Below, piece after piece: positions 1 through 64,000 of a stretch of 64,000 nucleotides of DNA (positions are counted from its first letter, which is position 1; every line of letters begins with the position of its first letter). The DNA is from Mucilaginibacter sp. KACC 22773 (GTDB lineage: Bacteria; Bacteroidota; Bacteroidia; Sphingobacteriales; Sphingobacteriaceae): contig NZ_CP117883.1 of NCBI RefSeq assembly GCF_028736215.1, forward strand, positions 3,038,001-3,102,000, read 5' to 3'. The notes beneath the pieces were generated by a model. The model made no database searches. It was not told the origin of the DNA and was given only the letters and a program-made list of their open reading frames with translations. Position numbers and translations under genes: made by a program.

Positions 1-10
1 AGATATATTG

Positions 11-46
11 AAAAGCGGGATTATTGTAATCAACAATCCCGCTTTT
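11..46 (-). terminator. Hairpin downstream of the 70-591 gene
   Basis: A 12-bp perfect stem (AAAAGCGGGATT at 11-22 and AATCCCGCTTTT at 35-46) with a 12-base loop lies just beyond the stop codon of the leftward gene. The four terminal T residues on either strand fit a bidirectional intrinsic terminator. Confidence 0.7.
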
Positions 47-69
47 GTCACTCGCAAGTGATGGTACTT

Positions 70-591
70 TTACTCGGTTTTTTTCACCGTAGTGGTAGTA
101 GTAGTTTTTGTTGCCGCCACCGGTGTTTTTTTGTAAACGCGATGATATACATGTACAGGCTTTTTTGAAGCAGTTGCCTTATGTGCAACAACATGAGTAG
201 TTGAACTGGCTGTAACAACCGGTTTTATTTCTGTTGTAGTTGTGGTAACTTCGGTTGTTTTTGGTGTTGGATCCGGAGCAACTACTGGAGCTGGCACCTC
301 CGTTTTAACTGTATCATGCACTATAACCACGGATGGCGGCGGCGGAGCCGGCGTTTGTTTTGCCGGCTCAGGTAAATGACCCGTTACAGCGCCGGCGGCG
401 GCGCCGCTTATTGCGCCGGATGTGCCGCTGCCCTCCATCTTTATTTTCGTTACAGTACGACCGTGGGCGCCTTTTTTAACTTTCTTTTTTATTTCCACTT
501 TATTATTTGTGGTGTCCTGGGTTTGAGCCGCGGCAGTTTGAATGCACCATGCCATGCTGGTTACAAACAATATTAAACAAATCTTTTTCAT
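70..591 (-). CDS. Secreted low-complexity protein of unknown function
   Basis: This 173-residue protein belongs to no family I recognise. It begins with a clear signal peptide (residues 1-22, ending near TAAAQ), so it is probably exported to the periplasm or outer surface. A short Lys-rich stretch follows (about 30-42), then a Gly/Ala segment (SGAISGAAAGAVTG, about 58-71), a proline run (80-88) and a Thr/Val/Lys-rich tail with KTTTTTT near the end. The Gly/Ala segment resembles the glycine-zipper type found in some envelope proteins, but it is too short for a firm call. No catalytic motif is visible. It stands alone, with a hairpin terminator just after its stop. A structural or envelope-associated role is inference only. 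Confidence 0.7.
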   Translation of the reverse strand: MKKICLILFVTSMAWCIQTAAAQTQDTTNNKVEIKKKVKKGAHGRTVTKIKMEGSGTSGAISGAAAGAVTGHLPEPAKQTPAPPPPSVVIVHDTVKTEVPAPVVAPDPTPKTTEVTTTTTEIKPVVTASSTTHVVAHKATASKKPVHVYHRVYKKTPVAATKTTTTTTVKKTE

Positions 592-799
592 AAAAAATGT
601 ATTGGTTAGATGATGTTATTGTAACATGCTTATTACAATTTTGTTTGTTAGCTTTTTAATTATTATAAACCGATATTGAATTGACGGCAAGCGGGCCCGG
701 TATTAACTTGTATGTTCAATCTTTAGATTGGGCGATTGACAATTTTCATATCATTACAACTGATTTTTTCAGAAGTTTTGATTAATTGAATTATAATAT

Positions 800-807
800 T
801 ACCTTTG
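800..807 (+). promoter_or_regulatory. Bacteroidota promoter for tRNA-Pro
   Basis: TACCTTTG at 800-807 matches the TAnnTTTG -7 box of the Bacteroidota primary sigma factor. A TTTTG (-33 type) ends at 780, leaving a 19-bp spacer, which is the expected spacing. Transcription should start near 814, nine bases before the tRNA. Confidence 0.85.
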
Positions 808-822
808 CAACCCCAACGGGAA

Positions 823-896
823 CGGGATGTAGCGTAGCCCGGTATCGCGCCACATTTGGGATGTGGAGGCCGCAGGTTCGAATCCTGCCATCCCGA
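823..896 (+). tRNA. tRNA-Pro, anticodon TGG
   Basis: The 74-base sequence folds as a tRNA. The acceptor stem is CGGGATG (823-829) with CATCCCG (889-895), with discriminator A at 896. The anticodon stem CCACA/TGTGG encloses loop TTTGGGA, giving anticodon TGG (proline). The T arm contains GGTTCGAATCC. CCA is not encoded, since the next bases are CAA, so CCA must be added after transcription. A promoter lies upstream and a hairpin terminator downstream, so it is a single-gene transcript. Confidence 0.97.
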
Positions 897-920
897 CAAA
901 TGCGATACCAATCAAGTCGA

Positions 921-956
921 AAGCCCCTTAGATCATATGATTTAAGGGGCTTTTCT
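921..956 (+). terminator. Terminator of tRNA-Pro
   Basis: AAGCCCCTTA (921-930) pairs perfectly with TAAGGGGCTT (943-952) around a 12-base loop and is followed by TTTTCTTTTA. This is a rho-independent terminator 24 bases after the tRNA. Confidence 0.9.
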
Positions 957-1085
957 TTTATTTCAACACCAGCAGGCTTATCGGGTAGTTGATATTACCC
1001 GTCACCAAGCCCTCTTTAATCCTGAAATTACAAGCCGGCTAAGAAGATTATATCGGTTTACAAGCTTACAGCAACTGCGTATTTG

Positions 1086-2345
1086 TTAAGCGTGCTCAAT
1101 AGCATGCTTCAAAGCCGCGTTGTGCCTGTACCGGAATACAAATGGGAAAATAATAGCTATCACTAAAGCATAACCTGCAAAGCTAAGCCAGATACCATGC
1201 CAGTCTTTACTTTGGTCGGCATGTGTGAAGAATTTATCAATCACGATGCCACTTATACGGCTGCCAAAAAAAGCGCCAAAACCGTTTACCATCATCATAA
1301 ATAAGCCCTGCGCACTTCCGCGTATTTCTGGCGCTGCCTGGGTTTCGACAAATAGCGATCCCGATATATTAAAGAAATCAAATGCCATACCGTATACAAT
1401 ACATGATAAAACTATCATCCATAAGCCTCCGGCGGGATCGCCAAACGCAAATAAACCAAACCGTAAAACCCAGGCCAGCATGCTAAAAAGCATTACATAC
1501 TTAATGCCGAATTTGCGCAGAAAGAAGGGGATAGCCAGAATAAACAATGTTTCGGAGATTTGCGATATCGACATAATAATAGCCGGATACTTAACAGCTA
1601 TCGAATCTTTATAAACAGGTACTTTGGCGAAATCATGAATAAAGGTATCGCCATAAGCGTTGGTAAGCTGTAACGCAGCACCTAACAGCATGGAAAAGGT
1701 GAAAAAGATAACAAACTTGGGGTCTTTGAATAAAGCAAACGCATTTAATCCCAACGAGTTGGCAAATGATTTTTTTTCGGTTTTGGCCGATAGTGGCGGG
1801 CACTTGGGTAGGGTGAAAGAATATAAACCTAATACCAATGCTACCGCACCTGCTATGTAAAATTGATTCGCCGAAATTTCGCTATGCGTTAAACTTACTG
1901 TCCATAATGCTGCAATAAAACCTATAGTGCCCCATATTCTGATGGGAGGAAAATCTTTGACAACGTCAATGTTGTTACTTTTTAACGCAGAGTACGATAC
2001 AGTAATGGATAATGACAACGTAGGCATATAAAACATCATATTCAGCAAGATAACCCAAAAAAAAGCTGAAGGGTTGGTAACGAGGGGTAAGCTGAATAAC
2101 GTTAGCGCACCCAGGATATGCATTATGCCATATAGCTTTTCTGCGTTAATAAACCGGTCTGAAATAATACCTGTAATGGCGGGCATAAAGATAGATGAAA
2201 TGCCCATTGTTGAAAAAATAGCTCCGAATTGTGCCCCTGACCAGTGTTTGTTTTGAAACCAATACGCGCCGATAGTAAGCAACCAAGCTCCCCACACAAA
2301 AAATTGCATAAAATTCATCAGTATTAAGCGGAACTTAATATTCAT
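1086..2345 (-). CDS. MFS nucleoside permease, NupG/XapB-like
   Basis: This 419-residue inner-membrane protein has about twelve hydrophobic segments and the opening FMQFFVWGAWLLTIGAYW typical of the nucleoside:H+ symporter branch of the major facilitator superfamily (NupG/XapB). The family imports nucleosides with protons. The family conserves the small-residue helix GISSIFMPAITGIISDRF (about residues 48-65), with the D-R pair of the first cytoplasmic loop, and both are visible. Length is normal for the family. The gene stands alone and is followed by tRNA-Pro on the other strand. The substrate is not proven: Bacteroidota have several paralogues of this family, some near sugar catabolism genes, so a sugar or nucleoside substrate is possible. 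Confidence 0.85.
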   Translation of the reverse strand: MNIKFRLILMNFMQFFVWGAWLLTIGAYWFQNKHWSGAQFGAIFSTMGISSIFMPAITGIISDRFINAEKLYGIMHILGALTLFSLPLVTNPSAFFWVILLNMMFYMPTLSLSITVSYSALKSNNIDVVKDFPPIRIWGTIGFIAALWTVSLTHSEISANQFYIAGAVALVLGLYSFTLPKCPPLSAKTEKKSFANSLGLNAFALFKDPKFVIFFTFSMLLGAALQLTNAYGDTFIHDFAKVPVYKDSIAVKYPAIIMSISQISETLFILAIPFFLRKFGIKYVMLFSMLAWVLRFGLFAFGDPAGGLWMIVLSCIVYGMAFDFFNISGSLFVETQAAPEIRGSAQGLFMMMVNGFGAFFGSRISGIVIDKFFTHADQSKDWHGIWLSFAGYALVIAIIFPFVFRYRHNAALKHAIEHA

Positions 2346-2519
2346 ACGGTACTGGGTTTAAATAATTTTAGTCAGTATTAAATTAAAAATGGGAAAGTAG
2401 CGAAATAAACGTAAATCAAAAAGCTAAGAGAGGTAGAATTTAGCAAAAAGATCCTAAATGTTATGCTTTGTTAACGAGTTTACAAAAATGGCTTTATTTG
2501 ATAGCCGTGAACAATAGAA

Positions 2520-2576
2520 TTTGAGAATTTCGGTACAGGTTTATTTACTAAACCTGAAATCGAAATTCTCAAACCC
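2520..2576. repeat. Inverted repeat after the bifunctional nuclease gene
   Basis: TTTGAGAATTTCG and CGAAATTCTCAAA form outer arms, with AGGTTT/AAACCT as inner arms. The element sits 4 bases beyond the stop of the leftward gene that ends at 2581. The outer arm resembles the arms of the element at 37556-37640, so it is probably a dispersed family that may also terminate transcription. Confidence 0.75.
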
Positions 2577-2580
2577 ATAA

Positions 2581-3186
2581 TCAGGACGCTTTTCGTTTAT
2601 TCAGTTCGTCGCGGATTTTGGCGGCCTTTTCATATGATTCTTCGGCAAGGGCTTCCTGCAATTTTGTTTTTAGCTCGTCAACGCTTAACGAAGCAAAGCC
2701 ACTGCCTACTGTTGATGTGTTAACCGTTTTTTCTTCCTGCGTTTCGTTGATATTTTCAAGGTAAACAAAGTCGTTGCCTTCAATTACTATTCCGGCTGTC
2801 GACAAGATAAATTCGTAAGTAAAAATAGGGCAATCAAATCTGACTGCTATGGCGATGGCATCTGATGTACGGGCATCAATTTCAACCGGGCGTTTACCAT
2901 CGCTGCAAATTAACTTGGAATAAAAAATACCATCAACCAGGTTGTATATGATAATCTCCTGCACCTCTATCTGGTATGCCTGCGCAAAACTTTTAAAAAG
3001 ATCATGTGTAAGCGGGCGGCTCGGTGTCATCTTTTCTATTTCGATAGCTATAGCCTGTGCCTCAAAACTACCTATAATAATAGGCAGCCTGCGCCTCCCA
3101 CTTACCTCGCCTAAAACTAAAGCATAAGCGCCGGATTGTGTTTGGCTGTATGACAAGCCTACAATATCCAGCTTAATTTTTTTCAT
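2581..3186 (-). CDS. Bifunctional nuclease family protein (DUF151 + UVR motif)
   Basis: The first ~135 residues match the bifunctional nuclease (BFN, DUF151) domain. Family hallmarks are VLGEVSGRRRLPIIIG followed by EAQAIAIE and, later, EIDARTSDAIAIAVR. The last ~40 residues form a UvrB/UvrC (UVR) motif, DELKTKLQEALAEESYEKAA. The BFN+UVR arrangement is common in Bacteroidota. Members of the family have reported RNase/DNase activity, but the physiological role here is unknown. The gene lies 12-24 bp downstream of etfA on the same strand and is probably the last gene of an etfB-etfA-BFN operon. I chose MKKIKLDIVG as the start because family members open that way. An in-frame ATG four codons upstream (3198) is possible. 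Confidence 0.88.
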   Translation of the reverse strand: MKKIKLDIVGLSYSQTQSGAYALVLGEVSGRRRLPIIIGSFEAQAIAIEIEKMTPSRPLTHDLFKSFAQAYQIEVQEIIIYNLVDGIFYSKLICSDGKRPVEIDARTSDAIAIAVRFDCPIFTYEFILSTAGIVIEGNDFVYLENINETQEEKTVNTSTVGSGFASLSVDELKTKLQEALAEESYEKAAKIRDELNKRKAS

Positions 3187-3210
3187 GTTATTACCCATCG
3201 CACCTAATAT

Positions 3211-4188
3211 TTACGCTGAAGCTTTATATTCTTTTACTGCCGCTATTAATTGTGGCACCACTTCAAAAGCATCGCCAACTATCCCGTAATCTGCCACTTT
3301 AAAAAACGGCGCTTCCGGGTCTTTATTGATAACCACTATTACCTTTGAAGAACTGATACCTGCCAGGTGCTGAATAGCACCTGAAATTCCTATCGCAATA
3401 TACAAATTTGGACTGACAGCTATACCAGTTTGTCCAACATGTTCGCTATGTGGCCTCCATCCTGCGTCAGATACCGGTTTTGAACAGGCTGTAGCTGCGC
3501 CAAGCAAATTGGCCAGTTCCTCTATCATACCCCAGTTTTCGGGGCCTTTTAACCCACGTCCGGCAGATACAACTATTTCGGCATCAGGCAACGAAACTTT
3601 ATCAGTAGCACGAACAATCTCTTTAATTATCGCCTTAAAATCCGATTCTTTGGTTGCTGCCGCAAAATCTTCCACTTGCGCGGTGCCGCCGGTTTCTACA
3701 ACTTTATAGGAATTTGGAATAAGGGCGATAACCTTATTTGCCGAGTTTAACTCAACTATCGCGAAAGCCTTACCCGAAAAAGCTGTTTTTTTTACCCTGA
3801 ATTTACCATCACTTTGCTCAGGAAGGGCCACAGCGCCATCGGCAACGCCGGCTTCCAGTTTAACGCCCAAACGCGGCGCCAAACCACGGCCCGAAAAGGT
3901 GTTTGATAGTACTACAACATCAGCGCCTTCTTTTTTTGCAGCTTCGGCTATGATAGAAGCGTAGGCCTGGTTTACAAAATTCTTCAATTTATCGCCAGAT
4001 ACGTTAAGCACTTTTTGGGCGCCGTATTTGCCCAACGAGGCTAACTCCGCAGCACTTACTTGGCCTATAGATATGGCTGTAAGGGTGGTGTTATTTTGAT
4101 CGGCAATGGCTTTGGCATAGCTTACTGCTTCAAAAATTGATTTTTTGAATGTGCCGCCGGCATTTTCCGCATATATTAAAACTGACAT
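3211..4188 (-). CDS. etfA: Electron transfer flavoprotein alpha subunit
   Basis: EtfA (325 residues) carries the FAD of the EtfAB heterodimer, which accepts electrons from acyl-CoA dehydrogenases and passes them to the quinone pool. The N-terminal half is the ETF alpha/beta fold. The C-terminal FAD domain is recognisable by AGRGLKGPENW, ATACSKPVSDAGW, GQTGIAVSPNLYIAIG and the near-terminal AIGISGAIQHLAG and VVINKDPEAPFF. It lies 36 bp after etfB and is cotranscribed with it. The GcdH-like acyl-CoA dehydrogenase at 34268-35449 is a likely electron donor elsewhere in the window. Length is normal for the Bacteroidota type. Confidence 0.97.
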   Translation of the reverse strand: MSVLIYAENAGGTFKKSIFEAVSYAKAIADQNNTTLTAISIGQVSAAELASLGKYGAQKVLNVSGDKLKNFVNQAYASIIAEAAKKEGADVVVLSNTFSGRGLAPRLGVKLEAGVADGAVALPEQSDGKFRVKKTAFSGKAFAIVELNSANKVIALIPNSYKVVETGGTAQVEDFAAATKESDFKAIIKEIVRATDKVSLPDAEIVVSAGRGLKGPENWGMIEELANLLGAATACSKPVSDAGWRPHSEHVGQTGIAVSPNLYIAIGISGAIQHLAGISSSKVIVVINKDPEAPFFKVADYGIVGDAFEVVPQLIAAVKEYKASA

Positions 4189-4224
4189 ATATAATGAGTT
4201 TCGTAAAAAACGATTTGAATTAAA

Positions 4225-4962
4225 TTAAATAACGCGCGCTTCGGTATGTAAAAGATTAACCAATTTGGCCACGTCATCTGCGGCTACCAAGGTAACCTGT
4301 CCGCGCGGGGCCGGTGTTTCATAACTGATGATTTCCGAAAATGTTTTTATGTCAACAGGTTCAACCACAACTAAAGGTTTGGTACGTGCCGACATAATGC
4401 CGCGCATGTTCGGGATCCGGGGTTCGGCAACACCCTCGGCAGTACCCGCCACAAAAGGGTAGGGAATGGTCAAAATTTCTTTGCCGCCCTCTATCTCCCG
4501 CTCCACTGTCGCCTCATTATCTCCTGCATCCAGCTTTTTAATGATAGATACCGAGGGGATATCTAAAAGCTCGCCCAGCATCCCGGCAACTTTTGATCCG
4601 TTATAATCAATAGACTCGCGACCCGTCAGGATGAGGTCGAAAGCGTTAGTTTTTGCATATTGAGCAACCTGGTAAGCTACATACCACGCATCATGTGGCT
4701 TCGCGTTAATCCGTACCGCATCGGTGGCCCCAATAGCCAACGCTTTGCGAATTGTAGCCTCGGTGCTTACTTCGCCAACATTGATAACTGTTACTGTGCC
4801 TTTACCGCCGTCGGTTAATTCGATAGCCCGTGAAAGTGCTATCTCGTCGTAAGGATTTAATATAAATTGAACACCGTTGGTATTAAATTGGGTGTTGTTA
4901 TCAGTAAAAGTTATTTTTGTGGTGGTATCGGGAACATTACTTATACATACCAAAATCTTCAT
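4225..4962 (-). CDS. etfB: Electron transfer flavoprotein beta subunit
   Basis: EtfB (245 residues from the chosen start) is the AMP-binding partner of EtfA. The family signature is visible as VAGTAEGVAEPRIPNMRGIM with the preceding TGRESIDYNGSKVAGMLGE. The chosen start is MKILVCISNVPD at 4962. An upstream in-frame ATG at 4980 lies inside a TAnnTTTG box (4978-4985), which would be the promoter, so it cannot be translated from that transcript. First gene of the etfB-etfA-BFN operon; the TPR gene at 5008 diverges from it. Confidence 0.97.
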   Translation of the reverse strand: MKILVCISNVPDTTTKITFTDNNTQFNTNGVQFILNPYDEIALSRAIELTDGGKGTVTVINVGEVSTEATIRKALAIGATDAVRINAKPHDAWYVAYQVAQYAKTNAFDLILTGRESIDYNGSKVAGMLGELLDIPSVSIIKKLDAGDNEATVEREIEGGKEILTIPYPFVAGTAEGVAEPRIPNMRGIMSARTKPLVVVEPVDIKTFSEIISYETPAPRGQVTLVAADDVAKLVNLLHTEARVI

Positions 4963-4977
4963 AACAATAGGTTTTGG

Positions 4978-4985
4978 CAAATTTA
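4978..4985 (-). promoter_or_regulatory. -7 promoter box for etfB
   Basis: On the minus strand TAAATTTG matches TAnnTTTG and ends 15 bases before the etfB ATG. No convincing TTTG -33 element is seen at the ideal spacing. Confidence 0.55.
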
Positions 4986-5007
4986 ACTAAAAAACATAGA
5001 GTTTAAA

Positions 5008-5349
5008 ATGGAGTTGAGCAGATTAGATAAGCTATTGGAATTTATTAAAAATGAACCTAACGACGAGTTTTTAAAATATGCGCTCGCTACCGAATATCTA
5101 CGTCTTAATCAGGTAGATAAGTCGCTTGAATATTATGAAGACCTGGTAAATAACCACCCCGGTTATACCGGCACCTATTACCATTTAGGTAAACTTTATG
5201 AGGCCCTGAACCGCAAAGATGACGCCGTTGCCACCTACGAAAACGGCATGAAAATCACCAAAGCCAAGCGCGATAACCACGCATTTTCGGAATTGCAGGC
5301 CGTTTACCGGCAGGCTAAAGGTATTGAGGAAGACGATGACGACTATTGA
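5008..5349 (+). CDS. Small tetratricopeptide repeat protein
   Basis: The 113-residue protein is almost entirely TPR helices. One unit spans about residues 15-47 (FLKYALATEYLRLNQVDKSL) and a second about 50-80 (TGTYYHLGKLYEALNRKDDA). The C terminus is acidic (EEDDDDY). There is no signal peptide, so it is cytoplasmic. TPRs mediate protein-protein contacts; the partner is unknown. It is transcribed away from etfB from a shared intergenic space of only 45 bp. Confidence 0.85.
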   Translation: MELSRLDKLLEFIKNEPNDEFLKYALATEYLRLNQVDKSLEYYEDLVNNHPGYTGTYYHLGKLYEALNRKDDAVATYENGMKITKAKRDNHAFSELQAVYRQAKGIEEDDDDY

Positions 5350-5354
5350 TTTTG

Positions 5355-5464
5355 CTTATAGTTGATGGTTCATAGTTCATGGCAGCTTCATTGTATTTAC
5401 AATAACTATTGTCAAATTAGCCCAGAACTTACCATGAACCATGATCTATTAACCATGAACTAAA
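5355..5464. repeat. ATGGTTCATAGTTCATG-type intergenic repeats
   Basis: The spacer between the TPR gene and chrA contains GATGGTTCATAGTTCATGG and, inverted, ACCATGAACCATGATC and AACCATGAAC just before the chrA ATG. The same motif recurs at 26014-26047, so it is a dispersed low-complexity repeat family. Confidence 0.75.
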
Positions 5465-6664
5465 ATGACCAAACGCCATCTATTATTTCTTCGCGATGTT
5501 TTGATGTACACCTTTACGGCTTTTGGCGGGCCACAGGCTCATATAGCTGTTTTGCTGCGCGAATTTGTGCAAAAGCGCCACTATATCACCGAGGAGGAAT
5601 TGATGGAACTGAACGCCTTATCGCAGGTATTGCCCGGCCCTTCATCAACTCAAACACTGGTAGGTATAGCCTGGAAAGTTGGCGGCTTACAATTAGCGCT
5701 GATAACTTTTTTTATCTGGATTTTGCCCTCGGCCGCTATAATGGGAATGGCCGCCATCAGCTATAAAATGTTTGCCAACCAGGCTAAGTTTAATCATGTG
5801 GTAAGTTATGTACAGCCGTTAGCTGTGGGCATTGTTGCTTACGCAACATTCAGTTTTGCCCACAAGTTTTTGAAAACTAAAGTGAGCACCATGCTGGCTA
5901 TTGGATCATTAATAGCTACGCTGATATTACAAAATGCCTACGCTTTTCCGTTGTTGATTTTGTTAGGGGGCATCCTGTCATCAGCGATGGAAACACAGCC
6001 ACAGGAAAACGAACTGAGGGTAAAACTCTACTCAAATGTAAACCCTAATAAGGTAGCTTACTTCATTGGTATCCTGTTGTTTTTTGCGGCCCTTGGCGCC
6101 GTTATCAACCAAACGTCGCCCTTCAGTTTGCCCATCCGCCTGTTCGAAAATTTTTACCGTAACGGCATCCTCACATTTGGTGGGGGGCAGGTAATGGTAC
6201 CCTTGCTTTATACCGAATTTGTTGAGGTGAAGCATTACCTGAGCAGTTCGGAGTTTCTTTCGGGTTATGCCTTGCAACAGGCGTTACCGGGGCCTACGTT
6301 TTCATTTACTTCCTTTTTGGGAGGGATAACTTTAGGTAACAAAGGATATGGCGTTGGCGGGCAAATAGTTGGTAGCCTGGTTGCGGTAATAGGCGTAAAC
6401 ACCCCTGGGCTAATTCTGATACTCTTCATCGTCCCTTTTTGGGAAGACTTAAAAAAAATAACCCGTATCAAAAACTCGTTAAGCGGCATAAACGCAGTGG
6501 CAGTAGGCTTCATGGCAACAGCGTTTATCCTGTTGGTACGCCCTTTCGGCGGTAACTGGGTGGCTTATTTGTTAATGGCTTGTACTTTTGTGCTATTGAA
6601 ATTTACCAAAATTAAAGCACCGTTGATTATTGTTTTTGGGGTGATTTTAGGATTGATAGTTTAA
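5465..6664 (+). CDS. chrA: Chromate transporter family (ChrA)
   Basis: This 399-residue membrane protein is a two-domain CHR-family transporter. Each half starts with a conserved motif: FGGPQAHIAVL with LPGPSSTQT in the first (residues ~18-60) and FGGGQVMVPLL with LPGPTFSFTSFLGG in the second (~238-285). The family exports chromate through the inner membrane, and many members have unproven physiological substrates. About ten membrane segments are visible. Length is normal for the long-chain subfamily. It stands alone and is followed by a bidirectional terminator shared with dnaB. Confidence 0.92.
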   Translation: MTKRHLLFLRDVLMYTFTAFGGPQAHIAVLLREFVQKRHYITEEELMELNALSQVLPGPSSTQTLVGIAWKVGGLQLALITFFIWILPSAAIMGMAAISYKMFANQAKFNHVVSYVQPLAVGIVAYATFSFAHKFLKTKVSTMLAIGSLIATLILQNAYAFPLLILLGGILSSAMETQPQENELRVKLYSNVNPNKVAYFIGILLFFAALGAVINQTSPFSLPIRLFENFYRNGILTFGGGQVMVPLLYTEFVEVKHYLSSSEFLSGYALQQALPGPTFSFTSFLGGITLGNKGYGVGGQIVGSLVAVIGVNTPGLILILFIVPFWEDLKKITRIKNSLSGINAVAVGFMATAFILLVRPFGGNWVAYLLMACTFVLLKFTKIKAPLIIVFGVILGLIV

Positions 6665-6742
6665 TTGCAGCTGAAAGCTGCAACCAGTGTTCACCACGAG
6701 ATGGAAGCTCGCGGCAACGATATTTGAACAACGCTAAAAAAA

Positions 6743-6780
6743 TAAAGCCCAATTCGATAAGAACCGGGCTTTAGTTTTAT
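6743..6780. terminator. Bidirectional terminator between chrA and dnaB
   Basis: TAAAGCCC (6743-6750) pairs with GGGCTTTA (6766-6773), followed by GTTTTAT on the plus strand and preceded by a run of A that becomes a U tract on the minus strand. It can stop both converging genes. Confidence 0.75.
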
Positions 6781-6789
6781 GAATCAAAA

Positions 6790-6818
6790 AGCTCCCCCTT
6801 TAGGGGGCTGGGGGGCTA
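6790..6818. repeat. CCCCCT-type repeat, copy 1
   Basis: AGCTCCCCCTTTAGGGGG followed by CTGGGGGGCTA is one copy of a short palindromic G/C-run element that also occurs at 18816-18842 and 18891-18920. Its right end supplies the stop codon of dnaB (minus-strand TAG at 6816-6818). Confidence 0.85.
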
Positions 6819-8378
6819 AAACGGCGGCTCATCATCAATATCATCCATCCTCGATGGGCGGATAATAAAGTTACTTTGCTTTTCAAAGTCCTGTGATGGT
6901 GCAAGGCCGCTAAATGCGTTACCGGCAATAGGGGGGAAACTGTCCATGCCTTCTTCAAGGTTAGCAAATTTTACATATTTGCCTACAAATTTAAGCCTTA
7001 CGGTGCCGGTTTCGCCGTTACGGTGTTTAGCGATAATAACCTCGCCTACACCCTGGGTTGGGTTACCGTCTTCGTCTTCAGTTAAGCCATAATATTCGGG
7101 GCGATAAAGGAACAATACCATATCCGCATCCTGCTCGATAGAGCCCGACTCACGTAAATCTGATAGCATTGGCCTTTTAGCATTACCTGGCCTGGTTTCC
7201 ACGGCACGGCTTAACTGCGATAACGCAATCACCGGTACGTTTAATTCTTTGGCTACTGATTTAAGGGCGCGCGAGATACTACCAATTTCCTGCTCACGGT
7301 TACCACCGCCTTTGCCGTCTGATGATTTACCATGCATCAGCTGCAGGTAATCGATGATGATTAACTGGATGTCGTGCTGCGATTTCAGACGGCGGCATTT
7401 GGCCCTGAACTCAAATATATTTAACGCGGGGGTATCATCAATAATAAAAGTAGCTTTTTCCAGGCGGCCGATTTTTGAGTGGATCTGTTGCCATTCCCAT
7501 TCTTCTAACGTTCCTTTACGGATCTTTTCCTGCTCAATTTCGGCCTCTCCTGCAATCAAACGATTTACCAACTGGACTGACGACATCTCGAGCGAGAATA
7601 CTACAACCGGTTTGTCAAAATCAACCGCGGCGTTACGGGCACAGCTTAACACAAAGGCTGTTTTACCCATAGCGGGGCGGGCAGCAATAATTACCAGATC
7701 GGATTTTTGCCAGCCCGAAGTCATACGGTCGAGCCCGGTAAACCCGGATGCCACACCGGTTAAGCCATCTTTCTTATCTTTTAGCGATTCGATATCACGC
7801 AGGGCCTCCTGTACCAGGTCGTCCATTTTACGGGCGTCACGGCGTAAATTGCTTTGGGCTATCTCAAAAAGATTCTTCTCTGCTTTGTCAAGTAAATCAA
7901 GCACATCGCTGGTATCTTCGTAAGCGCTGTTAATTGTTTCTGTAGAGATACGGATCAGCTCGCGCTGAATATATTTTTGAATAATAATACGCGAGTGGAA
8001 CTCGATATTGGCGGCAGATGCCACACGGCTGGTTAATTCGGTAATATAATATGCCCCACCAATCATTTCCAGGTCGCCTTGTTTGCGTAACTGGGCGGTA
8101 ACGGTAAGAATATCTATCGGTTGCGATTTTTCGAAAAGCTCCTTAATGGCAGCAAATATTTTCTGGTGGTTGTCGCGGTAAAAAACTTCGGATTTTAGTA
8201 CGTCGATAACAGATGACAGCGCATCTTTTTCCAGCATCAGCGCACCTAAAACCGCCTCCTCCAGGTCTGTAGCTTGAGGGGGTAACTTGCCCATTCCGGT
8301 ATACGGAGTTGGGTTGGTAATTCGGCTGCGGCGTTCGTTTGTATTAGGCTTGTACTGATTCTCGTTCTCAAAACTCAT
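6816..8378 (-). CDS. dnaB: Replicative DNA helicase DnaB
   Basis: DnaB is the hexameric helicase that unwinds DNA at the replication fork. The 520-residue protein has the N-terminal helicase-loader/primase-interaction domain (about 30-135: PPQATDLEEAVLGALMLE) and a C-terminal RecA-type ATPase. The Walker A motif is AARPAMGKTAF, Walker B is IQLIIIDYLQLM, and DLRESGSIEQDADMV contains the arginine-finger region. A short extension follows the core domain. No intein is present. The gene is monocistronic, with rlmB diverging upstream. Its -7 box lies only seven bases before the ATG. Confidence 0.98.
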   Translation of the reverse strand: MSFENENQYKPNTNERRSRITNPTPYTGMGKLPPQATDLEEAVLGALMLEKDALSSVIDVLKSEVFYRDNHQKIFAAIKELFEKSQPIDILTVTAQLRKQGDLEMIGGAYYITELTSRVASAANIEFHSRIIIQKYIQRELIRISTETINSAYEDTSDVLDLLDKAEKNLFEIAQSNLRRDARKMDDLVQEALRDIESLKDKKDGLTGVASGFTGLDRMTSGWQKSDLVIIAARPAMGKTAFVLSCARNAAVDFDKPVVVFSLEMSSVQLVNRLIAGEAEIEQEKIRKGTLEEWEWQQIHSKIGRLEKATFIIDDTPALNIFEFRAKCRRLKSQHDIQLIIIDYLQLMHGKSSDGKGGGNREQEIGSISRALKSVAKELNVPVIALSQLSRAVETRPGNAKRPMLSDLRESGSIEQDADMVLFLYRPEYYGLTEDEDGNPTQGVGEVIIAKHRNGETGTVRLKFVGKYVKFANLEEGMDSFPPIAGNAFSGLAPSQDFEKQSNFIIRPSRMDDIDDEPPF

Positions 8379-8385
8379 AAGGCAA

Positions 8386-8393
8386 CAAAAATA
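8386..8393 (-). promoter_or_regulatory. -7 promoter box for dnaB
   Basis: On the minus strand TATTTTTG matches TAnnTTTG. Only seven bases separate it from the dnaB ATG at 8378, so the transcript would begin at or next to the start codon (leaderless or nearly so). Confidence 0.55.
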
Positions 8394-8684
8394 TACAAAA
8401 AATAGTTTACCGATGCTACTATTCCATCCACATAGTGTATTGAGGTTTTAAAGCAATCATTCTCAATTTAATAATTTATAGTGTTGAATGCTTTTGATAT
8501 TAACACACAATTGTTAGTAAGATGTTAGTTTGGATATTAAATAGCTCATTGATAGTTACTTAAAACGGTGTTAATAAAGTTTGAAAATGTTAGTTGTAAT
8601 GGTGTGAACCAAAATGTCAATTGAGTTCAATAACCGCTTAATCAATTAATATAGCTATTTTTGCCAAAATATACCATATCAAAA
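8394..8684. other. Divergent dnaB/rlmB intergenic region
   Basis: This AT-rich ~300-bp spacer holds the dnaB and rlmB promoters at its two ends. No ORF, RNA gene or strong repeat is seen in the middle. Confidence 0.6.
8656..8663 (+). promoter_or_regulatory. -7 promoter box for rlmB
   Basis: TATTTTTG matches TAnnTTTG and lies 21 bases before the ATG at 8685. It supports that ATG over an upstream in-frame TTG at 8661, which falls inside the box. Confidence 0.55.
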
Positions 8685-9452
8685 ATGACATTTAATTCAA
8701 GACCTCAGCGCGAAAGTAACCAGATGGTGTTTGGCATCAGGGCTATCATGGAAGCCATCACTTCGGGCAAAGAGATTGAGGCATTATATATACAACGGGG
8801 TGCGGCCGGCGGCTTATCGCACGAACTAAAAGCCCTGCTTACCGAATACAATATTACAGCACAGCAAGTGCCTATTGAAAAGCTCAACAGGCTCACCGCC
8901 AAGAACCACCAGGGCGCTGTTGCTTTTATTTCGCCAATTGTTTATCAAAAAATAGAGAACATTATTCCTGATGTTTTTGAAAAAGGCGAGGTGCCGCTGA
9001 TATTGGTTTTGGATTCTATTACCGATGTACGCAACATGGGTGCTATAGCACGTACTGCTGAATGCGCAGGTGTACATGCCATAGTTATCCCAGCGAAAGG
9101 ATCGGCTCAGATTAACCCCGATGCTATAAAAACCTCGGCCGGTGCACTGTATAAGATACCGGTTTGTCGCCATGATAATTTTATGCAAACTGTTAGGTTT
9201 TTGCAGGAATCGGGCCTGCAGCTGGTTTGTTGTACCGAAAAAACCAAAGAAGATATTTACGTGCCAGATTATACCGCCCCGACAGCCATCATCATGGGAT
9301 CGGAAGAAGATGGCATCCGCAACGAGATCATCCGCATAGCCGACCACCTGGCTAAAATCCCGATGTTTGGCGAGATTGAATCGTTAAATGTATCGGTATC
9401 AACCGGGGTTATTTTATATGAGGCGATAAGGCAGCGCGGGTTGATTAAGTGA
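8685..9452 (+). CDS. rlmB: 23S rRNA (guanosine-2'-O)-methyltransferase RlmB
   Basis: This SPOUT-class (TrmH/SpoU) enzyme of 255 residues methylates a 23S rRNA guanosine (G2251 in E. coli). The N-terminal substrate-binding domain includes MVFGIRAIMEAI and LNRLTAKNHQGAVAFI. The SPOUT core carries the three family motifs: LVLDSITDVRNMGAIARTAE, IIMGSEEDGIRNEI and IPMFGEIESLNVSVSTGV, which form the trefoil knot that binds SAM. Length is usual. The gene is monocistronic and diverges from dnaB. RlmB fits best, but a tRNA target cannot be excluded from sequence alone. Confidence 0.93.
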   Translation: MTFNSRPQRESNQMVFGIRAIMEAITSGKEIEALYIQRGAAGGLSHELKALLTEYNITAQQVPIEKLNRLTAKNHQGAVAFISPIVYQKIENIIPDVFEKGEVPLILVLDSITDVRNMGAIARTAECAGVHAIVIPAKGSAQINPDAIKTSAGALYKIPVCRHDNFMQTVRFLQESGLQLVCCTEKTKEDIYVPDYTAPTAIIMGSEEDGIRNEIIRIADHLAKIPMFGEIESLNVSVSTGVILYEAIRQRGLIK

Positions 9453-9972
9453 GTAGTTGATTAGGTGAATGGTTGTTCGTGATTTTTAACCGATCAACCC
9501 GATCAGTCATGCCACAGGCTATAAAATATAGTTTGTGGCCAATTCGCCATGCTCCGGTAACAACCACAAACCGCCGGGCGAATAACTTATATTCCATATC
9601 GGGAAGCTTTGTTTTGCTAATTTGATGCACTGCCAGTTGACCTCAACATAAATATTTTTTTAGGAGAATATCGGCTAAAAACTATTTTCCGTCTCACAAT
9701 AATGGCATAATCGTTTTTTTGCCCAGCCACTGTTTAAAGAATTTTAATTCGGTTTAGCAGGTATAAAAATGGATAATAATCTGTTATTTATCACTGAAAT
9801 AAAACTAAATAGTTACCGGGTGAATTTGATAACCGTTTAAATAGTTTAAGCAGACAAATTGTTTTTCATTTAATAATCATATTTGATTAAAATTAAAAAG
9901 TAAATCCATCGTTTATTCATAAAATTTTGTTACTTTAAACTTTTAAATCGGACTTTAAGATTATTTAAGATA
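9453..9972. other. 520-bp intergenic region before recQ
   Basis: AT-rich and without a coding pattern I can support. A minus-strand reading frame near 9445-9630 has no recognisable protein. The recQ promoter should lie near its right end, but no perfect TAnnTTTG box is seen. Confidence 0.5.
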
Positions 9973-12168
9973 ATGATAGAAACTAAGAAGTCGCTATTTG
10001 ATAACCTTCAGAATTTTTTCGGATTCGACAACTTTAAGGGGGAGCAGGAAGCGATAATCACTAATATCCTGGCGGGTAACGATACTTTTGTTATTATGCC
10101 TACAGGTGGTGGTAAATCCATGTGTTATCAGTTACCGGCGCTAATGAGCGATGGTACTGCAATTGTAATTTCGCCATTGATAGCCCTGATGAAAAACCAG
10201 GTAGATCAGTTAAGGGCCTTCGGAGGCTCGGATAGTATAGCTCATTTTTTAAATTCGTCGCTTACCAAAGCAGATATTGGCCGGGTTAAAGAGGATGTAT
10301 TAGCTGGTAAAACCAAGCTATTGTATGTAGCTCCTGAGTCATTAACCAAACAAGAAAATATTGATTTTTTACGCCTTAACCAGGTATCATTTGTAGCCGT
10401 TGACGAAGCGCACTGTATCTCGGAGTGGGGACACGATTTTCGCCCCGAATACCGTAAGATACGGCAGGTGATCAGTAATATTGGGGATAATATTCCAATT
10501 ATTGCGTTAACAGCTACGGCAACGCCAAAAGTTCAGCAGGATATTCAAAAAAACCTGCAAATGAACAATGCTACCATTTACAAATCATCATTTAACCGGT
10601 CGAACCTTTTTTACGAAGTACGTGCCAAGCGTAACGTGATTAAGGAGATTGTAAAGTTTGTAAAACAAAACCAGGGTAAATCGGGCATTATTTATTGCCT
10701 CAGTCGTAAAAAAGTTGAAGAGGTTGCCGAAGCCCTTAACCTGAACGGTGTTAAAGCCCTGCCATACCATGCCGGGTTAGATCCTAAGGTGCGCGCCGAT
10801 ACACAAGACAAATTCCTGATGGAAGATGTTGACGTTATTGTGGCTACCATTGCCTTTGGGATGGGTATTGACAAACCGGATGTGAGATATGTAATTCACC
10901 ATGATGTGCCTAAGAGCATGGAAGGCTATTACCAGGAAACGGGTAGGGCAGGCCGCGATGGCGGCGAGGGCGTTTGCGTTGCTTTTTATTCTGAAAAGGA
11001 TATCGACAAGCTGCAAAAGTTCATGAAGGATAAACCTGTTGCCGAACGCGAGATTGGTACACAGATATTGAAGGAAGTTATTGACTATTGCGAATCGTCG
11101 GTTTGCCGCCGTAAGCAGTTGCTGCATTACTTTGGCGAGAACTTTAACGAGGCCGGCTGTAATAACATGTGCGATAACTGCTGCGGCCATAAAGAACACT
11201 TTGACGGTGAAGAGCATTTACATAAAGCCCTGAGTTTGATTAAACACATTGGCGAGAAGTTTGACGATCATCACATCATCAGCATCCTGATGGGGGAGGA
11301 AAACGCGCAAATTAAAAACTACGAGCACGACACCCTTGAGTACTATGGATCGGGCAAGGAGCAGGGTAAAAACCTGTGGAATTCATTGCTGCGCCAGGCG
11401 TTGCTAAGCAATTATTTATCGAAAGATATCGACCAGTATGGTTTGCTTAGGTTAACCAAGCTTGGGAATTCGTTTATTGAGAACCCGCACAGCATCCGTT
11501 TTGTGATGAACCATGTGATAGAGGGGACAGATGACGATGATGAAGCAGACGGCCCTAAACAAGGCGGTGGCGCCCTGGATACCCAGTTGCTGCAAATGCT
11601 GAAAGACCTGCGTAAAAAGCTTGCCAAACAAAAAGGATTGCCTCCTTTTGTTATTTTCCAGGATCCATCACTGGAAGAAATGTGTACGCATTACCCTGTA
11701 AATACCGAAGAACTGAAACAAATTTCGGGGGTGGGTGCCGGTAAGGCTTTAAAGTTTGGTAAACCTTTTACCGATCTGATTCAGAAGTATGTAGACGATA
11801 ATGATATTGACCGCCCTGTTGATATGGTTATTAAAAGTGCCGCCAACAAATCGGCCCTTAAGGTTTTCATTATTCAGAACATCGATCGTCATTTAAACCT
11901 GGATGATATTGCCGCTTCAAAAGGGCTTACCTACGAAGAGATATTGAAAGAAGTTGAAACCATAGTTAACTCGGGTACCAAACTTAACCTTAACTATTAC
12001 ATTGATGAGGTGATTGATGAGGATAAGCAGGAAGAGGTATTTGATTACTTCCGCACCGCCGAGGCCGACTCGATAGATGATGCCCTTGCCGAATTAGGTA
12101 ACGACGATTACACCCGTGAAGAGGTACAGTTGATGAGGATTAAGTTTCTATCCGAAATGGGGAACTAA
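9973..12168 (+). CDS. recQ: ATP-dependent DNA helicase RecQ
   Basis: RecQ (731 residues) is a 3'-5' DNA helicase used in recombination repair and fork rescue. The superfamily 2 motifs are present: TGGGKSMCYQLP (Walker A, ~45), VDEAHCISEWGHDFRPEY (DEAH box, ~140), TATATPKVQQDI, and motif VI QETGRAGRDG. The RecQ-C-terminal zinc site uses four cysteines (CESSVCRRKQLLHYFGE...CNNMCDNCC, ~380-415). A winged helix and an HRDC domain (about 540-615) follow. The C-terminal extension of about 110 residues after HRDC (KALKFGKPF onward) resembles the helix-turn-helix tail of Bacteroidota RecQ. Monocistronic, with a hairpin terminator after the stop. Confidence 0.97.
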   Translation: MIETKKSLFDNLQNFFGFDNFKGEQEAIITNILAGNDTFVIMPTGGGKSMCYQLPALMSDGTAIVISPLIALMKNQVDQLRAFGGSDSIAHFLNSSLTKADIGRVKEDVLAGKTKLLYVAPESLTKQENIDFLRLNQVSFVAVDEAHCISEWGHDFRPEYRKIRQVISNIGDNIPIIALTATATPKVQQDIQKNLQMNNATIYKSSFNRSNLFYEVRAKRNVIKEIVKFVKQNQGKSGIIYCLSRKKVEEVAEALNLNGVKALPYHAGLDPKVRADTQDKFLMEDVDVIVATIAFGMGIDKPDVRYVIHHDVPKSMEGYYQETGRAGRDGGEGVCVAFYSEKDIDKLQKFMKDKPVAEREIGTQILKEVIDYCESSVCRRKQLLHYFGENFNEAGCNNMCDNCCGHKEHFDGEEHLHKALSLIKHIGEKFDDHHIISILMGEENAQIKNYEHDTLEYYGSGKEQGKNLWNSLLRQALLSNYLSKDIDQYGLLRLTKLGNSFIENPHSIRFVMNHVIEGTDDDDEADGPKQGGGALDTQLLQMLKDLRKKLAKQKGLPPFVIFQDPSLEEMCTHYPVNTEELKQISGVGAGKALKFGKPFTDLIQKYVDDNDIDRPVDMVIKSAANKSALKVFIIQNIDRHLNLDDIAASKGLTYEEILKEVETIVNSGTKLNLNYYIDEVIDEDKQEEVFDYFRTAEADSIDDALAELGNDDYTREEVQLMRIKFLSEMGN

Positions 12169-12183
12169 TATAAAACGATATAG

Positions 12184-12219
12184 TAAAAAAAGGGAAGCAA
12201 TCATTGTTTCCCTTTTTTA
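12184..12219 (+). terminator. Terminator of recQ
   Basis: AAAAAAGGGAA (12185-12195) pairs with TTCCCTTTTTT (12208-12218), followed by a T run: an intrinsic terminator 16 bases after the recQ stop. Confidence 0.88.
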
Positions 12220-12260
12220 TTGGCCAAAAATCTTAATTTTAATATTCAACTTTAAATCAA

Positions 12261-13092
12261 TTGGCAAAGGCTTTAAAACTGATCGCAATAATTTTGATTT
12301 TTGGAATATTGACGATATTGACTCAAATAGGCGGGGTTGTGTACCTGTTGTCGTTTTTAACGCATGCTATTATTAAAAAGAAATTTGTCAATCGATACGC
12401 CATATTTGTTATAAAAACTACTACATTCCTTGTGCTTTATATTACATGCACATTTTTAATTATACCTCCGTTGGCCAAATTATTTGGGCGGGTGCCTTTG
12501 CCGATGACAAACACCAATAGCCTGCAACCGCTCAATATCCTGACATGTATTTTTAATCGTAACTATGTGCGGCCACAACTAAAAGATGTCGCTTTTAATG
12601 CCGCCAGGCAAATGAATGAAAGATATCCCGGTACGGTTATAAATTATTTGGATGCCAGTTTTCCGTTTATTAATAGGTTTCCGTTATTTCCTCACCTAAG
12701 CCACAATGATGGTAAAAAGCTTGACTTTGCCTTTTGTTATATCGACAGCAAAACGTCACAATCAACAAATTCAACGCCATCTCCTATAGGCTATGGAGTC
12801 AGCGAAATGCCACGACCAGATGAAATAAATACAGCGGCACTTTGCAGCCAGCAGGGGTATTGGCAGTATAGTATGGTCATGAAAATTGTATCCCAAAAAC
12901 AAAGCGAATTTTTTGTTTGACAGCATGCGGACCAAAAAACTTGTGGAAATACTTGCCTCAGAAAAATCAGTAGGTAAAATATTCATTGAACCTCATTTAA
13001 AGGCAAGATTGAACCTCACTACAAGTAAAATACGATTTCATGGTTGCAGGGCCGTTCGGCATGACGATCATATCCACGTTCAACTTATTTAA
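12261..13092 (+). pseudogene. Membrane-anchored LAS-type (MepA/M15-like) peptidase, frameshifted
   Basis: Two overlapping frames look like one gene. The first (12261-12920, TTG start) has an N-terminal region with about three membrane segments (residues 5-75) and then HNDGKKLD, which fits the HxxxxxxD zinc motif of LAS peptidoglycan peptidases (MepA, VanX, M15). Its frame stops at 12920. The second frame continues to 13092 and ends in RHDDHIHVQLI, matching the C-terminal HxH zinc/catalytic motif. The break falls between the two halves of the active site. A run of six T at 12909-12914 is the probable site: with five T the frame reads through as SEFLFDSMRTKKLVEIL. It is either a real inactivating or phase-variable indel, or a sequencing error. 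The convergent gene at 13085 overlaps its end by 8 bp. Confidence 0.72.
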
Positions 13093-13735
13093 AGTCTAAA
13101 TAATCCAGGTTCATATTCCCGTTTGCAACAATGTGAAGTTTTAGCACATGTACACCTTTGGTTAAAGATATTGAGCCGATAGAGTCTGCAGCGCTCCAAT
13201 GATGCCATTGCCGCCATGCAATAGTATCCTGGTTATCGTGGGTTGATGCTATTTTCATGGGGCCGGTGGCATCTTTACCGTCAACATCTATAGAGATAGC
13301 ACCATCGCCATTTGATGTATATAAAACGCCTATAGCATAAGTTCCTGATTTGGTTATCTTAACGGTGTAGTTGATCCATTCGCCGGGTTGTGTCCAGCCA
13401 ACATAAAATTTGTTCATGTCACGCGGCACCTTGTTGTACGGGTTATCGTCAATATGGTCATGAGCCTTGGTGTACGATATATCAACACCTTCTTTCATTC
13501 TGAACTCATTTAAAAAAGTTCCGTTGGCGGGGTTAAGCTTGCCGCTGCCGTTATTGGTGCTGTCGCTGTCATGATAGGCTACACCCTCGCCACCGGTATT
13601 ATAAAATTCGCACTCCAGCCTACCGGGCAGTTCCTGTATTTTATTTTGCCAGGGTTTGCCGGCACCAGTTTGCTTAAATGTAAAGGCATAGCAAAAAAAC
13701 GCCATACCGAACAAGGACAACAGAATCGTTTTCAT
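13085..13735 (-). CDS. Secreted CBM6-like carbohydrate-binding protein
   Basis: The 216-residue protein has a signal peptide (residues 1-18, ending near CYAFTF) and one beta-sandwich module of the CBM6/galactose-binding type. Signs include ELPGRLECEFYNTGGEGVAYHD (shown as its parts ELPGRLE and EFYNTGGEGVAYHD), VGWTQPGEWINYTVKI and the closing GVHVLKLHIVANGNMNLDYL. Paired aromatic residues (W near TQPGEW, W in QWHHW) fit a sugar-binding face. No catalytic domain is attached, which is unusual: such modules normally accompany a glycoside hydrolase. It may bind polysaccharide at the cell surface. It overlaps the convergent upstream gene by 8 bp. Confidence 0.8.
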   Translation of the reverse strand: MKTILLSLFGMAFFCYAFTFKQTGAGKPWQNKIQELPGRLECEFYNTGGEGVAYHDSDSTNNGSGKLNPANGTFLNEFRMKEGVDISYTKAHDHIDDNPYNKVPRDMNKFYVGWTQPGEWINYTVKITKSGTYAIGVLYTSNGDGAISIDVDGKDATGPMKIASTHDNQDTIAWRQWHHWSAADSIGSISLTKGVHVLKLHIVANGNMNLDYLDFK

Positions 13736-13798
13736 TTTTGAGGCTATAGTTGGTTGGCCTAAGGTACCAAAATCAACATAGATTTAACCACAACCGTT

Positions 13799-15700
13799 TT
13801 ATTTCGCAATAATCATAAACTCTGTACGCCTGTTTTTGGCCTTGTTTTCATCGGTAGTATTTGGTGCAATGGGCTGGGTTTCGCCATAGCCTTTATAAAC
13901 AAGGCGGGCAGCGGGTATTCCGTTGGTAACAAGATACTGGTAAACCGATTTCGCCCGGTTTTCTGATAGTGTTTGATTAAATTGAACCGCGCCAACGTTA
14001 TCTGTATGGCCTGATATTTCGATATGAACAGTTGGGTTTACGTTTAAGAATTCAACCAGTTTTAACAGTTCTGCTTTTGAGTCGCTCTGCAGGTCGAATT
14101 TGTTTGTATCAAAGAAAATATTTTTCAGGATCACTTTATTGCCAACCTCTATTGGAGATAATAACGCTTTAATATGGAAAGGTTTCTGCTCTTTGTAACC
14201 AACCAGCGAGAAATTATCTGAGTAAAACAAATAACCACTTTTCGAAATATTCAACCCGTAATTTTTGCCCGATGTTATAGTAGCTAAAAAGTCGCCCTCG
14301 TTGGCACTACTGTAGTCCTGGTAAACTGGCGTGTTATTTTGCAGGTCAATAATCTCAACGGCGGCTTCCAGCGGCTCATGGGTTTTTATATCGTTTACAT
14401 TGCCTTTTACATAAGTTACAATATGGGGTCTTAAGCTTGCGGGTAGTTCAAATGTATAAATATCGTACCCCCCGAAGCCATTAAGGTTATCTGAGGCAAA
14501 AAAGGCGTAGTTTCCGTAAGCTGTAAGTGTAAGGCCGTTTTCATCGCCATTGGTATTAATTGGATAGCCCAGGTTTTGAGGCTTTTGCCATTTGCCGTCT
14601 TTGCCAAGCCTGCTTACAAATAAATCTTTGTTGCCTAAGCCCGGCCAGCCATTTGAACAAAAATAAAAAGTACTGTCATCGGCATGAATAAACGGCGATT
14701 GCTCGTCATAGGAGGTATTGATATTGGGCCCCATATTTTCGGGCTCGCCCCAGCCTTTGTCTGTCAGCGACGATTTCCATATATCGTAGCCGCCGTACCC
14801 TCCTTTTTTATTGCTTACAAAATACAGCGTACGCCCGTCTGCGCTTATTGATGGCTGCGATTCCCAGCCCGAGGTATTTATGGGCGGACTCAGGTCGAAT
14901 GGTTTGCCCCAATCATCTCCTCGTTTTTGTGCAATATAAATATCACAACGGCCGCGGCCGTCGGGGCGATTACAGCCCGTAAAAAAAAGGTATTTACCAT
15001 CCTGCGATATGGATTGCGCCCCCTCGTTGTATTGATCGGTGTTAATGCGGTTGCTCAGGTAAGTGGCGGTATCCCATTTGCCGTTCACTTTCAGGCTTTT
15101 ATAAAAGTCTTCGTTTTTGTTTATTTTACGGGTAAAAATGAGCATGCTTTCATCTGCCGTAGCCACCGGCAGGTATTCATCATCGGCGGTATTTATATTG
15201 GCACCCATATTAATGGGTTTAAACGGTACAGGATGTTGTAGAGCCTGTACGCTAAACTTTGTATCGGCTATTAGCTTTTGGGCTAATGCATTATTCTGGG
15301 GCGTTAAATCAGGATAGGTGAGGTATTTTTCCAGGTGCTGTTGTGCCTGTGTGTACTTAGCTTCAAAAATTTCCGTTTCGCCAATTCGCAGGTAAATGGA
15401 GCGATTAAATTCGGGATTTAACTGGATAACTTTAAGGTATTCATCAATTGCCTGCTTATAAAGGTGCCGCATTTTTAATACATCCGCCAGCTGTGCATGG
15501 GCCTCAACAAACTTCGAATCTTCGGCGATAGCTTTTTGCAGGTTCTCAATGGCATCATCGTAGTAATGCTCATCAAGGTTTTGACCGGCCTGGGCAAAAT
15601 ACTTTATTGCCTCACTGTTTTTGGTGGAATATTGCCTTTGCTGAGACCATCCAGCAACAGAAAAGAACAAAAACAGGGCGAAGACGATTACAACTCTCAT
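13799..15700 (-). CDS. PorE-like TPR/PD40/OmpA envelope protein
   Basis: The 633-residue protein has a signal peptide (MRVVIVFALFLFFSVAGWSQ), TPR repeats (~25-150), WD40-like PD40 repeats (~165-420; repeated NTxxDExxP, SxDGxxLYFxSN and GGYDIW), a carboxypeptidase-regulatory-like domain (~430-500) and a C-terminal OmpA peptidoglycan-binding domain (~520-630; SGHTDNVG, LSENRAKSVYQYL, NRRTEFMI). This order is that of PorE (PG1058), a periplasmic type 9 secretion component that tethers the machine to peptidoglycan. Paralogues with the same layout exist, so PorE itself is not certain. I chose the ATG at 15700 because the signal peptide starts there. A TTG frame extension to 15709 enters a palindrome. 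Confidence 0.85.
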   Translation of the reverse strand: MRVVIVFALFLFFSVAGWSQQRQYSTKNSEAIKYFAQAGQNLDEHYYDDAIENLQKAIAEDSKFVEAHAQLADVLKMRHLYKQAIDEYLKVIQLNPEFNRSIYLRIGETEIFEAKYTQAQQHLEKYLTYPDLTPQNNALAQKLIADTKFSVQALQHPVPFKPINMGANINTADDEYLPVATADESMLIFTRKINKNEDFYKSLKVNGKWDTATYLSNRINTDQYNEGAQSISQDGKYLFFTGCNRPDGRGRCDIYIAQKRGDDWGKPFDLSPPINTSGWESQPSISADGRTLYFVSNKKGGYGGYDIWKSSLTDKGWGEPENMGPNINTSYDEQSPFIHADDSTFYFCSNGWPGLGNKDLFVSRLGKDGKWQKPQNLGYPINTNGDENGLTLTAYGNYAFFASDNLNGFGGYDIYTFELPASLRPHIVTYVKGNVNDIKTHEPLEAAVEIIDLQNNTPVYQDYSSANEGDFLATITSGKNYGLNISKSGYLFYSDNFSLVGYKEQKPFHIKALLSPIEVGNKVILKNIFFDTNKFDLQSDSKAELLKLVEFLNVNPTVHIEISGHTDNVGAVQFNQTLSENRAKSVYQYLVTNGIPAARLVYKGYGETQPIAPNTTDENKAKNRRTEFMIIAK

Positions 15701-15701
15701 C

Positions 15702-15736
15702 TGTAACAATACGATATATTTATATCGTAAGTTACA
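15702..15736. promoter_or_regulatory. Dyad upstream of the PorE-like gene
   Basis: ACGATATA-TT-TATATCGT (15711-15728) is a perfect 18-bp palindrome. It is flanked by TGTAAC (15702-15707) and GTTACA (15731-15736), which are also mutually inverted. It begins 2 bp upstream of the ATG and could be an operator or a hairpin in the leader. Confidence 0.6.
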
Positions 15737-15740
15737 AATA

Positions 15741-16364
15741 TTACGGGATATTCAGGTATTTATGCGTTTGTAACGAAATTTCCCATTGAGGATTATTCAT
15801 CACATAGTCAACAATAAGCGGGGTCATTTCTTTTGATTTTGACCATTCGGGTTGTAAATACAGTTTACAATCGGGTGATACCATTTTGGCGTGATACTCG
15901 GCCCATTCAAAATCCGATTTGTTAAATACAATCACTTTTAATTCGTGGGCGTGCTCGGCAACCTGTTGCGTTGGCGCTTTGAACTTTTTTGGCGACAGGC
16001 AAATCCAATCCCAATCGCCTGATAGCGGGTATGCACCGGATGTTTCAATAAAAGTTTTTATACCCCGGTCATGCAATTGTGTGGTCAGATAATCAAGATT
16101 GTAAATAAGCGGCTCGCCACCGGTTACCACAACAGCCTTTGAAGGATGTATGGATGCATTGGCAACAATCTGATCGGCAGCGGTAAGCGGATGCAGTTCG
16201 GCGTCCCAACTTTCCTTTACGTCGCACCAATGGCAGCCAACATCACAGCCGCCAAGACGGATAAAATAAGCGGCTTTGCCGGTGTTGTATCCTTCGCCCT
16301 GTATTGTATAAAACTCTTCCATTAAAGGAAGCAGCGTGCCATCGTCTGGAATTTGGTGTGCCAT
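15741..16364 (-). CDS. queE: 7-carboxy-7-deazaguanine synthase QueE
   Basis: QueE is a radical SAM enzyme that contracts the ring of 6-carboxytetrahydropterin to 7-carboxy-7-deazaguanine in queuosine (preQ0) biosynthesis. The 207-residue protein carries the [4Fe-4S] motif CDVGCHWC (CxxxCxxC, residues ~44-51) inside RLGGCDVGCHWCDV, plus FYTIQGEGYNTG near the N terminus and VVVTGGEPLIY in the SAM-binding region. The start is MAHQIPDDG, because an upstream ATG at 16376 lies inside the -7 box. Other queuosine genes are not in the window. The small size is typical of the minimal QueE fold. Confidence 0.95.
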   Translation of the reverse strand: MAHQIPDDGTLLPLMEEFYTIQGEGYNTGKAAYFIRLGGCDVGCHWCDVKESWDAELHPLTAADQIVANASIHPSKAVVVTGGEPLIYNLDYLTTQLHDRGIKTFIETSGAYPLSGDWDWICLSPKKFKAPTQQVAEHAHELKVIVFNKSDFEWAEYHAKMVSPDCKLYLQPEWSKSKEMTPLIVDYVMNNPQWEISLQTHKYLNIP

Positions 16365-16373
16365 AATATTTTG

Positions 16374-16381
16374 CAAAAGTA
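16374..16381 (-). promoter_or_regulatory. -7 promoter box for queE
   Basis: On the minus strand TACTTTTG matches TAnnTTTG and ends nine bases before the ATG at 16364, giving a very short leader. Confidence 0.55.
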
Positions 16382-16587
16382 CCTAAATAAGCCGAAAGCA
16401 TGAAGCTGAATGGTAAACGCAGGGTAAAACGTTTATCCGTTTTGTACATCCGGCATGTCCGGCATATCGTTGTGAGCGGTTATTATTAAATAAACAATAT
16501 TTAAGTACCTGTATCACTGCAATAATTGGTTTTGAATTGTAAATTAGCGTCATGAAATCATAATTAATCTATAAAACAATTGTTACC

Positions 16588-17352
16588 ATGAAAAAACTAT
16601 ACGTTCCAATTATTTTTTTGGCTTTGTTATGTTTTAGCTCGTGTGTTGACATTGAAGAGCATTATGACTTTAAAAGCGACGGCAGCTGCAACGTTGCGTA
16701 TGGTTTTGACATGAGCAAAGCTGTTTCGGTGTTGGTAAACCTCGTATCCGATTCGTTGAAACAAACACCTCAGTTTAGTTTGATTAAGGATACTACGCTC
16801 AATTTTTACAGTGCTATGCCCGATAGTACCCAGCAAAAAATGAATGCCTCCGAAATTGAACTGGCAAAAAGCAGCGACCTTACCGTACATATGAACCTGA
16901 AGAAAAGCATTATGAAAGTTGCTATTAATCATAAAGCCAAAGATGCTGCCGATCTTAAATATTACCTTCAAAACGTATCAAAAATAGCGCTAAACAGTCA
17001 AATCAGTGCTTTATCAACCGGGGAGAACAATAGTAAAACCCTTGATGCTAAACAAATGGTTGCCGGGCAGGACTATTACTCGTACGAGATAACGCCGCAC
17101 CGGTTTTACCGGATAGTTGATAAGATAAAGTTTAACGCGTTTTTAAAGAAAACAAAGTCAACTTTTATGATGGCAAAAGCTATGCTGATAGATATGCCCT
17201 ACAAAGTAGTGTTGAATTTTGCTAAACCGATAAAAAAACTCAATAACCCTAAAGCTGTACTCTCGGCCGACAGGCGAAGCATTACGCTGGTAACTAATAT
17301 GGACGAGGTAATTAAAAACCCCTCGGTAATGAATTTGAAGATCGATTTTTAG
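16588..17352 (+). CDS. Lipoprotein of unknown function
   Basis: The 254-residue protein has a lipoprotein signal peptide with lipobox FSSC (Cys19), followed by VDIEEHYDFKSDGSCNV. The N-terminal part resembles the start of Bacteroidota lipoproteins annotated as hypothetical, in which a short beta-rich region with FKSDGS begins the mature protein. No enzyme motif is visible. The mature protein is rich in Lys and Ser, and the C terminus (SADRRSITLVTNMDEV) is beta-like. The Rieske gene starts 3 bp after its stop on the same strand, so the two are probably cotranscribed. The function of the pair is not evident. Confidence 0.75.
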   Translation: MKKLYVPIIFLALLCFSSCVDIEEHYDFKSDGSCNVAYGFDMSKAVSVLVNLVSDSLKQTPQFSLIKDTTLNFYSAMPDSTQQKMNASEIELAKSSDLTVHMNLKKSIMKVAINHKAKDAADLKYYLQNVSKIALNSQISALSTGENNSKTLDAKQMVAGQDYYSYEITPHRFYRIVDKIKFNAFLKKTKSTFMMAKAMLIDMPYKVVLNFAKPIKKLNNPKAVLSADRRSITLVTNMDEVIKNPSVMNLKIDF

Positions 17353-17355
17353 TAA

Positions 17356-17694
17356 ATGACCTGGTATAAAATCGCCGAAATAAAAAATACTCCTGAGCCA
17401 TTCATCAAAAAAGTAAAAGCCGGAAATAGAAGCATTTGCCTGATAGGCTTTGAGGGCAAGATTTACGCAACTGCAATTAACTGTCCGCATGCGGGATTCG
17501 ACCTAAGCCAGGGTTTGTGCGTTAAAGGAAAAATTGTTTGCCCTTATCATCGCTACACCTATAACCTAACTACCGGCAAGGGCGGGGAGGGGCAGAATGA
17601 TTATTTGGAGACTTACCCTGTCGACATCAGGGGCGATGATATTTACGTTGGTATTAATTCTTTTTGGGATAAGGTGAAGCAAGCGTTTAAGTGA
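17356..17694 (+). CDS. Rieske [2Fe-2S] protein
   Basis: A small soluble Rieske-type ferredoxin of 112 residues. The cluster ligands are visible as NCPHAGFDL (C-x-H) and VCPYHRYTYN (C-x2-H), in the spacing expected for Rieske clusters. It resembles the ferredoxin subunits of ring-hydroxylating dioxygenases and NirD-type small subunits, but no oxygenase lies nearby. No signal peptide, so it is cytoplasmic. It starts 3 bp after the lipoprotein stop. Likely an electron carrier for an unlinked partner. Confidence 0.92.
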   Translation: MTWYKIAEIKNTPEPFIKKVKAGNRSICLIGFEGKIYATAINCPHAGFDLSQGLCVKGKIVCPYHRYTYNLTTGKGGEGQNDYLETYPVDIRGDDIYVGINSFWDKVKQAFK

Positions 17695-17790
17695 TAGGTT
17701 GATTAAGTTGGATTGTGTTGCTTATAATTAATGGAGTCGGTTTGCGCGATACTATGTATTACCAACAAACTGTGTGTACCACCTGATAAT

Positions 17791-17863
17791 GAAACACCCA
17801 GATACACCCTGGTACGGGCTGAAACACCCTGGTACAGGCTGAAACACCCTGGTACGGGGTGGT
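17791..17863. repeat. Short tandem repeat CTGAAACACCCTGGTACRGG
   Basis: Two full 20-bp units (17819-17838 and 17839-17858) differ at one base, preceded by a partial unit (17804-17818) and by GAAACACCC at 17791. They sit between the convergent Rieske and folD genes. No coding or RNA role is apparent. Confidence 0.85.
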
Positions 17864-17933
17864 ACAGTATGTCTATCTGATATTATTGCTGCTAACTTAA
17901 TCTAACTTACTCACCCCAGTCAACTTACTCAAC

Positions 17934-18815
17934 CTAATTATACACTTCTTTATTGGCCGAAGCTAAAGTGTTTTTCAGTAGTCCAATAATGGTCATTAAG
18001 CCAACGCCACCAGGTACGGGAGTAATCCACGATGCTTTGGGCGCCACATTATCAAAATCAACATCGCCATAAAGTTTAAAGCCCGATTTTGTTAGTGCCG
18101 ATGTTTCGCGGTTCATGCCTACATCAATAACTACAACGCCATCTTTTACCATATCGGCAGTGATGAAATTCTTTTTGCCAATGGCCACAATCAAAATATC
18201 GGCATCTAAGGTAAATTTTTTGATATCCGGTGTACGGCTATGGCAAATAGTTACTGTACAATTGCCGGGAGTAGTATTCCGCGCCATTAATATACTCATA
18301 GGGGAGCCAACAATGTTACTGCGGCCAACTACTACGCAATGCTTACCAGCGGTTTCAATGCCATATTCTTTCAGCATTAATGTAATGCCATAAGGCGTAG
18401 CAGGGATAAACGATGGCAGGTTGCGCTGCATCCGGCCCAGGTTTACCGGGTGAAATCCATCCACATCTTTCCTGTGATCAATACGTTCTGTTACTTTCTC
18501 CGGATCGATGTGTTTTGGTAACGGGAGCTGCACAATAATGCCGTCTATATCGGCATCAGCATTTAGTTCTTCTACTTTCAATAGCAGTTCATCTTCGGTA
18601 ACATCGTCTTCAAAACGCACCAGGGTTGATTTAAAACCAACCTTTTCGCAATTTTTGATCTTACTGGCTACGTAAGTTTCGCTTCCGCCATCATGGCCAA
18701 CTAATACTGCAACCAAATGTGGCTGCCTGCCGGTTTCATTTAATATTTTAGCTGCCGCTTCGGCAATTTCAACCTTAAGTTTTTCTGATACGTATTTTCC
18801 GTCGAGTAATTGCAT
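17934..18815 (-). CDS. folD: FolD bifunctional THF dehydrogenase/cyclohydrolase
   Basis: FolD oxidises 5,10-methylene-THF to methenyl-THF and hydrolyses it to 10-formyl-THF, feeding purine and formyl-Met-tRNA synthesis. The 293-residue protein shows the folate-binding motifs [20 protein letters not shown] (catalytic Tyr-x3-Lys), [20 protein letters not shown] and the NADP-binding [13 protein letters not shown], ending with [13 protein letters not shown] place the start at 18815 ([13 protein letters not shown]). A longer frame to 18875 would begin with residues read out of the G/C-run repeat, which is not part of the FolD family. It lies 102 bp downstream of lepA and may be cotranscribed. Confidence 0.97.
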
Positions 18816-18842
18816 AAAGCCCCCTATCCCCCTAAAGGGGGA
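18816..18842. repeat. CCCCCT-type repeat, copy 2
   Basis: AAAGCCCCCTATCCCCCT followed by AAAGGGGGA, directly upstream of the folD ATG. It is the inverse of copy 3 at 18891-18920, so the pair could fold into a large hairpin across the folD/lepA spacer. Confidence 0.85.
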
Positions 18843-18890
18843 ACGATAGTGTATAATTTTATTATTATCAGCCAACCTTGCTTACCAGGA

Positions 18891-18920
18891 AGCTCCCCCT
18901 TCAGGGGGATAGGGGGCTTA
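18891..18920. repeat. CCCCCT-type repeat, copy 3
   Basis: AGCTCCCCCTTCAGGGGGAT followed by AGGGGGCTTA, inverted relative to copy 2. Its final bases (18918-18920) are the stop codon of lepA on the minus strand. Confidence 0.85.
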
Positions 18921-20705
18921 ATCTAATTTCAAAACCGCCATAAATGCCGATTGAGGTATCTCTACGTTACCAACCTGGCGCATGCGTTTTTTACCTTTTT
19001 TCTGTTTTTCCAATAGTTTACGTTTACGCGAAATATCACCGCCGTAACATTTGGCGGTAACATCTTTACGTAACGCTTTCACCGTTTCGCGCGCGATGAT
19101 CTTGGCGCCAATAGAAGCCTGGATTATGATTTCAAATTGCTGGCGGGGTAAAAGTTCCTTCAGTTTTTCGCATATTTTTTTACCAAAATCATATGAATTA
19201 CCCCTGAATATCAACGATGATAAGGCATCAACAGGCTCGGCATTTAAACGAATATCCAAACGTACAAGATCCGACTGGCGATAGCCTATCTGGTGATAGT
19301 CAAAAGATGCATAACCCTTTGATATCGTTTTTAGCTTATCATAAAAGTCAAATACAATCTCGCCCATTGGCATCTCAAAAACAAGCTCCACGCGGTCAGA
19401 TGTTAAATATGACTGATTGGTAATACTGCCTCGTTTTTGGATACATAGAGACATTACCGGTCCAACAAATTCAGATTTGGTGATGATTGTGGCCTTAATA
19501 TACGGCTCTTCAACAAAATCAATTTTACTTGGATCGGGCAAATCAGATGGGTTGTTTACTATAATGGGTTCCCCTTTGGTGGTATGGGCAATATACGATA
19601 CGTTAGGTACGGTAGTAATTACCGTCATGTTAAACTCGCGCTCTAATCGCTCCTGGATAATCTCCATGTGCAGCATACCCAGGAAACCGCAACGGAAACC
19701 AAAGCCCAAAGCAGCCGACGATTCCGGTTCAAAAACCAGGGATGCATCGTTAAGCTGTAATTTAGCCATTGATTCACGTAGTTCTTCATAATCCTCGGTA
19801 TCAACCGGGTAAATGCCGGCAAACACCATTGGTTTCACCTCTTCAAAACCCTGGATACCAACTTCGCAAGGCCTATCAACATGTGTAATTGTATCACCAA
19901 CTTTTACCTCTCGCGCCTCTTTAATACCCGATATAATGTAGCCTACGTCGCCGGTTTTTATGACATCTTTAGCAAGCGGGCGAAGTTTTAACGTACCTAC
20001 CTCATCAGCCAGGTATTGTTTTTCTGTAGCAACAAATTTTACTTTTTCGCCTTTTCTAATCTCGCCGTTAACCACCTTAAAATAGGCTATAATGCCGCGA
20101 AACGAGTTGAACACCGAATCGAAGATTAACGCCTGTAGTGGTGCTTTAGGGTCGCCAACCGGAGCGGGGACACGCTCTACTATAGCCCGCAGAATATCAT
20201 GAACGCCCATGCCGGTTTTACCCGAAGCAGCAAGAATTTCTTCGCGCTTACATCCAATCAGGTCAACAATCTGGTCTTTAACCTCCTCGGGCATAGCGCC
20301 GGGAAGATCCATTTTATTAAGTACCGGGATAATTTCCAGGTCGTTTTCCAAAGCCAGGTATAGGTTGGATATGGTTTGCGCCTGGATGCCCTGCGCCGCA
20401 TCAACAATAAGCAAAGCTCCTTCGCAGGCAGCAATGGAACGTGATACCTCGTATGAAAAATCTACGTGGCCGGGGGTATCTATCAGGTTGAGCGTGTATT
20501 TTTGACCATCAAGTACATAATCCATCTGGATTGCATGACTTTTTATGGTAATACCCCGCTCGCGTTCCAAATCCATATCGTCAAGCAATTGTGCCTGCGA
20601 TTCGCGTTGGGTTATAGTGTTAGTGTATTCTAATAACCTATCGGCAAGTGTGCTTTTGCCGTGGTCGATGTGCGCGATGATACAAAAATTACGAATATGC
20701 TCCAT
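18918..20705 (-). CDS. lepA: Elongation factor 4 (LepA)
   Basis: LepA/EF4 is a ribosome-associated GTPase thought to act in back-translocation or initiation quality control. The 595-residue protein has G1 [15 protein letters not shown]2/switch [10 protein letters not shown]3 [13 protein letters not shown]4 NKMDLPGA, and G5 (SGKTGMGV), then EF-Tu domain II, EF-G-like domains and the LepA-specific C-terminal domain ([20 protein letters not shown] and [18 protein letters not shown]). Length is exactly typical. First of a lepA-folD pair. Its stop codon lies in a G/C-run repeat and its -7 box ends seven bases before the ATG. Confidence 0.98.
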
Positions 20706-20712
20706 TGAACCG

Positions 20713-20720
20713 CAAAAATA
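20713..20720 (-). promoter_or_regulatory. -7 promoter box for lepA
   Basis: On the minus strand TATTTTTG matches TAnnTTTG with seven bases to the lepA ATG, the same spacing as at dnaB. It predicts a leaderless or nearly leaderless transcript. Confidence 0.55.
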
Positions 20721-20792
20721 ACTTTTTAAACCGATAATTGCATAAGGCTAATAAATTAACTGATTCAACGTTAAATTAAGTATCCTAAAATA

Positions 20793-21659
20793 ATGCCGAT
20801 TGCAGAAAGACTTATACAAGACATTGAAATTAAGCTGGGTAAATCCATTGTTAATATTACTCCTTTAAGCGGCGGAAGCATTAATCGAGTTTACCGCCTG
20901 CAAACCGCTATGGAGCGTTTTGTACTTAAGGTTAACAATCGTTTTAATTTTCCCGGCATGTTTAACCTTGAAGCGCAAGGCCTGGAAGCTATCTGTAGTA
21001 CCCAAACCATAGCCGTACCAGAAGTTCTGCTACAAAGCGAGACGGATACGGAGAGCTATTTATTGATGGAATGGATAACACCCGGGCATACCACGCAAAA
21101 GGCATCAGAGGCGTTGGGTGCGCAACTTGCCCAAATGCACAGGCATACATCTCATAGTTTTGGCTTTTATACCGACAATTATATGGGCTCACTTCGGCAA
21201 AGCAATCAGTGGCATGAGCATTGGAGCGCTTTTTTTATAGATGAGCGTTTAAAACCTATGGTAAGGATAGCTCAAACAAAACAGCTGCTTACAAATAATG
21301 ATTTGCGTTTATTTGAATTATTGTATCAAAAACTGCCCGGTTTGTTTACCGAAGAACCTCCGGCGCTTGTTCACGGCGATTTATGGAGCGGTAATTACAT
21401 GATAGACGCTCATGAAAAGCCTTACCTGATTGATCCGGCAGTAAGTTATAGTAACCGGGAATTTGATATCGCTATGACCACGTTGTTTGGCGGTTTCGAC
21501 AAAACTTTTTATGATGCTTACCACGCGGGCTATCCATTGCAAACAGGCTGGCAGCGGCGACTTAAACTATGGAACCTTTATCCCTTACTTGTTCATGTTA
21601 ACCTTTTCGGAAGTGCTTATACCAGCCAGGTACGTGAGTGTTTAGCCAGCTTTGTTTAA
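20793..21659 (+). CDS. Fructosamine kinase family protein
   Basis: The 288-residue protein has the aminoglycoside-phosphotransferase-like fold of fructosamine-3-kinases. The catalytic loop is VHGDLWSGNYM and the Mg-binding DPA follows in YLIDPAVSYSNREFD (Asp in place of the DFG of protein kinases). The nucleotide-binding Lys is probably that in RFVLKVNN, and the N-terminal GGSINRVYRL is the glycine-rich loop. The family phosphorylates ketosamines such as fructose-lysine, promoting protein deglycation, or ribulosamines; the bacterial substrate is not proven. The stop overlaps the convergent hydrolase gene by 4 bp. Confidence 0.92.
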   Translation: MPIAERLIQDIEIKLGKSIVNITPLSGGSINRVYRLQTAMERFVLKVNNRFNFPGMFNLEAQGLEAICSTQTIAVPEVLLQSETDTESYLLMEWITPGHTTQKASEALGAQLAQMHRHTSHSFGFYTDNYMGSLRQSNQWHEHWSAFFIDERLKPMVRIAQTKQLLTNNDLRLFELLYQKLPGLFTEEPPALVHGDLWSGNYMIDAHEKPYLIDPAVSYSNREFDIAMTTLFGGFDKTFYDAYHAGYPLQTGWQRRLKLWNLYPLLVHVNLFGSAYTSQVRECLASFV

Positions 21660-23299
21660 TTTACCTGGTTAGTACCCTCAACAAATACGGGGGTTTCGGT
21701 TACATTAACAGTTAATTTACCGGCCACAGTTGCCACCTGGGTTTTTACCGCCGAAGCTAAGCCTGGTTTTAAATTGTAAATATTTGCTTTTGAGGTCCCC
21801 AAATTAAGGATGTAAGTACCTGAGCGCCCTTTCGAGTCGGGAATAGTCAATACATACATTGCTTTTTTACCATTTACATATTTGTCAACCAAGGGGTCGC
21901 TATTAATAGTCGATTTATAGGTGTAATTGCCCATTAATGTATTGGTTTGTAATATAAAATCGGCGGCAGGGCGGCGTTTACCGTTTTCTGACAGGCCGGC
22001 GGTGGCATATTGAACACTGCTAAATGGTTTATCATCCTGCAACTGGTAATAAAATACCCTTTTGATCCCGTGTCTCATGTACAATAGCGATGTTCTTAAT
22101 ATCCAATCGCCTTGTGTATCCAGGGCTGATTTATTGCCGATGTAGGCGGCTTTCTGATAACTGTATAGATTAATATCATACCCCGACTCGGTAACCCACA
22201 CTTCCGGTGGTTTGCTTAATGAATTAGATAGTTTTACAAACGAATCGGCAATTTGCCCCGCCATTGAAAGTTCGGGTGCAACGCCGGTTGTTGCGCGTTC
22301 ATGCTTAAGTATGTTGCCATTATTGTTATAAAAATGGTAATTGATTACATCAAAACACAAGTTGATGCTGCCATCGGCACGGTAGCCCCGGTTAACTTTG
22401 CACCAGTTTATCATTCGTTGTACAAAGTTAACATCGCAGCTTGCAAGGCCGCCCATTACTACCTGCATAGCCGGATCGGCTGTTTTTACACCTGCATTGG
22501 GGCCGAGTTTTCCTTTATTGCCATCATAAAAGGCCGACATGTTGGCTGCATACTCTTCTGGGCTTTGCTGCGTGGCAGGGCCTTTCCACCATTTATCGCG
22601 TTCGTTATCACATTCCATAAATTTGATAAGGCCCATCCCGATTTTAACAACATTCACCTCGTCATTATTCCAGCGCGGACGGCTATCAACTTTTACCAAA
22701 GCCTTATCTATAGCGGTGTTATATCCATATCTGGCGGCAAATTGGAATGCAGTTCGTGCCTGGTCGGCGTATGACGCCGGATCGCTTTTATCCAAACCGT
22801 ATGGCGCGGGTACGTTTTCGTTGTCGCGCATCCCGGTAGGGTAGGTGGCTTCCATCCAGTTGGGGCAGTTTTTAAGATCGGCAAGTACTAAAATCCCATC
22901 TTGTTTACAACGTGTATACATCAAATCGTAATCCCAGCTACCGTTGTTTGTAGGGTTATAGGTGTAGTTTCCCCTGGTATTTTCCAGCTTATTCCAGTTC
23001 ATATAATGCCGTACCGAACTGAACGATTTAATGACAGCCATGTTGGCTTCGTAAATTGTATGGTGCAAGTTAATGTTTGCCGGGTCCTGTAAAAAATTCC
23101 ATTCGTAGGCGTTAATGCCAAACATGTTTTTTAAGGCTATAGCATTTGGCTTTGCAGAGTTATCGCTAAGTATAAGTTTACTTATCTTCACGCTGTCCCT
23201 TGTATCCGCTTTTTTATCTTTTTCGGCATGGCAGTTGCCAAAAAACGATGTAACAGTAACAATGAGCATCAGGTACTTGTAATGAAATAATATATTCAT
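21656..23299 (-). CDS. Exported clan GH-A glycoside hydrolase-like protein
   Basis: The 547-residue protein has an N-terminal hydrophobic export signal (LMLIVTVTSFFGNC; the Cys could be a lipobox of poor fit). The body is a TIM-barrel glycosidase: SSVRHYMNWNKLE and the GH-A style acid/base FMECDNERDKWW (Asn-Glu pair) and nucleophile VWVTESGYDINLYS (Glu) are visible at about residues 230 and 365. The exact family is unclear; GH39, GH5 or GH30-like are candidates. A C-terminal beta-rich part (from ~470) follows. It has a -7 box 33 bases before the ATG and no sugar-uptake neighbour. Substrate unknown. Confidence 0.78.
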   Translation of the reverse strand: MNILFHYKYLMLIVTVTSFFGNCHAEKDKKADTRDSVKISKLILSDNSAKPNAIALKNMFGINAYEWNFLQDPANINLHHTIYEANMAVIKSFSSVRHYMNWNKLENTRGNYTYNPTNNGSWDYDLMYTRCKQDGILVLADLKNCPNWMEATYPTGMRDNENVPAPYGLDKSDPASYADQARTAFQFAARYGYNTAIDKALVKVDSRPRWNNDEVNVVKIGMGLIKFMECDNERDKWWKGPATQQSPEEYAANMSAFYDGNKGKLGPNAGVKTADPAMQVVMGGLASCDVNFVQRMINWCKVNRGYRADGSINLCFDVINYHFYNNNGNILKHERATTGVAPELSMAGQIADSFVKLSNSLSKPPEVWVTESGYDINLYSYQKAAYIGNKSALDTQGDWILRTSLLYMRHGIKRVFYYQLQDDKPFSSVQYATAGLSENGKRRPAADFILQTNTLMGNYTYKSTINSDPLVDKYVNGKKAMYVLTIPDSKGRSGTYILNLGTSKANIYNLKPGLASAVKTQVATVAGKLTVNVTETPVFVEGTNQVN

Positions 23300-23332
23300 C
23301 GTTTTTGCCGATTTTTTTTTGCCGATAAGCTA

Positions 23333-23340
23333 CAAATTTA
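23333..23340 (-). promoter_or_regulatory. -7 promoter box for the GH-A hydrolase gene
   Basis: On the minus strand TAAATTTG matches TAnnTTTG, 33 bases before the ATG at 23299. Confidence 0.5.
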
Positions 23341-23499
23341 AGTTTAAATTAATCAGAGGGCAGGGGAATTGAAGTGTTTACGACCTGTGTATCTTCAAAG
23401 TTGCATAGTTCAGCATTATACCTGTATTTAAAAATACAAATTATTGTTTATCAGAATATTAAAAACGCCTGTAATGATATTTTATCAATAGCGGAATAA

Positions 23500-23527
23500 A
23501 TAAGGCCGAAATATCTTTCGGCCTTAT
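23500..23527 (-). terminator. Terminator of the 23551-24012 lipoprotein gene
   Basis: A perfect 12-bp stem, ATAAGGCCGAAA (23500-23511) with TTTCGGCCTTAT (23516-23527), closes a TATC loop and is followed on the minus strand by TTATTC. It lies 23 bases after the gene stop. Confidence 0.85.
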
Positions 23528-23550
23528 ATTTAAACAATTAAAATTAAGTG

Positions 23551-24012
23551 TTATTTAACTTTAACATAAGTTTCAATGATAACATGGTCTATTTTCAGGC
23601 TATCTATTTTTTCAATGCCGGTTTGTATAAGCGTATCACCTTTAAATTGAACGGTAAATTTAAAATCCCTGTTTTCCCACTCCCGGGCATCGCAATAGGC
23701 CAGGTGTTCGGCATAATCGTTCCCGGCAAGGGTATAAGTACCGCTACCCGAACTATAAACAGGCTTGGCGGTTTTGCCGTGCGCCAAATCATGAGTAAAG
23801 AAGGCGAAATTAGTTGCATTAAAAATTTTGACCATTTCTTCATCTTTTGATGGGGTAGTTGTCACGGTATCGCCTTTTGTAATGGCTTTGCTGTTGATCA
23901 AATGCCAGGTGCCAATTAAAGGCTGATCTGGTTTTGGATCTGCTTTGGTCTCTTTTTGCTTACATGATGATAGTACAACTGCGCAGATTAATACGGTATA
24001 ATAAAGCTTCAT
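23551..24012 (-). CDS. Small lipoprotein, lipocalin-like beta fold
   Basis: From the chosen start (MKLYYTVLICAVVLSSCKQ) this is a 153-residue lipoprotein with lipobox LSSC (Cys17). The mature part begins after KETKADPKP with LIGTWHLINSKAI, and has a beta-rich pattern typical of the lipocalin-like DUF families of Bacteroidota, in which WHL or WxL opens the barrel. No catalytic residues are recognised. I preferred this start to an ATG seven codons upstream (24033), because it opens directly with a signal peptide. It lies alone before the regulator gene at 24108. Function unknown. Confidence 0.72.
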   Translation of the reverse strand: MKLYYTVLICAVVLSSCKQKETKADPKPDQPLIGTWHLINSKAITKGDTVTTTPSKDEEMVKIFNATNFAFFTHDLAHGKTAKPVYSSGSGTYTLAGNDYAEHLAYCDAREWENRDFKFTVQFKGDTLIQTGIEKIDSLKIDHVIIETYVKVK

Positions 24013-24053
24013 AATAATGGTTGGTTTGCACAATATTACTATTAAATGCCGAA

Positions 24054-24086
24054 CAAAAAAAGCAGCTTACATTACTGTTCGCTGCT
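24054..24086 (-). terminator. Terminator of the NtrC-type regulator gene
   Basis: On the minus strand AGCAGC (24081-24086) pairs with GCTGCT (24061-24066) around a 14-base loop and runs into a T tract ending at 24055. It is 22 bases after the stop. Confidence 0.75.
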
Positions 24087-24107
24087 CAAAAAACATTGTT
24101 TATTTTG

Positions 24108-25487
24108 TTACTCTCCCCGCTTTAAACCAAACTTCTCAATCTTACTGTACAGGTGACTGCGCTGAATATCAATATCATCGGCAGTTTTTGATACGTTCCA
24201 ATTGTTTTTTTCCAACTTGAATTTAATGTATTCCCGCTCGGCAAAGTCCTTATACTCCTGGAAATTATTGAACTGGTCGAAATCAGTTTGGGGTGCTGCG
24301 TGGCTATCTGCTACTGCTGCTGCCGGCGCCGTTGGATTGGCAAATGCCCTTACGTCATTGTCGGTAATGGTTTTATCGCTCAAAATAATCAAACGCTCAA
24401 CCATGTTTCGCAATTCACGAATGTTTCCTGTCCATGGTAATGCTTTAAGGGCATCAATTGCAGCGTCCGAGATCTTTTTAACCGGCATACCGTATTCATT
24501 GCAAATCTCGTCAAGGAAACTTTGAGTAAGCAAGCCAATATCGTCTTTCCGGTCGGCCAACGGTGGTACGTGAATTAATATAACACTTAAGCGATGGTAA
24601 AGGTCCATCCGGAAGTTGCCGGCTTCAATTTCTTTCAATAAATCTTTGTTGGTTGCAGCTACAACGCGCACATCAACATCAATTTCTTTTTCGCCGCCTA
24701 CACGCGTAATCTTACTTTCCTGCAGGGCGCGCAATACCTTGGCCTGTGCCGATTGGCTCATGTCGCCTATTTCATCAAGGAAAAGTGTACCTCCGTTTGC
24801 CGATTCAAATTTGCCAATACGTTGTTTTATAGCCGACGTAAATGAGCCTTTCTCGTGCCCAAACAATTCGCTCTCAATTAATTCAGATGGGATGGCGGCG
24901 CAGTTAACTTCGATGATGGGTGCATTTGAGCGGTGCGATTTTTCATGCAGCCAGCGGGCCACTAATTCTTTACCGCTGCCGTTTGCGCCGGTAACCAGTA
25001 CGCGGGCGTCTGTTGGGGCAACACGATCAATAGTTTCTTTTATTTTAAGTATGGCCTGGGAATTACCTAATATAGGGCGAACCTTGGATACTTTCCGTTT
25101 TAATACTTTGGCTTCTACAACCAAACTTCCACGGTCGAGCGCGTTACGTACAGTTATAAGCAGGCGGTTTAAATCAGGTGGTTTCGATATAAAATCAAAG
25201 GCGCCTTTTTTGCTGGCTTCAACGGCAGTTTCAACGGTGCCGTGACCGCTTATCATGATGAACGGTAAATCGGGTTTCAGCGCCAAACCTTCGGTAAGCA
25301 CTTCCATGCCATCCATCCGGTTCATTTTTATATCGCAAAGTACCAGGTCAAAATCTTTCTTTTCAATTAATTGCAGGCCGTCAATACCGTTATCTACGTC
25401 CTCAACCTCGTAATCTTCATACTCCAGAATTTCCCGCAAAGTACTGCGTATTGCCCGTTCATCATCAATAATTAAAATTTTTGCCAT
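24108..25487 (-). CDS. NtrC-family sigma-54-type response regulator
   Basis: This 459-residue regulator has an N-terminal receiver domain (1-120; phosphoacceptor Asp in VLCDIKM), a central AAA+ domain (~145-380; Walker A VTGANGSGKEL, Walker B TLFLDEIG) and a C-terminal Fis-type helix-turn-helix (ISKTADDIDIQRSHLYSKIEKF region: NWNVSKTADDIDIQRSHL). The sigma-54 contact loop, normally GAFTGA, reads GSFTSA within GHEKGSFTSAIKQR. Glycine 5 is replaced by serine, so coupling to sigma-54 may be altered, or the loop variant may be a Bacteroidota norm. No histidine kinase is adjacent. The two TPR kinases at 29872-34188 are the nearest candidates. Confidence 0.92.
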   Translation of the reverse strand: MAKILIIDDERAIRSTLREILEYEDYEVEDVDNGIDGLQLIEKKDFDLVLCDIKMNRMDGMEVLTEGLALKPDLPFIMISGHGTVETAVEASKKGAFDFISKPPDLNRLLITVRNALDRGSLVVEAKVLKRKVSKVRPILGNSQAILKIKETIDRVAPTDARVLVTGANGSGKELVARWLHEKSHRSNAPIIEVNCAAIPSELIESELFGHEKGSFTSAIKQRIGKFESANGGTLFLDEIGDMSQSAQAKVLRALQESKITRVGGEKEIDVDVRVVAATNKDLLKEIEAGNFRMDLYHRLSVILIHVPPLADRKDDIGLLTQSFLDEICNEYGMPVKKISDAAIDALKALPWTGNIRELRNMVERLIILSDKTITDNDVRAFANPTAPAAAVADSHAAPQTDFDQFNNFQEYKDFAEREYIKFKLEKNNWNVSKTADDIDIQRSHLYSKIEKFGLKRGE

Positions 25488-25572
25488 GTTTTATATATGT
25501 AATAGGTTGTAATTGTTCTGTCGCTAATATATCGTTTTGTATAGAAAAACAAACACTTTTGCTTGTAAACAA

Positions 25573-25606
25573 AAATAACCCCTTCCTGTTTGCAGGAAAG
25601 GGTTAT
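25573..25606 (-). terminator. Terminator of RNase P RNA
   Basis: A 14-bp stem, ATAACCCCTTCCTG (25575-25588) and CAGGAAAGGGTTAT (25593-25606), with a TTTG loop and one G-U pair. Read on the minus strand it is followed by TTTTTG, so it ends the rnpB transcript. Confidence 0.9.
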
Positions 25607-25611
25607 ATAAT

Positions 25612-25994
25612 TCAGCAGCAAACCTGTAAGCCGGGTTCTGTATTGCCCCTAAAGGCAACTTCTATCATTAATCTGGCCCTGCCATTGCTGACAGGTTTAA
25701 ACAACCTACCCATCTTAACGTCGCCAACAAGTTGGCGAGCGGGAGCGAGCAGCCCCACTTTCAAGACCTATTTGGTTTTTCAACTCCTGAGGTTTACCGT
25801 CATCTCCGGTCGCCCGGAAAAGCCGTGAGCTCTTACCTCACGTTTTCACCCTTACCCCGGTTTTCACCGTGGCGGTATTTTCTCTGTGGCACTTTGCTGT
25901 CGCCGGCTGCCGGCGCCTTCCCGTTAGGAAGCAGGATGCTCTGTGTTGCCCGGACTTTCCTCCACTAATAAATTAGCAGCGATAGAACGTTTTG
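25612..25994 (-). ncRNA. rnpB: RNase P RNA
   Basis: RNase P RNA is the catalytic subunit that removes 5' leaders from pre-tRNAs. On the minus strand the conserved GAGGAAAGTCCGGGC (CR-I, near 25955-25970) and, near the 3' end, CAGAACCCGGCTTACAGG (CR-V, near 25620-25640) are present. The size (~380 nt) is normal for the A-type RNA. The TACCTTTG promoter box at 26001-26008 and a hairpin terminator after 25606 bracket it. End coordinates are approximate by a few bases. Confidence 0.95.
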
Positions 25995-26000
25995 CAGGTA

Positions 26001-26008
26001 CAAAGGTA
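26001..26008 (-). promoter_or_regulatory. -7 promoter box for rnpB
   Basis: On the minus strand TACCTTTG matches TAnnTTTG, about seven bases before the estimated 5' end of the RNase P RNA. Confidence 0.7.
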
Positions 26009-26013
26009 GCAGT

Positions 26014-26047
26014 TTTAGTTCATAGTTGATGGTTCATAGTTCATAGT
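26014..26047. repeat. Copy of the TTCATAGTTGATGGTTCATAG repeat
   Basis: TTAGTTCATAGTTGATGG then TTCATAGTTCATAG lies in the spacer between the cytochrome c gene and rnpB and matches the repeat at 5355-5400. Confidence 0.75.
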
Positions 26048-26091
26048 CTGACCAGGAATCTATTGTTTAGCTAACGTGCAGCGCCAATTAC

Positions 26092-26508
26092 CTATTTACA
26101 TTTCTCCAAATCGCCCTGAACCTGCTGCAAGCTTATCGTGCCTAATTTATTGCCGAATGAGTTGGTAACATAAGTAAGTACCTTGGCAATTTCGATGGGG
26201 GCAAGGCTATCAGCAGGCATTTCTCCATCAAAAGTTTTGTTATTGATATTAATTTGTCCCTTAAGCCCTTTTTTAAGAAAGCAGGCCAAGGCGTTTTTAT
26301 TCTTTTTAAGATAGCCTGAATCCGTAAGCGGTGGTATCAGCGCCTGCAAACCCTCGCCTTTGGTGCCGTGGCAGTTTGCGCAGCGGGTAAGGTAAATGAC
26401 GCTGCCACCAGAGTAATAGCGGTTAAATTCAAGCTGCCCATCGTTCTGGCATGAAAAAAAAATGACTATCAACAGTAATAAAATCCCCCCTGTTACTTTG
26501 AATTTCAT
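26092..26508 (-). CDS. Cytochrome c lipoprotein
   Basis: The 138-residue protein has a hydrophobic signal with lipobox FFSC (Cys20) and one heme c site CANCH (within YLTRCANCHGTKGEG, ~44-48), in the class I c-type fold; a later Met such as that in DGEMPADSLAP fits the axial sixth ligand. It is the last gene of a leftward operon: its ATG overlaps the SCO stop by 4 bp (ATGA), so the two are translationally coupled. The association with SCO suggests a role in respiration, probably electron supply to a terminal oxidase. Confidence 0.9.
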   Translation of the reverse strand: MKFKVTGGILLLLIVIFFSCQNDGQLEFNRYYSGGSVIYLTRCANCHGTKGEGLQALIPPLTDSGYLKKNKNALACFLKKGLKGQININNKTFDGEMPADSLAPIEIAKVLTYVTNSFGNKLGTISLQQVQGDLEKCK

Positions 26509-27149
26509 TTGGCTGCGGCTTGGTCTGGTTCGGCCTTTAGTATTTTGATGTCGGCTATCATTTTATCCACTTCTTTGGGGTCGGTACCTTCGTACGTTCC
26601 GCGGATGCGTTTTTGTTTGTCTATCAATATAAAAAAGCCATCATGTATATATTGCCCGGCGGGATTTTTTTCCTGTACTGTTTGCAGGTAGCTTTTGGCT
26701 ATGGTATAAGTGCTGCCTTTATCGCCATGCAAAAGCCACCAGTTGTTACCACTAAGCCCCATTTTATCGGCATAGCGCTTAAGTACCTGAACGGTATCAT
26801 ATTTAGGGTCGATGGTGTGTGATATGATCCGGAAATTATCGTCGGCCTTAAACTCCTTATAAACATTGAGCATGTTGCGGTGCATTACCGGGCAGATAGA
26901 AGGGCAGGTGGTAAAAAAGAAATCGGCCACATATATTTTACCATCGAGGCTTTTTTGTGTTATAGTATCGCCATACTGGTTCACAAATTTAAAATCGGGA
27001 ATAGTGGCGTAGGCTGTATCCACAACCGATTTTCCATCCACCGTTTTAGTAACAGGCTCTCGGTTGCCTAAAATAGGCAGTTTGCTTTGTTTATTGTTAC
27101 AGGCATTTAACACCGATAATACGATAACGCCCAAAATTAATTTGCGCAT
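26505..27149 (-). CDS. SCO1/SenC family copper chaperone
   Basis: SCO proteins deliver copper to the Cu-A site of cytochrome c oxidase or act as thiol-disulfide reductants. The 214-residue protein has a lipoprotein-like signal (SVLNACNN), the thioredoxin-like fold with the copper motif CPSICP (CxxxC) in FFFTTCPSICPVMHRNM, and the third ligand His in LLHGDKGSTY or IHDGFF. The surrounding ISHTIDPKYDT is a family motif. It lies between the upstream lipoprotein gene (1-bp gap) and the cytochrome c gene (4-bp overlap). Confidence 0.93.
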   Translation of the reverse strand: MRKLILGVIVLSVLNACNNKQSKLPILGNREPVTKTVDGKSVVDTAYATIPDFKFVNQYGDTITQKSLDGKIYVADFFFTTCPSICPVMHRNMLNVYKEFKADDNFRIISHTIDPKYDTVQVLKRYADKMGLSGNNWWLLHGDKGSTYTIAKSYLQTVQEKNPAGQYIHDGFFILIDKQKRIRGTYEGTDPKEVDKMIADIKILKAEPDQAAAK

Positions 27150-27551
27150 TTATTTTTTATTTGGAGTAAGATATTTGTCAGATTCGGTTATCGCATTGCT
27201 GATTTGAACGTCGATAGCCGCGATTTTCTTTTTTTGATCGCGCAGGTAGTCGATGATTTCCTGGTGCGATTTGCCTTTGTTTTCCACGTCAAACTTGTGC
27301 ATCCAATCGCTCATGGCGCCATCTGCGTCATCAACCAGCTTAAGGCAAACTTTTGCCGAATCGTTAATGTCAGCTACGTTTTTAACCAGGCTATCCAGCA
27401 ACATTTTGTTTTTCATCAGGTGCTCGTCATTAGCCATTACCTTGTCGTGCACGGCAATAACGCTATCCAGTAGCAATTTTTCCTGTTTTTTATTGTCGGC
27501 ACATCCCGATAAAATGGCAAGGCTTAATACAATCCCGATATACTTTTTCAT
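27150..27551 (-). CDS. Lipoprotein in SCO/cytochrome c operon
   Basis: From MKKYIGIVLSLAILSGCADN this is a 133-residue lipoprotein (lipobox LSGC). The mature domain is mostly alpha helical with many Lys and Asp residues and heptad-like leucines (LLLDSVIAVHDKVMAND), consistent with a helical bundle or coiled coil. It has no heme motif. Its stop lies next to the SCO ATG, and the four genes from DinB to cytochrome c look like one transcript. A periplasmic helper of copper or cytochrome assembly is inference only. Confidence 0.78.
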   Translation of the reverse strand: MKKYIGIVLSLAILSGCADNKKQEKLLLDSVIAVHDKVMANDEHLMKNKMLLDSLVKNVADINDSAKVCLKLVDDADGAMSDWMHKFDVENKGKSHQEIIDYLRDQKKKIAAIDVQISNAITESDKYLTPNKK

Positions 27552-27596
27552 GGTTGCGTTTTGTATTGGCAAATATTGTAAATAAAGCTATTAATG

Positions 27597-28064
27597 TTAA
27601 CTATTTAGTTGCCTTAAATAATAAACATAGTCGGTAATGGGTAAAGCTTCGGTGCTGGTAAGTTTCAACTGCTGGCCGGCCTGGGCCCGTGTATGTGTGC
27701 CATGATTTATTACATGTGTAAGAATATCGCTTACAGAAGTTTGATTACTGCCCAATGCGTTTTGGTATATGATAACTCTGTTCAAATCGTCTTCGGTAAT
27801 TCGTTCCAGGAAGCCAAGCCACTCTTCATTATATTCGTTTACCAGGTGGGTACAATGCTCAATGGTATACTCTTTGGGCCATAATTCGGCATTGGGATAA
27901 GGTTCCACATCATTTACCCTATCCAGCCAACGCCGTTCGGCAGCAAGCAAATGCGACATCAACTTTATAGGGCCCCTGGGATTGCCTGCTTCTGCAATTG
28001 CTTTTAATAAAGCATGGTTAGCGAAGTGGCCGTATTTGAACATTTTTATAAAATAGCTTTTCAT
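27597..28064 (-). CDS. DinB-like metal-binding protein
   Basis: The 155-residue protein belongs to the DinB/YfiT four-helix-bundle family, with His residues in typical places: LMSHLLAAERRWLDR (first His), and ILTHVINHGTHTRAQAGQQL (two more His). Such proteins bind a divalent metal with three His; functions include thiol transferases, but most are unassigned. The start at 28064 (MKSYFIKMFKYG) is chosen; an ATG seven codons upstream (28085) is possible. It lies 45 bp upstream of the lipoprotein gene. Confidence 0.85.
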   Translation of the reverse strand: MKSYFIKMFKYGHFANHALLKAIAEAGNPRGPIKLMSHLLAAERRWLDRVNDVEPYPNAELWPKEYTIEHCTHLVNEYNEEWLGFLERITEDDLNRVIIYQNALGSNQTSVSDILTHVINHGTHTRAQAGQQLKLTSTEALPITDYVYYLRQLNS

Positions 28065-28081
28065 ATAACACGAATTTATAA

Positions 28082-28156
28082 ACACGAATGTCTCGAATTG
28101 AATCGAATTTCACGAATTGAATGGACACGAATGTCTCCAATTGAGTTGAATTTCAC
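28082..28156. repeat. Direct repeat ACACGAATGTCTC..., two copies
   Basis: Two 32-bp copies (28082-28113 and 28125-28156) match at 29 of 32 positions with a 43-bp period. A reversed relative, GTGAAATTCGTGT, occurs at 28253-28265, and related strings occur at 53706-53975, so this is a dispersed family. Confidence 0.8.
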
Positions 28157-28496
28157 TGATTAGGGTGGTTAACGCAGATAAAAAGTTGGTTAAATAATAA
28201 ACTATGCCTTTATAGTTCGTGGAATTGGCCTTAATTCGGGATATTCGTGTTAGTGAAATTCGTGTTTAACAATTTGATAATACAGTTGTTACAATTATGT
28301 TATATCCCCATGGTACCTTTAGATAATTAAACAACAAGGTTATGAAATTTATCAATGTGTTTTCAAGGCTCATTAGTGGTATAAGGGAGTGGATGATGTT
28401 AAAAAGCATGAAATCATCCTTCATCCATTAATAATAAAACTTTATACCCCGGTTTCGTAAATAATATTGCAATTTTGGACCCTCGTAGTCCATTTA
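28157..28496. other. Intergenic region before the GH1 gene
   Basis: Beyond the direct repeats this stretch holds a possible 29-codon ORF at 28342-28431 and the presumed promoter of the GH1 gene near its right end. TAATATTG at 28462-28469 is one mismatch from TAnnTTTG. No RNA gene is seen. Confidence 0.5.
28342..28431 (+). CDS. Possible 29-residue peptide
   Basis: ATG-initiated ORF encoding MKFINVFSRLISGIREWMML and then KSMKSSFIH. It is amphipathic: an N-terminal hydrophobic stretch with basic residues throughout. No family is recognised. AAGG eleven bases upstream could be a weak ribosome binding site. Short peptide genes arise by chance in spacers this size, so confidence is low. Confidence 0.25.
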   Translation: MKFINVFSRLISGIREWMMLKSMKSSFIH

Positions 28497-29900
28497 ATGA
28501 AATTCACTCCACAGCATACTGCTCTAAACAGAGAACTTTTTGGCCCCGATTTTAATTGGGGCGTATCTACTGCTGCATTCCAGATTGAGGGTGCTCATGA
28601 TGCCGATGGCAAGGGCGAATCTGTTTGGGACAATTTTACAACGAAAAAAGGTAAAATATTAAATGACGATCATGCCCGTACCGCCTGCGATTTTTACAAC
28701 AGGTACCAGGAGGACATCGATCTTATTAAAAAATTGAATATTCCTAATTTCCGGTTCTCGATATCATGGACACGTTTGTTACCCAATGGTACGGGTGTAG
28801 TTAACCAGGCAGGCATTGATTATTACAACCGCGTTATTGATTATTGCCTTGAGCAGGGGGTAGAACCCTGGGTAACTATTTACCACTGGGATTTGCCATT
28901 AGTGCTTGAGCAAAAAGGAGGATGGGCCAATCGTGATGTTATTACCTGGTTTAGTGAATTTACCACCTTATGTGCGCAAAACTTTGGCGACAGGGTAAAA
29001 CATTGGATGGTAATGAACGAACCGGTGGTTTTTACAGGCGCCGGTTATTTTTTTGGTATCCATGCTCCGGGACGTAGTGGTATCAGGAGTTTTACATCGG
29101 TAATTCACCATGTTGTTTTAAGCATAGTTGCAGGGGCAAAAATATTGCGTAAACTGGTGCCCAATTCGCAAATTGGCAACACGTTTTCTTGTTCGCAGGT
29201 TGAGCCTTTAACCAGTAAGCCGCGCGACGTAGCAGCAGCTGTTCGGGTTGATGCCCTGATAAACCGCCTTTTTATCGAACCGCTTTTAGGAATGGGCTAC
29301 CCGATTAAAGATTTACCCGCTTTAAAAGGAATACAAAAATATATTTTACCGGGCGATGAGGACAACATGAAGTTTGATTTCGATTTTATCGGAGTGCAAA
29401 ATTATACGCGCGAGATTGTCCAATATTCCTTTTTTACGCCTTACGTAAACGCACGCATTGTTAAAGCCGAAAACCGCAAGGTTGAATTAACAGCAATGCG
29501 CTGGGAAATTCATCCCCCGGCTATTTATCATATGATAAAAAAGTTTGCCGCTTATCCGCAAATAAAGAACATCATTATTACTGAAAACGGCTCGGCCTTT
29601 CCGGATGAGGTTACCGACGGCGAAGTAAACGACCCCAAACGCCTCCAATACCTGCAGGATTATTTGAGCCAGGTTTTAAAAGCAAAAAATGAAGGTTGTA
29701 ATGTTAACGGCTATTTTGTTTGGACGCTTACCGATAATTTTGAATGGGCCGAAGGATATCACCCGCGGTTTGGTTTAGTCCACGTAGACCATACTACGCA
29801 AAAACGGATTATAAAGGCATCGGGTAAATGGTTTGCCGGTTTTTTAAAAAAGCCCGTTAAACACGAAGAGTTTACTTTGGAAGCGAGAAGTAGAATGTAG
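28497..29900 (+). CDS. GH1 family beta-glucosidase
   Basis: The 467-residue protein is a cytoplasmic GH1 glycosidase that cleaves beta-linked glucosides or related sugars. N-terminal FNWGVSTAAFQIEGAHDADG, the acid/base MVMNEPVVF (family consensus TxNEP) and the nucleophile IIITENGSAFPDE (TENG) are present, followed by GYFVWTLTDNFEWAEGY. Length is typical. I use the ATG at 28497; an upstream in-frame TTG would add ten residues that do not fit the family. The 3' end overlaps the convergent histidine kinase gene by 29 bp. Confidence 0.95.
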   Translation: MKFTPQHTALNRELFGPDFNWGVSTAAFQIEGAHDADGKGESVWDNFTTKKGKILNDDHARTACDFYNRYQEDIDLIKKLNIPNFRFSISWTRLLPNGTGVVNQAGIDYYNRVIDYCLEQGVEPWVTIYHWDLPLVLEQKGGWANRDVITWFSEFTTLCAQNFGDRVKHWMVMNEPVVFTGAGYFFGIHAPGRSGIRSFTSVIHHVVLSIVAGAKILRKLVPNSQIGNTFSCSQVEPLTSKPRDVAAAVRVDALINRLFIEPLLGMGYPIKDLPALKGIQKYILPGDEDNMKFDFDFIGVQNYTREIVQYSFFTPYVNARIVKAENRKVELTAMRWEIHPPAIYHMIKKFAAYPQIKNIIITENGSAFPDEVTDGEVNDPKRLQYLQDYLSQVLKAKNEGCNVNGYFVWTLTDNFEWAEGYHPRFGLVHVDHTTQKRIIKASGKWFAGFLKKPVKHEEFTLEARSRM

Positions 29901-31905
29901 TACCGTGTTCGGTATCGCTTTGAAACCAAATACGCCCATTATGCTTTTCGATGATTTGCCGGCATATTGAAAGGCCCAGTCCAAATGATTTTTCACCCTC
30001 GGTACCAGGGCGCTTTGCATCTGTAAACATATTAAAAACCTGGCTTTTAAGTTTGTCTGGGATGCCAATGCCACTATCTTTTACCGAAATTTGCACTTCC
30101 CGTTCAAAAACTTCAACCTTAACAAATATTGGCGCACCGGCCGGGCTGAATTTTATAGCATTGCTAATTAAATTACTTACTACACGCCATATTTTTTCGC
30201 GGCTTATCATAAGCTCAAGGGGGCTGGGTAATAATTCAAGGCTGATGGTTTGGCTTTTCTCTGCAGCTTTAAAGCGTAGCAGTTCAACACTGTTGGTAAG
30301 CAGGCCGTTAATTTCAACTTGCTCAAGATTTAATCCGGTATTGGCCGAATTTGTTGCTTCCAATATCTCATTTATCAGTTCTAATGAGTTAAAGGAGGTT
30401 TCTTTGATCAGGTTAAGCATTTCTTTTTGCTCATCAGTATAATCATCTTCGCCCATTACGGAAGTTAGCGATGCTATACCGCCAATAGGGTTACGCAGGT
30501 CATGAGCTACAGTACGTAAAATTCTATCTTTCTCCTGGCTGTTTAATTTAAGTTCGTTCAAAGCGTGTTCAAGATGGGTGTTTTGTTCGTTTATCTGTTG
30601 GTTTAGCCTTCCAAGTGTTTGAATGTTCTTTTTTGATTTCTGCCAATTCAGGAACACCAGCGAAATGATCATAACCAGCATCACCACAAAAACTATGGTT
30701 ACATTAAGATAAATATTTTGTTGCTGATTGTTCTTTTTAAGTTTGTCAAACTCATTATCCTTTTCAAGGCGCTTTATTTGTTCGGCTATGTCCGCTTCCT
30801 TAAGCGCCTTGTTTTTTTGATTGATGGAGTCTTTTAAGGCATCATACTGTATAAAATATTTAATCGCTTCGTCTGGCTTACTTTTTTTTACCAAATATTC
30901 CGACATTAAGTAATTCCAATCCGCCCTGGCATCCTGCTGGTGTAAATATTCAAACTGTTTTTTTATTACATTTAATATGTTTAGCAGCGAATCTGCCTGG
31001 TTTAGATTGTTGTACACGGCGGCCAGCTTTAACTCTGCATATTGCGCATCCTGGTTGTCGTTACCTTTCCGCAAATTAATACGGATGCTTTTTTTTAGCA
31101 AAGTTTTAGCCTGGCTATACTTTTTAAGGCCAATATACACATTGGCAAGGTTGCCGTAAATAACACCGCGGGCCACATCAAGCATTTCTCTTCGGTCGCG
31201 ATATTGTATTTGGTGCTGGTCAATGTAGTCAAGTGCTTTGTTATAAAAAAAAAGAGCGCTATCGGTTAAGTTTACGGCACTATAGCTTAAGCCTATGTTA
31301 TCCGTCAATTCCTGCGTACGATAAAATGCACCGAAATTGCCAGCACACGCGGCGCTTTCTTTTGCACTGTTTTTAAAGTATGCTGCCGCCAGCCGGTAGT
31401 GTTCTTGTTTATACATGATCATACCCATCCGGTAGCTGTAGTCGCTCAAAACGCACTCATCTAAATTATTGTTACCAATTATTTTGCCGTGATAAAAGTT
31501 TTCATATGCCTCGTTATACCTGTTTTGGTCAAATAAAACATCGCCTTTATAAAAATATGATTGCCCATACTCGGTGGTATATCCCGACTTTTTATCAGGT
31601 GTGTTAAACAGATTGAGCATACTATCTGCATATAACAGGGAGGTATTTTTATCACCCTTTACAGAATAAAAGTAGTTGTAATTAAACCGGTAATAGCTAT
31701 AAGTTTGAAGCAGGTTAAGGTTTTTTGAATGGCGGTACGCCGAATCCAGGTAGTGGATGGCTTCTTCTTTTTTGCCGCCATCGTTCATATTGCTTACCGA
31801 ATCAAGTACCTTGTTAAACGCCGCCGACGACAAAAACGAATTTGCAGCCCGGTTGCAGGAAAAAATTATGATAACGAAGCAAATGAAAAGCAACCTCGTC
31901 AGCAT
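29872..31905 (-). CDS. TPR sensor histidine kinase, copy 1
   Basis: The 677-residue sensor kinase has an N-terminal lipoprotein signal (lipobox FSC, MLTRLLFICFVIIIFSC), then TPR-type repeats (about 40-380; AAYFKNSAKESA, EAYENFYHGKIIG), a membrane segment (IYLNVTIVFVVMLVMIISLV, near 400), a short coiled-coil linker, a HisKA domain with phosphoacceptor His in RTVAHDLRNPIGG, and HATPase with N-box NLISNAIKFS and G1 DSGIGIPDK. The TPR part would face the periplasm. The 39% style similarity to the next gene shows a tandem duplication. The start at 31905 gives the clean signal peptide; a longer frame begins at 31950. No response regulator is adjacent. Confidence 0.9.
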   Translation of the reverse strand: MLTRLLFICFVIIIFSCNRAANSFLSSAAFNKVLDSVSNMNDGGKKEEAIHYLDSAYRHSKNLNLLQTYSYYRFNYNYFYSVKGDKNTSLLYADSMLNLFNTPDKKSGYTTEYGQSYFYKGDVLFDQNRYNEAYENFYHGKIIGNNNLDECVLSDYSYRMGMIMYKQEHYRLAAAYFKNSAKESAACAGNFGAFYRTQELTDNIGLSYSAVNLTDSALFFYNKALDYIDQHQIQYRDRREMLDVARGVIYGNLANVYIGLKKYSQAKTLLKKSIRINLRKGNDNQDAQYAELKLAAVYNNLNQADSLLNILNVIKKQFEYLHQQDARADWNYLMSEYLVKKSKPDEAIKYFIQYDALKDSINQKNKALKEADIAEQIKRLEKDNEFDKLKKNNQQQNIYLNVTIVFVVMLVMIISLVFLNWQKSKKNIQTLGRLNQQINEQNTHLEHALNELKLNSQEKDRILRTVAHDLRNPIGGIASLTSVMGEDDYTDEQKEMLNLIKETSFNSLELINEILEATNSANTGLNLEQVEINGLLTNSVELLRFKAAEKSQTISLELLPSPLELMISREKIWRVVSNLISNAIKFSPAGAPIFVKVEVFEREVQISVKDSGIGIPDKLKSQVFNMFTDAKRPGTEGEKSFGLGLSICRQIIEKHNGRIWFQSDTEHGTTFYFSLPK

Positions 31906-32085
31906 GTTGATGTGAAGCCCGTTTCGGAATATGCTTTTATAGTTGAACATTAATTTTAATAACCAGGGAATTGGGGCTATGCGTTTTAAATACTTCCTAA
32001 ACTTAAATAAAATATCTCAGCAGCACATTTTTAACGAGAATTTTGTCGTTCGCAGCGGCTGGTGTCTGCATATTGTGTTATAAAA

Positions 32086-34188
32086 CTAAACCACCGGGGC
32101 CTCAAAGGGCAGAAAAACGTAAAAAGTTGTGCCATCGGTTGGATTACTTTGCAACCAAATTTTGCCATTGTGCTTTTCTATAATTTGCTGGCATATGGAC
32201 AGGCCCAGACCGAATGATTTCTCGCCGGCTGTGCCAATCCGCTTGGCATCGGTAAACATATTAAAAACCTGTTGTTTTAGCTTGTCGGGGATGCCTATCC
32301 CATTGTCGTTTACTGTTATCTCGATACCGCTTTCGTGATTTTTTATGCCTACTGTTATACTGTCGCCGTCGTAGCTGAATTTAATAGCATTGGTGACCAG
32401 GTTGCTGATAACACGCCAAATTTTTTCCCGGCTTATAAATACCTGCGCCGGATTTTCGGGCAGGTGAAGTTTTATAGACTGGTGTTTTTCGGCAGCTTTA
32501 AAGCGCAATAATTCTACACTATTGGTTGTCAGCGCGTTAATATCAACCCATTCCTTCTTAATAGGCGCGGTGGCTGAATTAGTAGCTTCTAATATCTCGT
32601 TTATAAGGTCGAGCGAATTGTAAGAGGTATCTTTTATCAGACTGAGCATTTCCAGCTGATCAGGCGTATAATCTTCGGTTACCATGACCGCCGAAAGCGA
32701 CGCTATTCCACCAAGCGGGTTCCTGAGGTCATGTGCAACAGTTCTTAATATGCGGTCTTTTTCCCGGCTTCCGCGGTGTAGTTCATTAAGGGTATGCACC
32801 AGGTTTTCTTTTTGATAGTTTATTTGCTCATTTAACGTCTTGATAGCCAGCATATCCCTTTTTGACTGTTTCATATTTCTGAAAATCAGGAATATAATTA
32901 TTACCGCCATAACAGATAATAAAACAGCAATGTAAATGAATATTAGCTGCCGTTTATTGTTGTTTTTCAGGCTGTCTATCTCGCTTTGCTTGTCGTAATT
33001 GGCTTGCTGCGTTGTTACATCGGTGCGCTTAAGTGAATTGGCCAGCTTTACTAATGAATCCTTTTGTGCCGAGTACTTTTTTAAATAAGTTAGTGCCGCA
33101 GTGTTATCATTATTTTGCTGGCTGTATTTACTCATTAAATAATTCCAACCGGCTTCTGCATCGTCATTAGGAAGGCTGTCTAATTGAGTGCGCAGATTTT
33201 TAAGTAGCAGGTAAAGATCCTTTTGCCGGTTTAATTTAAGGTACAGGCGTGCAAGCTTTATTTCAGTTAATTGAGCGTCTTTGTTATCATTACCCTTTTT
33301 AAAATTGATGGCGATGCTGCTTTTAAGCATCTGTTCGGCCAGTGTATAGTTGCCTGTTATCAAAGCCATATCACCCTGGTTGCCATAAACTACCCCACGG
33401 GCAGTCTCCAGCATTCCGGCCAGGTTGCTAAATCTTGCATTATTGCTATCGATATATTCAAGTGTTTTTTTGAAGTAGACAGATGCGCTATCTGCTTTTC
33501 CCGCGTTTTTATAACTTTCGCCAATATTATCCAGCAGCTCCTGTCGTTGATAAAATGCCCTGAAATCATCTTTATAAGCCCGGCTTTGGCTATAACTAAG
33601 CTTAAAAAAATTGGCCGCATCCAGGTAGTGCGCCTGTTTAAACATCACCATGCCCATCCGGTAGGTATATTCGGCCAGTATTTGATTGCTAATCAGCCTT
33701 TTGCCAATATAATATCCCTGATAAAAGCATTTATAAGCGTTGCTGAACTGCGAAAGGTCAAAATAAGCATCGCCGAGGGCGAAATTGGCCTCGGCATAAT
33801 TAACCTGATATTGGCGTCGCGTTACGCTTTGTTTGGCCATAGCCAGCATACTGTCAGCATAAGCAAGAGCCTTTTTTGAGTTATGGGCAACTTTTCTTTC
33901 GTAAACAAAATGAAAACTATAAAAGCGGAACCTATCATTTACAAAAGGATTTTTAAGCCTTTTAAAAGCGGAATCGAGATATCGCGTGCCGACAAGCTGC
34001 CGTTTTGTTAGCTGATGGTAGTTATTAATAGTGTCGTAAATGGCGTTAAACTGCTTTGAATAGTTACCGTCATCTTTATTGTTATAGTTACAAGCTCCAA
34101 AAAGTAAGGCACAAAAAAAAGCTATGCATAACATTAAATTATGCGAATAACTTTTACCGCAGAAAACAATAGGTTTAATCGAACACAT
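32086..34188 (-). CDS. TPR sensor histidine kinase, copy 2
   Basis: The 700-residue paralogue of the previous gene has the same layout. It starts with a lipoprotein-like signal (LMLCIAFFCALLFGAC), then TPR repeats (about 45-390; DAANFFKLSYSQS, ANFALGDAYFDL), one membrane segment (LIFIYIAVLLSVMAVIIIFL), HisKA with RTVAHDLRNPLGG, and HATPase with NLVTNAIKFS and DNGIGIPDKLK. The two kinases share long identical strings in the catalytic part (KAEKHQSIKL vs AEKSQTIS, MFTDAKR), while the TPR halves have diverged, which suggests different inputs. They are transcribed in the same direction 180 bp apart, so each may have its own promoter; a -7 box precedes this one. Confidence 0.9.
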   Translation of the reverse strand: MCSIKPIVFCGKSYSHNLMLCIAFFCALLFGACNYNNKDDGNYSKQFNAIYDTINNYHQLTKRQLVGTRYLDSAFKRLKNPFVNDRFRFYSFHFVYERKVAHNSKKALAYADSMLAMAKQSVTRRQYQVNYAEANFALGDAYFDLSQFSNAYKCFYQGYYIGKRLISNQILAEYTYRMGMVMFKQAHYLDAANFFKLSYSQSRAYKDDFRAFYQRQELLDNIGESYKNAGKADSASVYFKKTLEYIDSNNARFSNLAGMLETARGVVYGNQGDMALITGNYTLAEQMLKSSIAINFKKGNDNKDAQLTEIKLARLYLKLNRQKDLYLLLKNLRTQLDSLPNDDAEAGWNYLMSKYSQQNNDNTAALTYLKKYSAQKDSLVKLANSLKRTDVTTQQANYDKQSEIDSLKNNNKRQLIFIYIAVLLSVMAVIIIFLIFRNMKQSKRDMLAIKTLNEQINYQKENLVHTLNELHRGSREKDRILRTVAHDLRNPLGGIASLSAVMVTEDYTPDQLEMLSLIKDTSYNSLDLINEILEATNSATAPIKKEWVDINALTTNSVELLRFKAAEKHQSIKLHLPENPAQVFISREKIWRVISNLVTNAIKFSYDGDSITVGIKNHESGIEITVNDNGIGIPDKLKQQVFNMFTDAKRIGTAGEKSFGLGLSICQQIIEKHNGKIWLQSNPTDGTTFYVFLPFEAPVV

Positions 34189-34205
34189 TAACTGTATAGC
34201 AGCAA

Positions 34206-34213
34206 CAAATATA
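34206..34213 (-). promoter_or_regulatory. -7 promoter box for sensor kinase copy 2
   Basis: On the minus strand TATATTTG matches TAnnTTTG, 17 bases before the ATG at 34188. Confidence 0.55.
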
Positions 34214-34267
34214 GTGTTTGGAAAACGCCAATACTATATTTCGGAACTTAAATAATTGCTGCCTGTA

Positions 34268-35449
34268 CTATTTAAATGCATCAAGGCCAGTAATATCCAT
34301 TCCTGTTATCAACAAGTGAATGTCATGTGTGCCTTCATAAGTAATTACCGATTCAAGGTTCATCATATGCCGCATAATAGGGTACTCGCCGGTGATGCCC
34401 ATGCCACCCAGTATTTGCCGGGCTTCGCGGGCTATATTGATGGCGGTTTCTACACTGTTACGCTTGGCCATCGAAATTTGGGCAGCAGTAGCCCTGTTCT
34501 CATTTTTGAGCACACCTAAACGCCAAACCAATAACTGGGCTTTGGTTATCTCGGTTATCATCTCGGCCAATTTTTTTTGCTGCAGCTGAAATGCCGCTAT
34601 TGGTTTCCCAAACTGAACACGCTCTTTCGAATATCTTAAAGCGGTATCATAACAATCCATAGCGGCACCAAGTGCACCCCAGGCAATACCGTAGCGTGCC
34701 TGGTTAAGGCAACCGAGCGGGCCTTTTAAACCGATGGCATTGGGCAATAAGTTTTCCTTAGGTACTTTAACATTATCAAAAACTAATTCGCCGGTAGCCG
34801 ATGCTCTTAACGACCATTTGCTGTGCGTTGTAGGTGTAGTAAAGCCCTCCATACCGCGCTCCACTATTAATCCTCGTACCTTCTTATTCTCGTCGCGGGC
34901 CCAAACAACAGCAATATCGGCAAATGGAGCGTTGGAGATCCACATTTTGGCGCCATTCAGGATATAATGATCGCCGGCATCTTTTATATTGGTTGTCATT
35001 CCGCCAGGGTTTGATCCGTGATCGGGCTCGGTGAGCCCAAAACAGCCCATGATTTCGCCGGATGCTAAGCGGGGCAGGTATTTTTTACGTTGTTCTTCAG
35101 AGCCGTAGGCATAAATAGGGTACATTACCAATGAGCCTTGCACAGATGATGCCGACCGAATGCCAGAATCGCCACGCTCAATTTCCTGCATAATGATACC
35201 GTAAGCCATATAATCCAGGCCTGCACCGCCATACTCAACCGGAATTGTCGGGCCAAATGCGCCAATTTCGGCAAGGCCTTTTACAAGCTGCATCGGGAAC
35301 TCTGCTTTTTGGGCATAATCTTCAATTATCGGGCTTAATTCCTTTTTTACCCAATCGCGTACCGACGAGCGGATAAGCTTATGTTCTTCGGTAAGCAATT
35401 CATCTAATTGATAATAATCGGGCGATTCGTACAGATCTGTTTTAGCCAT
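34268..35449 (-). CDS. Acyl-CoA dehydrogenase, glutaryl-CoA dehydrogenase-like
   Basis: This 393-residue FAD enzyme oxidises an acyl-CoA and passes electrons to EtfAB, whose genes are at 3211-4962. It matches the glutaryl-CoA dehydrogenase branch: GCFGLTEPDHGSNPGGM, MWISNAPFADIAVVWARD, the Arg in SVRDWVKKEL region and the C-terminal catalytic Glu in SVITYEGTHDIHLLI. Its reaction would be glutaryl-CoA to crotonyl-CoA in lysine/tryptophan breakdown. Annotation as glutaryl-CoA specific is plausible but not proven. The start at 35449 (MAKTDLYESPD) follows a -7 box at 35468-35475, and an upstream ATG at 35470 lies inside that box. Confidence 0.9.
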   Translation of the reverse strand: MAKTDLYESPDYYQLDELLTEEHKLIRSSVRDWVKKELSPIIEDYAQKAEFPMQLVKGLAEIGAFGPTIPVEYGGAGLDYMAYGIIMQEIERGDSGIRSASSVQGSLVMYPIYAYGSEEQRKKYLPRLASGEIMGCFGLTEPDHGSNPGGMTTNIKDAGDHYILNGAKMWISNAPFADIAVVWARDENKKVRGLIVERGMEGFTTPTTHSKWSLRASATGELVFDNVKVPKENLLPNAIGLKGPLGCLNQARYGIAWGALGAAMDCYDTALRYSKERVQFGKPIAAFQLQQKKLAEMITEITKAQLLVWRLGVLKNENRATAAQISMAKRNSVETAINIAREARQILGGMGITGEYPIMRHMMNLESVITYEGTHDIHLLITGMDITGLDAFK

Positions 35450-35467
35450 AATGTTATACTTGGTGGG

Positions 35468-35475
35468 CAAATATA
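35468..35475 (-). promoter_or_regulatory. -7 promoter box for the acyl-CoA dehydrogenase gene
   Basis: On the minus strand TATATTTG matches TAnnTTTG with an 18-base leader to the ATG at 35449. Confidence 0.55.
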
Positions 35476-35540
35476 TAGCATTTAAAGTGGACTTATTTAA
35501 TCCAAAAATGCTGTTTTTAGATACTACAAGCCACTTTATA

Positions 35541-35579
35541 TCAAAAACTATGTTTAGATAGTTTAAACATGGTTTTTGA
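35541..35579. promoter_or_regulatory. Dyad/hairpin in the divergent gcdH-like/folB region
   Basis: TCAAAAACTATGTTTA (35541-35556) is the inverse of TAAACATGGTTTTTGA (35564-35579) except for one position that forms a G-U pair in RNA. The loop is seven bases. It could be an operator or a short hairpin; the flanks give no clear terminator. Confidence 0.5.
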
Positions 35580-35786
35580 CGAAATTATTTTTTGAAAAAA
35601 AATCGGGCATAAAAAAATATGCGTTCTATATACCGGTTTTGCCACAAAATGTTTTAAAATCAATTGGTAAATAAAGCACAAAAAAGAGCTAAAAAACTGC
35701 ACTTTTTAGTTAGTAATTTTCAATTTATATCAAGTTTTGTGCAAGTTTTTGACAAATAAATCAATTTTTAAACCAACAAAATCTGC

Positions 35787-35794
35787 TACTTTTG
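35787..35794 (+). promoter_or_regulatory. -7 promoter box for folB
   Basis: TACTTTTG matches TAnnTTTG and ends only four bases before the folB ATG (35799), the tightest case in the window. A transcript starting about seven bases downstream would be leaderless. Confidence 0.5.
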
Positions 35795-35798
35795 AACC

Positions 35799-36158
35799 AT
35801 GACTACTATTGCCCTGCAGGGTGCAGAATTTTTTGCATACCATGGATTTTATCCCGAAGAACAAAAAATAGGCTGCCGTTTCCTGGTAGATATAACAGTT
35901 GATTTTATACCCCAGACTGAACCAGCCGACGACGAGCTTAAACACACTGTTGATTACGAAAAGGTTTATTATATGGCCTGCGAGGAAATGAAACATTCGC
36001 GCAAACTGATAGAAACCGTAGCACAAGCTATCTTAGACAGAATAAAAAGAAAATACCCATACGTAGACAGCATTAGTGTGGAAATAAAAAAGTTAAACCC
36101 ACCGTTGTTGGGTAAGGTAACTCACTCGGCTGTTACTGTTAACTATAACAAGCAGTAA
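35799..36158 (+). CDS. folB: Dihydroneopterin aldolase FolB
   Basis: FolB converts dihydroneopterin to 6-hydroxymethyl-dihydropterin in folate biosynthesis. The 119-residue protein matches the family in length and opening (MTTIALQGAEFFAYHGFYPEEQ; Tyr and His of the active site), with the DYEKVYYM region, LIETVAQAI and the end VDSISVEIKKLNPPLLGKV. The GlcD-like gene starts 1 bp after its stop, so the two are cotranscribed although their functions are not related. The very close promoter box is noted separately. Confidence 0.95.
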   Translation: MTTIALQGAEFFAYHGFYPEEQKIGCRFLVDITVDFIPQTEPADDELKHTVDYEKVYYMACEEMKHSRKLIETVAQAILDRIKRKYPYVDSISVEIKKLNPPLLGKVTHSAVTVNYNKQ

Positions 36159-36159
36159 A

Positions 36160-37557
36160 ATGGAATATAATAAAATAACACCATCGATATTAGATGCCAT
36201 TATAGCTATTGTTGGCGCCGGCAACGTTATCAGCCGGCATGACGAGCTTGAAAAATATAGTCACGACGAAACGGAAGACCTGGTTTATTACCCGGAAGTA
36301 GTTGCTCGCCCGCAAATGCCCGGGGAGGTTTCGGCATTAATGAAACTTTGTTATGACAACCTGATCCCTGTTACCCCTCGTGGTGCCGGTACTGGCTTAA
36401 GCGGCGGCGCCCTGGCTATTAAAGGCGGTTTGCTGATAGCGATGGAACGCTTTAATAAGGTTCTGGAGATTGATGAGGCTAATTTACAGGCCACGGTTGA
36501 GCCAGGGGTTATTACCGAAGAGTTTATGAACCAGGCTGCTGCTAAAGGCCTGCTTTACCCTGTTGACCCCGCAAGCAAAGGAAGTTGCTTTATAGGGGGC
36601 AATGTGTCCCATGGCTCGGGTGGACCAAGGGTGGTTAAGTATGGTACCATTCGCGAATATATATTGAACCTGCAGGTGGTTTTACCATCAGGTGAAATTA
36701 TCTGGACAGGGGCAAATACGCTTAAGTATGCGTCGGGTTATAATTTAACCCAATTATTCATCGGTTCGGAAGGTACGCTGGGTATTATTACCAAAATTGT
36801 TGTGAAGCTGATTCCATTGCCAACATTGGACGCCTTGATGCTGGCCTCATTTGCGACTAATGAAGCTGCCTGCGCAGCTGTTTCTGCCATATTTCGTGCA
36901 GGTATTGTGCCATCAGCATTGGAGTTTATGGAGCGGAGAGGAGTGGAGTGGGTGAAAGAGCATGATGATATCGCGTTTGATTTACAAGATGATATCCAGG
37001 CCTTTTTGCTGATTGAAGTAGATGGAAATAACCAGGACGTGATTTTTGCCGACTGCGAAAAAATTAACGCCGTGTTAGAAGCGTATGATTGCAAAGATGT
37101 GCTCTTTGCCGATTCATCGGCCCAAAAAGAGGAGTTATGGCGGTTGCGCCGGACTATGGCCGTGTCGGTAAAATCAAACTCGGTTTATAAAGAAGAAGAT
37201 ACCGTAGTGCCCCGCGCCGAATTGCCACAACTGATTAAAGGAATAAAAGAGATTGGCGGCAAATATGGCTTTGAATCAGTATGTTATGGCCACGCAGGTG
37301 ATGGGAATCTGCATGTAAATATCATTAAGGCCAACATGAGCGACGAGGATTGGAACAGCAAACTCAAATTCGGCATCAAAGAGATTTTCGAACTTACAGT
37401 TGGGCTGGGCGGCACCTTGTCCGGTGAACATGGCATCGGTTTGGTGCAAAAGGATTTTATGCCGATAAAGTACTCGGAGGTGCATTTTGCCCTTTGGCGC
37501 GGTATCAAGAGCATATTTGACCCGAAGGGGATTTTAAATCCGGGGAAGATTTTTTAA
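36160..37557 (+). CDS. FAD-linked oxidase, GlcD-like
   Basis: This 465-residue flavoprotein belongs to the VAO family of glycolate oxidase GlcD subunits and D-lactate or D-2-hydroxyacid dehydrogenases. The N-terminal PCMH FAD-binding domain carries VTPRGAGTGLSGGAL, FIGGNVSHGSGGPRVVKYG and GSEGTLGIITKIV; the C-terminal domain has CYGHAGDGNLHVNII, GGTLSGEHGIGLVQK and the end FDPKGILNPGKIF. The family conserves His residues in GHAGDGNLH and SGEHGIG. Substrate is inferred as a 2-hydroxyacid (lactate or glycolate). No GlcE or GlcF subunits are adjacent. It follows folB with a 1-bp gap. Confidence 0.92.
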   Translation: MEYNKITPSILDAIIAIVGAGNVISRHDELEKYSHDETEDLVYYPEVVARPQMPGEVSALMKLCYDNLIPVTPRGAGTGLSGGALAIKGGLLIAMERFNKVLEIDEANLQATVEPGVITEEFMNQAAAKGLLYPVDPASKGSCFIGGNVSHGSGGPRVVKYGTIREYILNLQVVLPSGEIIWTGANTLKYASGYNLTQLFIGSEGTLGIITKIVVKLIPLPTLDALMLASFATNEAACAAVSAIFRAGIVPSALEFMERRGVEWVKEHDDIAFDLQDDIQAFLLIEVDGNNQDVIFADCEKINAVLEAYDCKDVLFADSSAQKEELWRLRRTMAVSVKSNSVYKEEDTVVPRAELPQLIKGIKEIGGKYGFESVCYGHAGDGNLHVNIIKANMSDEDWNSKLKFGIKEIFELTVGLGGTLSGEHGIGLVQKDFMPIKYSEVHFALWRGIKSIFDPKGILNPGKIF

Positions 37558-37640
37558 TTTGAGAATTTGAAGATTTGAAAATGGTAAAACCGAAGAAAAA
37601 CTAATTTTCAAATTCTCAAATCTTCAAATTCTCAAATTAT
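37556..37640. repeat. Long inverted repeat TTTGAGAATTTGAAGATTTGA
   Basis: The left arm (AATTTGAGAATTTGAAGATT, from 37556) and the right arm (TCAAATCTTCAAATTCTCAA, to 37638) are inverted around about 30 bases. It follows the GlcD-like gene and precedes a convergent lipoprotein gene, so it may act as a bidirectional terminator. The arm is related to the repeat at 2520-2576. Confidence 0.85.
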
Positions 37641-37642
37641 TT

Positions 37643-38449
37643 TTAAATTACTATCCCTGTGTTTAAATCAACTGTGTAAGCCGTGCCATTGTAAGTTATT
37701 TTAACTTTCCAGTTTCCTAAAAACTCAACAGTTCCTGTATATTTATCGGTATTGTAAGATGGCGAACCGCCATCGTAAACATGCTCGCCGCTAAAATCGG
37801 CTGTGCCCTCATATATATTGGGGCTTATTACCTTGGGATCTGTTCCGGTGTTGAATTTTACCCCCTTAAGAATGTAATTGGTTGAAAAGGAATTGTATTT
37901 AACCGTCTTGCTGCCGTTCAGCGGATAATCTGACGTTTTAAAGCTTGATTTACCATTTAACGAAAATTGGGTATAAGCTAAATCTATACCATATACAGCA
38001 AAATGCTGGGTAGCCACCCTGGTAAAGCCAAAAGTTGGTGTTTTGCCAATAATTGTAGTGCTGTCGTCAAAGGTATAACCGCGTAGTAAGCTGGCGGTTT
38101 TACATAACGAAGTGAATTTAATTTTATCAGTAAGCGTAGTTATGCTGTCTCCTCTGCTCCAATCGAAAGAAACAGTAGTATCCATCATTAGCCCGCATTC
38201 GCCAACATAAAAGGAGTTAACAGCAAGCTTACTATTCTTTTTATTTATATTACTATAGGCGTTCAGTCCGTTTTGTATGTTCGCTCCACCGTTACTGCCA
38301 CTTAGCGATTTATATAGGTTTATGGCAATCTGTGCGGCTATTTTGGAGTCAGTTTTTTTGTCAGCAGATGTGTTTTCTTTTTTACAAGCCTGGTAAACAA
38401 TGCTCACAAATACGGATAAGATCAATAGGTTTTTAACGGTATATTTCAT
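37643..38449 (-). CDS. Lipoprotein of unknown function
   Basis: The 268-residue protein has a lipoprotein signal with lipobox VYQAC (Cys22), followed by KKENTSADKK, a common Bacteroidota pattern. The mature region has repeated short beta strands with Tyr/Thr and no catalytic motif; YTGTVEFLGNWKVKI near the end is typical of a beta-barrel or beta-sandwich. I do not recognise the family. It is monocistronic, and a repeat lies just beyond its stop. Confidence 0.7.
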   Translation of the reverse strand: MKYTVKNLLILSVFVSIVYQACKKENTSADKKTDSKIAAQIAINLYKSLSGSNGGANIQNGLNAYSNINKKNSKLAVNSFYVGECGLMMDTTVSFDWSRGDSITTLTDKIKFTSLCKTASLLRGYTFDDSTTIIGKTPTFGFTRVATQHFAVYGIDLAYTQFSLNGKSSFKTSDYPLNGSKTVKYNSFSTNYILKGVKFNTGTDPKVISPNIYEGTADFSGEHVYDGGSPSYNTDKYTGTVEFLGNWKVKITYNGTAYTVDLNTGIVI

Positions 38450-38663
38450 TTTTTATGTACTGATAAGGTTGTAAAGCGCCTTAAAAGTACGTATTTTATC
38501 AAAAATAAATTAAATGAAAGTAAATTTATTTTCATAAATGTGAATTGGCTGTATTCCGGAACAATTGTTCCGGAATTACATCGTGCATCGTGTGAAAATA
38601 TGATCGATGTTATTTGATTTAGAACGATGGTTCTGAAATATAGCAGATAGCTGGAAACCTAAA

Positions 38664-40130
38664 TTACTCTACTGCCTTCATGCTATCAATGATAACCTGA
38701 ATCTGGTGATTGTAATAATTCATATCCGCATTATACTTGTCTGTGTTTTCGTCGACTGCCTTGTACATTATCTCAAAACTTTTAATCCGCAGATCAAGGT
38801 ATTGCTTTAGTTTTTTATCGCGCATTTTTATTGGTTCAGGAACACTCAGTTTATCTACTCTTTCTAATATTTTAATATCTTCATTCCAATAACCGATACC
38901 CTTTTTTATTGCTGTAAGTACCTTTGGGCGTGGTGCACCTTTCATATTGTAAACCTCTAAAGCCCTGGTCTCATTGCTGGTAAACATCTCCATCCCTTTA
39001 TCATAATCTCCAATATCATTAGGCATAGCTTTATATATCCAGCCACATGTTATAAGCGTAATTATAGTTAATATGGCTATTAACGAATGTTTTAACCGGA
39101 TGTCGGCGGGCTTTTTGAGGCTCAGGGTAAAACAATAGCCAATTATTAAACCGCCTACCAGGCCACCTATATGGGCGGCGTTGTCGACTCCGCTTTTTAG
39201 GCCATTAAGTAAATTATAGCCAACAAACACAGCTATGCTGGTAAGTAAGGCACGGCGGGTAGATTTTTCGATCAAATCTGTTGTAAGCATGGCTAAAAAT
39301 ACCCCATACATGCCAAAAATAGCACCCGAAGCACCTGCGCTCACCGTATTTTCGTGCCACCAGAGGCTGGTAATGCTGGCAAGCAACCCGGTTAACAAGT
39401 AAGCGGTAATAAACCTTAGCTTACCCAAGTGCGGTTCTAAAAGTAGACCTATGTAAACAAGTGCGTACATGTTGAGCAGTAAATGCAAAATGCCTATGTG
39501 TAAAAACACATTGGTTAGCAACCGCCACCATTGGCCATCTAATGTTAAAGGCTTGAAATTGGCCCCCCATTGTAATAGATCTGCAACGGTGGGCGATAGC
39601 ATATCTACACCCTTTATGGCCATAAGTATAAACACCAGGATATTTAAATTAAATAGTACAGGCGTTACAAAATAGCCCGATTGCGGTTTAAATATAGTGA
39701 GGAACCCATTTATTTGTTCAGCAGTACCCTGTGGCGGCAGTTTTAAATAATCGTCGCCGGCCGGCGGAAAGTTTGCAGATAACTGCAGGTGTTTTTCTTC
39801 AATGTCTTCGGCAGAAAGTTTGCTTTTAAATTCATCTATAGCTTCAACCAGGCTCTTTACCGCTTTTTTATTACGGCCAAAGTCAAACATCTCACTCCCG
39901 GCCGAGGAACTTTTTACAGTTGCCGTGTCGTTTTCAATAGTGATGCGGATGATGGCGTTCCAGCCAAAAACACCATTAGCTGTGTAAGCTATAATGCCGG
40001 TTGGACTTACATAACTGGTTTCCCAGCCCAGGTCGTTAACCGATTCGTGGACAATTACCAGGAATTGAGCTGTCGACAAATTGTCAAGAGGATATTCCTC
40101 TACAAACTTTGGTGTAAATCCTACAGCCAT
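38664..40130 (-). CDS. Rhomboid family intramembrane serine protease
   Basis: The 488-residue membrane protein has an N-terminal soluble region (1-165), six or seven transmembrane helices (about 155-360) and a charged C-terminal tail (360-488). The catalytic serine lies in GASGAIFGMYG (GxSG) and the catalytic His in DNAAHIGGLVGG, with the supporting HIGILHLLLNMYAL. These are the rhomboid Ser-His dyad residues. Rhomboids cleave transmembrane helices in the membrane plane; substrates here are unknown. The long C-terminal extension is larger than in E. coli GlpG. Confidence 0.92.
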   Translation of the reverse strand: MAVGFTPKFVEEYPLDNLSTAQFLVIVHESVNDLGWETSYVSPTGIIAYTANGVFGWNAIIRITIENDTATVKSSSAGSEMFDFGRNKKAVKSLVEAIDEFKSKLSAEDIEEKHLQLSANFPPAGDDYLKLPPQGTAEQINGFLTIFKPQSGYFVTPVLFNLNILVFILMAIKGVDMLSPTVADLLQWGANFKPLTLDGQWWRLLTNVFLHIGILHLLLNMYALVYIGLLLEPHLGKLRFITAYLLTGLLASITSLWWHENTVSAGASGAIFGMYGVFLAMLTTDLIEKSTRRALLTSIAVFVGYNLLNGLKSGVDNAAHIGGLVGGLIIGYCFTLSLKKPADIRLKHSLIAILTIITLITCGWIYKAMPNDIGDYDKGMEMFTSNETRALEVYNMKGAPRPKVLTAIKKGIGYWNEDIKILERVDKLSVPEPIKMRDKKLKQYLDLRIKSFEIMYKAVDENTDKYNADMNYYNHQIQVIIDSMKAVE

Positions 40131-40208
40131 ATGATAAATAAGGTTTGGTTTAACGATTTATAATGTAGTCTTATTAATTAAGCAAGGCAATTCCGTATAA
40201 TCTGCATA

Positions 40209-40664
40209 TCAATTTGTATTCAATATCAATCTCGGCTCATCATATGCAATCATACTCCTGCGTTCATCCGGCGGGATTGAAACTGATTTATTGGCGGCGT
40301 AATCATAGCTGATGCAAACTGTTTTGCCGGTTGTTACAATTTCTTCGCCCTGCGGGGTTATTTTTACCAATACATGCATCACGTCAAAGCTGCTGTTGCC
40401 TATGCGTATGGTGCGCACGTAGCAGGCTATTTTATCCTGAACAGTAATTTGTTTTAGATAATTGATCTCTGAGCGGCCTATAATAATGCCGGCATTATTC
40501 CAATCCCAACCTATGGCGTCTTTCCAATAGTTGGTCCTTGCTATTTCAAAGTAAGTTAAATATATGGCGTTGTTAACGTGTCCTAATGAATCAATATCCG
40601 AAAAACGGATAGGTATGTCAGTTTTAAATTTGTAATCGCTGAGTTTTTCGGCCATTTGTGTCAT
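40209..40664 (-). CDS. Acyl-CoA thioesterase (hotdog fold)
   Basis: This 151-residue protein belongs to the 4-hydroxybenzoyl-CoA thioesterase/YbgC type. The family motif is visible: IPIRFSDIDSLGHVNNAIYL (Asp and His region) followed by YFEIARTNYW. It hydrolyses acyl-CoA thioesters. The start is probably the first ATG; an ATG three codons later (40655) is possible. It is monocistronic and faces the Hsp20 gene. Confidence 0.9.
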   Translation of the reverse strand: MTQMAEKLSDYKFKTDIPIRFSDIDSLGHVNNAIYLTYFEIARTNYWKDAIGWDWNNAGIIIGRSEINYLKQITVQDKIACYVRTIRIGNSSFDVMHVLVKITPQGEEIVTTGKTVCISYDYAANKSVSIPPDERRSMIAYDEPRLILNTN

Positions 40665-40790
40665 TTTGTCGGTAAAAAATCTTTATCAATGACAAATAGT
40701 CATATAAAATATTGATTTTCCCTGTTGGTATAACAGTTGATTAATACTTCACGAAGTTAACAAAAACAAAAACTTATAAATATACATATC

Positions 40791-41231
40791 ATGACTTTAG
40801 TAAAATTTAACAACGGATTAAAAAACAACGCGAGAGGCCCATTCTTTAACGATGTATTCGATTCAATTTTAAACGATTCGTTCCTTGGCGATAAACTGGT
40901 AGCCCGCATACCTGCCGTAAACATCAGCGAAACTGAAAATGAATTCCAGGTTGAATTGGCTGTACCAGGCTTAAAGAAAGAAGATTTGAAGATCAGTTTG
41001 GATAAAAACGTATTAACCGTAGCAGCTGAAAAGAAAACTGAAAACGTTGAAGAAGGTAAAAAATTCAGCAAACGCGAATACAGCTACAACTCATTCAGCA
41101 GGTCGTTTACCTTGCCCGAAAGTGCTGATCATTCAAAAATCGAAGCAGACTATACCGATGGTATCCTGACTTTGACCATTACCAAAAAAGAAGAAGCTAA
41201 ATTTCAATCGAGAGAAATAGCTGTAAAATAA
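40791..41231 (+). CDS. Small heat shock protein Hsp20
   Basis: The 146-residue protein is an ATP-independent holdase that binds unfolding proteins. The alpha-crystallin domain (~45-145) shows AVPGLKKEDLKISLDKNVL and YTDGILTLTI, with the C-terminal SREIAVK. The N-terminal region is Asn/Phe-rich (FFNDVFDSILND). No CIRCE-like element was found upstream. A strong terminator follows, so it is a single-gene unit. Confidence 0.95.
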   Translation: MTLVKFNNGLKNNARGPFFNDVFDSILNDSFLGDKLVARIPAVNISETENEFQVELAVPGLKKEDLKISLDKNVLTVAAEKKTENVEEGKKFSKREYSYNSFSRSFTLPESADHSKIEADYTDGILTLTITKKEEAKFQSREIAVK

Positions 41232-41268
41232 TTAAAGACTGTTTTCATAAAGTAGTTAGTTTGGTTTG

Positions 41269-41302
41269 AAGGCCGTTTCCGCAAGGGGCGGCCTTTTTTT
41301 TT
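41269..41302 (+). terminator. Terminator of hsp20
   Basis: AAGGCCG (41269-41275) pairs with CGGCCTT (41289-41295) in a longer imperfect stem, followed by TTTTTTTTT. It lies 37 bases after the stop. Confidence 0.9.
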
Positions 41303-41441
41303 GGCTTGAAAAGCTGCTTAAATTGGTGTTAGTTTTAATATTTTATTGTATTTTACGCTGTGTGACAGTCGCTGCGTACCAGCAAACGCATACATCAAAA
41401 AAAGGCACGTCACCGCGTTATGCAATAAATATATTTTCAAC

Positions 41442-42335
41442 ATGATTAAAAAGCTACTTACCATTCTTTTAATTTCAATTACCGGTTTATCCTATGCCCA
41501 AAACAAAATTGTAGTTTTCCAATCCGATTTTGGCGTAAAAGATGGCGCTGTATCGGCCATGAAGGGCGTTGCCACCGGTGTTTCTGCCGATTTAAAACTT
41601 TATGATCTCACACACGAGATTCCTGCTTATAACATCTGGGAAGCATCATACCGCCTCTATCAAACTGTAAATTACTGGCCTGCAGGTACGGTATTTGTTT
41701 CGGTAGTGGATCCTGGGGTAGGTACCGCCCGTAAATCTGTTGTGCTCAAGACCAAAACGGGCCAATATATTGTTACGCCGGATAATGGCACATTAACGTT
41801 GATAGCTGAATCGCTGGGAATAGCCGAAATCAGGCAGATTGATGAGGCGCGCAATCGCCGTAAGGGGTCCGAAAAATCATACACCTTTCATGGCCGCGAC
41901 GTATATGCCTACACAGCCGCACGCCTGGCGGCCGGTGTTATTACTTATGAGCAGGTAGGGCCCGAACTGCCTAAGCAAGTGGTGAAAATTCCGTATCAAA
42001 AAGCCCTGTTAGAAAACGGAACGCTGAAAGGCACTATCGACATCCTTGATATTCAATATGGCAACCTGTGGACAAACATAGGCGATGACCTGGTGAAGCA
42101 AATGGGCGTTAAAGTAGGGGATACCCTTCATATGGTAATTTACCAAAATGGCGAAAAGAAATTTGAAGGCGATGCTCCATACAGCGATACTTTTGGCGAG
42201 GTAGCAAAAGGTAAGCCTTTGGCGTACATGAATAGCTTAATGCAACTGTCTTTTGCCTTAAACCAGGGCAGTTTTGCCGACATTTATAAAATAGGCAGCG
42301 GAAGCGACTGGAGCGTGGTAGTGAGCAAGAAGTAG
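41442..42335 (+). CDS. Exported SAM hydrolase/SAM-hydroxide adenosyltransferase-like protein
   Basis: From MIKKLLTILLISITGLSYAQ this 297-residue protein has a signal peptide, and the mature part is a DUF62 (SAM hydrolase/SAM-hydroxide adenosyltransferase) fold: QSDFGVKDGAVSAMKG, YDLTHEIPAYNIWEASY, VVDPGVGTARKSVV and VTPDNGTLTLI. The family, related to fluorinase and chlorinase, cleaves SAM to adenosine and methionine with water. SAM is cytoplasmic, so export would be unusual. The upstream frame to 41346 lacks support. It is monocistronic, with a bidirectional terminator after it. Confidence 0.88.
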   Translation: MIKKLLTILLISITGLSYAQNKIVVFQSDFGVKDGAVSAMKGVATGVSADLKLYDLTHEIPAYNIWEASYRLYQTVNYWPAGTVFVSVVDPGVGTARKSVVLKTKTGQYIVTPDNGTLTLIAESLGIAEIRQIDEARNRRKGSEKSYTFHGRDVYAYTAARLAAGVITYEQVGPELPKQVVKIPYQKALLENGTLKGTIDILDIQYGNLWTNIGDDLVKQMGVKVGDTLHMVIYQNGEKKFEGDAPYSDTFGEVAKGKPLAYMNSLMQLSFALNQGSFADIYKIGSGSDWSVVVSKK

Positions 42336-42386
42336 TAGTGAGTGGTCAGTTGTGAGTGGTTTGTTGGGCTCTCGAGTAGTTTTTTT

Positions 42387-42434
42387 AAATAAACACAAAT
42401 GGCGTATCGAAAGATGCGCCATTTGTGTTTATTT
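42387..42434. terminator. Bidirectional terminator between SAM hydrolase-like and desaturase genes
   Basis: A 22-bp stem (42387-42408 and 42413-42434; one G-T mismatch) closes the tetraloop GAAA. It is preceded by TTTTTT on the plus strand. The stem reads AAATAAACACAAATGGCG in its first 18 bases and is one of the strongest hairpins in the window. Confidence 0.88.
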
Positions 42435-42537
42435 CCACTGACCACTGACCACTGACCACTGACCACTGACCACTGACCACTGACCACTGACCACTGACCA
42501 CTGACCACTGACCACTGACCACTGACCACTGACCACT
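42435..42537. repeat. Tandem heptamer (CCACTGA)14.7
   Basis: Fourteen complete CCACTGA copies and a partial one run without a break from 42435 to 42537. On the minus strand they read TCAGTGG. The repeat ends inside the TAG stop codon of the desaturase gene (42536-42538). A related AGTGGTCAG lies at 42343-42351 after the SAM hydrolase-like gene. Tandem heptamers of this kind are prone to slippage. Confidence 0.97.
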
Positions 42538-43546
42538 ACGCCATCTCCCGGCTTCGCTTCATTTCTTCGGCCATTTTTATTCCTTGCTTTCTCACTTGTT
42601 CTGTTCGTACGTAACGTTTATCGGCGCCCAAATTGGGCTTGGTAATAAAATCATAAAACATGCGCGTCCAGGAGTGGGTCGAATCCAGGTGTTGGTAAAA
42701 CTCTTTGGTAATTTTATAATACTTAGGCAAAAACCTGCCTGGTATGTTCATGATATCATGGTGTTCATTATGGTAGCCTACATTAAAACAAACCCAGTTG
42801 AGCCATCCATAGTACGAATTGGTTTCCTGTCCTTCTTCAAATATAAAATGCTCATGAATAAAATGCCCGGCTGCGGGATGCAGGCTGAATCCCCACAAGG
42901 TGGATAGAAAGAGGTAGATAATGGCAATTTTCCCTAAAAACACAAATATCAATACATCGGTAATAATCAGCGTAACGATGTTGGCCCATTCCCATTTGGT
43001 TGGTTTGGTAGCAAATCCCCTCACCAAAAACAGGAAGAATATGTAAAAAAACAGCCAGATGAATTTCCGGATCCCCGATTTGCCTACCATTTTCACTTCC
43101 CAATGGCTCGGGAAATCATTATCAACATGCTCGATGCCCAGGTGGGAGTGATGCTTCATATGGTGTGTACGAAAGGCGATAGCGCCCGGCACCAAAACCG
43201 GGATATTGGCAAATATGGCCAGTGCCTTATTTTGTGCAGGCGTTTTCAGCATCAGGTTGTGTGCCATTTCGTGCACGGCCATGGCCGACCAATGGTTCAT
43301 GGTGCCGCCCACCACGTATGATAGCAGGATAATTTGCCACCAATATGTTCCAAAGAAAGGAAACCATATACTAACACCCCATGCAAAGCTAATTTGCCCT
43401 ACCACGATGAAAAATGTAAGCACTGCGGCCCACGGATCATAGCCCATTAATTGTTTTACTTCGGGGTGTTTCTTTAATACTTCTATCCGGCGCAAAAAAT
43501 GTATATCCGGCGTTTCAATTGGTTCAAAAGGAGTATCAGTTTTCAT
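42536..43546 (-). CDS. Membrane desaturase similar to sphingolipid delta-4 desaturase
   Basis: The 336-residue protein is a membrane di-iron desaturase with three His boxes: HEMAHN (near 90), HHMKHH (near 128) and NEHHD (near 263). The ends of the segments recall eukaryotic DEGS1: RRIEVLKKHPEVKQLM near the N terminus, HFIHEHFIFEEGQET, SYYGWLNWVCFNVGYHNEHH and WTRMFYDF near the C terminus. These match the sphingolipid delta-4 desaturase (Lipid_DES) pattern more than FabF-type or phospholipid desaturases. Since Sphingobacteria make sphingolipids, a substrate such as dihydroceramide is plausible, but this is inference. About five membrane segments are present. The 3' stop codon lies at the edge of the heptamer repeat. 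Confidence 0.88.
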   Translation of the reverse strand: MKTDTPFEPIETPDIHFLRRIEVLKKHPEVKQLMGYDPWAAVLTFFIVVGQISFAWGVSIWFPFFGTYWWQIILLSYVVGGTMNHWSAMAVHEMAHNLMLKTPAQNKALAIFANIPVLVPGAIAFRTHHMKHHSHLGIEHVDNDFPSHWEVKMVGKSGIRKFIWLFFYIFFLFLVRGFATKPTKWEWANIVTLIITDVLIFVFLGKIAIIYLFLSTLWGFSLHPAAGHFIHEHFIFEEGQETNSYYGWLNWVCFNVGYHNEHHDIMNIPGRFLPKYYKITKEFYQHLDSTHSWTRMFYDFITKPNLGADKRYVRTEQVRKQGIKMAEEMKRSREMA

Positions 43547-43866
43547 GTTGATGTGTTTTAGGATTATTGCTAAATAACATAATCAGCTTTAAATTACTCC
43601 CGGTAGTTGTACGTATTTAGCTGCGTAGAATTACTTAAATATTAATAAAAACACTGCGATTAATCCGAAATAAACATTGGGGTAATATATAAGGCGTCTT
43701 AACTTAATAATACTTATCCAGGCAATTTCCCGTTCTAACTGGCAGTTAATGATCATGCGCATGCCAAACAAATTGTCATTTAAATCCTTTTTTTAATAAT
43801 GCCGTATGGGCATTAAAGCCATGTGGCAAATATTTTTTTATGTTTACCGAAAAATCAAAACCAACT
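43547..43866. other. Divergent region between desaturase and OmpA genes
   Basis: 320 AT-rich bases that should hold both promoters. AATGCC-GTATG-GGCATT (43798-43814) is a small hairpin 52 bases before the OmpA ATG. Otherwise I see no RNA or coding signal. Confidence 0.5.
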
Positions 43867-44400
43867 ATGAAGTTTTTAAAAGCCCCTTTATTTTTATCGC
43901 TTATTGCTTTAGTAGCCGTCACTTTTCCTGCTTGTAAAGCCAAGAAATTAGCCGAAAAACCTGCTCCTGTTGAAACCGAGAAAATGTACGCGCCGGCACC
44001 GAAGCCAACCCCGCCGCCTGCTGCTGCACCTGCGCCAACCCCGCCGCCTGCACCTGCTAAGCCAAATTATAATTTTACCAATATCCAGTTTGAATTTAAT
44101 TCGGCAGTGTTAAAAACCGCGTCATACCAGGCGCTTGACCAGGCTGTTATAGAAATGAAGAAAGATCCATCGGCAAAATTCGTTTTAAATGGAAATTCAT
44201 CTGCCGAAGGTACCGACGAACGTAATATGGAATTATCTGTTCAGCGTGCCAACTCGGTTAAAACCTACCTGGCAAATAGCGGCATCAGTGCAGATAACTT
44301 AACAGTTAAGGGCTATGGCGAAAGCAAACCCATTGCCGATAACACAACCGAAGAAGGCCGTGTTTTGAACCGCAGGGTGGAGATTAAGCTTGTGCAATAG
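43867..44400 (+). CDS. Pal-like OmpA family lipoprotein
   Basis: The 177-residue lipoprotein starts with MKFLKAPLFLSLIALVAV and a lipobox FPAC (Cys22). A Pro/Ala-rich linker (about 35-70, repeated PTPPPAAAPAP) leads to a C-terminal OmpA peptidoglycan-binding domain (~75-177): FNSAVLKTASYQAL, NGNSSAEGTDERN, LSVQRANSVKTYL and NRRVEIKLVQ. The domain anchors the outer membrane to the cell wall. An upstream frame to 43840 adds nine residues, but the signal peptide starts at the chosen ATG. Confidence 0.92.
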   Translation: MKFLKAPLFLSLIALVAVTFPACKAKKLAEKPAPVETEKMYAPAPKPTPPPAAAPAPTPPPAPAKPNYNFTNIQFEFNSAVLKTASYQALDQAVIEMKKDPSAKFVLNGNSSAEGTDERNMELSVQRANSVKTYLANSGISADNLTVKGYGESKPIADNTTEEGRVLNRRVEIKLVQ

Positions 44401-44482
44401 TTCGAAGTCTTGAGTCCTAACTCTGAAGTCTTAAGTTAAAAATGACATTTCAGACTTCAGACTTAGAACTCAAGACTTAACA
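44400..44482. repeat. Long inverted repeat AAGTCTTGAGT...
   Basis: The left arm (from 44406, AAGTCTTGAGTCCTAACTCT) and the right arm (ACTTAGAACTCAAGACTT, to 44478) are inverted around a short centre, with extra GAAGTCT/AGACTTC matches. Related strings occur at 55885-55920. It starts at the OmpA stop codon and may terminate that gene. Confidence 0.8.
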
Positions 44483-44506
44483 CACGGGCAACCATTACGC
44501 GCCTGG

Positions 44507-44548
44507 TGCCGTAATGATGAAGTACTAAAATACTTTATCATTACGGCA
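44507..44548 (+). promoter_or_regulatory. Hairpin at the translation start of the ABC transporter gene
   Basis: TGCCGTAATGATGAAGTA (44507-44524) pairs with TACTTTATCATTACGGCA (44531-44548) with a single mismatch and a six-base loop. It ends two bases before the TTG start at 44551 and so covers the place of the ribosome binding site. It may be a terminator of the upstream gene or a regulatory hairpin controlling the cluster. Confidence 0.6.
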
Positions 44549-44550
44549 TT

Positions 44551-46227
44551 TTGAAACACGTTTTTAAGGGAATTCTTTCGCTGCTTAGCGTAACCGAAAA
44601 AAACAGGTTGTTCAGGCTTATCCTGCTCGATCTGCTTATCAGCGTGCTGGATATTGCCTTTTTAGGGGCATTGCTTATCATCATAGGGCTTTATACCTCG
44701 GGCACGCCTGTTCAACATCGTTTATTACAGCTTAACTGGCTTAAACAACAATCTATACTGCCAATTGGTTTATTTATGCTGCTGTATTGCGGCAAAAACT
44801 GGCTTGGCTACCTGATTACCAGGTTTCAGCATCATTTTTTTTACGGGGTAGCATCGCGATTATCAAAAAGGAACATCCTGCATTACCTTAAAGACGAGTA
44901 TATCAAATTTGTCAATGTCGATTCATCTGTACACATCCGCCGTGTAAGCCAGCAGCCTATCGAGTTTAGCCATTATATCCTCAACAATGTACAGCAAATT
45001 ATATCGCAAAGCCTGCTCATTTCATTTACCATCGGTGCCATATTGATCTATCAACCATTGCTGTTTTTTTTATTGCTGCTGGTGTTGTTACCGCCTATAA
45101 TTATCCTGGCCTATTTTATCAAACGAAAATCGAAACAGGTGCGCGAACAAACAAAAACCGCGAGCGAGAAGAGCATCCAGTATTTACAGGAGTCGTTAGC
45201 CGGCTTTATAGAAAGCAACATTTATGATAAGCGTAGTTTCCTGGCCGATAGGTACGCCGGTTACCAGCAGCAGCTTAATAACAATATAGCAACGCAACAA
45301 ACGCTGCAAGGGCTGCCAGCAAGATTGGTAGAGATTTTTGCCATTTTTGGTTTTTTTATCCTGGTGCTGGTTAACAAATGGGCAGTACACGGCGCAGTGG
45401 TTGATGTGCTTACCATTGGCGTATTTATTACAGCTGCTTACAAAATCATTCCCGGTATTATTAAAATCCTGAACAGTATGGGGCAAATAAAAACCTACGA
45501 ATTTACCCTGAATGATTTACTTGCGGTAAAAGAACCCGACGCGTTGCAAAAAGCCGGTACGCTTAATATTGTTGAACCCATCAGTTCTATCCGTTTTCAC
45601 AATGTTTATTTTAGTTACGCAGACCAAGCAGTAGTATCGGGCATTAGCTTCGATGTTTGCGCTGGTGATTTTGTTGGCTTATCGGCAGCCTCTGGCAGTG
45701 GCAAAACAACCATCATTAATTTATTGCTTGGTTTTTTGACGCCTCAGTCGGGTTATATTTATATAGATGGGAAACAAACTGATACCCATAAAAGACAGCA
45801 GTACTGGAAAAAAATAGCTTATGTAAAACAACAGAACTATTTTATTCACGATACCATCCTTAAAAACATTACGCTTACTGATGATCAGGAATATGATACC
45901 GCGAAACTGGAGGAGGCCATATCCTTTTGCGGACTTGTCCCCTTGCTGGCCGGCTATCCCGAAGGCATAAATAAAATAGTGCGCGAAAATGGCAAAAACC
46001 TGAGCGGCGGACAAAGGCAACGCATAGCCCTGGCAAGGGCCTTGTACCACGATTTTGATGTGCTGATCATGGACGAACCATTTGGCGAAATGGACCAACA
46101 GGCAGAGGAGGCTATACTTACCCAACTAAAGCAGTTAACAGCCCAGGGCAAGATCATATTTTTTATAACACACAACATTGCAAGCCTGAGCCATTGCAAC
46201 AAAATAATCCCTTTAATAAATGAGTAA
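44551..46227 (+). CDS. ABC exporter, fused membrane and ATPase domains
   Basis: The 558-residue half-transporter has six membrane helices (about 20-320) and a C-terminal ATPase domain with Walker A ASGSGKTTIINLL, signature LSGGQRQRIALARAL, Walker B VLIMDEPFGEMD and the H-loop ITHNIASL. It probably dimerises to export a lipid-linked, glycosylated or other hydrophobic product. The start codon is TTG; the N-terminal FKGILSLLSVTEKNRLFRL fits other type I exporters, and no earlier ATG is in frame. The next gene overlaps it by 8 bp, so ABC and GT4 genes are coupled. Confidence 0.93.
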   Translation: MKHVFKGILSLLSVTEKNRLFRLILLDLLISVLDIAFLGALLIIIGLYTSGTPVQHRLLQLNWLKQQSILPIGLFMLLYCGKNWLGYLITRFQHHFFYGVASRLSKRNILHYLKDEYIKFVNVDSSVHIRRVSQQPIEFSHYILNNVQQIISQSLLISFTIGAILIYQPLLFFLLLLVLLPPIIILAYFIKRKSKQVREQTKTASEKSIQYLQESLAGFIESNIYDKRSFLADRYAGYQQQLNNNIATQQTLQGLPARLVEIFAIFGFFILVLVNKWAVHGAVVDVLTIGVFITAAYKIIPGIIKILNSMGQIKTYEFTLNDLLAVKEPDALQKAGTLNIVEPISSIRFHNVYFSYADQAVVSGISFDVCAGDFVGLSAASGSGKTTIINLLLGFLTPQSGYIYIDGKQTDTHKRQQYWKKIAYVKQQNYFIHDTILKNITLTDDQEYDTAKLEEAISFCGLVPLLAGYPEGINKIVRENGKNLSGGQRQRIALARALYHDFDVLIMDEPFGEMDQQAEEAILTQLKQLTAQGKIIFFITHNIASLSHCNKIIPLINE

Positions 46228-47275
46228 GCCTGAAGCATTGGTCATATTAACGCCGGGTTTCCCTGCCACCGTTAACGATACCACCTGGGTACCGCCTATG
46301 CAGGGTTTTGTCAGGACTTTAAAACAGCATAATCCAAACATGCATATCGTTGTTATCAGTTTTCAGTACTCTAATACAGCTTCAACATATAACTGGTGCG
46401 GAGTCGAAGTTATAGCCATTGCGGGCAGGGGCAGGGGGCAGGTATTCAGGTTAATAACCTGGCAACGGGTATGGCAAAACTTAAAAAAGCTTCATGCCAG
46501 TTACAAACTTATTGGTTTATTAAGTTTTTGGATGGGGGAGTGCTCCTTTATGGGCAATCGCTTTGCAAGAAAATACGGTTTGCCGCATTATGCATGGCTG
46601 CTCGGGCAGGATGCGAAAGCCGGTAATGACTATGTTAACAGGATAAAACCCGACGGCAGTTCGGTAATCGCGATATCAGATTTTGTGGCAAAGGAGTTCA
46701 GGTTAAATTATGGCATTCAACCGGCGCATATTATCCCTACAGGTATCGATGTAACGCTTTTTGGCGCCGGTGCAGCCCATCGCGACATCGATATTATGGG
46801 TGCAGGTTCGCTTATTCCGCTTAAGCAATATGATCTTTTTGTAAAAGTGATCAAAAGCCTGGTTACCGAATTTCCGGGATTAAAAACGGTGATATGTGGC
46901 AACGGCCCCGAAATGGATAATTTGAAAAAACAAATAAGCAGGCTTGGGCTGGAGAATAACATCGAACTAAAAGGCGAGTTGCCACACCCGGAAGTATTGG
47001 CCATGATGCAACGTTCAAAAATATTTTTGCATACATCGCGCTATGAAGGTTACAGCACGGTTTTAAGCGAGGCTTTATACGCGGGCTGCCAGGTGTTGAG
47101 CCTGGTTAATGGAATGAATACAAGGCCATCTCAGCACCTCGTACCCGATAATGTCGAAGACTTACCGCTTATTATTAAAAAACTGTTAAACGATAAAGAA
47201 TTAAAGCACGAACCTGTGCTAATTTACACCACCGAAACAATAGCGGCCCGCATTACCAGCTTATTTATCCATTAA
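46220..47275 (+). CDS. Family 4 glycosyltransferase
   Basis: The 351-residue protein is a GT-B fold glycosyltransferase. The C-terminal donor domain includes IPTGIDVTLFG, DIDIMGAGSLIPLKQYDLFV, VICGNGPEMDNLKKQI and the EX7E-like KIFLHTSRYEGYSTVLSEALYAG. Such enzymes transfer a sugar from a nucleotide-activated donor. The first half is less conserved, so acceptor is unknown. It overlaps the ABC transporter gene by 8 bp and the convergent GT4 gene by 15 bp. Confidence 0.9.
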   Translation: MSKPEALVILTPGFPATVNDTTWVPPMQGFVRTLKQHNPNMHIVVISFQYSNTASTYNWCGVEVIAIAGRGRGQVFRLITWQRVWQNLKKLHASYKLIGLLSFWMGECSFMGNRFARKYGLPHYAWLLGQDAKAGNDYVNRIKPDGSSVIAISDFVAKEFRLNYGIQPAHIIPTGIDVTLFGAGAAHRDIDIMGAGSLIPLKQYDLFVKVIKSLVTEFPGLKTVICGNGPEMDNLKKQISRLGLENNIELKGELPHPEVLAMMQRSKIFLHTSRYEGYSTVLSEALYAGCQVLSLVNGMNTRPSQHLVPDNVEDLPLIIKKLLNDKELKHEPVLIYTTETIAARITSLFIH

Positions 47276-48373
47276 TTGATGACAAATATCAACCAGGTCG
47301 TCGGCTATGGTTTTAAAGCTTAGCCTTTGGGTAAAATGGCTTAAAACAGATGTCGAGAGCTCTTGCAAATCTACCCCCTCAAGCCCCTTAAGGGTTTCGC
47401 CTAATGCCCCGGCATTCCCCGGTGGATATAAAAATCCATATTGGCCATTTAAGGTGATTTTTTTATACGATGGGATGGTGGTAACAACAGGGATGCAGCC
47501 GCAGGCCATAGCTTCTAATAAGGCATAGCCGCTGCCTTCTTTATGACTGCCCGATATATAATAATCTGCTGCGCTAAACCAGTAAGGCAAGTCGGTATTA
47601 GTTACCTGACCCACTAAAGTGACCGAATTTGATAGCAGGGCAGAAGATGTTATTAATTGCTTTATATCATTTAACAGTGCATCGGTTTGGTAAATCATGT
47701 ACAACTTTGCAGCGGCATTAACGTGCAGGTAATCATGAAAACCGTTTAAAACGGTTAAAGGATCTTTATTTTTATTCAGGTGACCCACCCAAATGAAGTT
47801 TGCTTTACCGGCAATGCCGGTATGTTGTTTTGCCAGGGCTTTATCAATAGGTTTAAAAACGGTAGAAGCTTCTAATAATTCAAATATCCGGGCATCATGT
47901 TTAATAATGTTTTTTTTCTTCCAGGCATCCGCATTCCCGGCCGAAGTGAAAAGGAAGGCATCTGTCATATTGCAGGCTATCTTTTGCAACCGGCCTTTTA
48001 AGCCATCCGAGGGTAATTCGCCATGATGCTGTATAACCAGTTTGAACTTGTTGCTACAAAACAATTTTAAAAACATCACCTGTAAAGGGAATACCAGGCC
48101 CTGTACCAGCACAATATCAGGCTTTAATTTCCGGATAAGAACATGGGTTTTTATAGTGAGAGACCAGAACCTGTTGTGGCCTTTAAAAAAATAATAGGGT
48201 ACGCCGTTCATTACAATATCCTGTTCAAATGTTGTATGCTTTACGAAAGCAAAATCAAGCCTATCCTTAAGGTATGTAGCAAAAGTGAGTGCAGGGGCAT
48301 GGTTTTCTGTTACCTGCTGCGGGCGGGTATAATTTAGATGGGAATAATAAACAAGATCGATCAGCTTTATCAA
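47261..48373 (-). CDS. Family 4 glycosyltransferase
   Basis: The 370-residue GT-B protein has the C-terminal donor domain pattern NFIWVGHLNKNKDPLTVLNGF, DYYISGSHKEGSGYALLEAMACG (EX7E-type motif) and TTIPSYKKITLNGQYGFLYPPG. The N-terminal part is more variable. It is the third and last gene of a leftward group (methyltransferase, amidohydrolase, GT4); the amidohydrolase stop is 2 bp before its start. The donor sugar and product are unknown. Confidence 0.9.
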   Translation of the reverse strand: MIKLIDLVYYSHLNYTRPQQVTENHAPALTFATYLKDRLDFAFVKHTTFEQDIVMNGVPYYFFKGHNRFWSLTIKTHVLIRKLKPDIVLVQGLVFPLQVMFLKLFCSNKFKLVIQHHGELPSDGLKGRLQKIACNMTDAFLFTSAGNADAWKKKNIIKHDARIFELLEASTVFKPIDKALAKQHTGIAGKANFIWVGHLNKNKDPLTVLNGFHDYLHVNAAAKLYMIYQTDALLNDIKQLITSSALLSNSVTLVGQVTNTDLPYWFSAADYYISGSHKEGSGYALLEAMACGCIPVVTTIPSYKKITLNGQYGFLYPPGNAGALGETLKGLEGVDLQELSTSVLSHFTQRLSFKTIADDLVDICHQLMDK

Positions 48374-48375
48374 TT

Positions 48376-49545
48376 TCAGATAATTTGATGTTGTATAAAG
48401 GTAACCGGGAAAACAACACCTGGCAAGTACGATTGAATGGAGGCCATCAACTCCCCGATATTTCCTTCGACATATTTATAGGACTCACCCACCTTTATCA
48501 AACTGAACGATTTTCCTTTTAATGCACCGGCCAGCACAGGCAACAGTTCCTGGTCAAAGAACCTGATGTTCCCTTTCTGGATCACTATTTGGATGTTTGT
48601 TGGCCGTGTAGCAAAAAAGGCGTCATAACGGCCAGCGCCATGGTTTGCTTTCGCGATAACCAGGTCGGCCTGCCTGCCGGCAGCAATTTCGCCGGTATTA
48701 ATTGCCCATGTTTTTGCTGCAGTTTTATTGAGCGATTGGTATAGTTCCTCGTCGGTAAGCATCCCGATGCTACGGGCCATACTAACGTGGTCCCACATAT
48801 TCCAGTTACCTGTAAGGGTGGAATCTGACCCGAAAAGAATATCAGCAAACGCTTTTAGTTTATGTATATCTGCCGTTTTGTTCAACAGGTAAAAGTTCGA
48901 TTCGGGGCACCAAACAATGGCCTTAAAATAAGGGGCCTGTTCTTTGCTCATAGCTACAGCGTGAACGCCAACCAAAGCACGTCCTAATTTATTCCAGCTA
49001 ATCAGTTCATCTATTTCGCGGGTGGCCAGTTCATCTGTCCCTTCACCCGTATGGATAACTACCGGTAGTTTGCGTTTTAATGGATTGTTGAGCCTAAACT
49101 TCCAAAATTTTTCGAGCGCTGCGGAGTGCAGGTCATGCGTTTCCTCAAATATGTTAATCAGGGCATTATCAACATGTACTTGTTGCCCGTGATTTACAAC
49201 GGTAGTAACGCCGCACAGTAAATTTTTATAGATTCCCCAAAGTATACGCTGTTGTCGGGGGATATTGAGCACCGCTGCAATTTCGGCTTTAAACTCCTTG
49301 TGAATATGTGCTCCCCATTCAATATAGTTATTATAAATGTGATTGCCCAGTTGGGGGAAAAGGTCAAAATCAAGATGATCGTGCGAGTTAATCAGGCCGG
49401 GTAAAATGATGGAGTTTTCAAAATACAGCGATAGCTGATCATCGGCGTTTATCATCGATAAACTAACCTGATCAATCTTTTCGCCTTCAATTTTGATATC
49501 AACTGCCCGCCCGCCATCAGCCGGTTTTACATTCCTCAGTATCAT
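48376..49545 (-). CDS. Amidohydrolase superfamily protein (cytosine deaminase-like)
   Basis: The 389-residue TIM-barrel metal-dependent hydrolase shows LPGLINSHDHLDFDL (HxH, His pair), VTTVVNHGQ, PVVIHTGEGTD (His), VGVHAVAM (His), and ILFGSDSTLTG (Asp, near 290), the usual metal ligands. It belongs to the cytosine deaminase/chlorohydrolase-like branch. A hydrolase of this family inside a glycosyltransferase/methyltransferase/radical SAM cluster is unusual and could remove an amide, deacetylate or cyclise an intermediate, but the substrate is unknown. It begins one base before the methyltransferase stop. Confidence 0.88.
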   Translation of the reverse strand: MILRNVKPADGGRAVDIKIEGEKIDQVSLSMINADDQLSLYFENSIILPGLINSHDHLDFDLFPQLGNHIYNNYIEWGAHIHKEFKAEIAAVLNIPRQQRILWGIYKNLLCGVTTVVNHGQQVHVDNALINIFEETHDLHSAALEKFWKFRLNNPLKRKLPVVIHTGEGTDELATREIDELISWNKLGRALVGVHAVAMSKEQAPYFKAIVWCPESNFYLLNKTADIHKLKAFADILFGSDSTLTGNWNMWDHVSMARSIGMLTDEELYQSLNKTAAKTWAINTGEIAAGRQADLVIAKANHGAGRYDAFFATRPTNIQIVIQKGNIRFFDQELLPVLAGALKGKSFSLIKVGESYKYVEGNIGELMASIQSYLPGVVFPVTFIQHQII

Positions 49546-50283
49546 TTACGCTCTTTTTAAATAAATGCCATAAATAACCGGGAAGCCAACGTATTTTTCG
49601 TAAACATGCAGGGCGTTGGCATCGGCGTAAAATTGTTTCATGGTTTCATCAATTTTTATTTCCTGCTGTGTTATCAGGTTAAAACCATCGTTTGATAGCG
49701 CTTGCTTTATGGTAAATATAGGATGTAAATAGTTACGCACAGCTATTAATGCATTACCATGTTTAAAGGTACGCTTACCGCCAAGTGCCAGCATATGCGG
49801 GTGAAAATCGGTGATGATGATTTCGCCACCCGGTTTAAGCAAACGGCACCAGGCATGCAGGGCTTCGTCTATATCTTCAATATGGGCAACGGTGAGTGTT
49901 GACACTATCATATCAAAAGAAGCATCCGGGATATCAGAAAATAAATTATCGGCAATTTTAAGGGTACTTGCCTTCGGATATTTTTCTTTTAATTTTTTTA
50001 ACATTCCGGCCGATACATCAAAGCCTGTTAGCGTCGCCGGCTGTTTATTAAATATAGCGGGCCATTGCCTGCCGGTACCACAGCCTACATCAGCTATAAA
50101 TTTGCCTTTCAGCTCCAATCCTTCCAACAGACCTTTAAAAAGTTTTTCGTCAAGGTGCAGCATTAAGTTGCCCGGCTGCATATCGTGGTCAGACGCCCAC
50201 AGGTCGTAAGCCTCTACAACGCCTTTTTCGGTTACAGGGGGGGCTATTTTGCTTTTTATATAGTTTTTGGCGGTTGCCAGCAT
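49546..50283 (-). CDS. Class I SAM-dependent methyltransferase (1)
   Basis: The 245-residue enzyme has a Rossmann fold: motif I FIADVGCGTGRQW, motif II TGFDVSAGMLKKL, motif IV DMIVSTLTVAHIEDID and motif V CRLLKPGGEIIITDFHPHM. It resembles the Methyltransf_11 group. Opening residues include VVEAYDLWASDHDMQPGN, as in small-molecule methyltransferases. First gene of the leftward methyltransferase-amidohydrolase-GT4 group. The target of methylation is not known. Confidence 0.9.
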   Translation of the reverse strand: MLATAKNYIKSKIAPPVTEKGVVEAYDLWASDHDMQPGNLMLHLDEKLFKGLLEGLELKGKFIADVGCGTGRQWPAIFNKQPATLTGFDVSAGMLKKLKEKYPKASTLKIADNLFSDIPDASFDMIVSTLTVAHIEDIDEALHAWCRLLKPGGEIIITDFHPHMLALGGKRTFKHGNALIAVRNYLHPIFTIKQALSNDGFNLITQQEIKIDETMKQFYADANALHVYEKYVGFPVIYGIYLKRA

Positions 50284-50465
50284 CGCACGCGTTTTTATAA
50301 CAATAACGGGTACCGGGGCTTTAGGGTTGCCCCGCCCTTTTTATTTTGCCACAGGCAACCCCGGCGGTTTGGCTGTCGTAATATATGATGAATGGGTTAA
50401 TTATCGATCTGGGTTGGCAGTGGTGGGAGTGAAGCCCATCGCTGCTGTTTAACTGCGAATGCTAC

Positions 50466-50549
50466 ATGAATAAGATATTACTTTATAGCCCTAAAAGCAC
50501 CAATGCCAGGCGCCGCGTACCAAACTATATTTTAAACTTAGCCCAATAA
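50466..50549 (+). pseudogene. Remnant of a B12-binding radical SAM gene start
   Basis: A 27-codon ORF encodes MNKILLYSPKSTNARRRVPN then YILNLAQ. Its beginning resembles the N terminus of B12-binding radical SAM proteins (KILLYNPK..., with RxPxxILN), like the one encoded at 51421-52893 nearby. It stops at TAA three bases before the methyltransferase start. It looks like the truncated 5' end of a second radical SAM gene left by deletion. Similarity is judged by eye only. Confidence 0.5.
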
Positions 50550-50552
50550 CAA

Positions 50553-51299
50553 TTGAACGCTGAAAGAAACGATATTGCTATAAACCAGAGTCCGATAGCC
50601 AACGATGCATTTGAGGCCATGTATGTTGCTGTGCGCGATAAAGAAGGCAGGCTGTATAGCGATAAACAAGTAATGCGCCTGCCGGATGTTGATTCCGGCC
50701 ACCGGTATTATAAAGAATGGAAAATGAGAAAGCATTCTGCCGGACAGCTAATCGCTTTCCTTAAAAAACAACGGGGCCCATTGGATATCCTGGAGGTTGG
50801 TTGCGGCAATGGCTGGCTTTCGGCTAAACTTGCTAACATCCCCAAAGCTAAAGTAACCGGGATAGACCCTAACAGGATAGAGATTGAGCAGGCCAATAGG
50901 GTTTTTAAAAAAAGGAACCTTAAATTTATCCATGCCCCGTTCAGCGGCACTGCGTTTAACGAAGGAATTAAATTTGACGTGATTATTTTTGCCGCATCCA
51001 TCCAATACTTTCCATCGCTTAAGGAAGTTATGAATAATGCATTTGGTTTGCTGACCTCCACCGGGCGGGTACATGTACTCGATACCCATTTTTATCATTC
51101 GGGTGAAGTTGAAACCGCAGCCGAAAGGAGTATGGATTATTTTACATCAATAGGTTTTCCGGAAATGGCGCAGTATTATTTTCATCATCCTTTGAAACAG
51201 GTAATGCATCTTAAGCACAAGGTAATGTTTAATCCTACTGCGTTTTTTAATAAGATATTCAAAAAAAGTGTTTTTTACTGGATAAAAATAAAATCCTGA
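50553..51299 (+). CDS. Class I SAM-dependent methyltransferase (2)
   Basis: The 248-residue methyltransferase has motif I ILEVGCGNGWLSAKL, TGIDPNRIEIEQA, DVIIFAASIQYFPSL and a later DTHFYHSGEVETAAERS. The TTG start at 50553 follows directly after the radical SAM remnant. The C terminus (about 210-248) is basic and slightly hydrophobic (FNPTAFFNKIFKKSV), possibly membrane-associated. It is part of the rightward block with the radical SAM and third methyltransferase genes. Target unknown. Confidence 0.88.
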   Translation: MNAERNDIAINQSPIANDAFEAMYVAVRDKEGRLYSDKQVMRLPDVDSGHRYYKEWKMRKHSAGQLIAFLKKQRGPLDILEVGCGNGWLSAKLANIPKAKVTGIDPNRIEIEQANRVFKKRNLKFIHAPFSGTAFNEGIKFDVIIFAASIQYFPSLKEVMNNAFGLLTSTGRVHVLDTHFYHSGEVETAAERSMDYFTSIGFPEMAQYYFHHPLKQVMHLKHKVMFNPTAFFNKIFKKSVFYWIKIKS

Positions 51300-51302
51300 C
51301 TA

Positions 51303-51416
51303 ATGAACAGCCAAAGTGTATTACAAACTTTTAAGGGTAATGAAAATCAAAAGCAGCTTACCAAAGTAAAACTTGTTTGCTCGCTTAACCTGTCGCCATT
51401 AACCCGTCTATCTTAA
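51303..51416 (+). CDS. Possible 37-residue ORF between methyltransferase and radical SAM genes
   Basis: ATG-initiated ORF encoding MNSQSVLQTFKGNENQKQLT and KVKLVCSLNLSPLTRLS. It fills the spacer almost exactly and begins three bases after the methyltransferase stop. No family is recognised. It may be a short peptide, or a chance frame. Its position within the cluster is the only support. Confidence 0.3.
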   Translation: MNSQSVLQTFKGNENQKQLTKVKLVCSLNLSPLTRLS

Positions 51417-51420
51417 TTTT

Positions 51421-52893
51421 ATGGACCAGCTAAATAATATATTGTTCACTCATTCCTACTTTTTACGGTTCGATCCCAAGCAATGGGCAATAGGGCAGCC
51501 GTACGCACCGCTGGGTACACTATATGCCGCATCCAATATGCGGATGCATGGTTATAACGTATCTTTTTTTGATAACATGTTTTCGTATACGGCGCATGAT
51601 GTTGTGCCCGCCATAACGCAAAATAAACCCGGTTTTTTTGTGATTTATGACGATGGGTTCAACTATCTCACCAAAATGTGCCTCACCAATATGCGCGAGG
51701 CCGCGTTTAAAATGTGCAAGCTGGCCAAAAAGTATGGTTGCATCGTAATTGTCTCCAGTTCCGACTCGACAGACCGGTACAAAGAATATTTGAACGAAGG
51801 CGCCGATTTTGTAATCATAGGCGAGGCTGAACAAACACTGTTGGAACTTACCAACGCCATCAAAAGTGGTATTGAAGATATTGCACAAATACAGGGACTT
51901 GCTTATGTCAAAAATAACATCCCCTTTAAAACCATTGCAAGGCCGGTATTGAAAGATCTGGATACCTTGCCACTGCCCGCCTGGGATTTGGTTGATATTA
52001 CCCCTTACCGCGAAAGCTGGCTTAAACATGCGGGATATTTCTCGATGAACGTTGGTACTACCCGTGGCTGCCCTTTCAAATGCAACTGGTGCGCTAAACC
52101 GATTTATGGAAACCGCTACAACTCCCGCAGTGCCGAAAATGTGATTGCCGAGCTTAAGCTTTTGAAAACCATGTTCAACATGGACCATATTTGGTTTTGC
52201 GACGACATTTTTGGATTGAAACCCGGTTGGGTAAAACAGTTTGCCCAACTGGTAAAAAAGGAGGGGCTGAAGTTCAGGTACAAACTCCAGTCGCGGGCAG
52301 ATTTGTTGCTGGACGATGAAGATGTGGCCGCGCTGGCCGCATCCGGCTGCGAAAATGTATGGATAGGCGCCGAGAGCGGTTCGCAAAAGATACTGGACGC
52401 GATGGATAAAGGCACCAGTATTGAACAGATAGCGACAGCCACAAAACTGATGAAAAAGCATGGCATCAGGCCATCCTTCTTTATTCAGTTTGGCTACCCC
52501 GGCGAAACAAAAGATGATATCGCCCTTACTATCAATATGATCAATAACCTGTTGCCCCATGAAATCGGGATATCTGTATCGTACCCATTGCCAGGGACTT
52601 TATTTTATGAAAAAGTAAAAGCCGACCTGCGCCAAAAAACAAACTGGACAGACTCCGACGAGATGGCGCTGATGTTTAGCAACACGTTTAGCGCTGCGTA
52701 TTATAAGCAGCTGCATCGCTACGTGCATCAAAATTACCATGCCCACCTGGCCAAAAACAGCCTGGTAAAACTCCTGAAAAATCCATTTAAACCCAGTTTA
52801 AAACGTATCAGGAAGGCCGCGTCGTTTATTTACCATGCCCCGGCAACTTTGATAGAAGGGTTTAAACTTCAAAAACTGGAAAACACCGTATGA
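51421..52893 (+). CDS. B12-binding radical SAM enzyme
   Basis: The 490-residue protein has an N-terminal cobalamin-binding-like domain (about 1-150; IVIVSSSDSTDRYKEYL, DFVIIGEAEQTLLELT) and a central radical SAM domain with the cluster motif RGCPFKCNWCAKPIYG (CxxxCxxC, near 215-222) and the later WIGAESGSQKILDAMDKG, FFIQFGYPGETKDDI, and GISVSYPLPGTLFYE. Such class B enzymes often methylate unreactive carbon or phosphorus, or perform other radical reactions; the product is unknown. It overlaps the following methyltransferase by 4 bp (ATGA). Confidence 0.92.
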   Translation: MDQLNNILFTHSYFLRFDPKQWAIGQPYAPLGTLYAASNMRMHGYNVSFFDNMFSYTAHDVVPAITQNKPGFFVIYDDGFNYLTKMCLTNMREAAFKMCKLAKKYGCIVIVSSSDSTDRYKEYLNEGADFVIIGEAEQTLLELTNAIKSGIEDIAQIQGLAYVKNNIPFKTIARPVLKDLDTLPLPAWDLVDITPYRESWLKHAGYFSMNVGTTRGCPFKCNWCAKPIYGNRYNSRSAENVIAELKLLKTMFNMDHIWFCDDIFGLKPGWVKQFAQLVKKEGLKFRYKLQSRADLLLDDEDVAALAASGCENVWIGAESGSQKILDAMDKGTSIEQIATATKLMKKHGIRPSFFIQFGYPGETKDDIALTINMINNLLPHEIGISVSYPLPGTLFYEKVKADLRQKTNWTDSDEMALMFSNTFSAAYYKQLHRYVHQNYHAHLAKNSLVKLLKNPFKPSLKRIRKAASFIYHAPATLIEGFKLQKLENTV

Positions 52894-53738
52894 GCCAAAT
52901 CAGCTTTGTAAATAATGAAGCAAGCGCATCAGATGCCTTTAGCAGGCAATCTGCGGTATTTGACGAAATTTATTCGGGCAATACCATTATCAATTACAAA
53001 AGGGCAAGGGTAAGGGACCATGTACTTCAATATTTAAAACCGGAGGGCAGTATACTCGAATTGAACAGCGGGACAGGGGAGGATGCCATTTTTTTTGCCC
53101 AACAAGGGCATTATGTTCATGCTACAGATATATCAACAGGGATGCAACACGAGCTTCGGCAAAAAGCAATGCCCTATAAAAACCGTATAAGCACCGAAAT
53201 TTGCTCATTTACCCAACTGGATCAATTAAAACAAAGAGGCCCGTATGATCATATATTTTCCAACTTTGGCGGCCTGAACTGTACCGGTGAGCTGGAAAAA
53301 GTTTTGTTATCATTCGATAGTCTTTTAAAACCCGGCGGTAAGGTAACGTTAGTTATCATATCGCCATTTTGCCTGTGGGAAACATTGCTTGTTTTTAAAG
53401 GACGGTTCAAAACCGCGTTCCGGCGATTTTTTAGCAGCAAAGGAAGATCTGCCCATATTGAAGGTGCTTACTTTAAGTGTTTTTATTATAATCCATCATT
53501 CATTATCAATACTTTACAAAAGTCATTTAAAGTATTAGGTATTGAAGGCCTGTGTACAATAGTGCCACCATCATACATAGAGGGTTTTGCCGAAAAGCAC
53601 CCTAAAGCATATAAATTCCTGAGCAGCAAAGAAGACCGGCTAAAAAGCGCCTGGCCCTGGAAGTATATCGGCGATTACTTTATTATTTCGCTGGAGAAAA
53701 ACAGCACACACGAATTTCACGAATTTACATCGGTTTAA
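52890..53738 (+). CDS. Class I SAM-dependent methyltransferase (3)
   Basis: The 282-residue methyltransferase has motif I ILELNSGTGEDAIFFAQQG, HATDISTGMQHELR, FSNFGGLNCTGELEKVLL and LLKPGGKVTLVII. Its C-terminal residues EFHEFTSV are encoded by a CACGAATTTCACGAATTT-type intergenic repeat (53706-53727), so the last ~10 residues may not be native. The ATG overlaps the radical SAM stop by 4 bp, so the two are translationally coupled. It is the last gene of the rightward group. Confidence 0.88.
   Translation: MSQISFVNNEASASDAFSRQSAVFDEIYSGNTIINYKRARVRDHVLQYLKPEGSILELNSGTGEDAIFFAQQGHYVHATDISTGMQHELRQKAMPYKNRISTEICSFTQLDQLKQRGPYDHIFSNFGGLNCTGELEKVLLSFDSLLKPGGKVTLVIISPFCLWETLLVFKGRFKTAFRRFFSSKGRSAHIEGAYFKCFYYNPSFIINTLQKSFKVLGIEGLCTIVPPSYIEGFAEKHPKAYKFLSSKEDRLKSAWPWKYIGDYFIISLEKNSTHEFHEFTSV
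53706..53727. repeat. ACACACGAATTTCACGAATT repeat at a gene end
   Basis: This repeat encodes the last residues of methyltransferase 3. The same family is present at 28082-28265 and, reversed, at 53938-53975. Confidence 0.7.
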
Positions 53739-53937
53739 TGTTAACCTTGTTAAAATATAAGGCATTGGTTATTAAATAGTTATATCCTATCGTATTTAAA
53801 ATGTGTTAAGTTATGTTAACCTACTTTAAATGCGTTGCCCCTGCCTGCACAATTAGGCCCTAAACCAGAGAATTAACTATTTACTTTAGAGTTCTTGTCT
53901 ATAATATCCATTCGGATAGCCGGAGAACCTGCCATGT

Positions 53938-53975
53938 TATTCGTGAAATTCGAAAAAATACGTGTGAATTCGTGT
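53938..53975. repeat. Reversed GAATT/CGTGT repeat before the EamA gene
   Basis: GTGAAATTCGAAAAAATACGTGTGAATTCGTGT is split over 53944-53975 and is inverted relative to the repeats at 28082-28156 and 53706-53727. It lies in the 5' region of the EamA gene. Confidence 0.7.
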
Positions 53976-53995
53976 CTCTAAATTGGTGTTTATCC

Positions 53996-54003
53996 TACCT
54001 TTG
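53996..54003 (+). promoter_or_regulatory. -7 promoter box for the EamA gene
   Basis: TACCTTTG matches TAnnTTTG, 18 bases before the ATG at 54022, and supports that start against an upstream GTG in frame. Confidence 0.6.
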
Positions 54004-54021
54004 CGGCCATATAATACGCCC

Positions 54022-54900
54022 ATGGTAAAAAAAATCCTTCCTGGTTTATTGTTTAGTATTCTTTGGGCAACCGGGTCTGTCGCTGTAAAATTCGGAATCC
54101 GCTCGGCAGATGCACTAATATTGGCCAGCATCCGGTTTATTGCCACCGGCTTCATATTCGGTCCTTTTTTTGGCCTGGTCAGGAATGAACGTTTCTGGCC
54201 GCTAAAAAGCGAATGGAAAAGCATCGTCATTTACGGCTTTTTATGCACCACTTTAACTTTAGGTTCGTTTTTTGCCGCCCAGCGATACGCATCGGCCGGT
54301 ATCAGTATGTTGTTTATAGCGGTTGCGCCTTTACTAATCGCCCTTTTTTCGTCAATAATTGTTAAACGGAAACTTACCAGGTTCGAAATTATTGGGATGC
54401 TGATTGCATTTACCGGCCTGGTGCTGGCTTCTGCAGCGGCGCTGCCTAATGCCAGTATAAAACCACTGGGCATTATATTGCTGCTTATTTACATTTTTGC
54501 CTATGCATCAAGCAGCGTTTACTTCTCTACATTAACTATTAGCTTGCCTAATGTATCGTTCAATATCTGGCAGGTATTTGTCGGTGGCATAATTTTGCTG
54601 CCGTTTTGCCCATTGTTTGGGCAGCAGCATGTACACCACATTGACATCAATCTGTTTTTATCCCTTTTTTGGCTAATTGTGGTACTCTCATTTATCGCCA
54701 ACCAATTGTGGCTATACCTTGTTGGCCAGGATGCCGTAACGGCCGGTACGTGGCTTTATCTTACGCCTGTATTTGGGTACGGGTTTGGTTACCTTTTACT
54801 TGGCGAACAAATCTCGGTTTACGCTATAGCGGGAACTATCTTGGTGGTAACCGGGCTTGTGGTATCTAAAATTAAAGCTGTACAGCAGGTTTCAGAATAA
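54022..54900 (+). CDS. EamA/DMT family transporter
   Basis: The 292-residue membrane protein has ten transmembrane helices and two EamA repeats (1-130 and 145-292), with the opening LPGLLFSILWATGSVAVKFGIR. The drug/metabolite superfamily exports or imports many small compounds; substrate is not inferable. I use ATG 54022 because a -7 box lies 18 bases upstream. The gene separates the methyltransferase cluster from the polysaccharide operon on the other strand. Stop at 54900 is 9 bp from the convergent nucleotidyltransferase gene. Confidence 0.92.
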   Translation: MVKKILPGLLFSILWATGSVAVKFGIRSADALILASIRFIATGFIFGPFFGLVRNERFWPLKSEWKSIVIYGFLCTTLTLGSFFAAQRYASAGISMLFIAVAPLLIALFSSIIVKRKLTRFEIIGMLIAFTGLVLASAAALPNASIKPLGIILLLIYIFAYASSSVYFSTLTISLPNVSFNIWQVFVGGIILLPFCPLFGQQHVHHIDINLFLSLFWLIVVLSFIANQLWLYLVGQDAVTAGTWLYLTPVFGYGFGYLLLGEQISVYAIAGTILVVTGLVVSKIKAVQQVSE

Positions 54901-54909
54901 ACTATCTTT

Positions 54910-55872
54910 TCAATGGGCTACACTATGCTGGTTTTCGGCAAGCAATTGTATTATTTTATTTTGAAAGCGCCTAATCAGGTTCGACTGAAAATTTCCCGGA
55001 TCGGGTTTGGCACAATGTTTACCGGTAACTATGGCCAGTAATACGCCATGATCATTAAGCTTCTTTTGCCTGGTTTTCTCACTCCACCTGCGCGATGTTA
55101 TATTCATAAAGCCATCATCCAGTAAATCGCCCAGCTTATTGTTAAGTAAAAATTCAGCCAGGCCTTTTAACCAATTATTTTTTAGCGACTTAGCGGTTGA
55201 TACCCGCATAATATGATTAGGCAGGTATTTGCGCGTCCAAACGTTGGCTGCAAAAAAATCAGCAAAAGTAGTGTCGCCCTGGATGGGTATCAAGGTAACT
55301 ACTTCTGTAGCGGTATATATATTTTTTTCGGCTATTTCAAGCGCTTGTTCATCTACATAATAGTTCATGCAAAAGCAATGTTGCTTATTTACCAGGAAGG
55401 TTAGCTTCTTAAAAAAATGCATCAGGGTACGCGCTACCCAAAGGCGGTTTGCCGCAGTAATTATAAACAGGTCGATATCCGATCGGTCGTCGGCATAATT
55501 TTTAGATAGCGAGCCCGAAATAGCGATACCCCGCACGTAAGGGAAATTAATAAGTAAGCTGCCAACCTTGCGTGCTGTATTAATCATTTCAATAGCCTTT
55601 TGGTTTCCTTTGTTACGGCGCTGCGCCAGGTATTGATCGTTTTTTAAACAGTAAAACTTATCAAAACGGTATACCATCCGGGTTTCTATCAGGCAGGTCA
55701 TAACGTCGTCAAAAGTCTTGCGTTCATATTTTACCTGCAAAAACAAACATATCTCTTCGCGCGTAAGCGGGTAATTAAACACATCAAAGTAGGCCAGCGT
55801 AGTTAATATGTTCTTTTTAATTTCTGACACAGTATTGATGCTTGGTTGATTAAAAACGGACCTGATCTGCAT
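54910..55872 (-). CDS. Winged-helix plus nucleotidyltransferase-fold protein
   Basis: The 320-residue protein appears to combine an N-terminal winged helix-like region (20-95; LTTLAYFDVFNYPLTREEI) and a polymerase-beta-like nucleotidyltransferase domain (105-215), whose signature is GIAISGSLSKNYADDRSDID with two Asp ligands (DDRSDIDLF). The C-terminal ~100 residues are Lys-rich and helical. It is the last gene of the leftward polysaccharide operon. Sugar nucleotidyltransferases do not have this motif; it resembles antitoxin- or tRNA-nucleotidyltransferase-type enzymes. Function here is unknown. Confidence 0.8.
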   Translation of the reverse strand: MQIRSVFNQPSINTVSEIKKNILTTLAYFDVFNYPLTREEICLFLQVKYERKTFDDVMTCLIETRMVYRFDKFYCLKNDQYLAQRRNKGNQKAIEMINTARKVGSLLINFPYVRGIAISGSLSKNYADDRSDIDLFIITAANRLWVARTLMHFFKKLTFLVNKQHCFCMNYYVDEQALEIAEKNIYTATEVVTLIPIQGDTTFADFFAANVWTRKYLPNHIMRVSTAKSLKNNWLKGLAEFLLNNKLGDLLDDGFMNITSRRWSEKTRQKKLNDHGVLLAIVTGKHCAKPDPGNFQSNLIRRFQNKIIQLLAENQHSVAH

Positions 55873-55884
55873 ATGTATAGTATT

Positions 55885-55993
55885 AAGTCGTAAGTTCTGC
55901 GTCTTGAGTTCTGAATCTTATCCCGCAGGTGCCGGGTTTGTAACTCAGGACTTTCGATTAAAAACTATCCGCCATTTCACAGGCGGTACAACA
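55885..55993. repeat. TAAGTCGTAAGTTCTGCGTCTTGAG repeat before the polymerase
   Basis: TAAGTTCTGCGTCTTGAG and TTCTGAATCTTA at about 55885-55919 resemble the arms of the inverted repeat at 44400-44482. The rest of the spacer holds nothing else recognisable. Confidence 0.6.
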
Positions 55994-57310
55994 TTAGTAT
56001 GACGTAAGCGCTAAACTGTTGGTTGCCACTTCATCTAAATATTCCGGGCTTTTATTTTTGACGATTTCTTCAGGCTTCACTTCGCCGCCGGAAAACAACA
56101 GCAAGGCAAAAAACAAGCTGTAAAACATAACACCCTTATCGGCATCCAGCACATTTTCTGAAAGCGAAACAATGGTAATCAGCAGCATAAAGCTGATAAA
56201 TACCACGTCCTTTTTTAGGATAGCGGTTTTAAAACCGTATGCCAGCGTTACCAAATAAACAAGCAGCCCCCAAATGCCCGATTTTACCACGAAGCTGAGG
56301 TATTGGTTGTGCGAATTCAAGTTGGCTAAAAATGAGTCGTACATTTTAGCCTTAAAAAATTCATCGTGTAACAGTTTCTGCTCAGAACCGGAGCCATGAC
56401 CAATTAAAGGCTTCTGCTTAATAAGTTGGGCTACCACGTGCCAGCGGGCCAGGCGCGAGTCGGTACTCTCGCCGGGTTTAAATGCCGAAAAATCATCTGT
56501 CAAACTGGTTAAGTAGCGTTCTTTGAATGAGGACACATTTAAAATTGTTGCAAAAGCCAACGCCGATATTGCTGCGCCGGCCGTTATAAACTTCAGCCTG
56601 CTTTTACCCTTAAGCAGGCAATACGGGAGTACCAGGTTAATAATTATAAATAAAATCGCCAGAATTGATTTTGAACTTAGCTGGATAAGCCCGCATAACA
56701 ATATGAAGCTGCAAATACTGCAAATTAATTTTACAGGCAATGTTAGCGGTTTAAACAATAGCGCTAACAGGTATACCAATGCTACCACCAACTGTAATGA
56801 AAAAAAAGTGGCATGTATATCAAGCGGCTCCGAGAAATTATGATTGGTAAATGCCGGCGAAAAAATGGTTTTAAGCGGCAGATGATAATATTTAATGGTG
56901 ATAAGGGCATCAATATATAGGTAAATGATGGTTGCCGTACACACAATGGCAAAAGCAAATAAAAAATTAGCCCGATATTTTTTTAAGTCGAGGCCGTTTA
57001 ATAAAAATACTGGCGGCAAAATCAGAATGGGTAAGCGCAATACCCATTCGTTAAACGCTTCGGAACGGTAAAGGGAGTAAACCGTGGCAATAAGCGTAAC
57101 AAAAAAAACAGATTGCAGTACTACAGTTTTTAATGTGAGCATAATCCTTAGCTTTTCCTTTTGCAAATGGATAAACGTATGCACAATAAAACTAATGAGT
57201 ATAATATGGCTGTAAAACCTGTCAAACGGCAGGCTTGCCATAAGTAACATGATGTGGTAATAACTTACCTTATTAGCGTTATTATCATTTATCAGCAATA
57301 ATTGCTTCAT
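55994..57310 (-). CDS. O-antigen ligase/polymerase-like membrane protein
   Basis: The 438-residue protein has about ten hydrophobic segments and the family core WaaL/Wzy_C (IGHGSGSEQKLLHDEFFKAKMYD, NLNSHNQYLSFVVKSGIWGLL), with conserved His residues in HGSG and NSHNQYL. Members ligate O-antigen or polymerise repeat units at the periplasmic face. I choose MKQLLLINDN at 57310 as the start; the longer frame to 57358 would overlap the upstream glycosyltransferase by 74 bp. It is one of two such proteins in the operon. Confidence 0.87.
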   Translation of the reverse strand: MKQLLLINDNNANKVSYYHIMLLMASLPFDRFYSHIILISFIVHTFIHLQKEKLRIMLTLKTVVLQSVFFVTLIATVYSLYRSEAFNEWVLRLPILILPPVFLLNGLDLKKYRANFLFAFAIVCTATIIYLYIDALITIKYYHLPLKTIFSPAFTNHNFSEPLDIHATFFSLQLVVALVYLLALLFKPLTLPVKLICSICSFILLCGLIQLSSKSILAILFIIINLVLPYCLLKGKSRLKFITAGAAISALAFATILNVSSFKERYLTSLTDDFSAFKPGESTDSRLARWHVVAQLIKQKPLIGHGSGSEQKLLHDEFFKAKMYDSFLANLNSHNQYLSFVVKSGIWGLLVYLVTLAYGFKTAILKKDVVFISFMLLITIVSLSENVLDADKGVMFYSLFFALLLFSGGEVKPEEIVKNKSPEYLDEVATNSLALTSY

Positions 57311-58415
57311 AGTTTTTGTGTTTATAGCTTTCGATAATAAACTGCTCGTATTGGTCAATTACCCGCTCCCAATTAAACTGGTACTGAATTTTATGCAGGT
57401 TATTCATTACCATATTTTTTTCGGGCGCTTTACGCTGCACATTCTCTACCAGGTGGGTTACTTCGGTCGCATTTGAAAAATAAAAAGCATCCGTATTTAA
57501 TACCGACTTATTAAAGGGGTTATTATGCGCCGCTATCAGAGCCTCGCTGGCCATCGCTTCTAACAAGGATGGATTGGTGCCTCCAACGCTATGCCCATGA
57601 AAATACAGGTAAGAGTTATTTTGCAACGAACGTACCTTGGGCGTATCAAAAATGGCGCCTTTAAATTGAATGCGTTGGTCGTTGGCAAATTTATTGGTGA
57701 TGAACTTGCCAAAACGATTGCTGGTATCGCCCAAAACTTTAAACTTTTTGCCCGAATTACTCCTGTTAAAACCTTCCAGGATGGCTTCTATGTTATTTTC
57801 GGGTTCCATGCGTGCCATCAGCAAAAAATAATCCTCCTTTAGCGCTTCGCTTACATCATATTGCTCGCGCTCAAAATCGGTAAAAATATCTGCACCATAG
57901 GGGATGTATTTACTGTTGATGTTATACTTATCCTTCAGATACGACTTTATCACTCTTGAATCGGCAACATAATAGTCGCTGTGTTTAACTGCCAGCTTTT
58001 CGGCATATTTTAAAAACTGCTGTACTGGTTTGGAGTATTTAGTCCGTTTCCACTCCATGCCGTCCATGTTGGTAATAATGGTGCTGCTTTTAGGATAAAG
58101 CTGCCCCCAAACCGAACTGCTGGTATAGCCCATAAGCATTACCACATCAAAATTTCGTTTGCGTGCATCTAACAGGCAGTTCATATCATAAACAAATTGC
58201 CCTGCGGTACCAACCATGTACTCAGGATCATAACAATGCCTTATTTCGACACCGTTCCAGCTATCCTGCTGATATGGATGATTGTGTGAGTTATAAACCG
58301 TTACCGAGTGGCCGCGCTTTACAAGGCCGGCCGATACATATTCCGAAATATGTTCAAACCCACCGTAGTAATTTGGTACACCCCTAATCCCTAATATGGC
58401 TATGCGTAGTTTCAT
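57285..58415 (-). CDS. Glycosyltransferase with DUF1972 domain (GT4)
   Basis: The 376-residue protein opens with LRIAILGIRGVPNYYGGFEH, the N-terminal DUF1972 motif of a GT4 group that often includes rhamnosyltransferases. The C-terminal donor domain has YFLLMARMEPENNIEAILEG and YFHGHSVGGTNPSLLEAMASE (EX7E-like). It likely adds a sugar to a lipid-linked repeat unit. It overlaps the next gene by about 26 bp and follows the GT4 at 58417 by 1 bp. Confidence 0.92.
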   Translation of the reverse strand: MKLRIAILGIRGVPNYYGGFEHISEYVSAGLVKRGHSVTVYNSHNHPYQQDSWNGVEIRHCYDPEYMVGTAGQFVYDMNCLLDARKRNFDVVMLMGYTSSSVWGQLYPKSSTIITNMDGMEWKRTKYSKPVQQFLKYAEKLAVKHSDYYVADSRVIKSYLKDKYNINSKYIPYGADIFTDFEREQYDVSEALKEDYFLLMARMEPENNIEAILEGFNRSNSGKKFKVLGDTSNRFGKFITNKFANDQRIQFKGAIFDTPKVRSLQNNSYLYFHGHSVGGTNPSLLEAMASEALIAAHNNPFNKSVLNTDAFYFSNATEVTHLVENVQRKAPEKNMVMNNLHKIQYQFNWERVIDQYEQFIIESYKHKNYEAIIADK

Positions 58416-58416
58416 G

Positions 58417-59487
58417 TTATAATACAGATTGATATGCTTTTAAAGTTTCAGTAGCAGCCTGTTTCCAGGTATATTTTTGTAAAATCTTATCGCGTAAATT
58501 TTCGTTAACGGGGGCCCGGCTGGCTTTTTCAATGGCAGCCAAAATGCTTTTAGGCATTGCCGGATCGCAATAAAATGCATCGTCGGCAAAATATTCCCTT
58601 ACATCGCCTTTGTCGCTGATAACCAGGCTACAGCCCATTAAGGCGGCTTCTATCGAACTAAGGCCGGTGGTTTCAAACCAACTTGGTAATACATGTACTT
58701 TGGCCTGTGCATAGTACTTTACCAGTTCATATTGCGGTATCTGCTCAATGAAGGTGATGTTATCTGCCGCTGTTTTGCGGCATTCCTGGTAATAAGCTGC
58801 CTGGTTGGGAGAATGGGTTCCGATAAGCAGCAAACGGTAAGGCGTGTTATTTAATGCTTTTATCAGGTTCAGCTGGTTTTTAATGCCTTCTATCCTGGCA
58901 ACACAAAGCACCAGTTTATCATCTTTTGTTACCGAGGCATCGTATTTAAACAAATGCTGATCGGTGCCGTTCGGTACCACCATGTGCCTTACTTCGCCCG
59001 GGTAATTGTTTAATACCCGGTGATACTCCGAGCGGGAGTTGGGCAATATCATAGCCGCCCGGCTTAAAATATCCAATATACTTTTGCGCTGTCCCTTCCA
59101 GGTATAAGCCAAACTGGCCAGTTTATCGCGGCCGAGCAGGTAACGGGCTATGGTTTTAACATATTCCACACCATCTGCCGGCAAATACTTGAAAATTCTG
59201 CCCAAACCTTTACGATGCTGCTGATCATACTCGCTGTAATTACACAGTATGGTTGATATGACGAATGGCTTTTCGGCCTTATGGCTATGGTATAAAATAT
59301 CGGCAGGACGGCTAAGGTTAAAAAAATGCAGCAGATCGTAATTGTTGTAATTAATGTGCTCGTTTGCCAGTTTTATATCGGTGGTAATGCCCATAAAAGT
59401 AAGATGGCGCGCGGTTTGCACCACCTGCACGGTATCGCCGCCGGGCACGGTATACAAGGTTGACCGGGTGATGAATGCTACTTTCAT
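58417..59487 (-). CDS. Family 4 glycosyltransferase
   Basis: The 356-residue GT-B enzyme has an N-terminal acceptor domain (ITRSTLYTVPGGDTVQVVQ) and a C-terminal donor domain (LVLCVARIEGIKNQLNLIKAL, VLPSWFETTGLSSIEAALMG with EX7E and a C-terminal YTWKQAATETL). It is cotranscribed in the polysaccharide operon: ATG overlaps the upstream GT2 stop by 4 bp. Donor sugar unknown. Confidence 0.92.
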   Translation of the reverse strand: MKVAFITRSTLYTVPGGDTVQVVQTARHLTFMGITTDIKLANEHINYNNYDLLHFFNLSRPADILYHSHKAEKPFVISTILCNYSEYDQQHRKGLGRIFKYLPADGVEYVKTIARYLLGRDKLASLAYTWKGQRKSILDILSRAAMILPNSRSEYHRVLNNYPGEVRHMVVPNGTDQHLFKYDASVTKDDKLVLCVARIEGIKNQLNLIKALNNTPYRLLLIGTHSPNQAAYYQECRKTAADNITFIEQIPQYELVKYYAQAKVHVLPSWFETTGLSSIEAALMGCSLVISDKGDVREYFADDAFYCDPAMPKSILAAIEKASRAPVNENLRDKILQKYTWKQAATETLKAYQSVL

Positions 59488-60452
59488 ATCGCAGCACCTC
59501 CTGATACTAATTTATGCAGCCAAATAATTACTCGTTCCGGAAGGTAGCTAACAGTATACAGCAGGTAGTTATCTAACCTTAAGGGCGAGATGCTGATAGC
59601 CCTGGCCACATGAACGCGGGCCTTTTGTGGCTGAAAGTTATTAAGCAGTAGTTTTTTACCGCAAAGCGCATAATAAGAGCCTTGTTTTATTTTGGCCGAA
59701 TATTGTTTTTCGCCTATTTCTGCCAGTAAACTGCCTTCCCGTTTACTTATAGCGCGGTTTTTAAGCGTAGCATATTTGATGTCCCTGAACTTGCGGGGCC
59801 TCCATTTTTCATCAATGGTGATTGATTCGGGGTTTAGCCTTACTTTAATTAAGGGTAGGGCAAGGTTGCAGGCCTTTTGATCTTTTAAAATATTAACCCA
59901 TAAAAAATGATCTTCAAAGCTATAGGCATGCTCATTATAGCCACCCTTGCTAATTACCATATCTTTTTTGTAAAAAACACAGGAGTGAATGAAAGGGCAA
60001 ACCGAATATTTTAACTGCTGAATCTCGTCGTTATCAAAAGCCGGGGGCTTATGGGTAAACAAAAAGTGCCCCTCCATGTCAATATAGTCAGCAGCCGATC
60101 CAATTACGCTGTACTCTGGATTAGCTACCATAAAATCATACTGCAGTTGCAGACGTTCGGGGTAGCAAATATCATCGGCATCAAAGCGCGCTATATATGG
60201 CGCACGGGCATACTTCAGTCCGTTGTTAAGCGCACCGGCAATACCTTTGTTATCCTGGTAAATTACTACAATGCGCGGGTCGTCAAATGAACGGACAACG
60301 TCGATCGTATTGTCTGTCGATCCGTCATTTATTATAAGTAATTCAAAATCCGCAAAAGTTTGTTCCAGTACCGATGTTATGGCATCGCCAATATATTTAC
60401 CGGCGTTGTAGGCAGGCATCAATACCGTTATTTGTGGGATGCTAAAGTTCAT
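59484..60452 (-). CDS. Family 2 glycosyltransferase
   Basis: The 322-residue GT-A enzyme has VLMPAYNAGKYIGDAITSVL, FADFELLIINDGSTDNT, and the DxD motif in APYIARFDADDICYPERL. It transfers a sugar to a growing polysaccharide at the cytoplasmic side. Its C terminus is hydrophobic-basic (LPERVIIWLHKLVSG). It overlaps the downstream GT4 by 4 bp and the upstream polymerase by 11 bp, so translation is coupled. Confidence 0.94.
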   Translation of the reverse strand: MNFSIPQITVLMPAYNAGKYIGDAITSVLEQTFADFELLIINDGSTDNTIDVVRSFDDPRIVVIYQDNKGIAGALNNGLKYARAPYIARFDADDICYPERLQLQYDFMVANPEYSVIGSAADYIDMEGHFLFTHKPPAFDNDEIQQLKYSVCPFIHSCVFYKKDMVISKGGYNEHAYSFEDHFLWVNILKDQKACNLALPLIKVRLNPESITIDEKWRPRKFRDIKYATLKNRAISKREGSLLAEIGEKQYSAKIKQGSYYALCGKKLLLNNFQPQKARVHVARAISISPLRLDNYLLYTVSYLPERVIIWLHKLVSGGAAI

Positions 60453-62106
60453 GTGCCAACAGTTTAGGGGATTTGGTTTCTTTGATGTTTAGCAACAGCA
60501 ACAGTTCGAAAAATACGATAACCGAAAGCTGTTCAAACCAGTACTCGATAAAAAATGCTGCCAGCATTAACAGCAAAAGGGGCAGGCCATAAGTTAAAGC
60601 TTTATAATGCCTGGCAAAAAAGCCAAGGTAGTAAACGGCAAATACGAGTAAGCCAATAATGCCATATTCGGCTAATAACTGGTCATAAACCGAAAACGGA
60701 CTATTGGTTAACGAATGAAAGCCCGCCCTTTTGCTGAAATAATTGAGATACAAGTCGAGATGATTTACCATAAAATCATGCCCGATGTAGGTGAATTTAT
60801 GCGGATAGCCTCCGGCAAATCCCAGGCCGGTAGCCCTAAAAGCCAGCTTCGACGAAAAATTGCCCATACCAGCGCCGGTTATTATTTTATTAATATGGTG
60901 ACGCAAAAAATTGGTTGTTTGTAAAAAGCCAATCAGCTTGCCGGGCCTATCCAGCCTGGGCACTACAATTTCCTGCCCGGCAACTGGCAACGCCGTCTTG
61001 TGTGCATCAATAAACTGCACCAGTTGTTTTTGCTCGGGAGGGGTTTGGGTACTGCTTTGATAAGGCGCCGAATTAATATCGGGCCCCTTAATGGCTATCC
61101 GGCCGCCTTCGGTTTCGTAGGGCTTGTCCTGTGGCTTTATAATCTCTGTTCTTTTGGGATGGGCTGCCTTATAAACGCTATCCCTGAAAATGATGGCCTG
61201 TTTTTGCCTGTGTTCATCAAAGCTTAATACACTATCCGGTCTCGCTTCCACAGGTACATTTGCCCACACCGGGGGGGTGGGCGGGCTTGGATCTTTATGC
61301 AGCAGGATCGAAATTGCGTTAGTTGTATATTGATTATTTTGAGGCGAGATTTTCGCCATAAAAACGCCTAAAAAAACCAGGCAAACTACAATCAGGCTTT
61401 TTTGATAACGATCTGTTTTGAAAATAAATAACATTAAAAAAACGAGAACTATAACAATATTGATAAAATTGCTGCCCGTAAACAATAAGGTAGCCATACA
61501 CACAAAAAGCATGGGGGCGTTTTTGCGCGTTAAAAAGTAGATTACGCCAAAAGCATTTAGCATGGCGTTGGTTGTGGAGGTATCAAAAGTTACACCCCTT
61601 ATATAATCGCCGGTGTTTAAAAAATACTTTTGCAGCTGACCCTGGTAGGTATAAGGGTTAATGGCATGGGTCTCTAAAAATATGGCAGCCAGGTTGCCGG
61701 CCGAGAATAATGCATTGATAATAAAAAAAACCAGAATGGTTTGATGTATTACCGCGGGTTGGTTTTGCTCAACAGCCAGCTTTACCTGGTGAATGGCAAG
61801 GATGCATAATATCCAAAACCCTATACCAGCCGATAACATAATGTTATAATTAAGTTGCGTATAATTTTTGCCTATAAACCAGTTAATAACCGCTATAGCT
61901 ATTACTAATGGATAAAACAGGGGCAACCGGGAGTTTTTGAAACTAAAACCGAATTTGAAATTAAATTGAAGGAGTGTGAACAGGATGATAACCGGGATCT
62001 TGATGCCGATTTTTACGTTCAAAAATAAAAGCAAAAAGGCCAGTAGCTTCCAATCCACCTTTTGCTTTAATTTATCAATGTAAAAAACTGCTTTGTTAAC
62101 CAACAT
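60442..62106 (-). CDS. Polysaccharide polymerase-like membrane protein
   Basis: This 554-residue protein has about eleven hydrophobic segments with a long periplasmic loop in the middle (residues 270-380, rich in Pro/Lys). The C-terminal half contains HHINKIITGAGMGNFSSKLA and YLNYFSKRAGFHSLTNSPFSVYDQ, reminiscent of Wzy polymerases, though it is not as clear as the 55994 gene. It could be the repeat-unit polymerase (Wzy). It overlaps the GT2 gene by 11 bp. Name is tentative because Wzy sequences are poorly conserved. Confidence 0.75.
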   Translation of the reverse strand: MLVNKAVFYIDKLKQKVDWKLLAFLLLFLNVKIGIKIPVIILFTLLQFNFKFGFSFKNSRLPLFYPLVIAIAVINWFIGKNYTQLNYNIMLSAGIGFWILCILAIHQVKLAVEQNQPAVIHQTILVFFIINALFSAGNLAAIFLETHAINPYTYQGQLQKYFLNTGDYIRGVTFDTSTTNAMLNAFGVIYFLTRKNAPMLFVCMATLLFTGSNFINIVIVLVFLMLFIFKTDRYQKSLIVVCLVFLGVFMAKISPQNNQYTTNAISILLHKDPSPPTPPVWANVPVEARPDSVLSFDEHRQKQAIIFRDSVYKAAHPKRTEIIKPQDKPYETEGGRIAIKGPDINSAPYQSSTQTPPEQKQLVQFIDAHKTALPVAGQEIVVPRLDRPGKLIGFLQTTNFLRHHINKIITGAGMGNFSSKLAFRATGLGFAGGYPHKFTYIGHDFMVNHLDLYLNYFSKRAGFHSLTNSPFSVYDQLLAEYGIIGLLVFAVYYLGFFARHYKALTYGLPLLLLMLAAFFIEYWFEQLSVIVFFELLLLLNIKETKSPKLLAHEL

Positions 62107-62182
62107 TATCCTTGGGCATTTAAAGTCATTACGACCTGAAAACCGTATTGGTTGCCTGCGTAAAGCAGGAAGATGCCTTATT

Positions 62183-63601
62183 TTACCAGTTTAACAGCCC
62201 GATTAGGCCAGCTCTGTCATCCCGCTTTAATTGCATCGTGATCAATAACGAAACACCGTAAAATACAACCGCCATTATCGCGGCCAGCCATAGGTTTGGG
62301 AATAGGGCTTTGGCTGCCAATCCGCTAAAAAAGGCGCATGCGGTACAAATGGCGAGTGTATAAAAAGAGCCCTTAAGCCCCGATTTGTCATTGGCGAGGT
62401 AGAAAACACCCTGTACCAGGCAGGCCAATAAAAACGCGAGGGCAGCCCCTTCGTTTTTGTAAAAAGGGATTAATACAAGGTCGCCAACTACATTTACGGC
62501 AAAAGTGAGCAAAAACGAATTGAAGATCATTTTTAACCTGTTTTGCGCAAAAAAAATCGTCCACAAAAAATTATTAAAATACAGCAGGGGTAAACAAAGC
62601 GAGAGGATAAATATGGTTGTTGTATTAACCGCGCCATACCTGCCACGGGTTATGTTGTCAACCACAGGGTTCCAACACATATTTAAAATTAAAGCAGTAA
62701 ATGCTGCTATTATAAGTTCTATCCGGATGAGCAATTTAAGATCGGCCCGGCGATGGTTATCAGTTTTAAATAATTTGGTAAAACGGGGAAGAATTAAGGG
62801 GGCGATAGCTAATAAGGGGAGGGTAGAGATCTCAAATATCTTGTATGCGAAACTATACTCTGCCAAACTAACTGCCGATACCATAAACCCGATGAACAAC
62901 CAATCGAACCGGGCCAGGGCCGAAGTAATTAAGACCACTCCAACCTGTGGCAATGATTGGCGCAGTAAGGCAAAGTAAGGTGATTTTCTCCAGGCGGGAA
63001 GTACGGGCACCCGTACATAGCGCCTGAAAAGATAAAAGGACGCCGTTAATTCAAGTACATCGCCACCAATAAATACCCATATTATGGTGCCTATGCTTAC
63101 CTGGTGCAAAACGGCCAAAATGAGCAGGCTGATGCCCCTTACCATATTGGATATGACCAGCATGCATGCCAGTAATTTAAAACGCTCCATGCCGCTAGAA
63201 ACCTGCTTTAATGGTGTGGAAAAGAAGATCATAAGCTTGCCCAGGCCCAACAGCAGCATCAGGCGGTATACTTCATTGTCATGTATGAAAAACGTGCGGC
63301 CCAATAACAGGATGCCATAAAATAGCCCTCCGGCAAACAACACATGGAAAGCATAAAGCGACAAAACTGTTTGAACATCATCGCCATGCGCTACTTTTTT
63401 AATAATTACCTGGTCGATACCAAAAGAAAGGATATTGAATGCAGATAGCAGTACCGCTAAGGCCAGATTAACCTGGCCAAAGCTGTTTTTATCAAGATTT
63501 ACAGATAATACATAAAAAATAATCACCCCAAACAGCTGGTTGATGACAAGCTGCAATGTATTTGCCGAAAGATCAATTACCAGCTTTTTTTTCATGAACA
63601 A
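62183..63601 (-). CDS. Oligosaccharide flippase, Wzx-like
   Basis: The 472-residue protein has 12 or more membrane helices with the opening KKKLVIDLSANTLQLVINQL typical of polysaccharide flippases of the MOP superfamily (Wzx/RfbX). It would flip lipid-linked repeat units to the periplasm. Conserved helix features include SFGIDQVIIKKVAHGD and SFAYKIFEISTLPLLAIAPL. It lies 76 bp before the polymerase gene on the same strand. Confidence 0.9.
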   Translation of the reverse strand: MFMKKKLVIDLSANTLQLVINQLFGVIIFYVLSVNLDKNSFGQVNLALAVLLSAFNILSFGIDQVIIKKVAHGDDVQTVLSLYAFHVLFAGGLFYGILLLGRTFFIHDNEVYRLMLLLGLGKLMIFFSTPLKQVSSGMERFKLLACMLVISNMVRGISLLILAVLHQVSIGTIIWVFIGGDVLELTASFYLFRRYVRVPVLPAWRKSPYFALLRQSLPQVGVVLITSALARFDWLFIGFMVSAVSLAEYSFAYKIFEISTLPLLAIAPLILPRFTKLFKTDNHRRADLKLLIRIELIIAAFTALILNMCWNPVVDNITRGRYGAVNTTTIFILSLCLPLLYFNNFLWTIFFAQNRLKMIFNSFLLTFAVNVVGDLVLIPFYKNEGAALAFLLACLVQGVFYLANDKSGLKGSFYTLAICTACAFFSGLAAKALFPNLWLAAIMAVVFYGVSLLITMQLKRDDRAGLIGLLNW

Positions 63602-63610
63602 TGCTGTGGT

Positions 63611-64000
63611 TTATTCAACACGCGCATGGGTATTAAGTTTATATGCCACGGTAGGTACGTCATGCTGGTAAATCGGCTTATTCTTTAGGCTTTGTGTAGC
63701 TTTACTAAGGTAATGATATTTTAGCCATGTATTTTTAAATGCCATCCGTGAAATGATGAAGCCTTCTCTGCCATCTAAAAACCCCAATAAAAACAAGTAG
63801 GTCTTCACAAAATGAAATACCGGCGCCAAATACTGCTTTACAAGGCCCGCCTTTTTTCCGGCTTTCAGGTACTTTATGGCGCTTAATTGCGAATAGTGAA
63901 TTGTTTTCTTCTCGTACTCGGCCCGGTTTTCCACAGAATAATGGTGCAGGTTACCGTCCAGTTTTTTTACAACAACGTTTTGCGGCAGTTGCAATGTTTC
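63611..64000 (-). CDS. Family 2 glycosyltransferase, C-terminal part (cut by window edge)
   Basis: Only the last 130 codons are inside the window. The reading frame is still open at 64000, so the start lies beyond the edge. The visible part has VVKKLDGNLHHYSVENRAEY and GFLDGREGFIISRM, which match the C-terminal region of WaaE/KdtX-type GT2 enzymes involved in LPS core or polysaccharide synthesis. It is 9 bp upstream of the flippase gene and therefore in the same operon. Confidence 0.82.
   Translation of the reverse strand, partial: ETLQLPQNVVVKKLDGNLHHYSVENRAEYEKKTIHYSQLSAIKYLKAGKKAGLVKQYLAPVFHFVKTYLFLLGFLDGREGFIISRMAFKNTWLKYHYLSKATQSLKNKPIYQHDVPTVAYKLNTHARVE

Follow-up and report, generated by a model that had tools for sequence, protein, structure and literature searches.

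Probable in-frame remnant of a B12-binding radical SAM gene, one of two apparent gene remnants in a single Mucilaginibacter operon

Two shortened genes in one operon

The 27-codon open reading frame at positions 50466-50549 of the window (a stretch of 64,000 nucleotides from the soil bacterium Mucilaginibacter sp. KACC 22773, contig NZ_CP117883.1, positions 3,038,001 to 3,102,000) is with high confidence an in-frame remnant of a radical SAM gene, RSAM1, and a second gene, RSAM3, appears to have been cut in the same operon and the same lineage. Comparison with related genomes indicates three radical SAM genes in the ancestral cluster, of which this species kept one (RSAM2) and lost two (RSAM1 and RSAM3). 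A preliminary description of this DNA had proposed an ancestor with two radical SAM genes, one of them lost; the loss stands, while the numbers become three and two. Bacterial gene remnants left by deletion, i.e. pseudogene decay, are of a known kind. As in such decay, a homologous fragment lies at the orthologous place and drifts unconstrained, with the intact gene present in relatives. Unlike in the usual case, two genes of one operon are cut, frame and close spacing are kept and the neighbours are constrained. What is seen here is ordinary gene decay, if unusually tidy and instructive: two enzymes are removed from one operon, the rest is constrained and a sister genome holds the intact genes, making it a clean natural case. 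It also suggests that the RSAM1 and RSAM3 steps of the pathway are dispensable, as opposed to a core of RSAM2 and MT_C. The features are:

48376-49545, minus strand: amidohydrolase-family protein (context; Pfam)
49546-50283, minus strand: MT_A, divergently transcribed methyltransferase (context; Pfam)
50284-50465, no strand: divergent intergenic region 5' of stub1 that contains the inverted-repeat arms 50324-50331 and 50354-50361
50466-50549, plus strand: stub1, probable 27-codon RSAM1 remnant in which codons 1-26 can be recognised before a CAA and the TAA (matches the RSAM1 N terminus of relatives; lineage omega 1.05)
50553-51299, plus strand: MT_B, SAM-dependent methyltransferase with a TTG start (Pfam; TTG aligned with TTG in all nine relatives laid out; omega 0.160)
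51303-51416, plus strand: stub2, probable 37-codon remnant of RSAM3 (radical SAM/SPASM), matching RSAM3 codons 1-11, 47-55 and 333-349 (omega 1.21 on this lineage)
51421-52893, plus strand: RSAM2, surviving B12-binding radical SAM gene (Pfam Radical_SAM 1.7e-21; B12-binding 9.3e-06, below the curated cut-off)
52890-53738, plus strand: MT_C, SAM-dependent methyltransferase sharing 4 nt with RSAM2 (omega 0.066, not shifted)

On the plus strand the order is thus stub1, MT_B, stub2, RSAM2 and MT_C, with stop-to-start gaps of +3, +3, +4 and -4 nt.

Identity of stub1

The translation of stub1 is MNKILLYSPKSTNARRRVPNYILNLAQ followed by a stop (27 residues). The stop codon ends at 50549 and the TTG start of MT_B lies at 50553, leaving a 3-nt gap; coordinates and translation thus bear out the 27-codon frame, ending 3 nt before a methyltransferase, that had been described. 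Searched against 149 Mucilaginibacter genomes, the 27 residues find matches in 95 (E <= 0.1), and in 90 of these the matching frame is open for at least 500 residues. The five shorter frames are the two stubs of the host genome of the window (G000, a single contig of 7.54 Mb) and of G126 (Mucilaginibacter sp. OK283), and frames of 102 aa in G137, 268 aa in G098 and 146 aa in G136, the match in G098 beginning about 750 nt from a contig edge. The 27-codon short form is found only in G000 and G126 (2/149), which belong to one species.

A Pfam scan of the 27 residues alone gave no match, even at E <= 10, so the tie to radical SAM proteins is made through the relatives only. The similarity to these relatives exceeds chance and points to homology. 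Pfam identifies both a B12-binding (7.5e-08) and a Radical_SAM domain (1.3e-10) in the intact orthologue of G023, the combination that marks B12-binding radical SAM proteins (PF02310 with PF04055); stub1, in contrast, corresponds to the first 26 residues only and has neither a cysteine nor a complete domain. The resemblance to the start of such a protein, as put forward in the preliminary description, is therefore substantiated. The same text had named two outcomes that would speak against it, namely no homologue at radical SAM N termini and conservation of the short frame in many genomes; homologues do occur at these N termini, and the short frame is limited to one species. Against NCBIfam, RSAM1 of G023 reached no curated cut-off, nor did the best scores of any of the ten proteins scanned. 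Queried with RSAM1, the PDB yielded three matches, all distant, the best being a putative apramycin biosynthetic oxidoreductase (6fd2) and TokK (7kdx).

Intact genes in relatives

The cluster was laid out in nine relatives (G023, G017, G014, G096, G125, G054, G078, G003 and G046), all of which show the gene order RSAM1-MT_B-RSAM3-RSAM2-MT_C. In each, RSAM1 is a gene of about 499 aa directly 5' of MT_B, i.e. the intact gene stands where the preliminary description expected it in orthologous clusters. Since it precedes MT_B in every one of them, a radical SAM gene was in all probability lost by deletion here, as had been suggested. A search of G000 and G126 with RSAM1 of G023 (E <= 1e-5) returned a single match in each, inside RSAM2, at 31% and 30% identity, respectively. 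No copy of RSAM3 was found in either at E <= 1e-10, a threshold at which 90 of the 149 genomes do match. A move of the two genes to another place in the genome was rejected on these grounds. Three marks of a deletion remnant of RSAM1 hence coincide in stub1, namely homology to one portion of a longer gene in orthologous position, loss of constraint (see below) and the lack of an intact copy elsewhere at this threshold.

Two further irregularities were seen in relatives. RSAM1 of G137 is broken (L095, 9008-9354 and beyond), with two pieces in different frames covering residues 1-116, followed by unrelated genes; this genome has no match to RSAM2 (E <= 1e-100) or RSAM3 (E <= 1e-10), and a rearrangement or an assembly chimera is possible. 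RSAM2 of G046 (L070) carries an in-frame TAA after codon 334, possibly a broken core gene or a sequencing error.

The second remnant

Between MT_B and RSAM2, the nine relatives carry a further gene, RSAM3, of about 349 aa. Its G023 version has Radical_SAM and SPASM domains, and the motif SACNCRCVMCDIW is present in all nine. In the window, MT_B and RSAM2 are 121 nt apart and this space holds stub2, which aligns without gaps to three blocks of RSAM3 from all nine relatives, so that the start and the end of the gene can both be made out in orthologous position. Weakest of the three is the middle block: local DNA alignment beat 200 of 200 shuffles against G023, G017 and G096, whereas against G014 170 of 200 shuffles scored equal or better. 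At the residue level, GNENQKQLT versus DNKNLKQLT, it fits all nine. The blocks imply losses of 35 and 277 codons from RSAM3, of which the first would take out the cysteine motif. The two joints sit at the shared codons AAG and ACC, and the same two scars, stub1 and stub2, are found in G000 and G126.

These shared scars bear on the idea that the lineage never had the whole genes but received partial copies, or that the stubs are assembly errors. RSAM1, RSAM3 and MT_B are indeed patchy across the genus, as such an origin would allow. However, a codon tree of RSAM2 from 11 genomes places G000 and G126 as sister to the intact G023, with 100% bootstrap on the relevant splits; stub2 retains both ends of RSAM3 plus a middle piece; and the scars recur in two separate assemblies which differ at 48 places in 50300-53738. 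Partial copies or an assembly error are accordingly regarded as extremely improbable, and the stubs are treated as remnants below.

Deletion sizes and reading frame

The start of RSAM1 and the TTG of MT_B are 87 nt apart here and 1512 nt apart in G023, giving a net loss of 1425 nt (475 codons). On its left side the deletion begins at codon 26 or immediately behind it. On the right, the MT_B leader varies between relatives, which makes both the edge and a descent of the TAA from the former stop of RSAM1 uncertain; seven of the nine have 12 nt between the RSAM1 stop and the aligned TTG, G003 has 13 nt and G046 has 11 nt. All three inferred deletions preserve the frame, which by random frame would happen in 1 of 27 cases, or in 1 of 9 if the RSAM3 scar is one complex event. 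Once this species had split from the G023 lineage, RSAM1 lost nearly all of its length and kept 27 codons, and RSAM3, in the same operon and lineage, was reduced to 37 codons by apparently two further in-frame deletions. The operon probably still works, through a pathway shortened by two radical SAM steps.

One explanation is that of passive scars: the deletions kept the frame by chance and the frames are merely unbroken so far, with no selection involved. The RSAM3 joints at the shared AAG and ACC fit this well, as they offer a mutational cause for the kept frame. That every inferred deletion is frame-preserving and that both stubs stop 3-4 nt before the next start fit it less well. Together with the omega values and drift simulations given below, we lean slightly towards this explanation.

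Selection on the stubs and their neighbours

Omega was estimated with a branch model in our own script, with approximate optimisation and branch lengths scaled from the RSAM2 codon tree, so that p-values are indicative. On this lineage, omega is 1.05 for stub1 versus 0.045 elsewhere (p 9e-10; against 1, p 0.89) and 1.21 for stub2 versus 0.117 elsewhere (p 8e-8; against 1, p 0.57). As a control, 18 windows of 26 codons from RSAM2 were treated likewise; all had an omega of at most 0.17 and none was shifted at p < 0.05. With the stem and tips separated, values of 1.17 and 0.78 were obtained for stub1 and of 1.71 and about 0 for stub2, for which a separate tip omega fits better (2dlnL 7.6). This last value arises because stub2 is identical in G000 and G126, whereas their stub1 copies differ by two replacements and one silent change. 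As stub2 lies within a 421-nt stretch free of differences (51195-51615), its identity is read as a locally similar patch rather than as constraint on stub2, recent constraint being possible.

Whole genes were compared on the same lineage, using nine to eleven genomes per gene. MT_B (0.160), MT_C (0.066), the ABC transporter (0.100), the nucleotidyltransferase-like gene (0.085) and the O-antigen-ligase-like gene (0.176) are not shifted. Omega is raised over background, yet far below 1, for MT_A (0.234, p 0.0004), the amidohydrolase (0.196, p 0.014), GT2 (0.262, p 6e-5) and GT1 (0.239, p 1.5e-5). Based on these estimates, both stub peptides are shown to drift as if unconstrained on this lineage, with MT_B, RSAM2 and MT_C still under constraint. 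The raised values fall together in 46220-50283 (GT1, GT2, amidohydrolase and MT_A; 0.20-0.26 versus 0.10-0.13), MT_B, the RSAM2 windows and MT_C not being raised; this left arm may have been relaxed after both gene losses.

An omega of about 1 in both stubs implies that the peptide sequences are not selected, as expected for passive scars. It also argues against a functional small peptide whose sequence is retained, be it a leader, a regulator or a peptide precursor. In favour of such a peptide one can cite a frame that is open in two genomes with few changes, and a stub2 that is identical in both, albeit within the difference-free stretch. However, seven of the 26 stub1 residues do not occur at their position in 28 N termini from relatives (one of them from the broken gene of G137), and the short form is restricted to 2/149 genomes. 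With an omega near 1 and so narrow a distribution, a functional peptide is disfavoured and considered very unlikely.

A possible role as ribosome relay

Another way to account for the open frames starts from the coupling of neighbouring genes. Ribosomes leaving the stubs would re-initiate 3 nt further on at MT_B and 4 nt further on at RSAM2; a deletion would then be tolerated if it kept the frame and the stop-start spacing, whereas polar deletions would be lost. That the stubs persist as open frames through such re-initiation is possible, though we think it somewhat doubtful. The same tentative standing is given to the general form of the idea, in which selection on a coupled operon steers gene loss and genes on their way out are trimmed to the shortest ORFs that can still act as relays, with the peptide free to change and start, frame and stop kept. 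If true, some short ORFs that precede bacterial genes would be fossils of this kind. Their origin as decay products kept as ribosome relays is testable.

Coupling at +3 nt has been reported for galT/galK and rplK/rplA, as stated in a review (PMC12548453). Given this, stubs ending 3 and 4 nt before the next start, i.e. within a few nt, are well placed as putative relays. The same review contains the proposal that short ORFs may serve only as ribosome delivery. The stubs resemble the translationally coupled short upstream ORFs described there in that the frame ends 3-4 nt before the next start; they differ in being apparent relics of enzyme genes, for which coupling is putative. According to PMC10666635, the last 15 nt of the upstream gene are enough for coupling in E. 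coli, gaps of about 20 nt nearly abolish it, and overlaps are stressed as the usual coupled arrangement. Bacteroidetes are said to be without Shine-Dalgarno sequences (PMC6847099). Titles and abstract openings from the literature on gene decay with coupling, polarity or remnants, with most subscription journals outside this scope, mention no relic ORFs kept as relays.

Several results count against a relay. One is the chance of 1 in 27, or of 1 in 9, that the frame is kept at random. In simulations, short frames remained stop-free in 56-80% of cases after 6-15 random substitutions, and in 36-64% with the ATG also kept, so that frames of this length often survive drift, as passive scars would. 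Other lineages lost RSAM3 without leaving space for a stub (see below). In folding stability, 50440-50620 falls below most of its shuffles (z +1.72, with 194 of 200 as stable or more so), and with the RNA around the MT_B start unstructured, unfolding by ribosomes is not obviously needed. The preliminary description had offered remnant and retention for coupling as alternatives. The remnant part holds up; that the two exclude each other does not, given that the peptide appears to drift neutrally while the close-packed operon architecture is kept.

Distribution across the genus

RSAM2 was detected in 98 of the 149 genomes (E <= 1e-100), RSAM3 in 90 (E <= 1e-10) and MT_B in 60 (E <= 1e-20). Eight of the 98 genomes with RSAM2 lack RSAM3 (G000, G126, G028, G041, G043, G097, G098 and G148). 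Four of the six outside this species were laid out (G041, G028, G148 and G043), leaving out G097 and G098. The layout search (E <= 1e-8) is blind to short stubs, and intergenic gaps were therefore measured separately. G041, G028 and G148 keep RSAM1 without MT_B or RSAM3, and G043 keeps MT_B with no RSAM1, RSAM3 or MT_A seen in the layout at E <= 1e-8. With RSAM1-RSAM2 gaps of 26, 2 and 14 nt in the first three and a 4-nt overlap of MT_B with RSAM2 in G043, there is no space for an RSAM3 stub in these four. The RSAM1-RSAM3 gaps in G079, G030, G066 and G053, which have no MT_B in the cluster, are 25, 20, 33 and 9 nt. In G116, RSAM3 is divergent (49%) and RSAM1 finds no match. Among the genomes examined, stubs are seen only in this species, and the cluster genes present themselves as a shuffled accessory set around a stabler core.

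Homologues of MT_B (about 50% identity) were noticed away from the cluster in G030 (L098) and G053 (L100), and alone in G060 (L094), a genome in which RSAM2 finds no match at E <= 1e-100. It is possible that MT_B is mobile or that a paralogue of it exists.

Surroundings of the operon

Between MT_A and stub1, at 50324-50361, the arms GGGTTGCC/GGCAACCC enclose a 22-nt loop; this inverted repeat is possibly an operator. Comparable arms can be seen by eye in the alignment of relatives, but a repeat search in G023 gave a different pair. The Bacteroidota promoter consensus has five exact matches in the window, none of them in 50284-50465, a count no higher than expected by chance. Rfam gave no match at the gathering threshold in 46000-56000; with this and the z of +1.72, a structured RNA at the stub1/MT_B start was rejected. 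Farther upstream, at 42435-42537, a perfect CCACTGA tandem array (7-bp unit, 14.7 copies, 100% match) lies between two genes. On the minus strand, a mechanical ORF translates it as GQWSVVS repeats; the array is a possible phase-variable or mutable spot.
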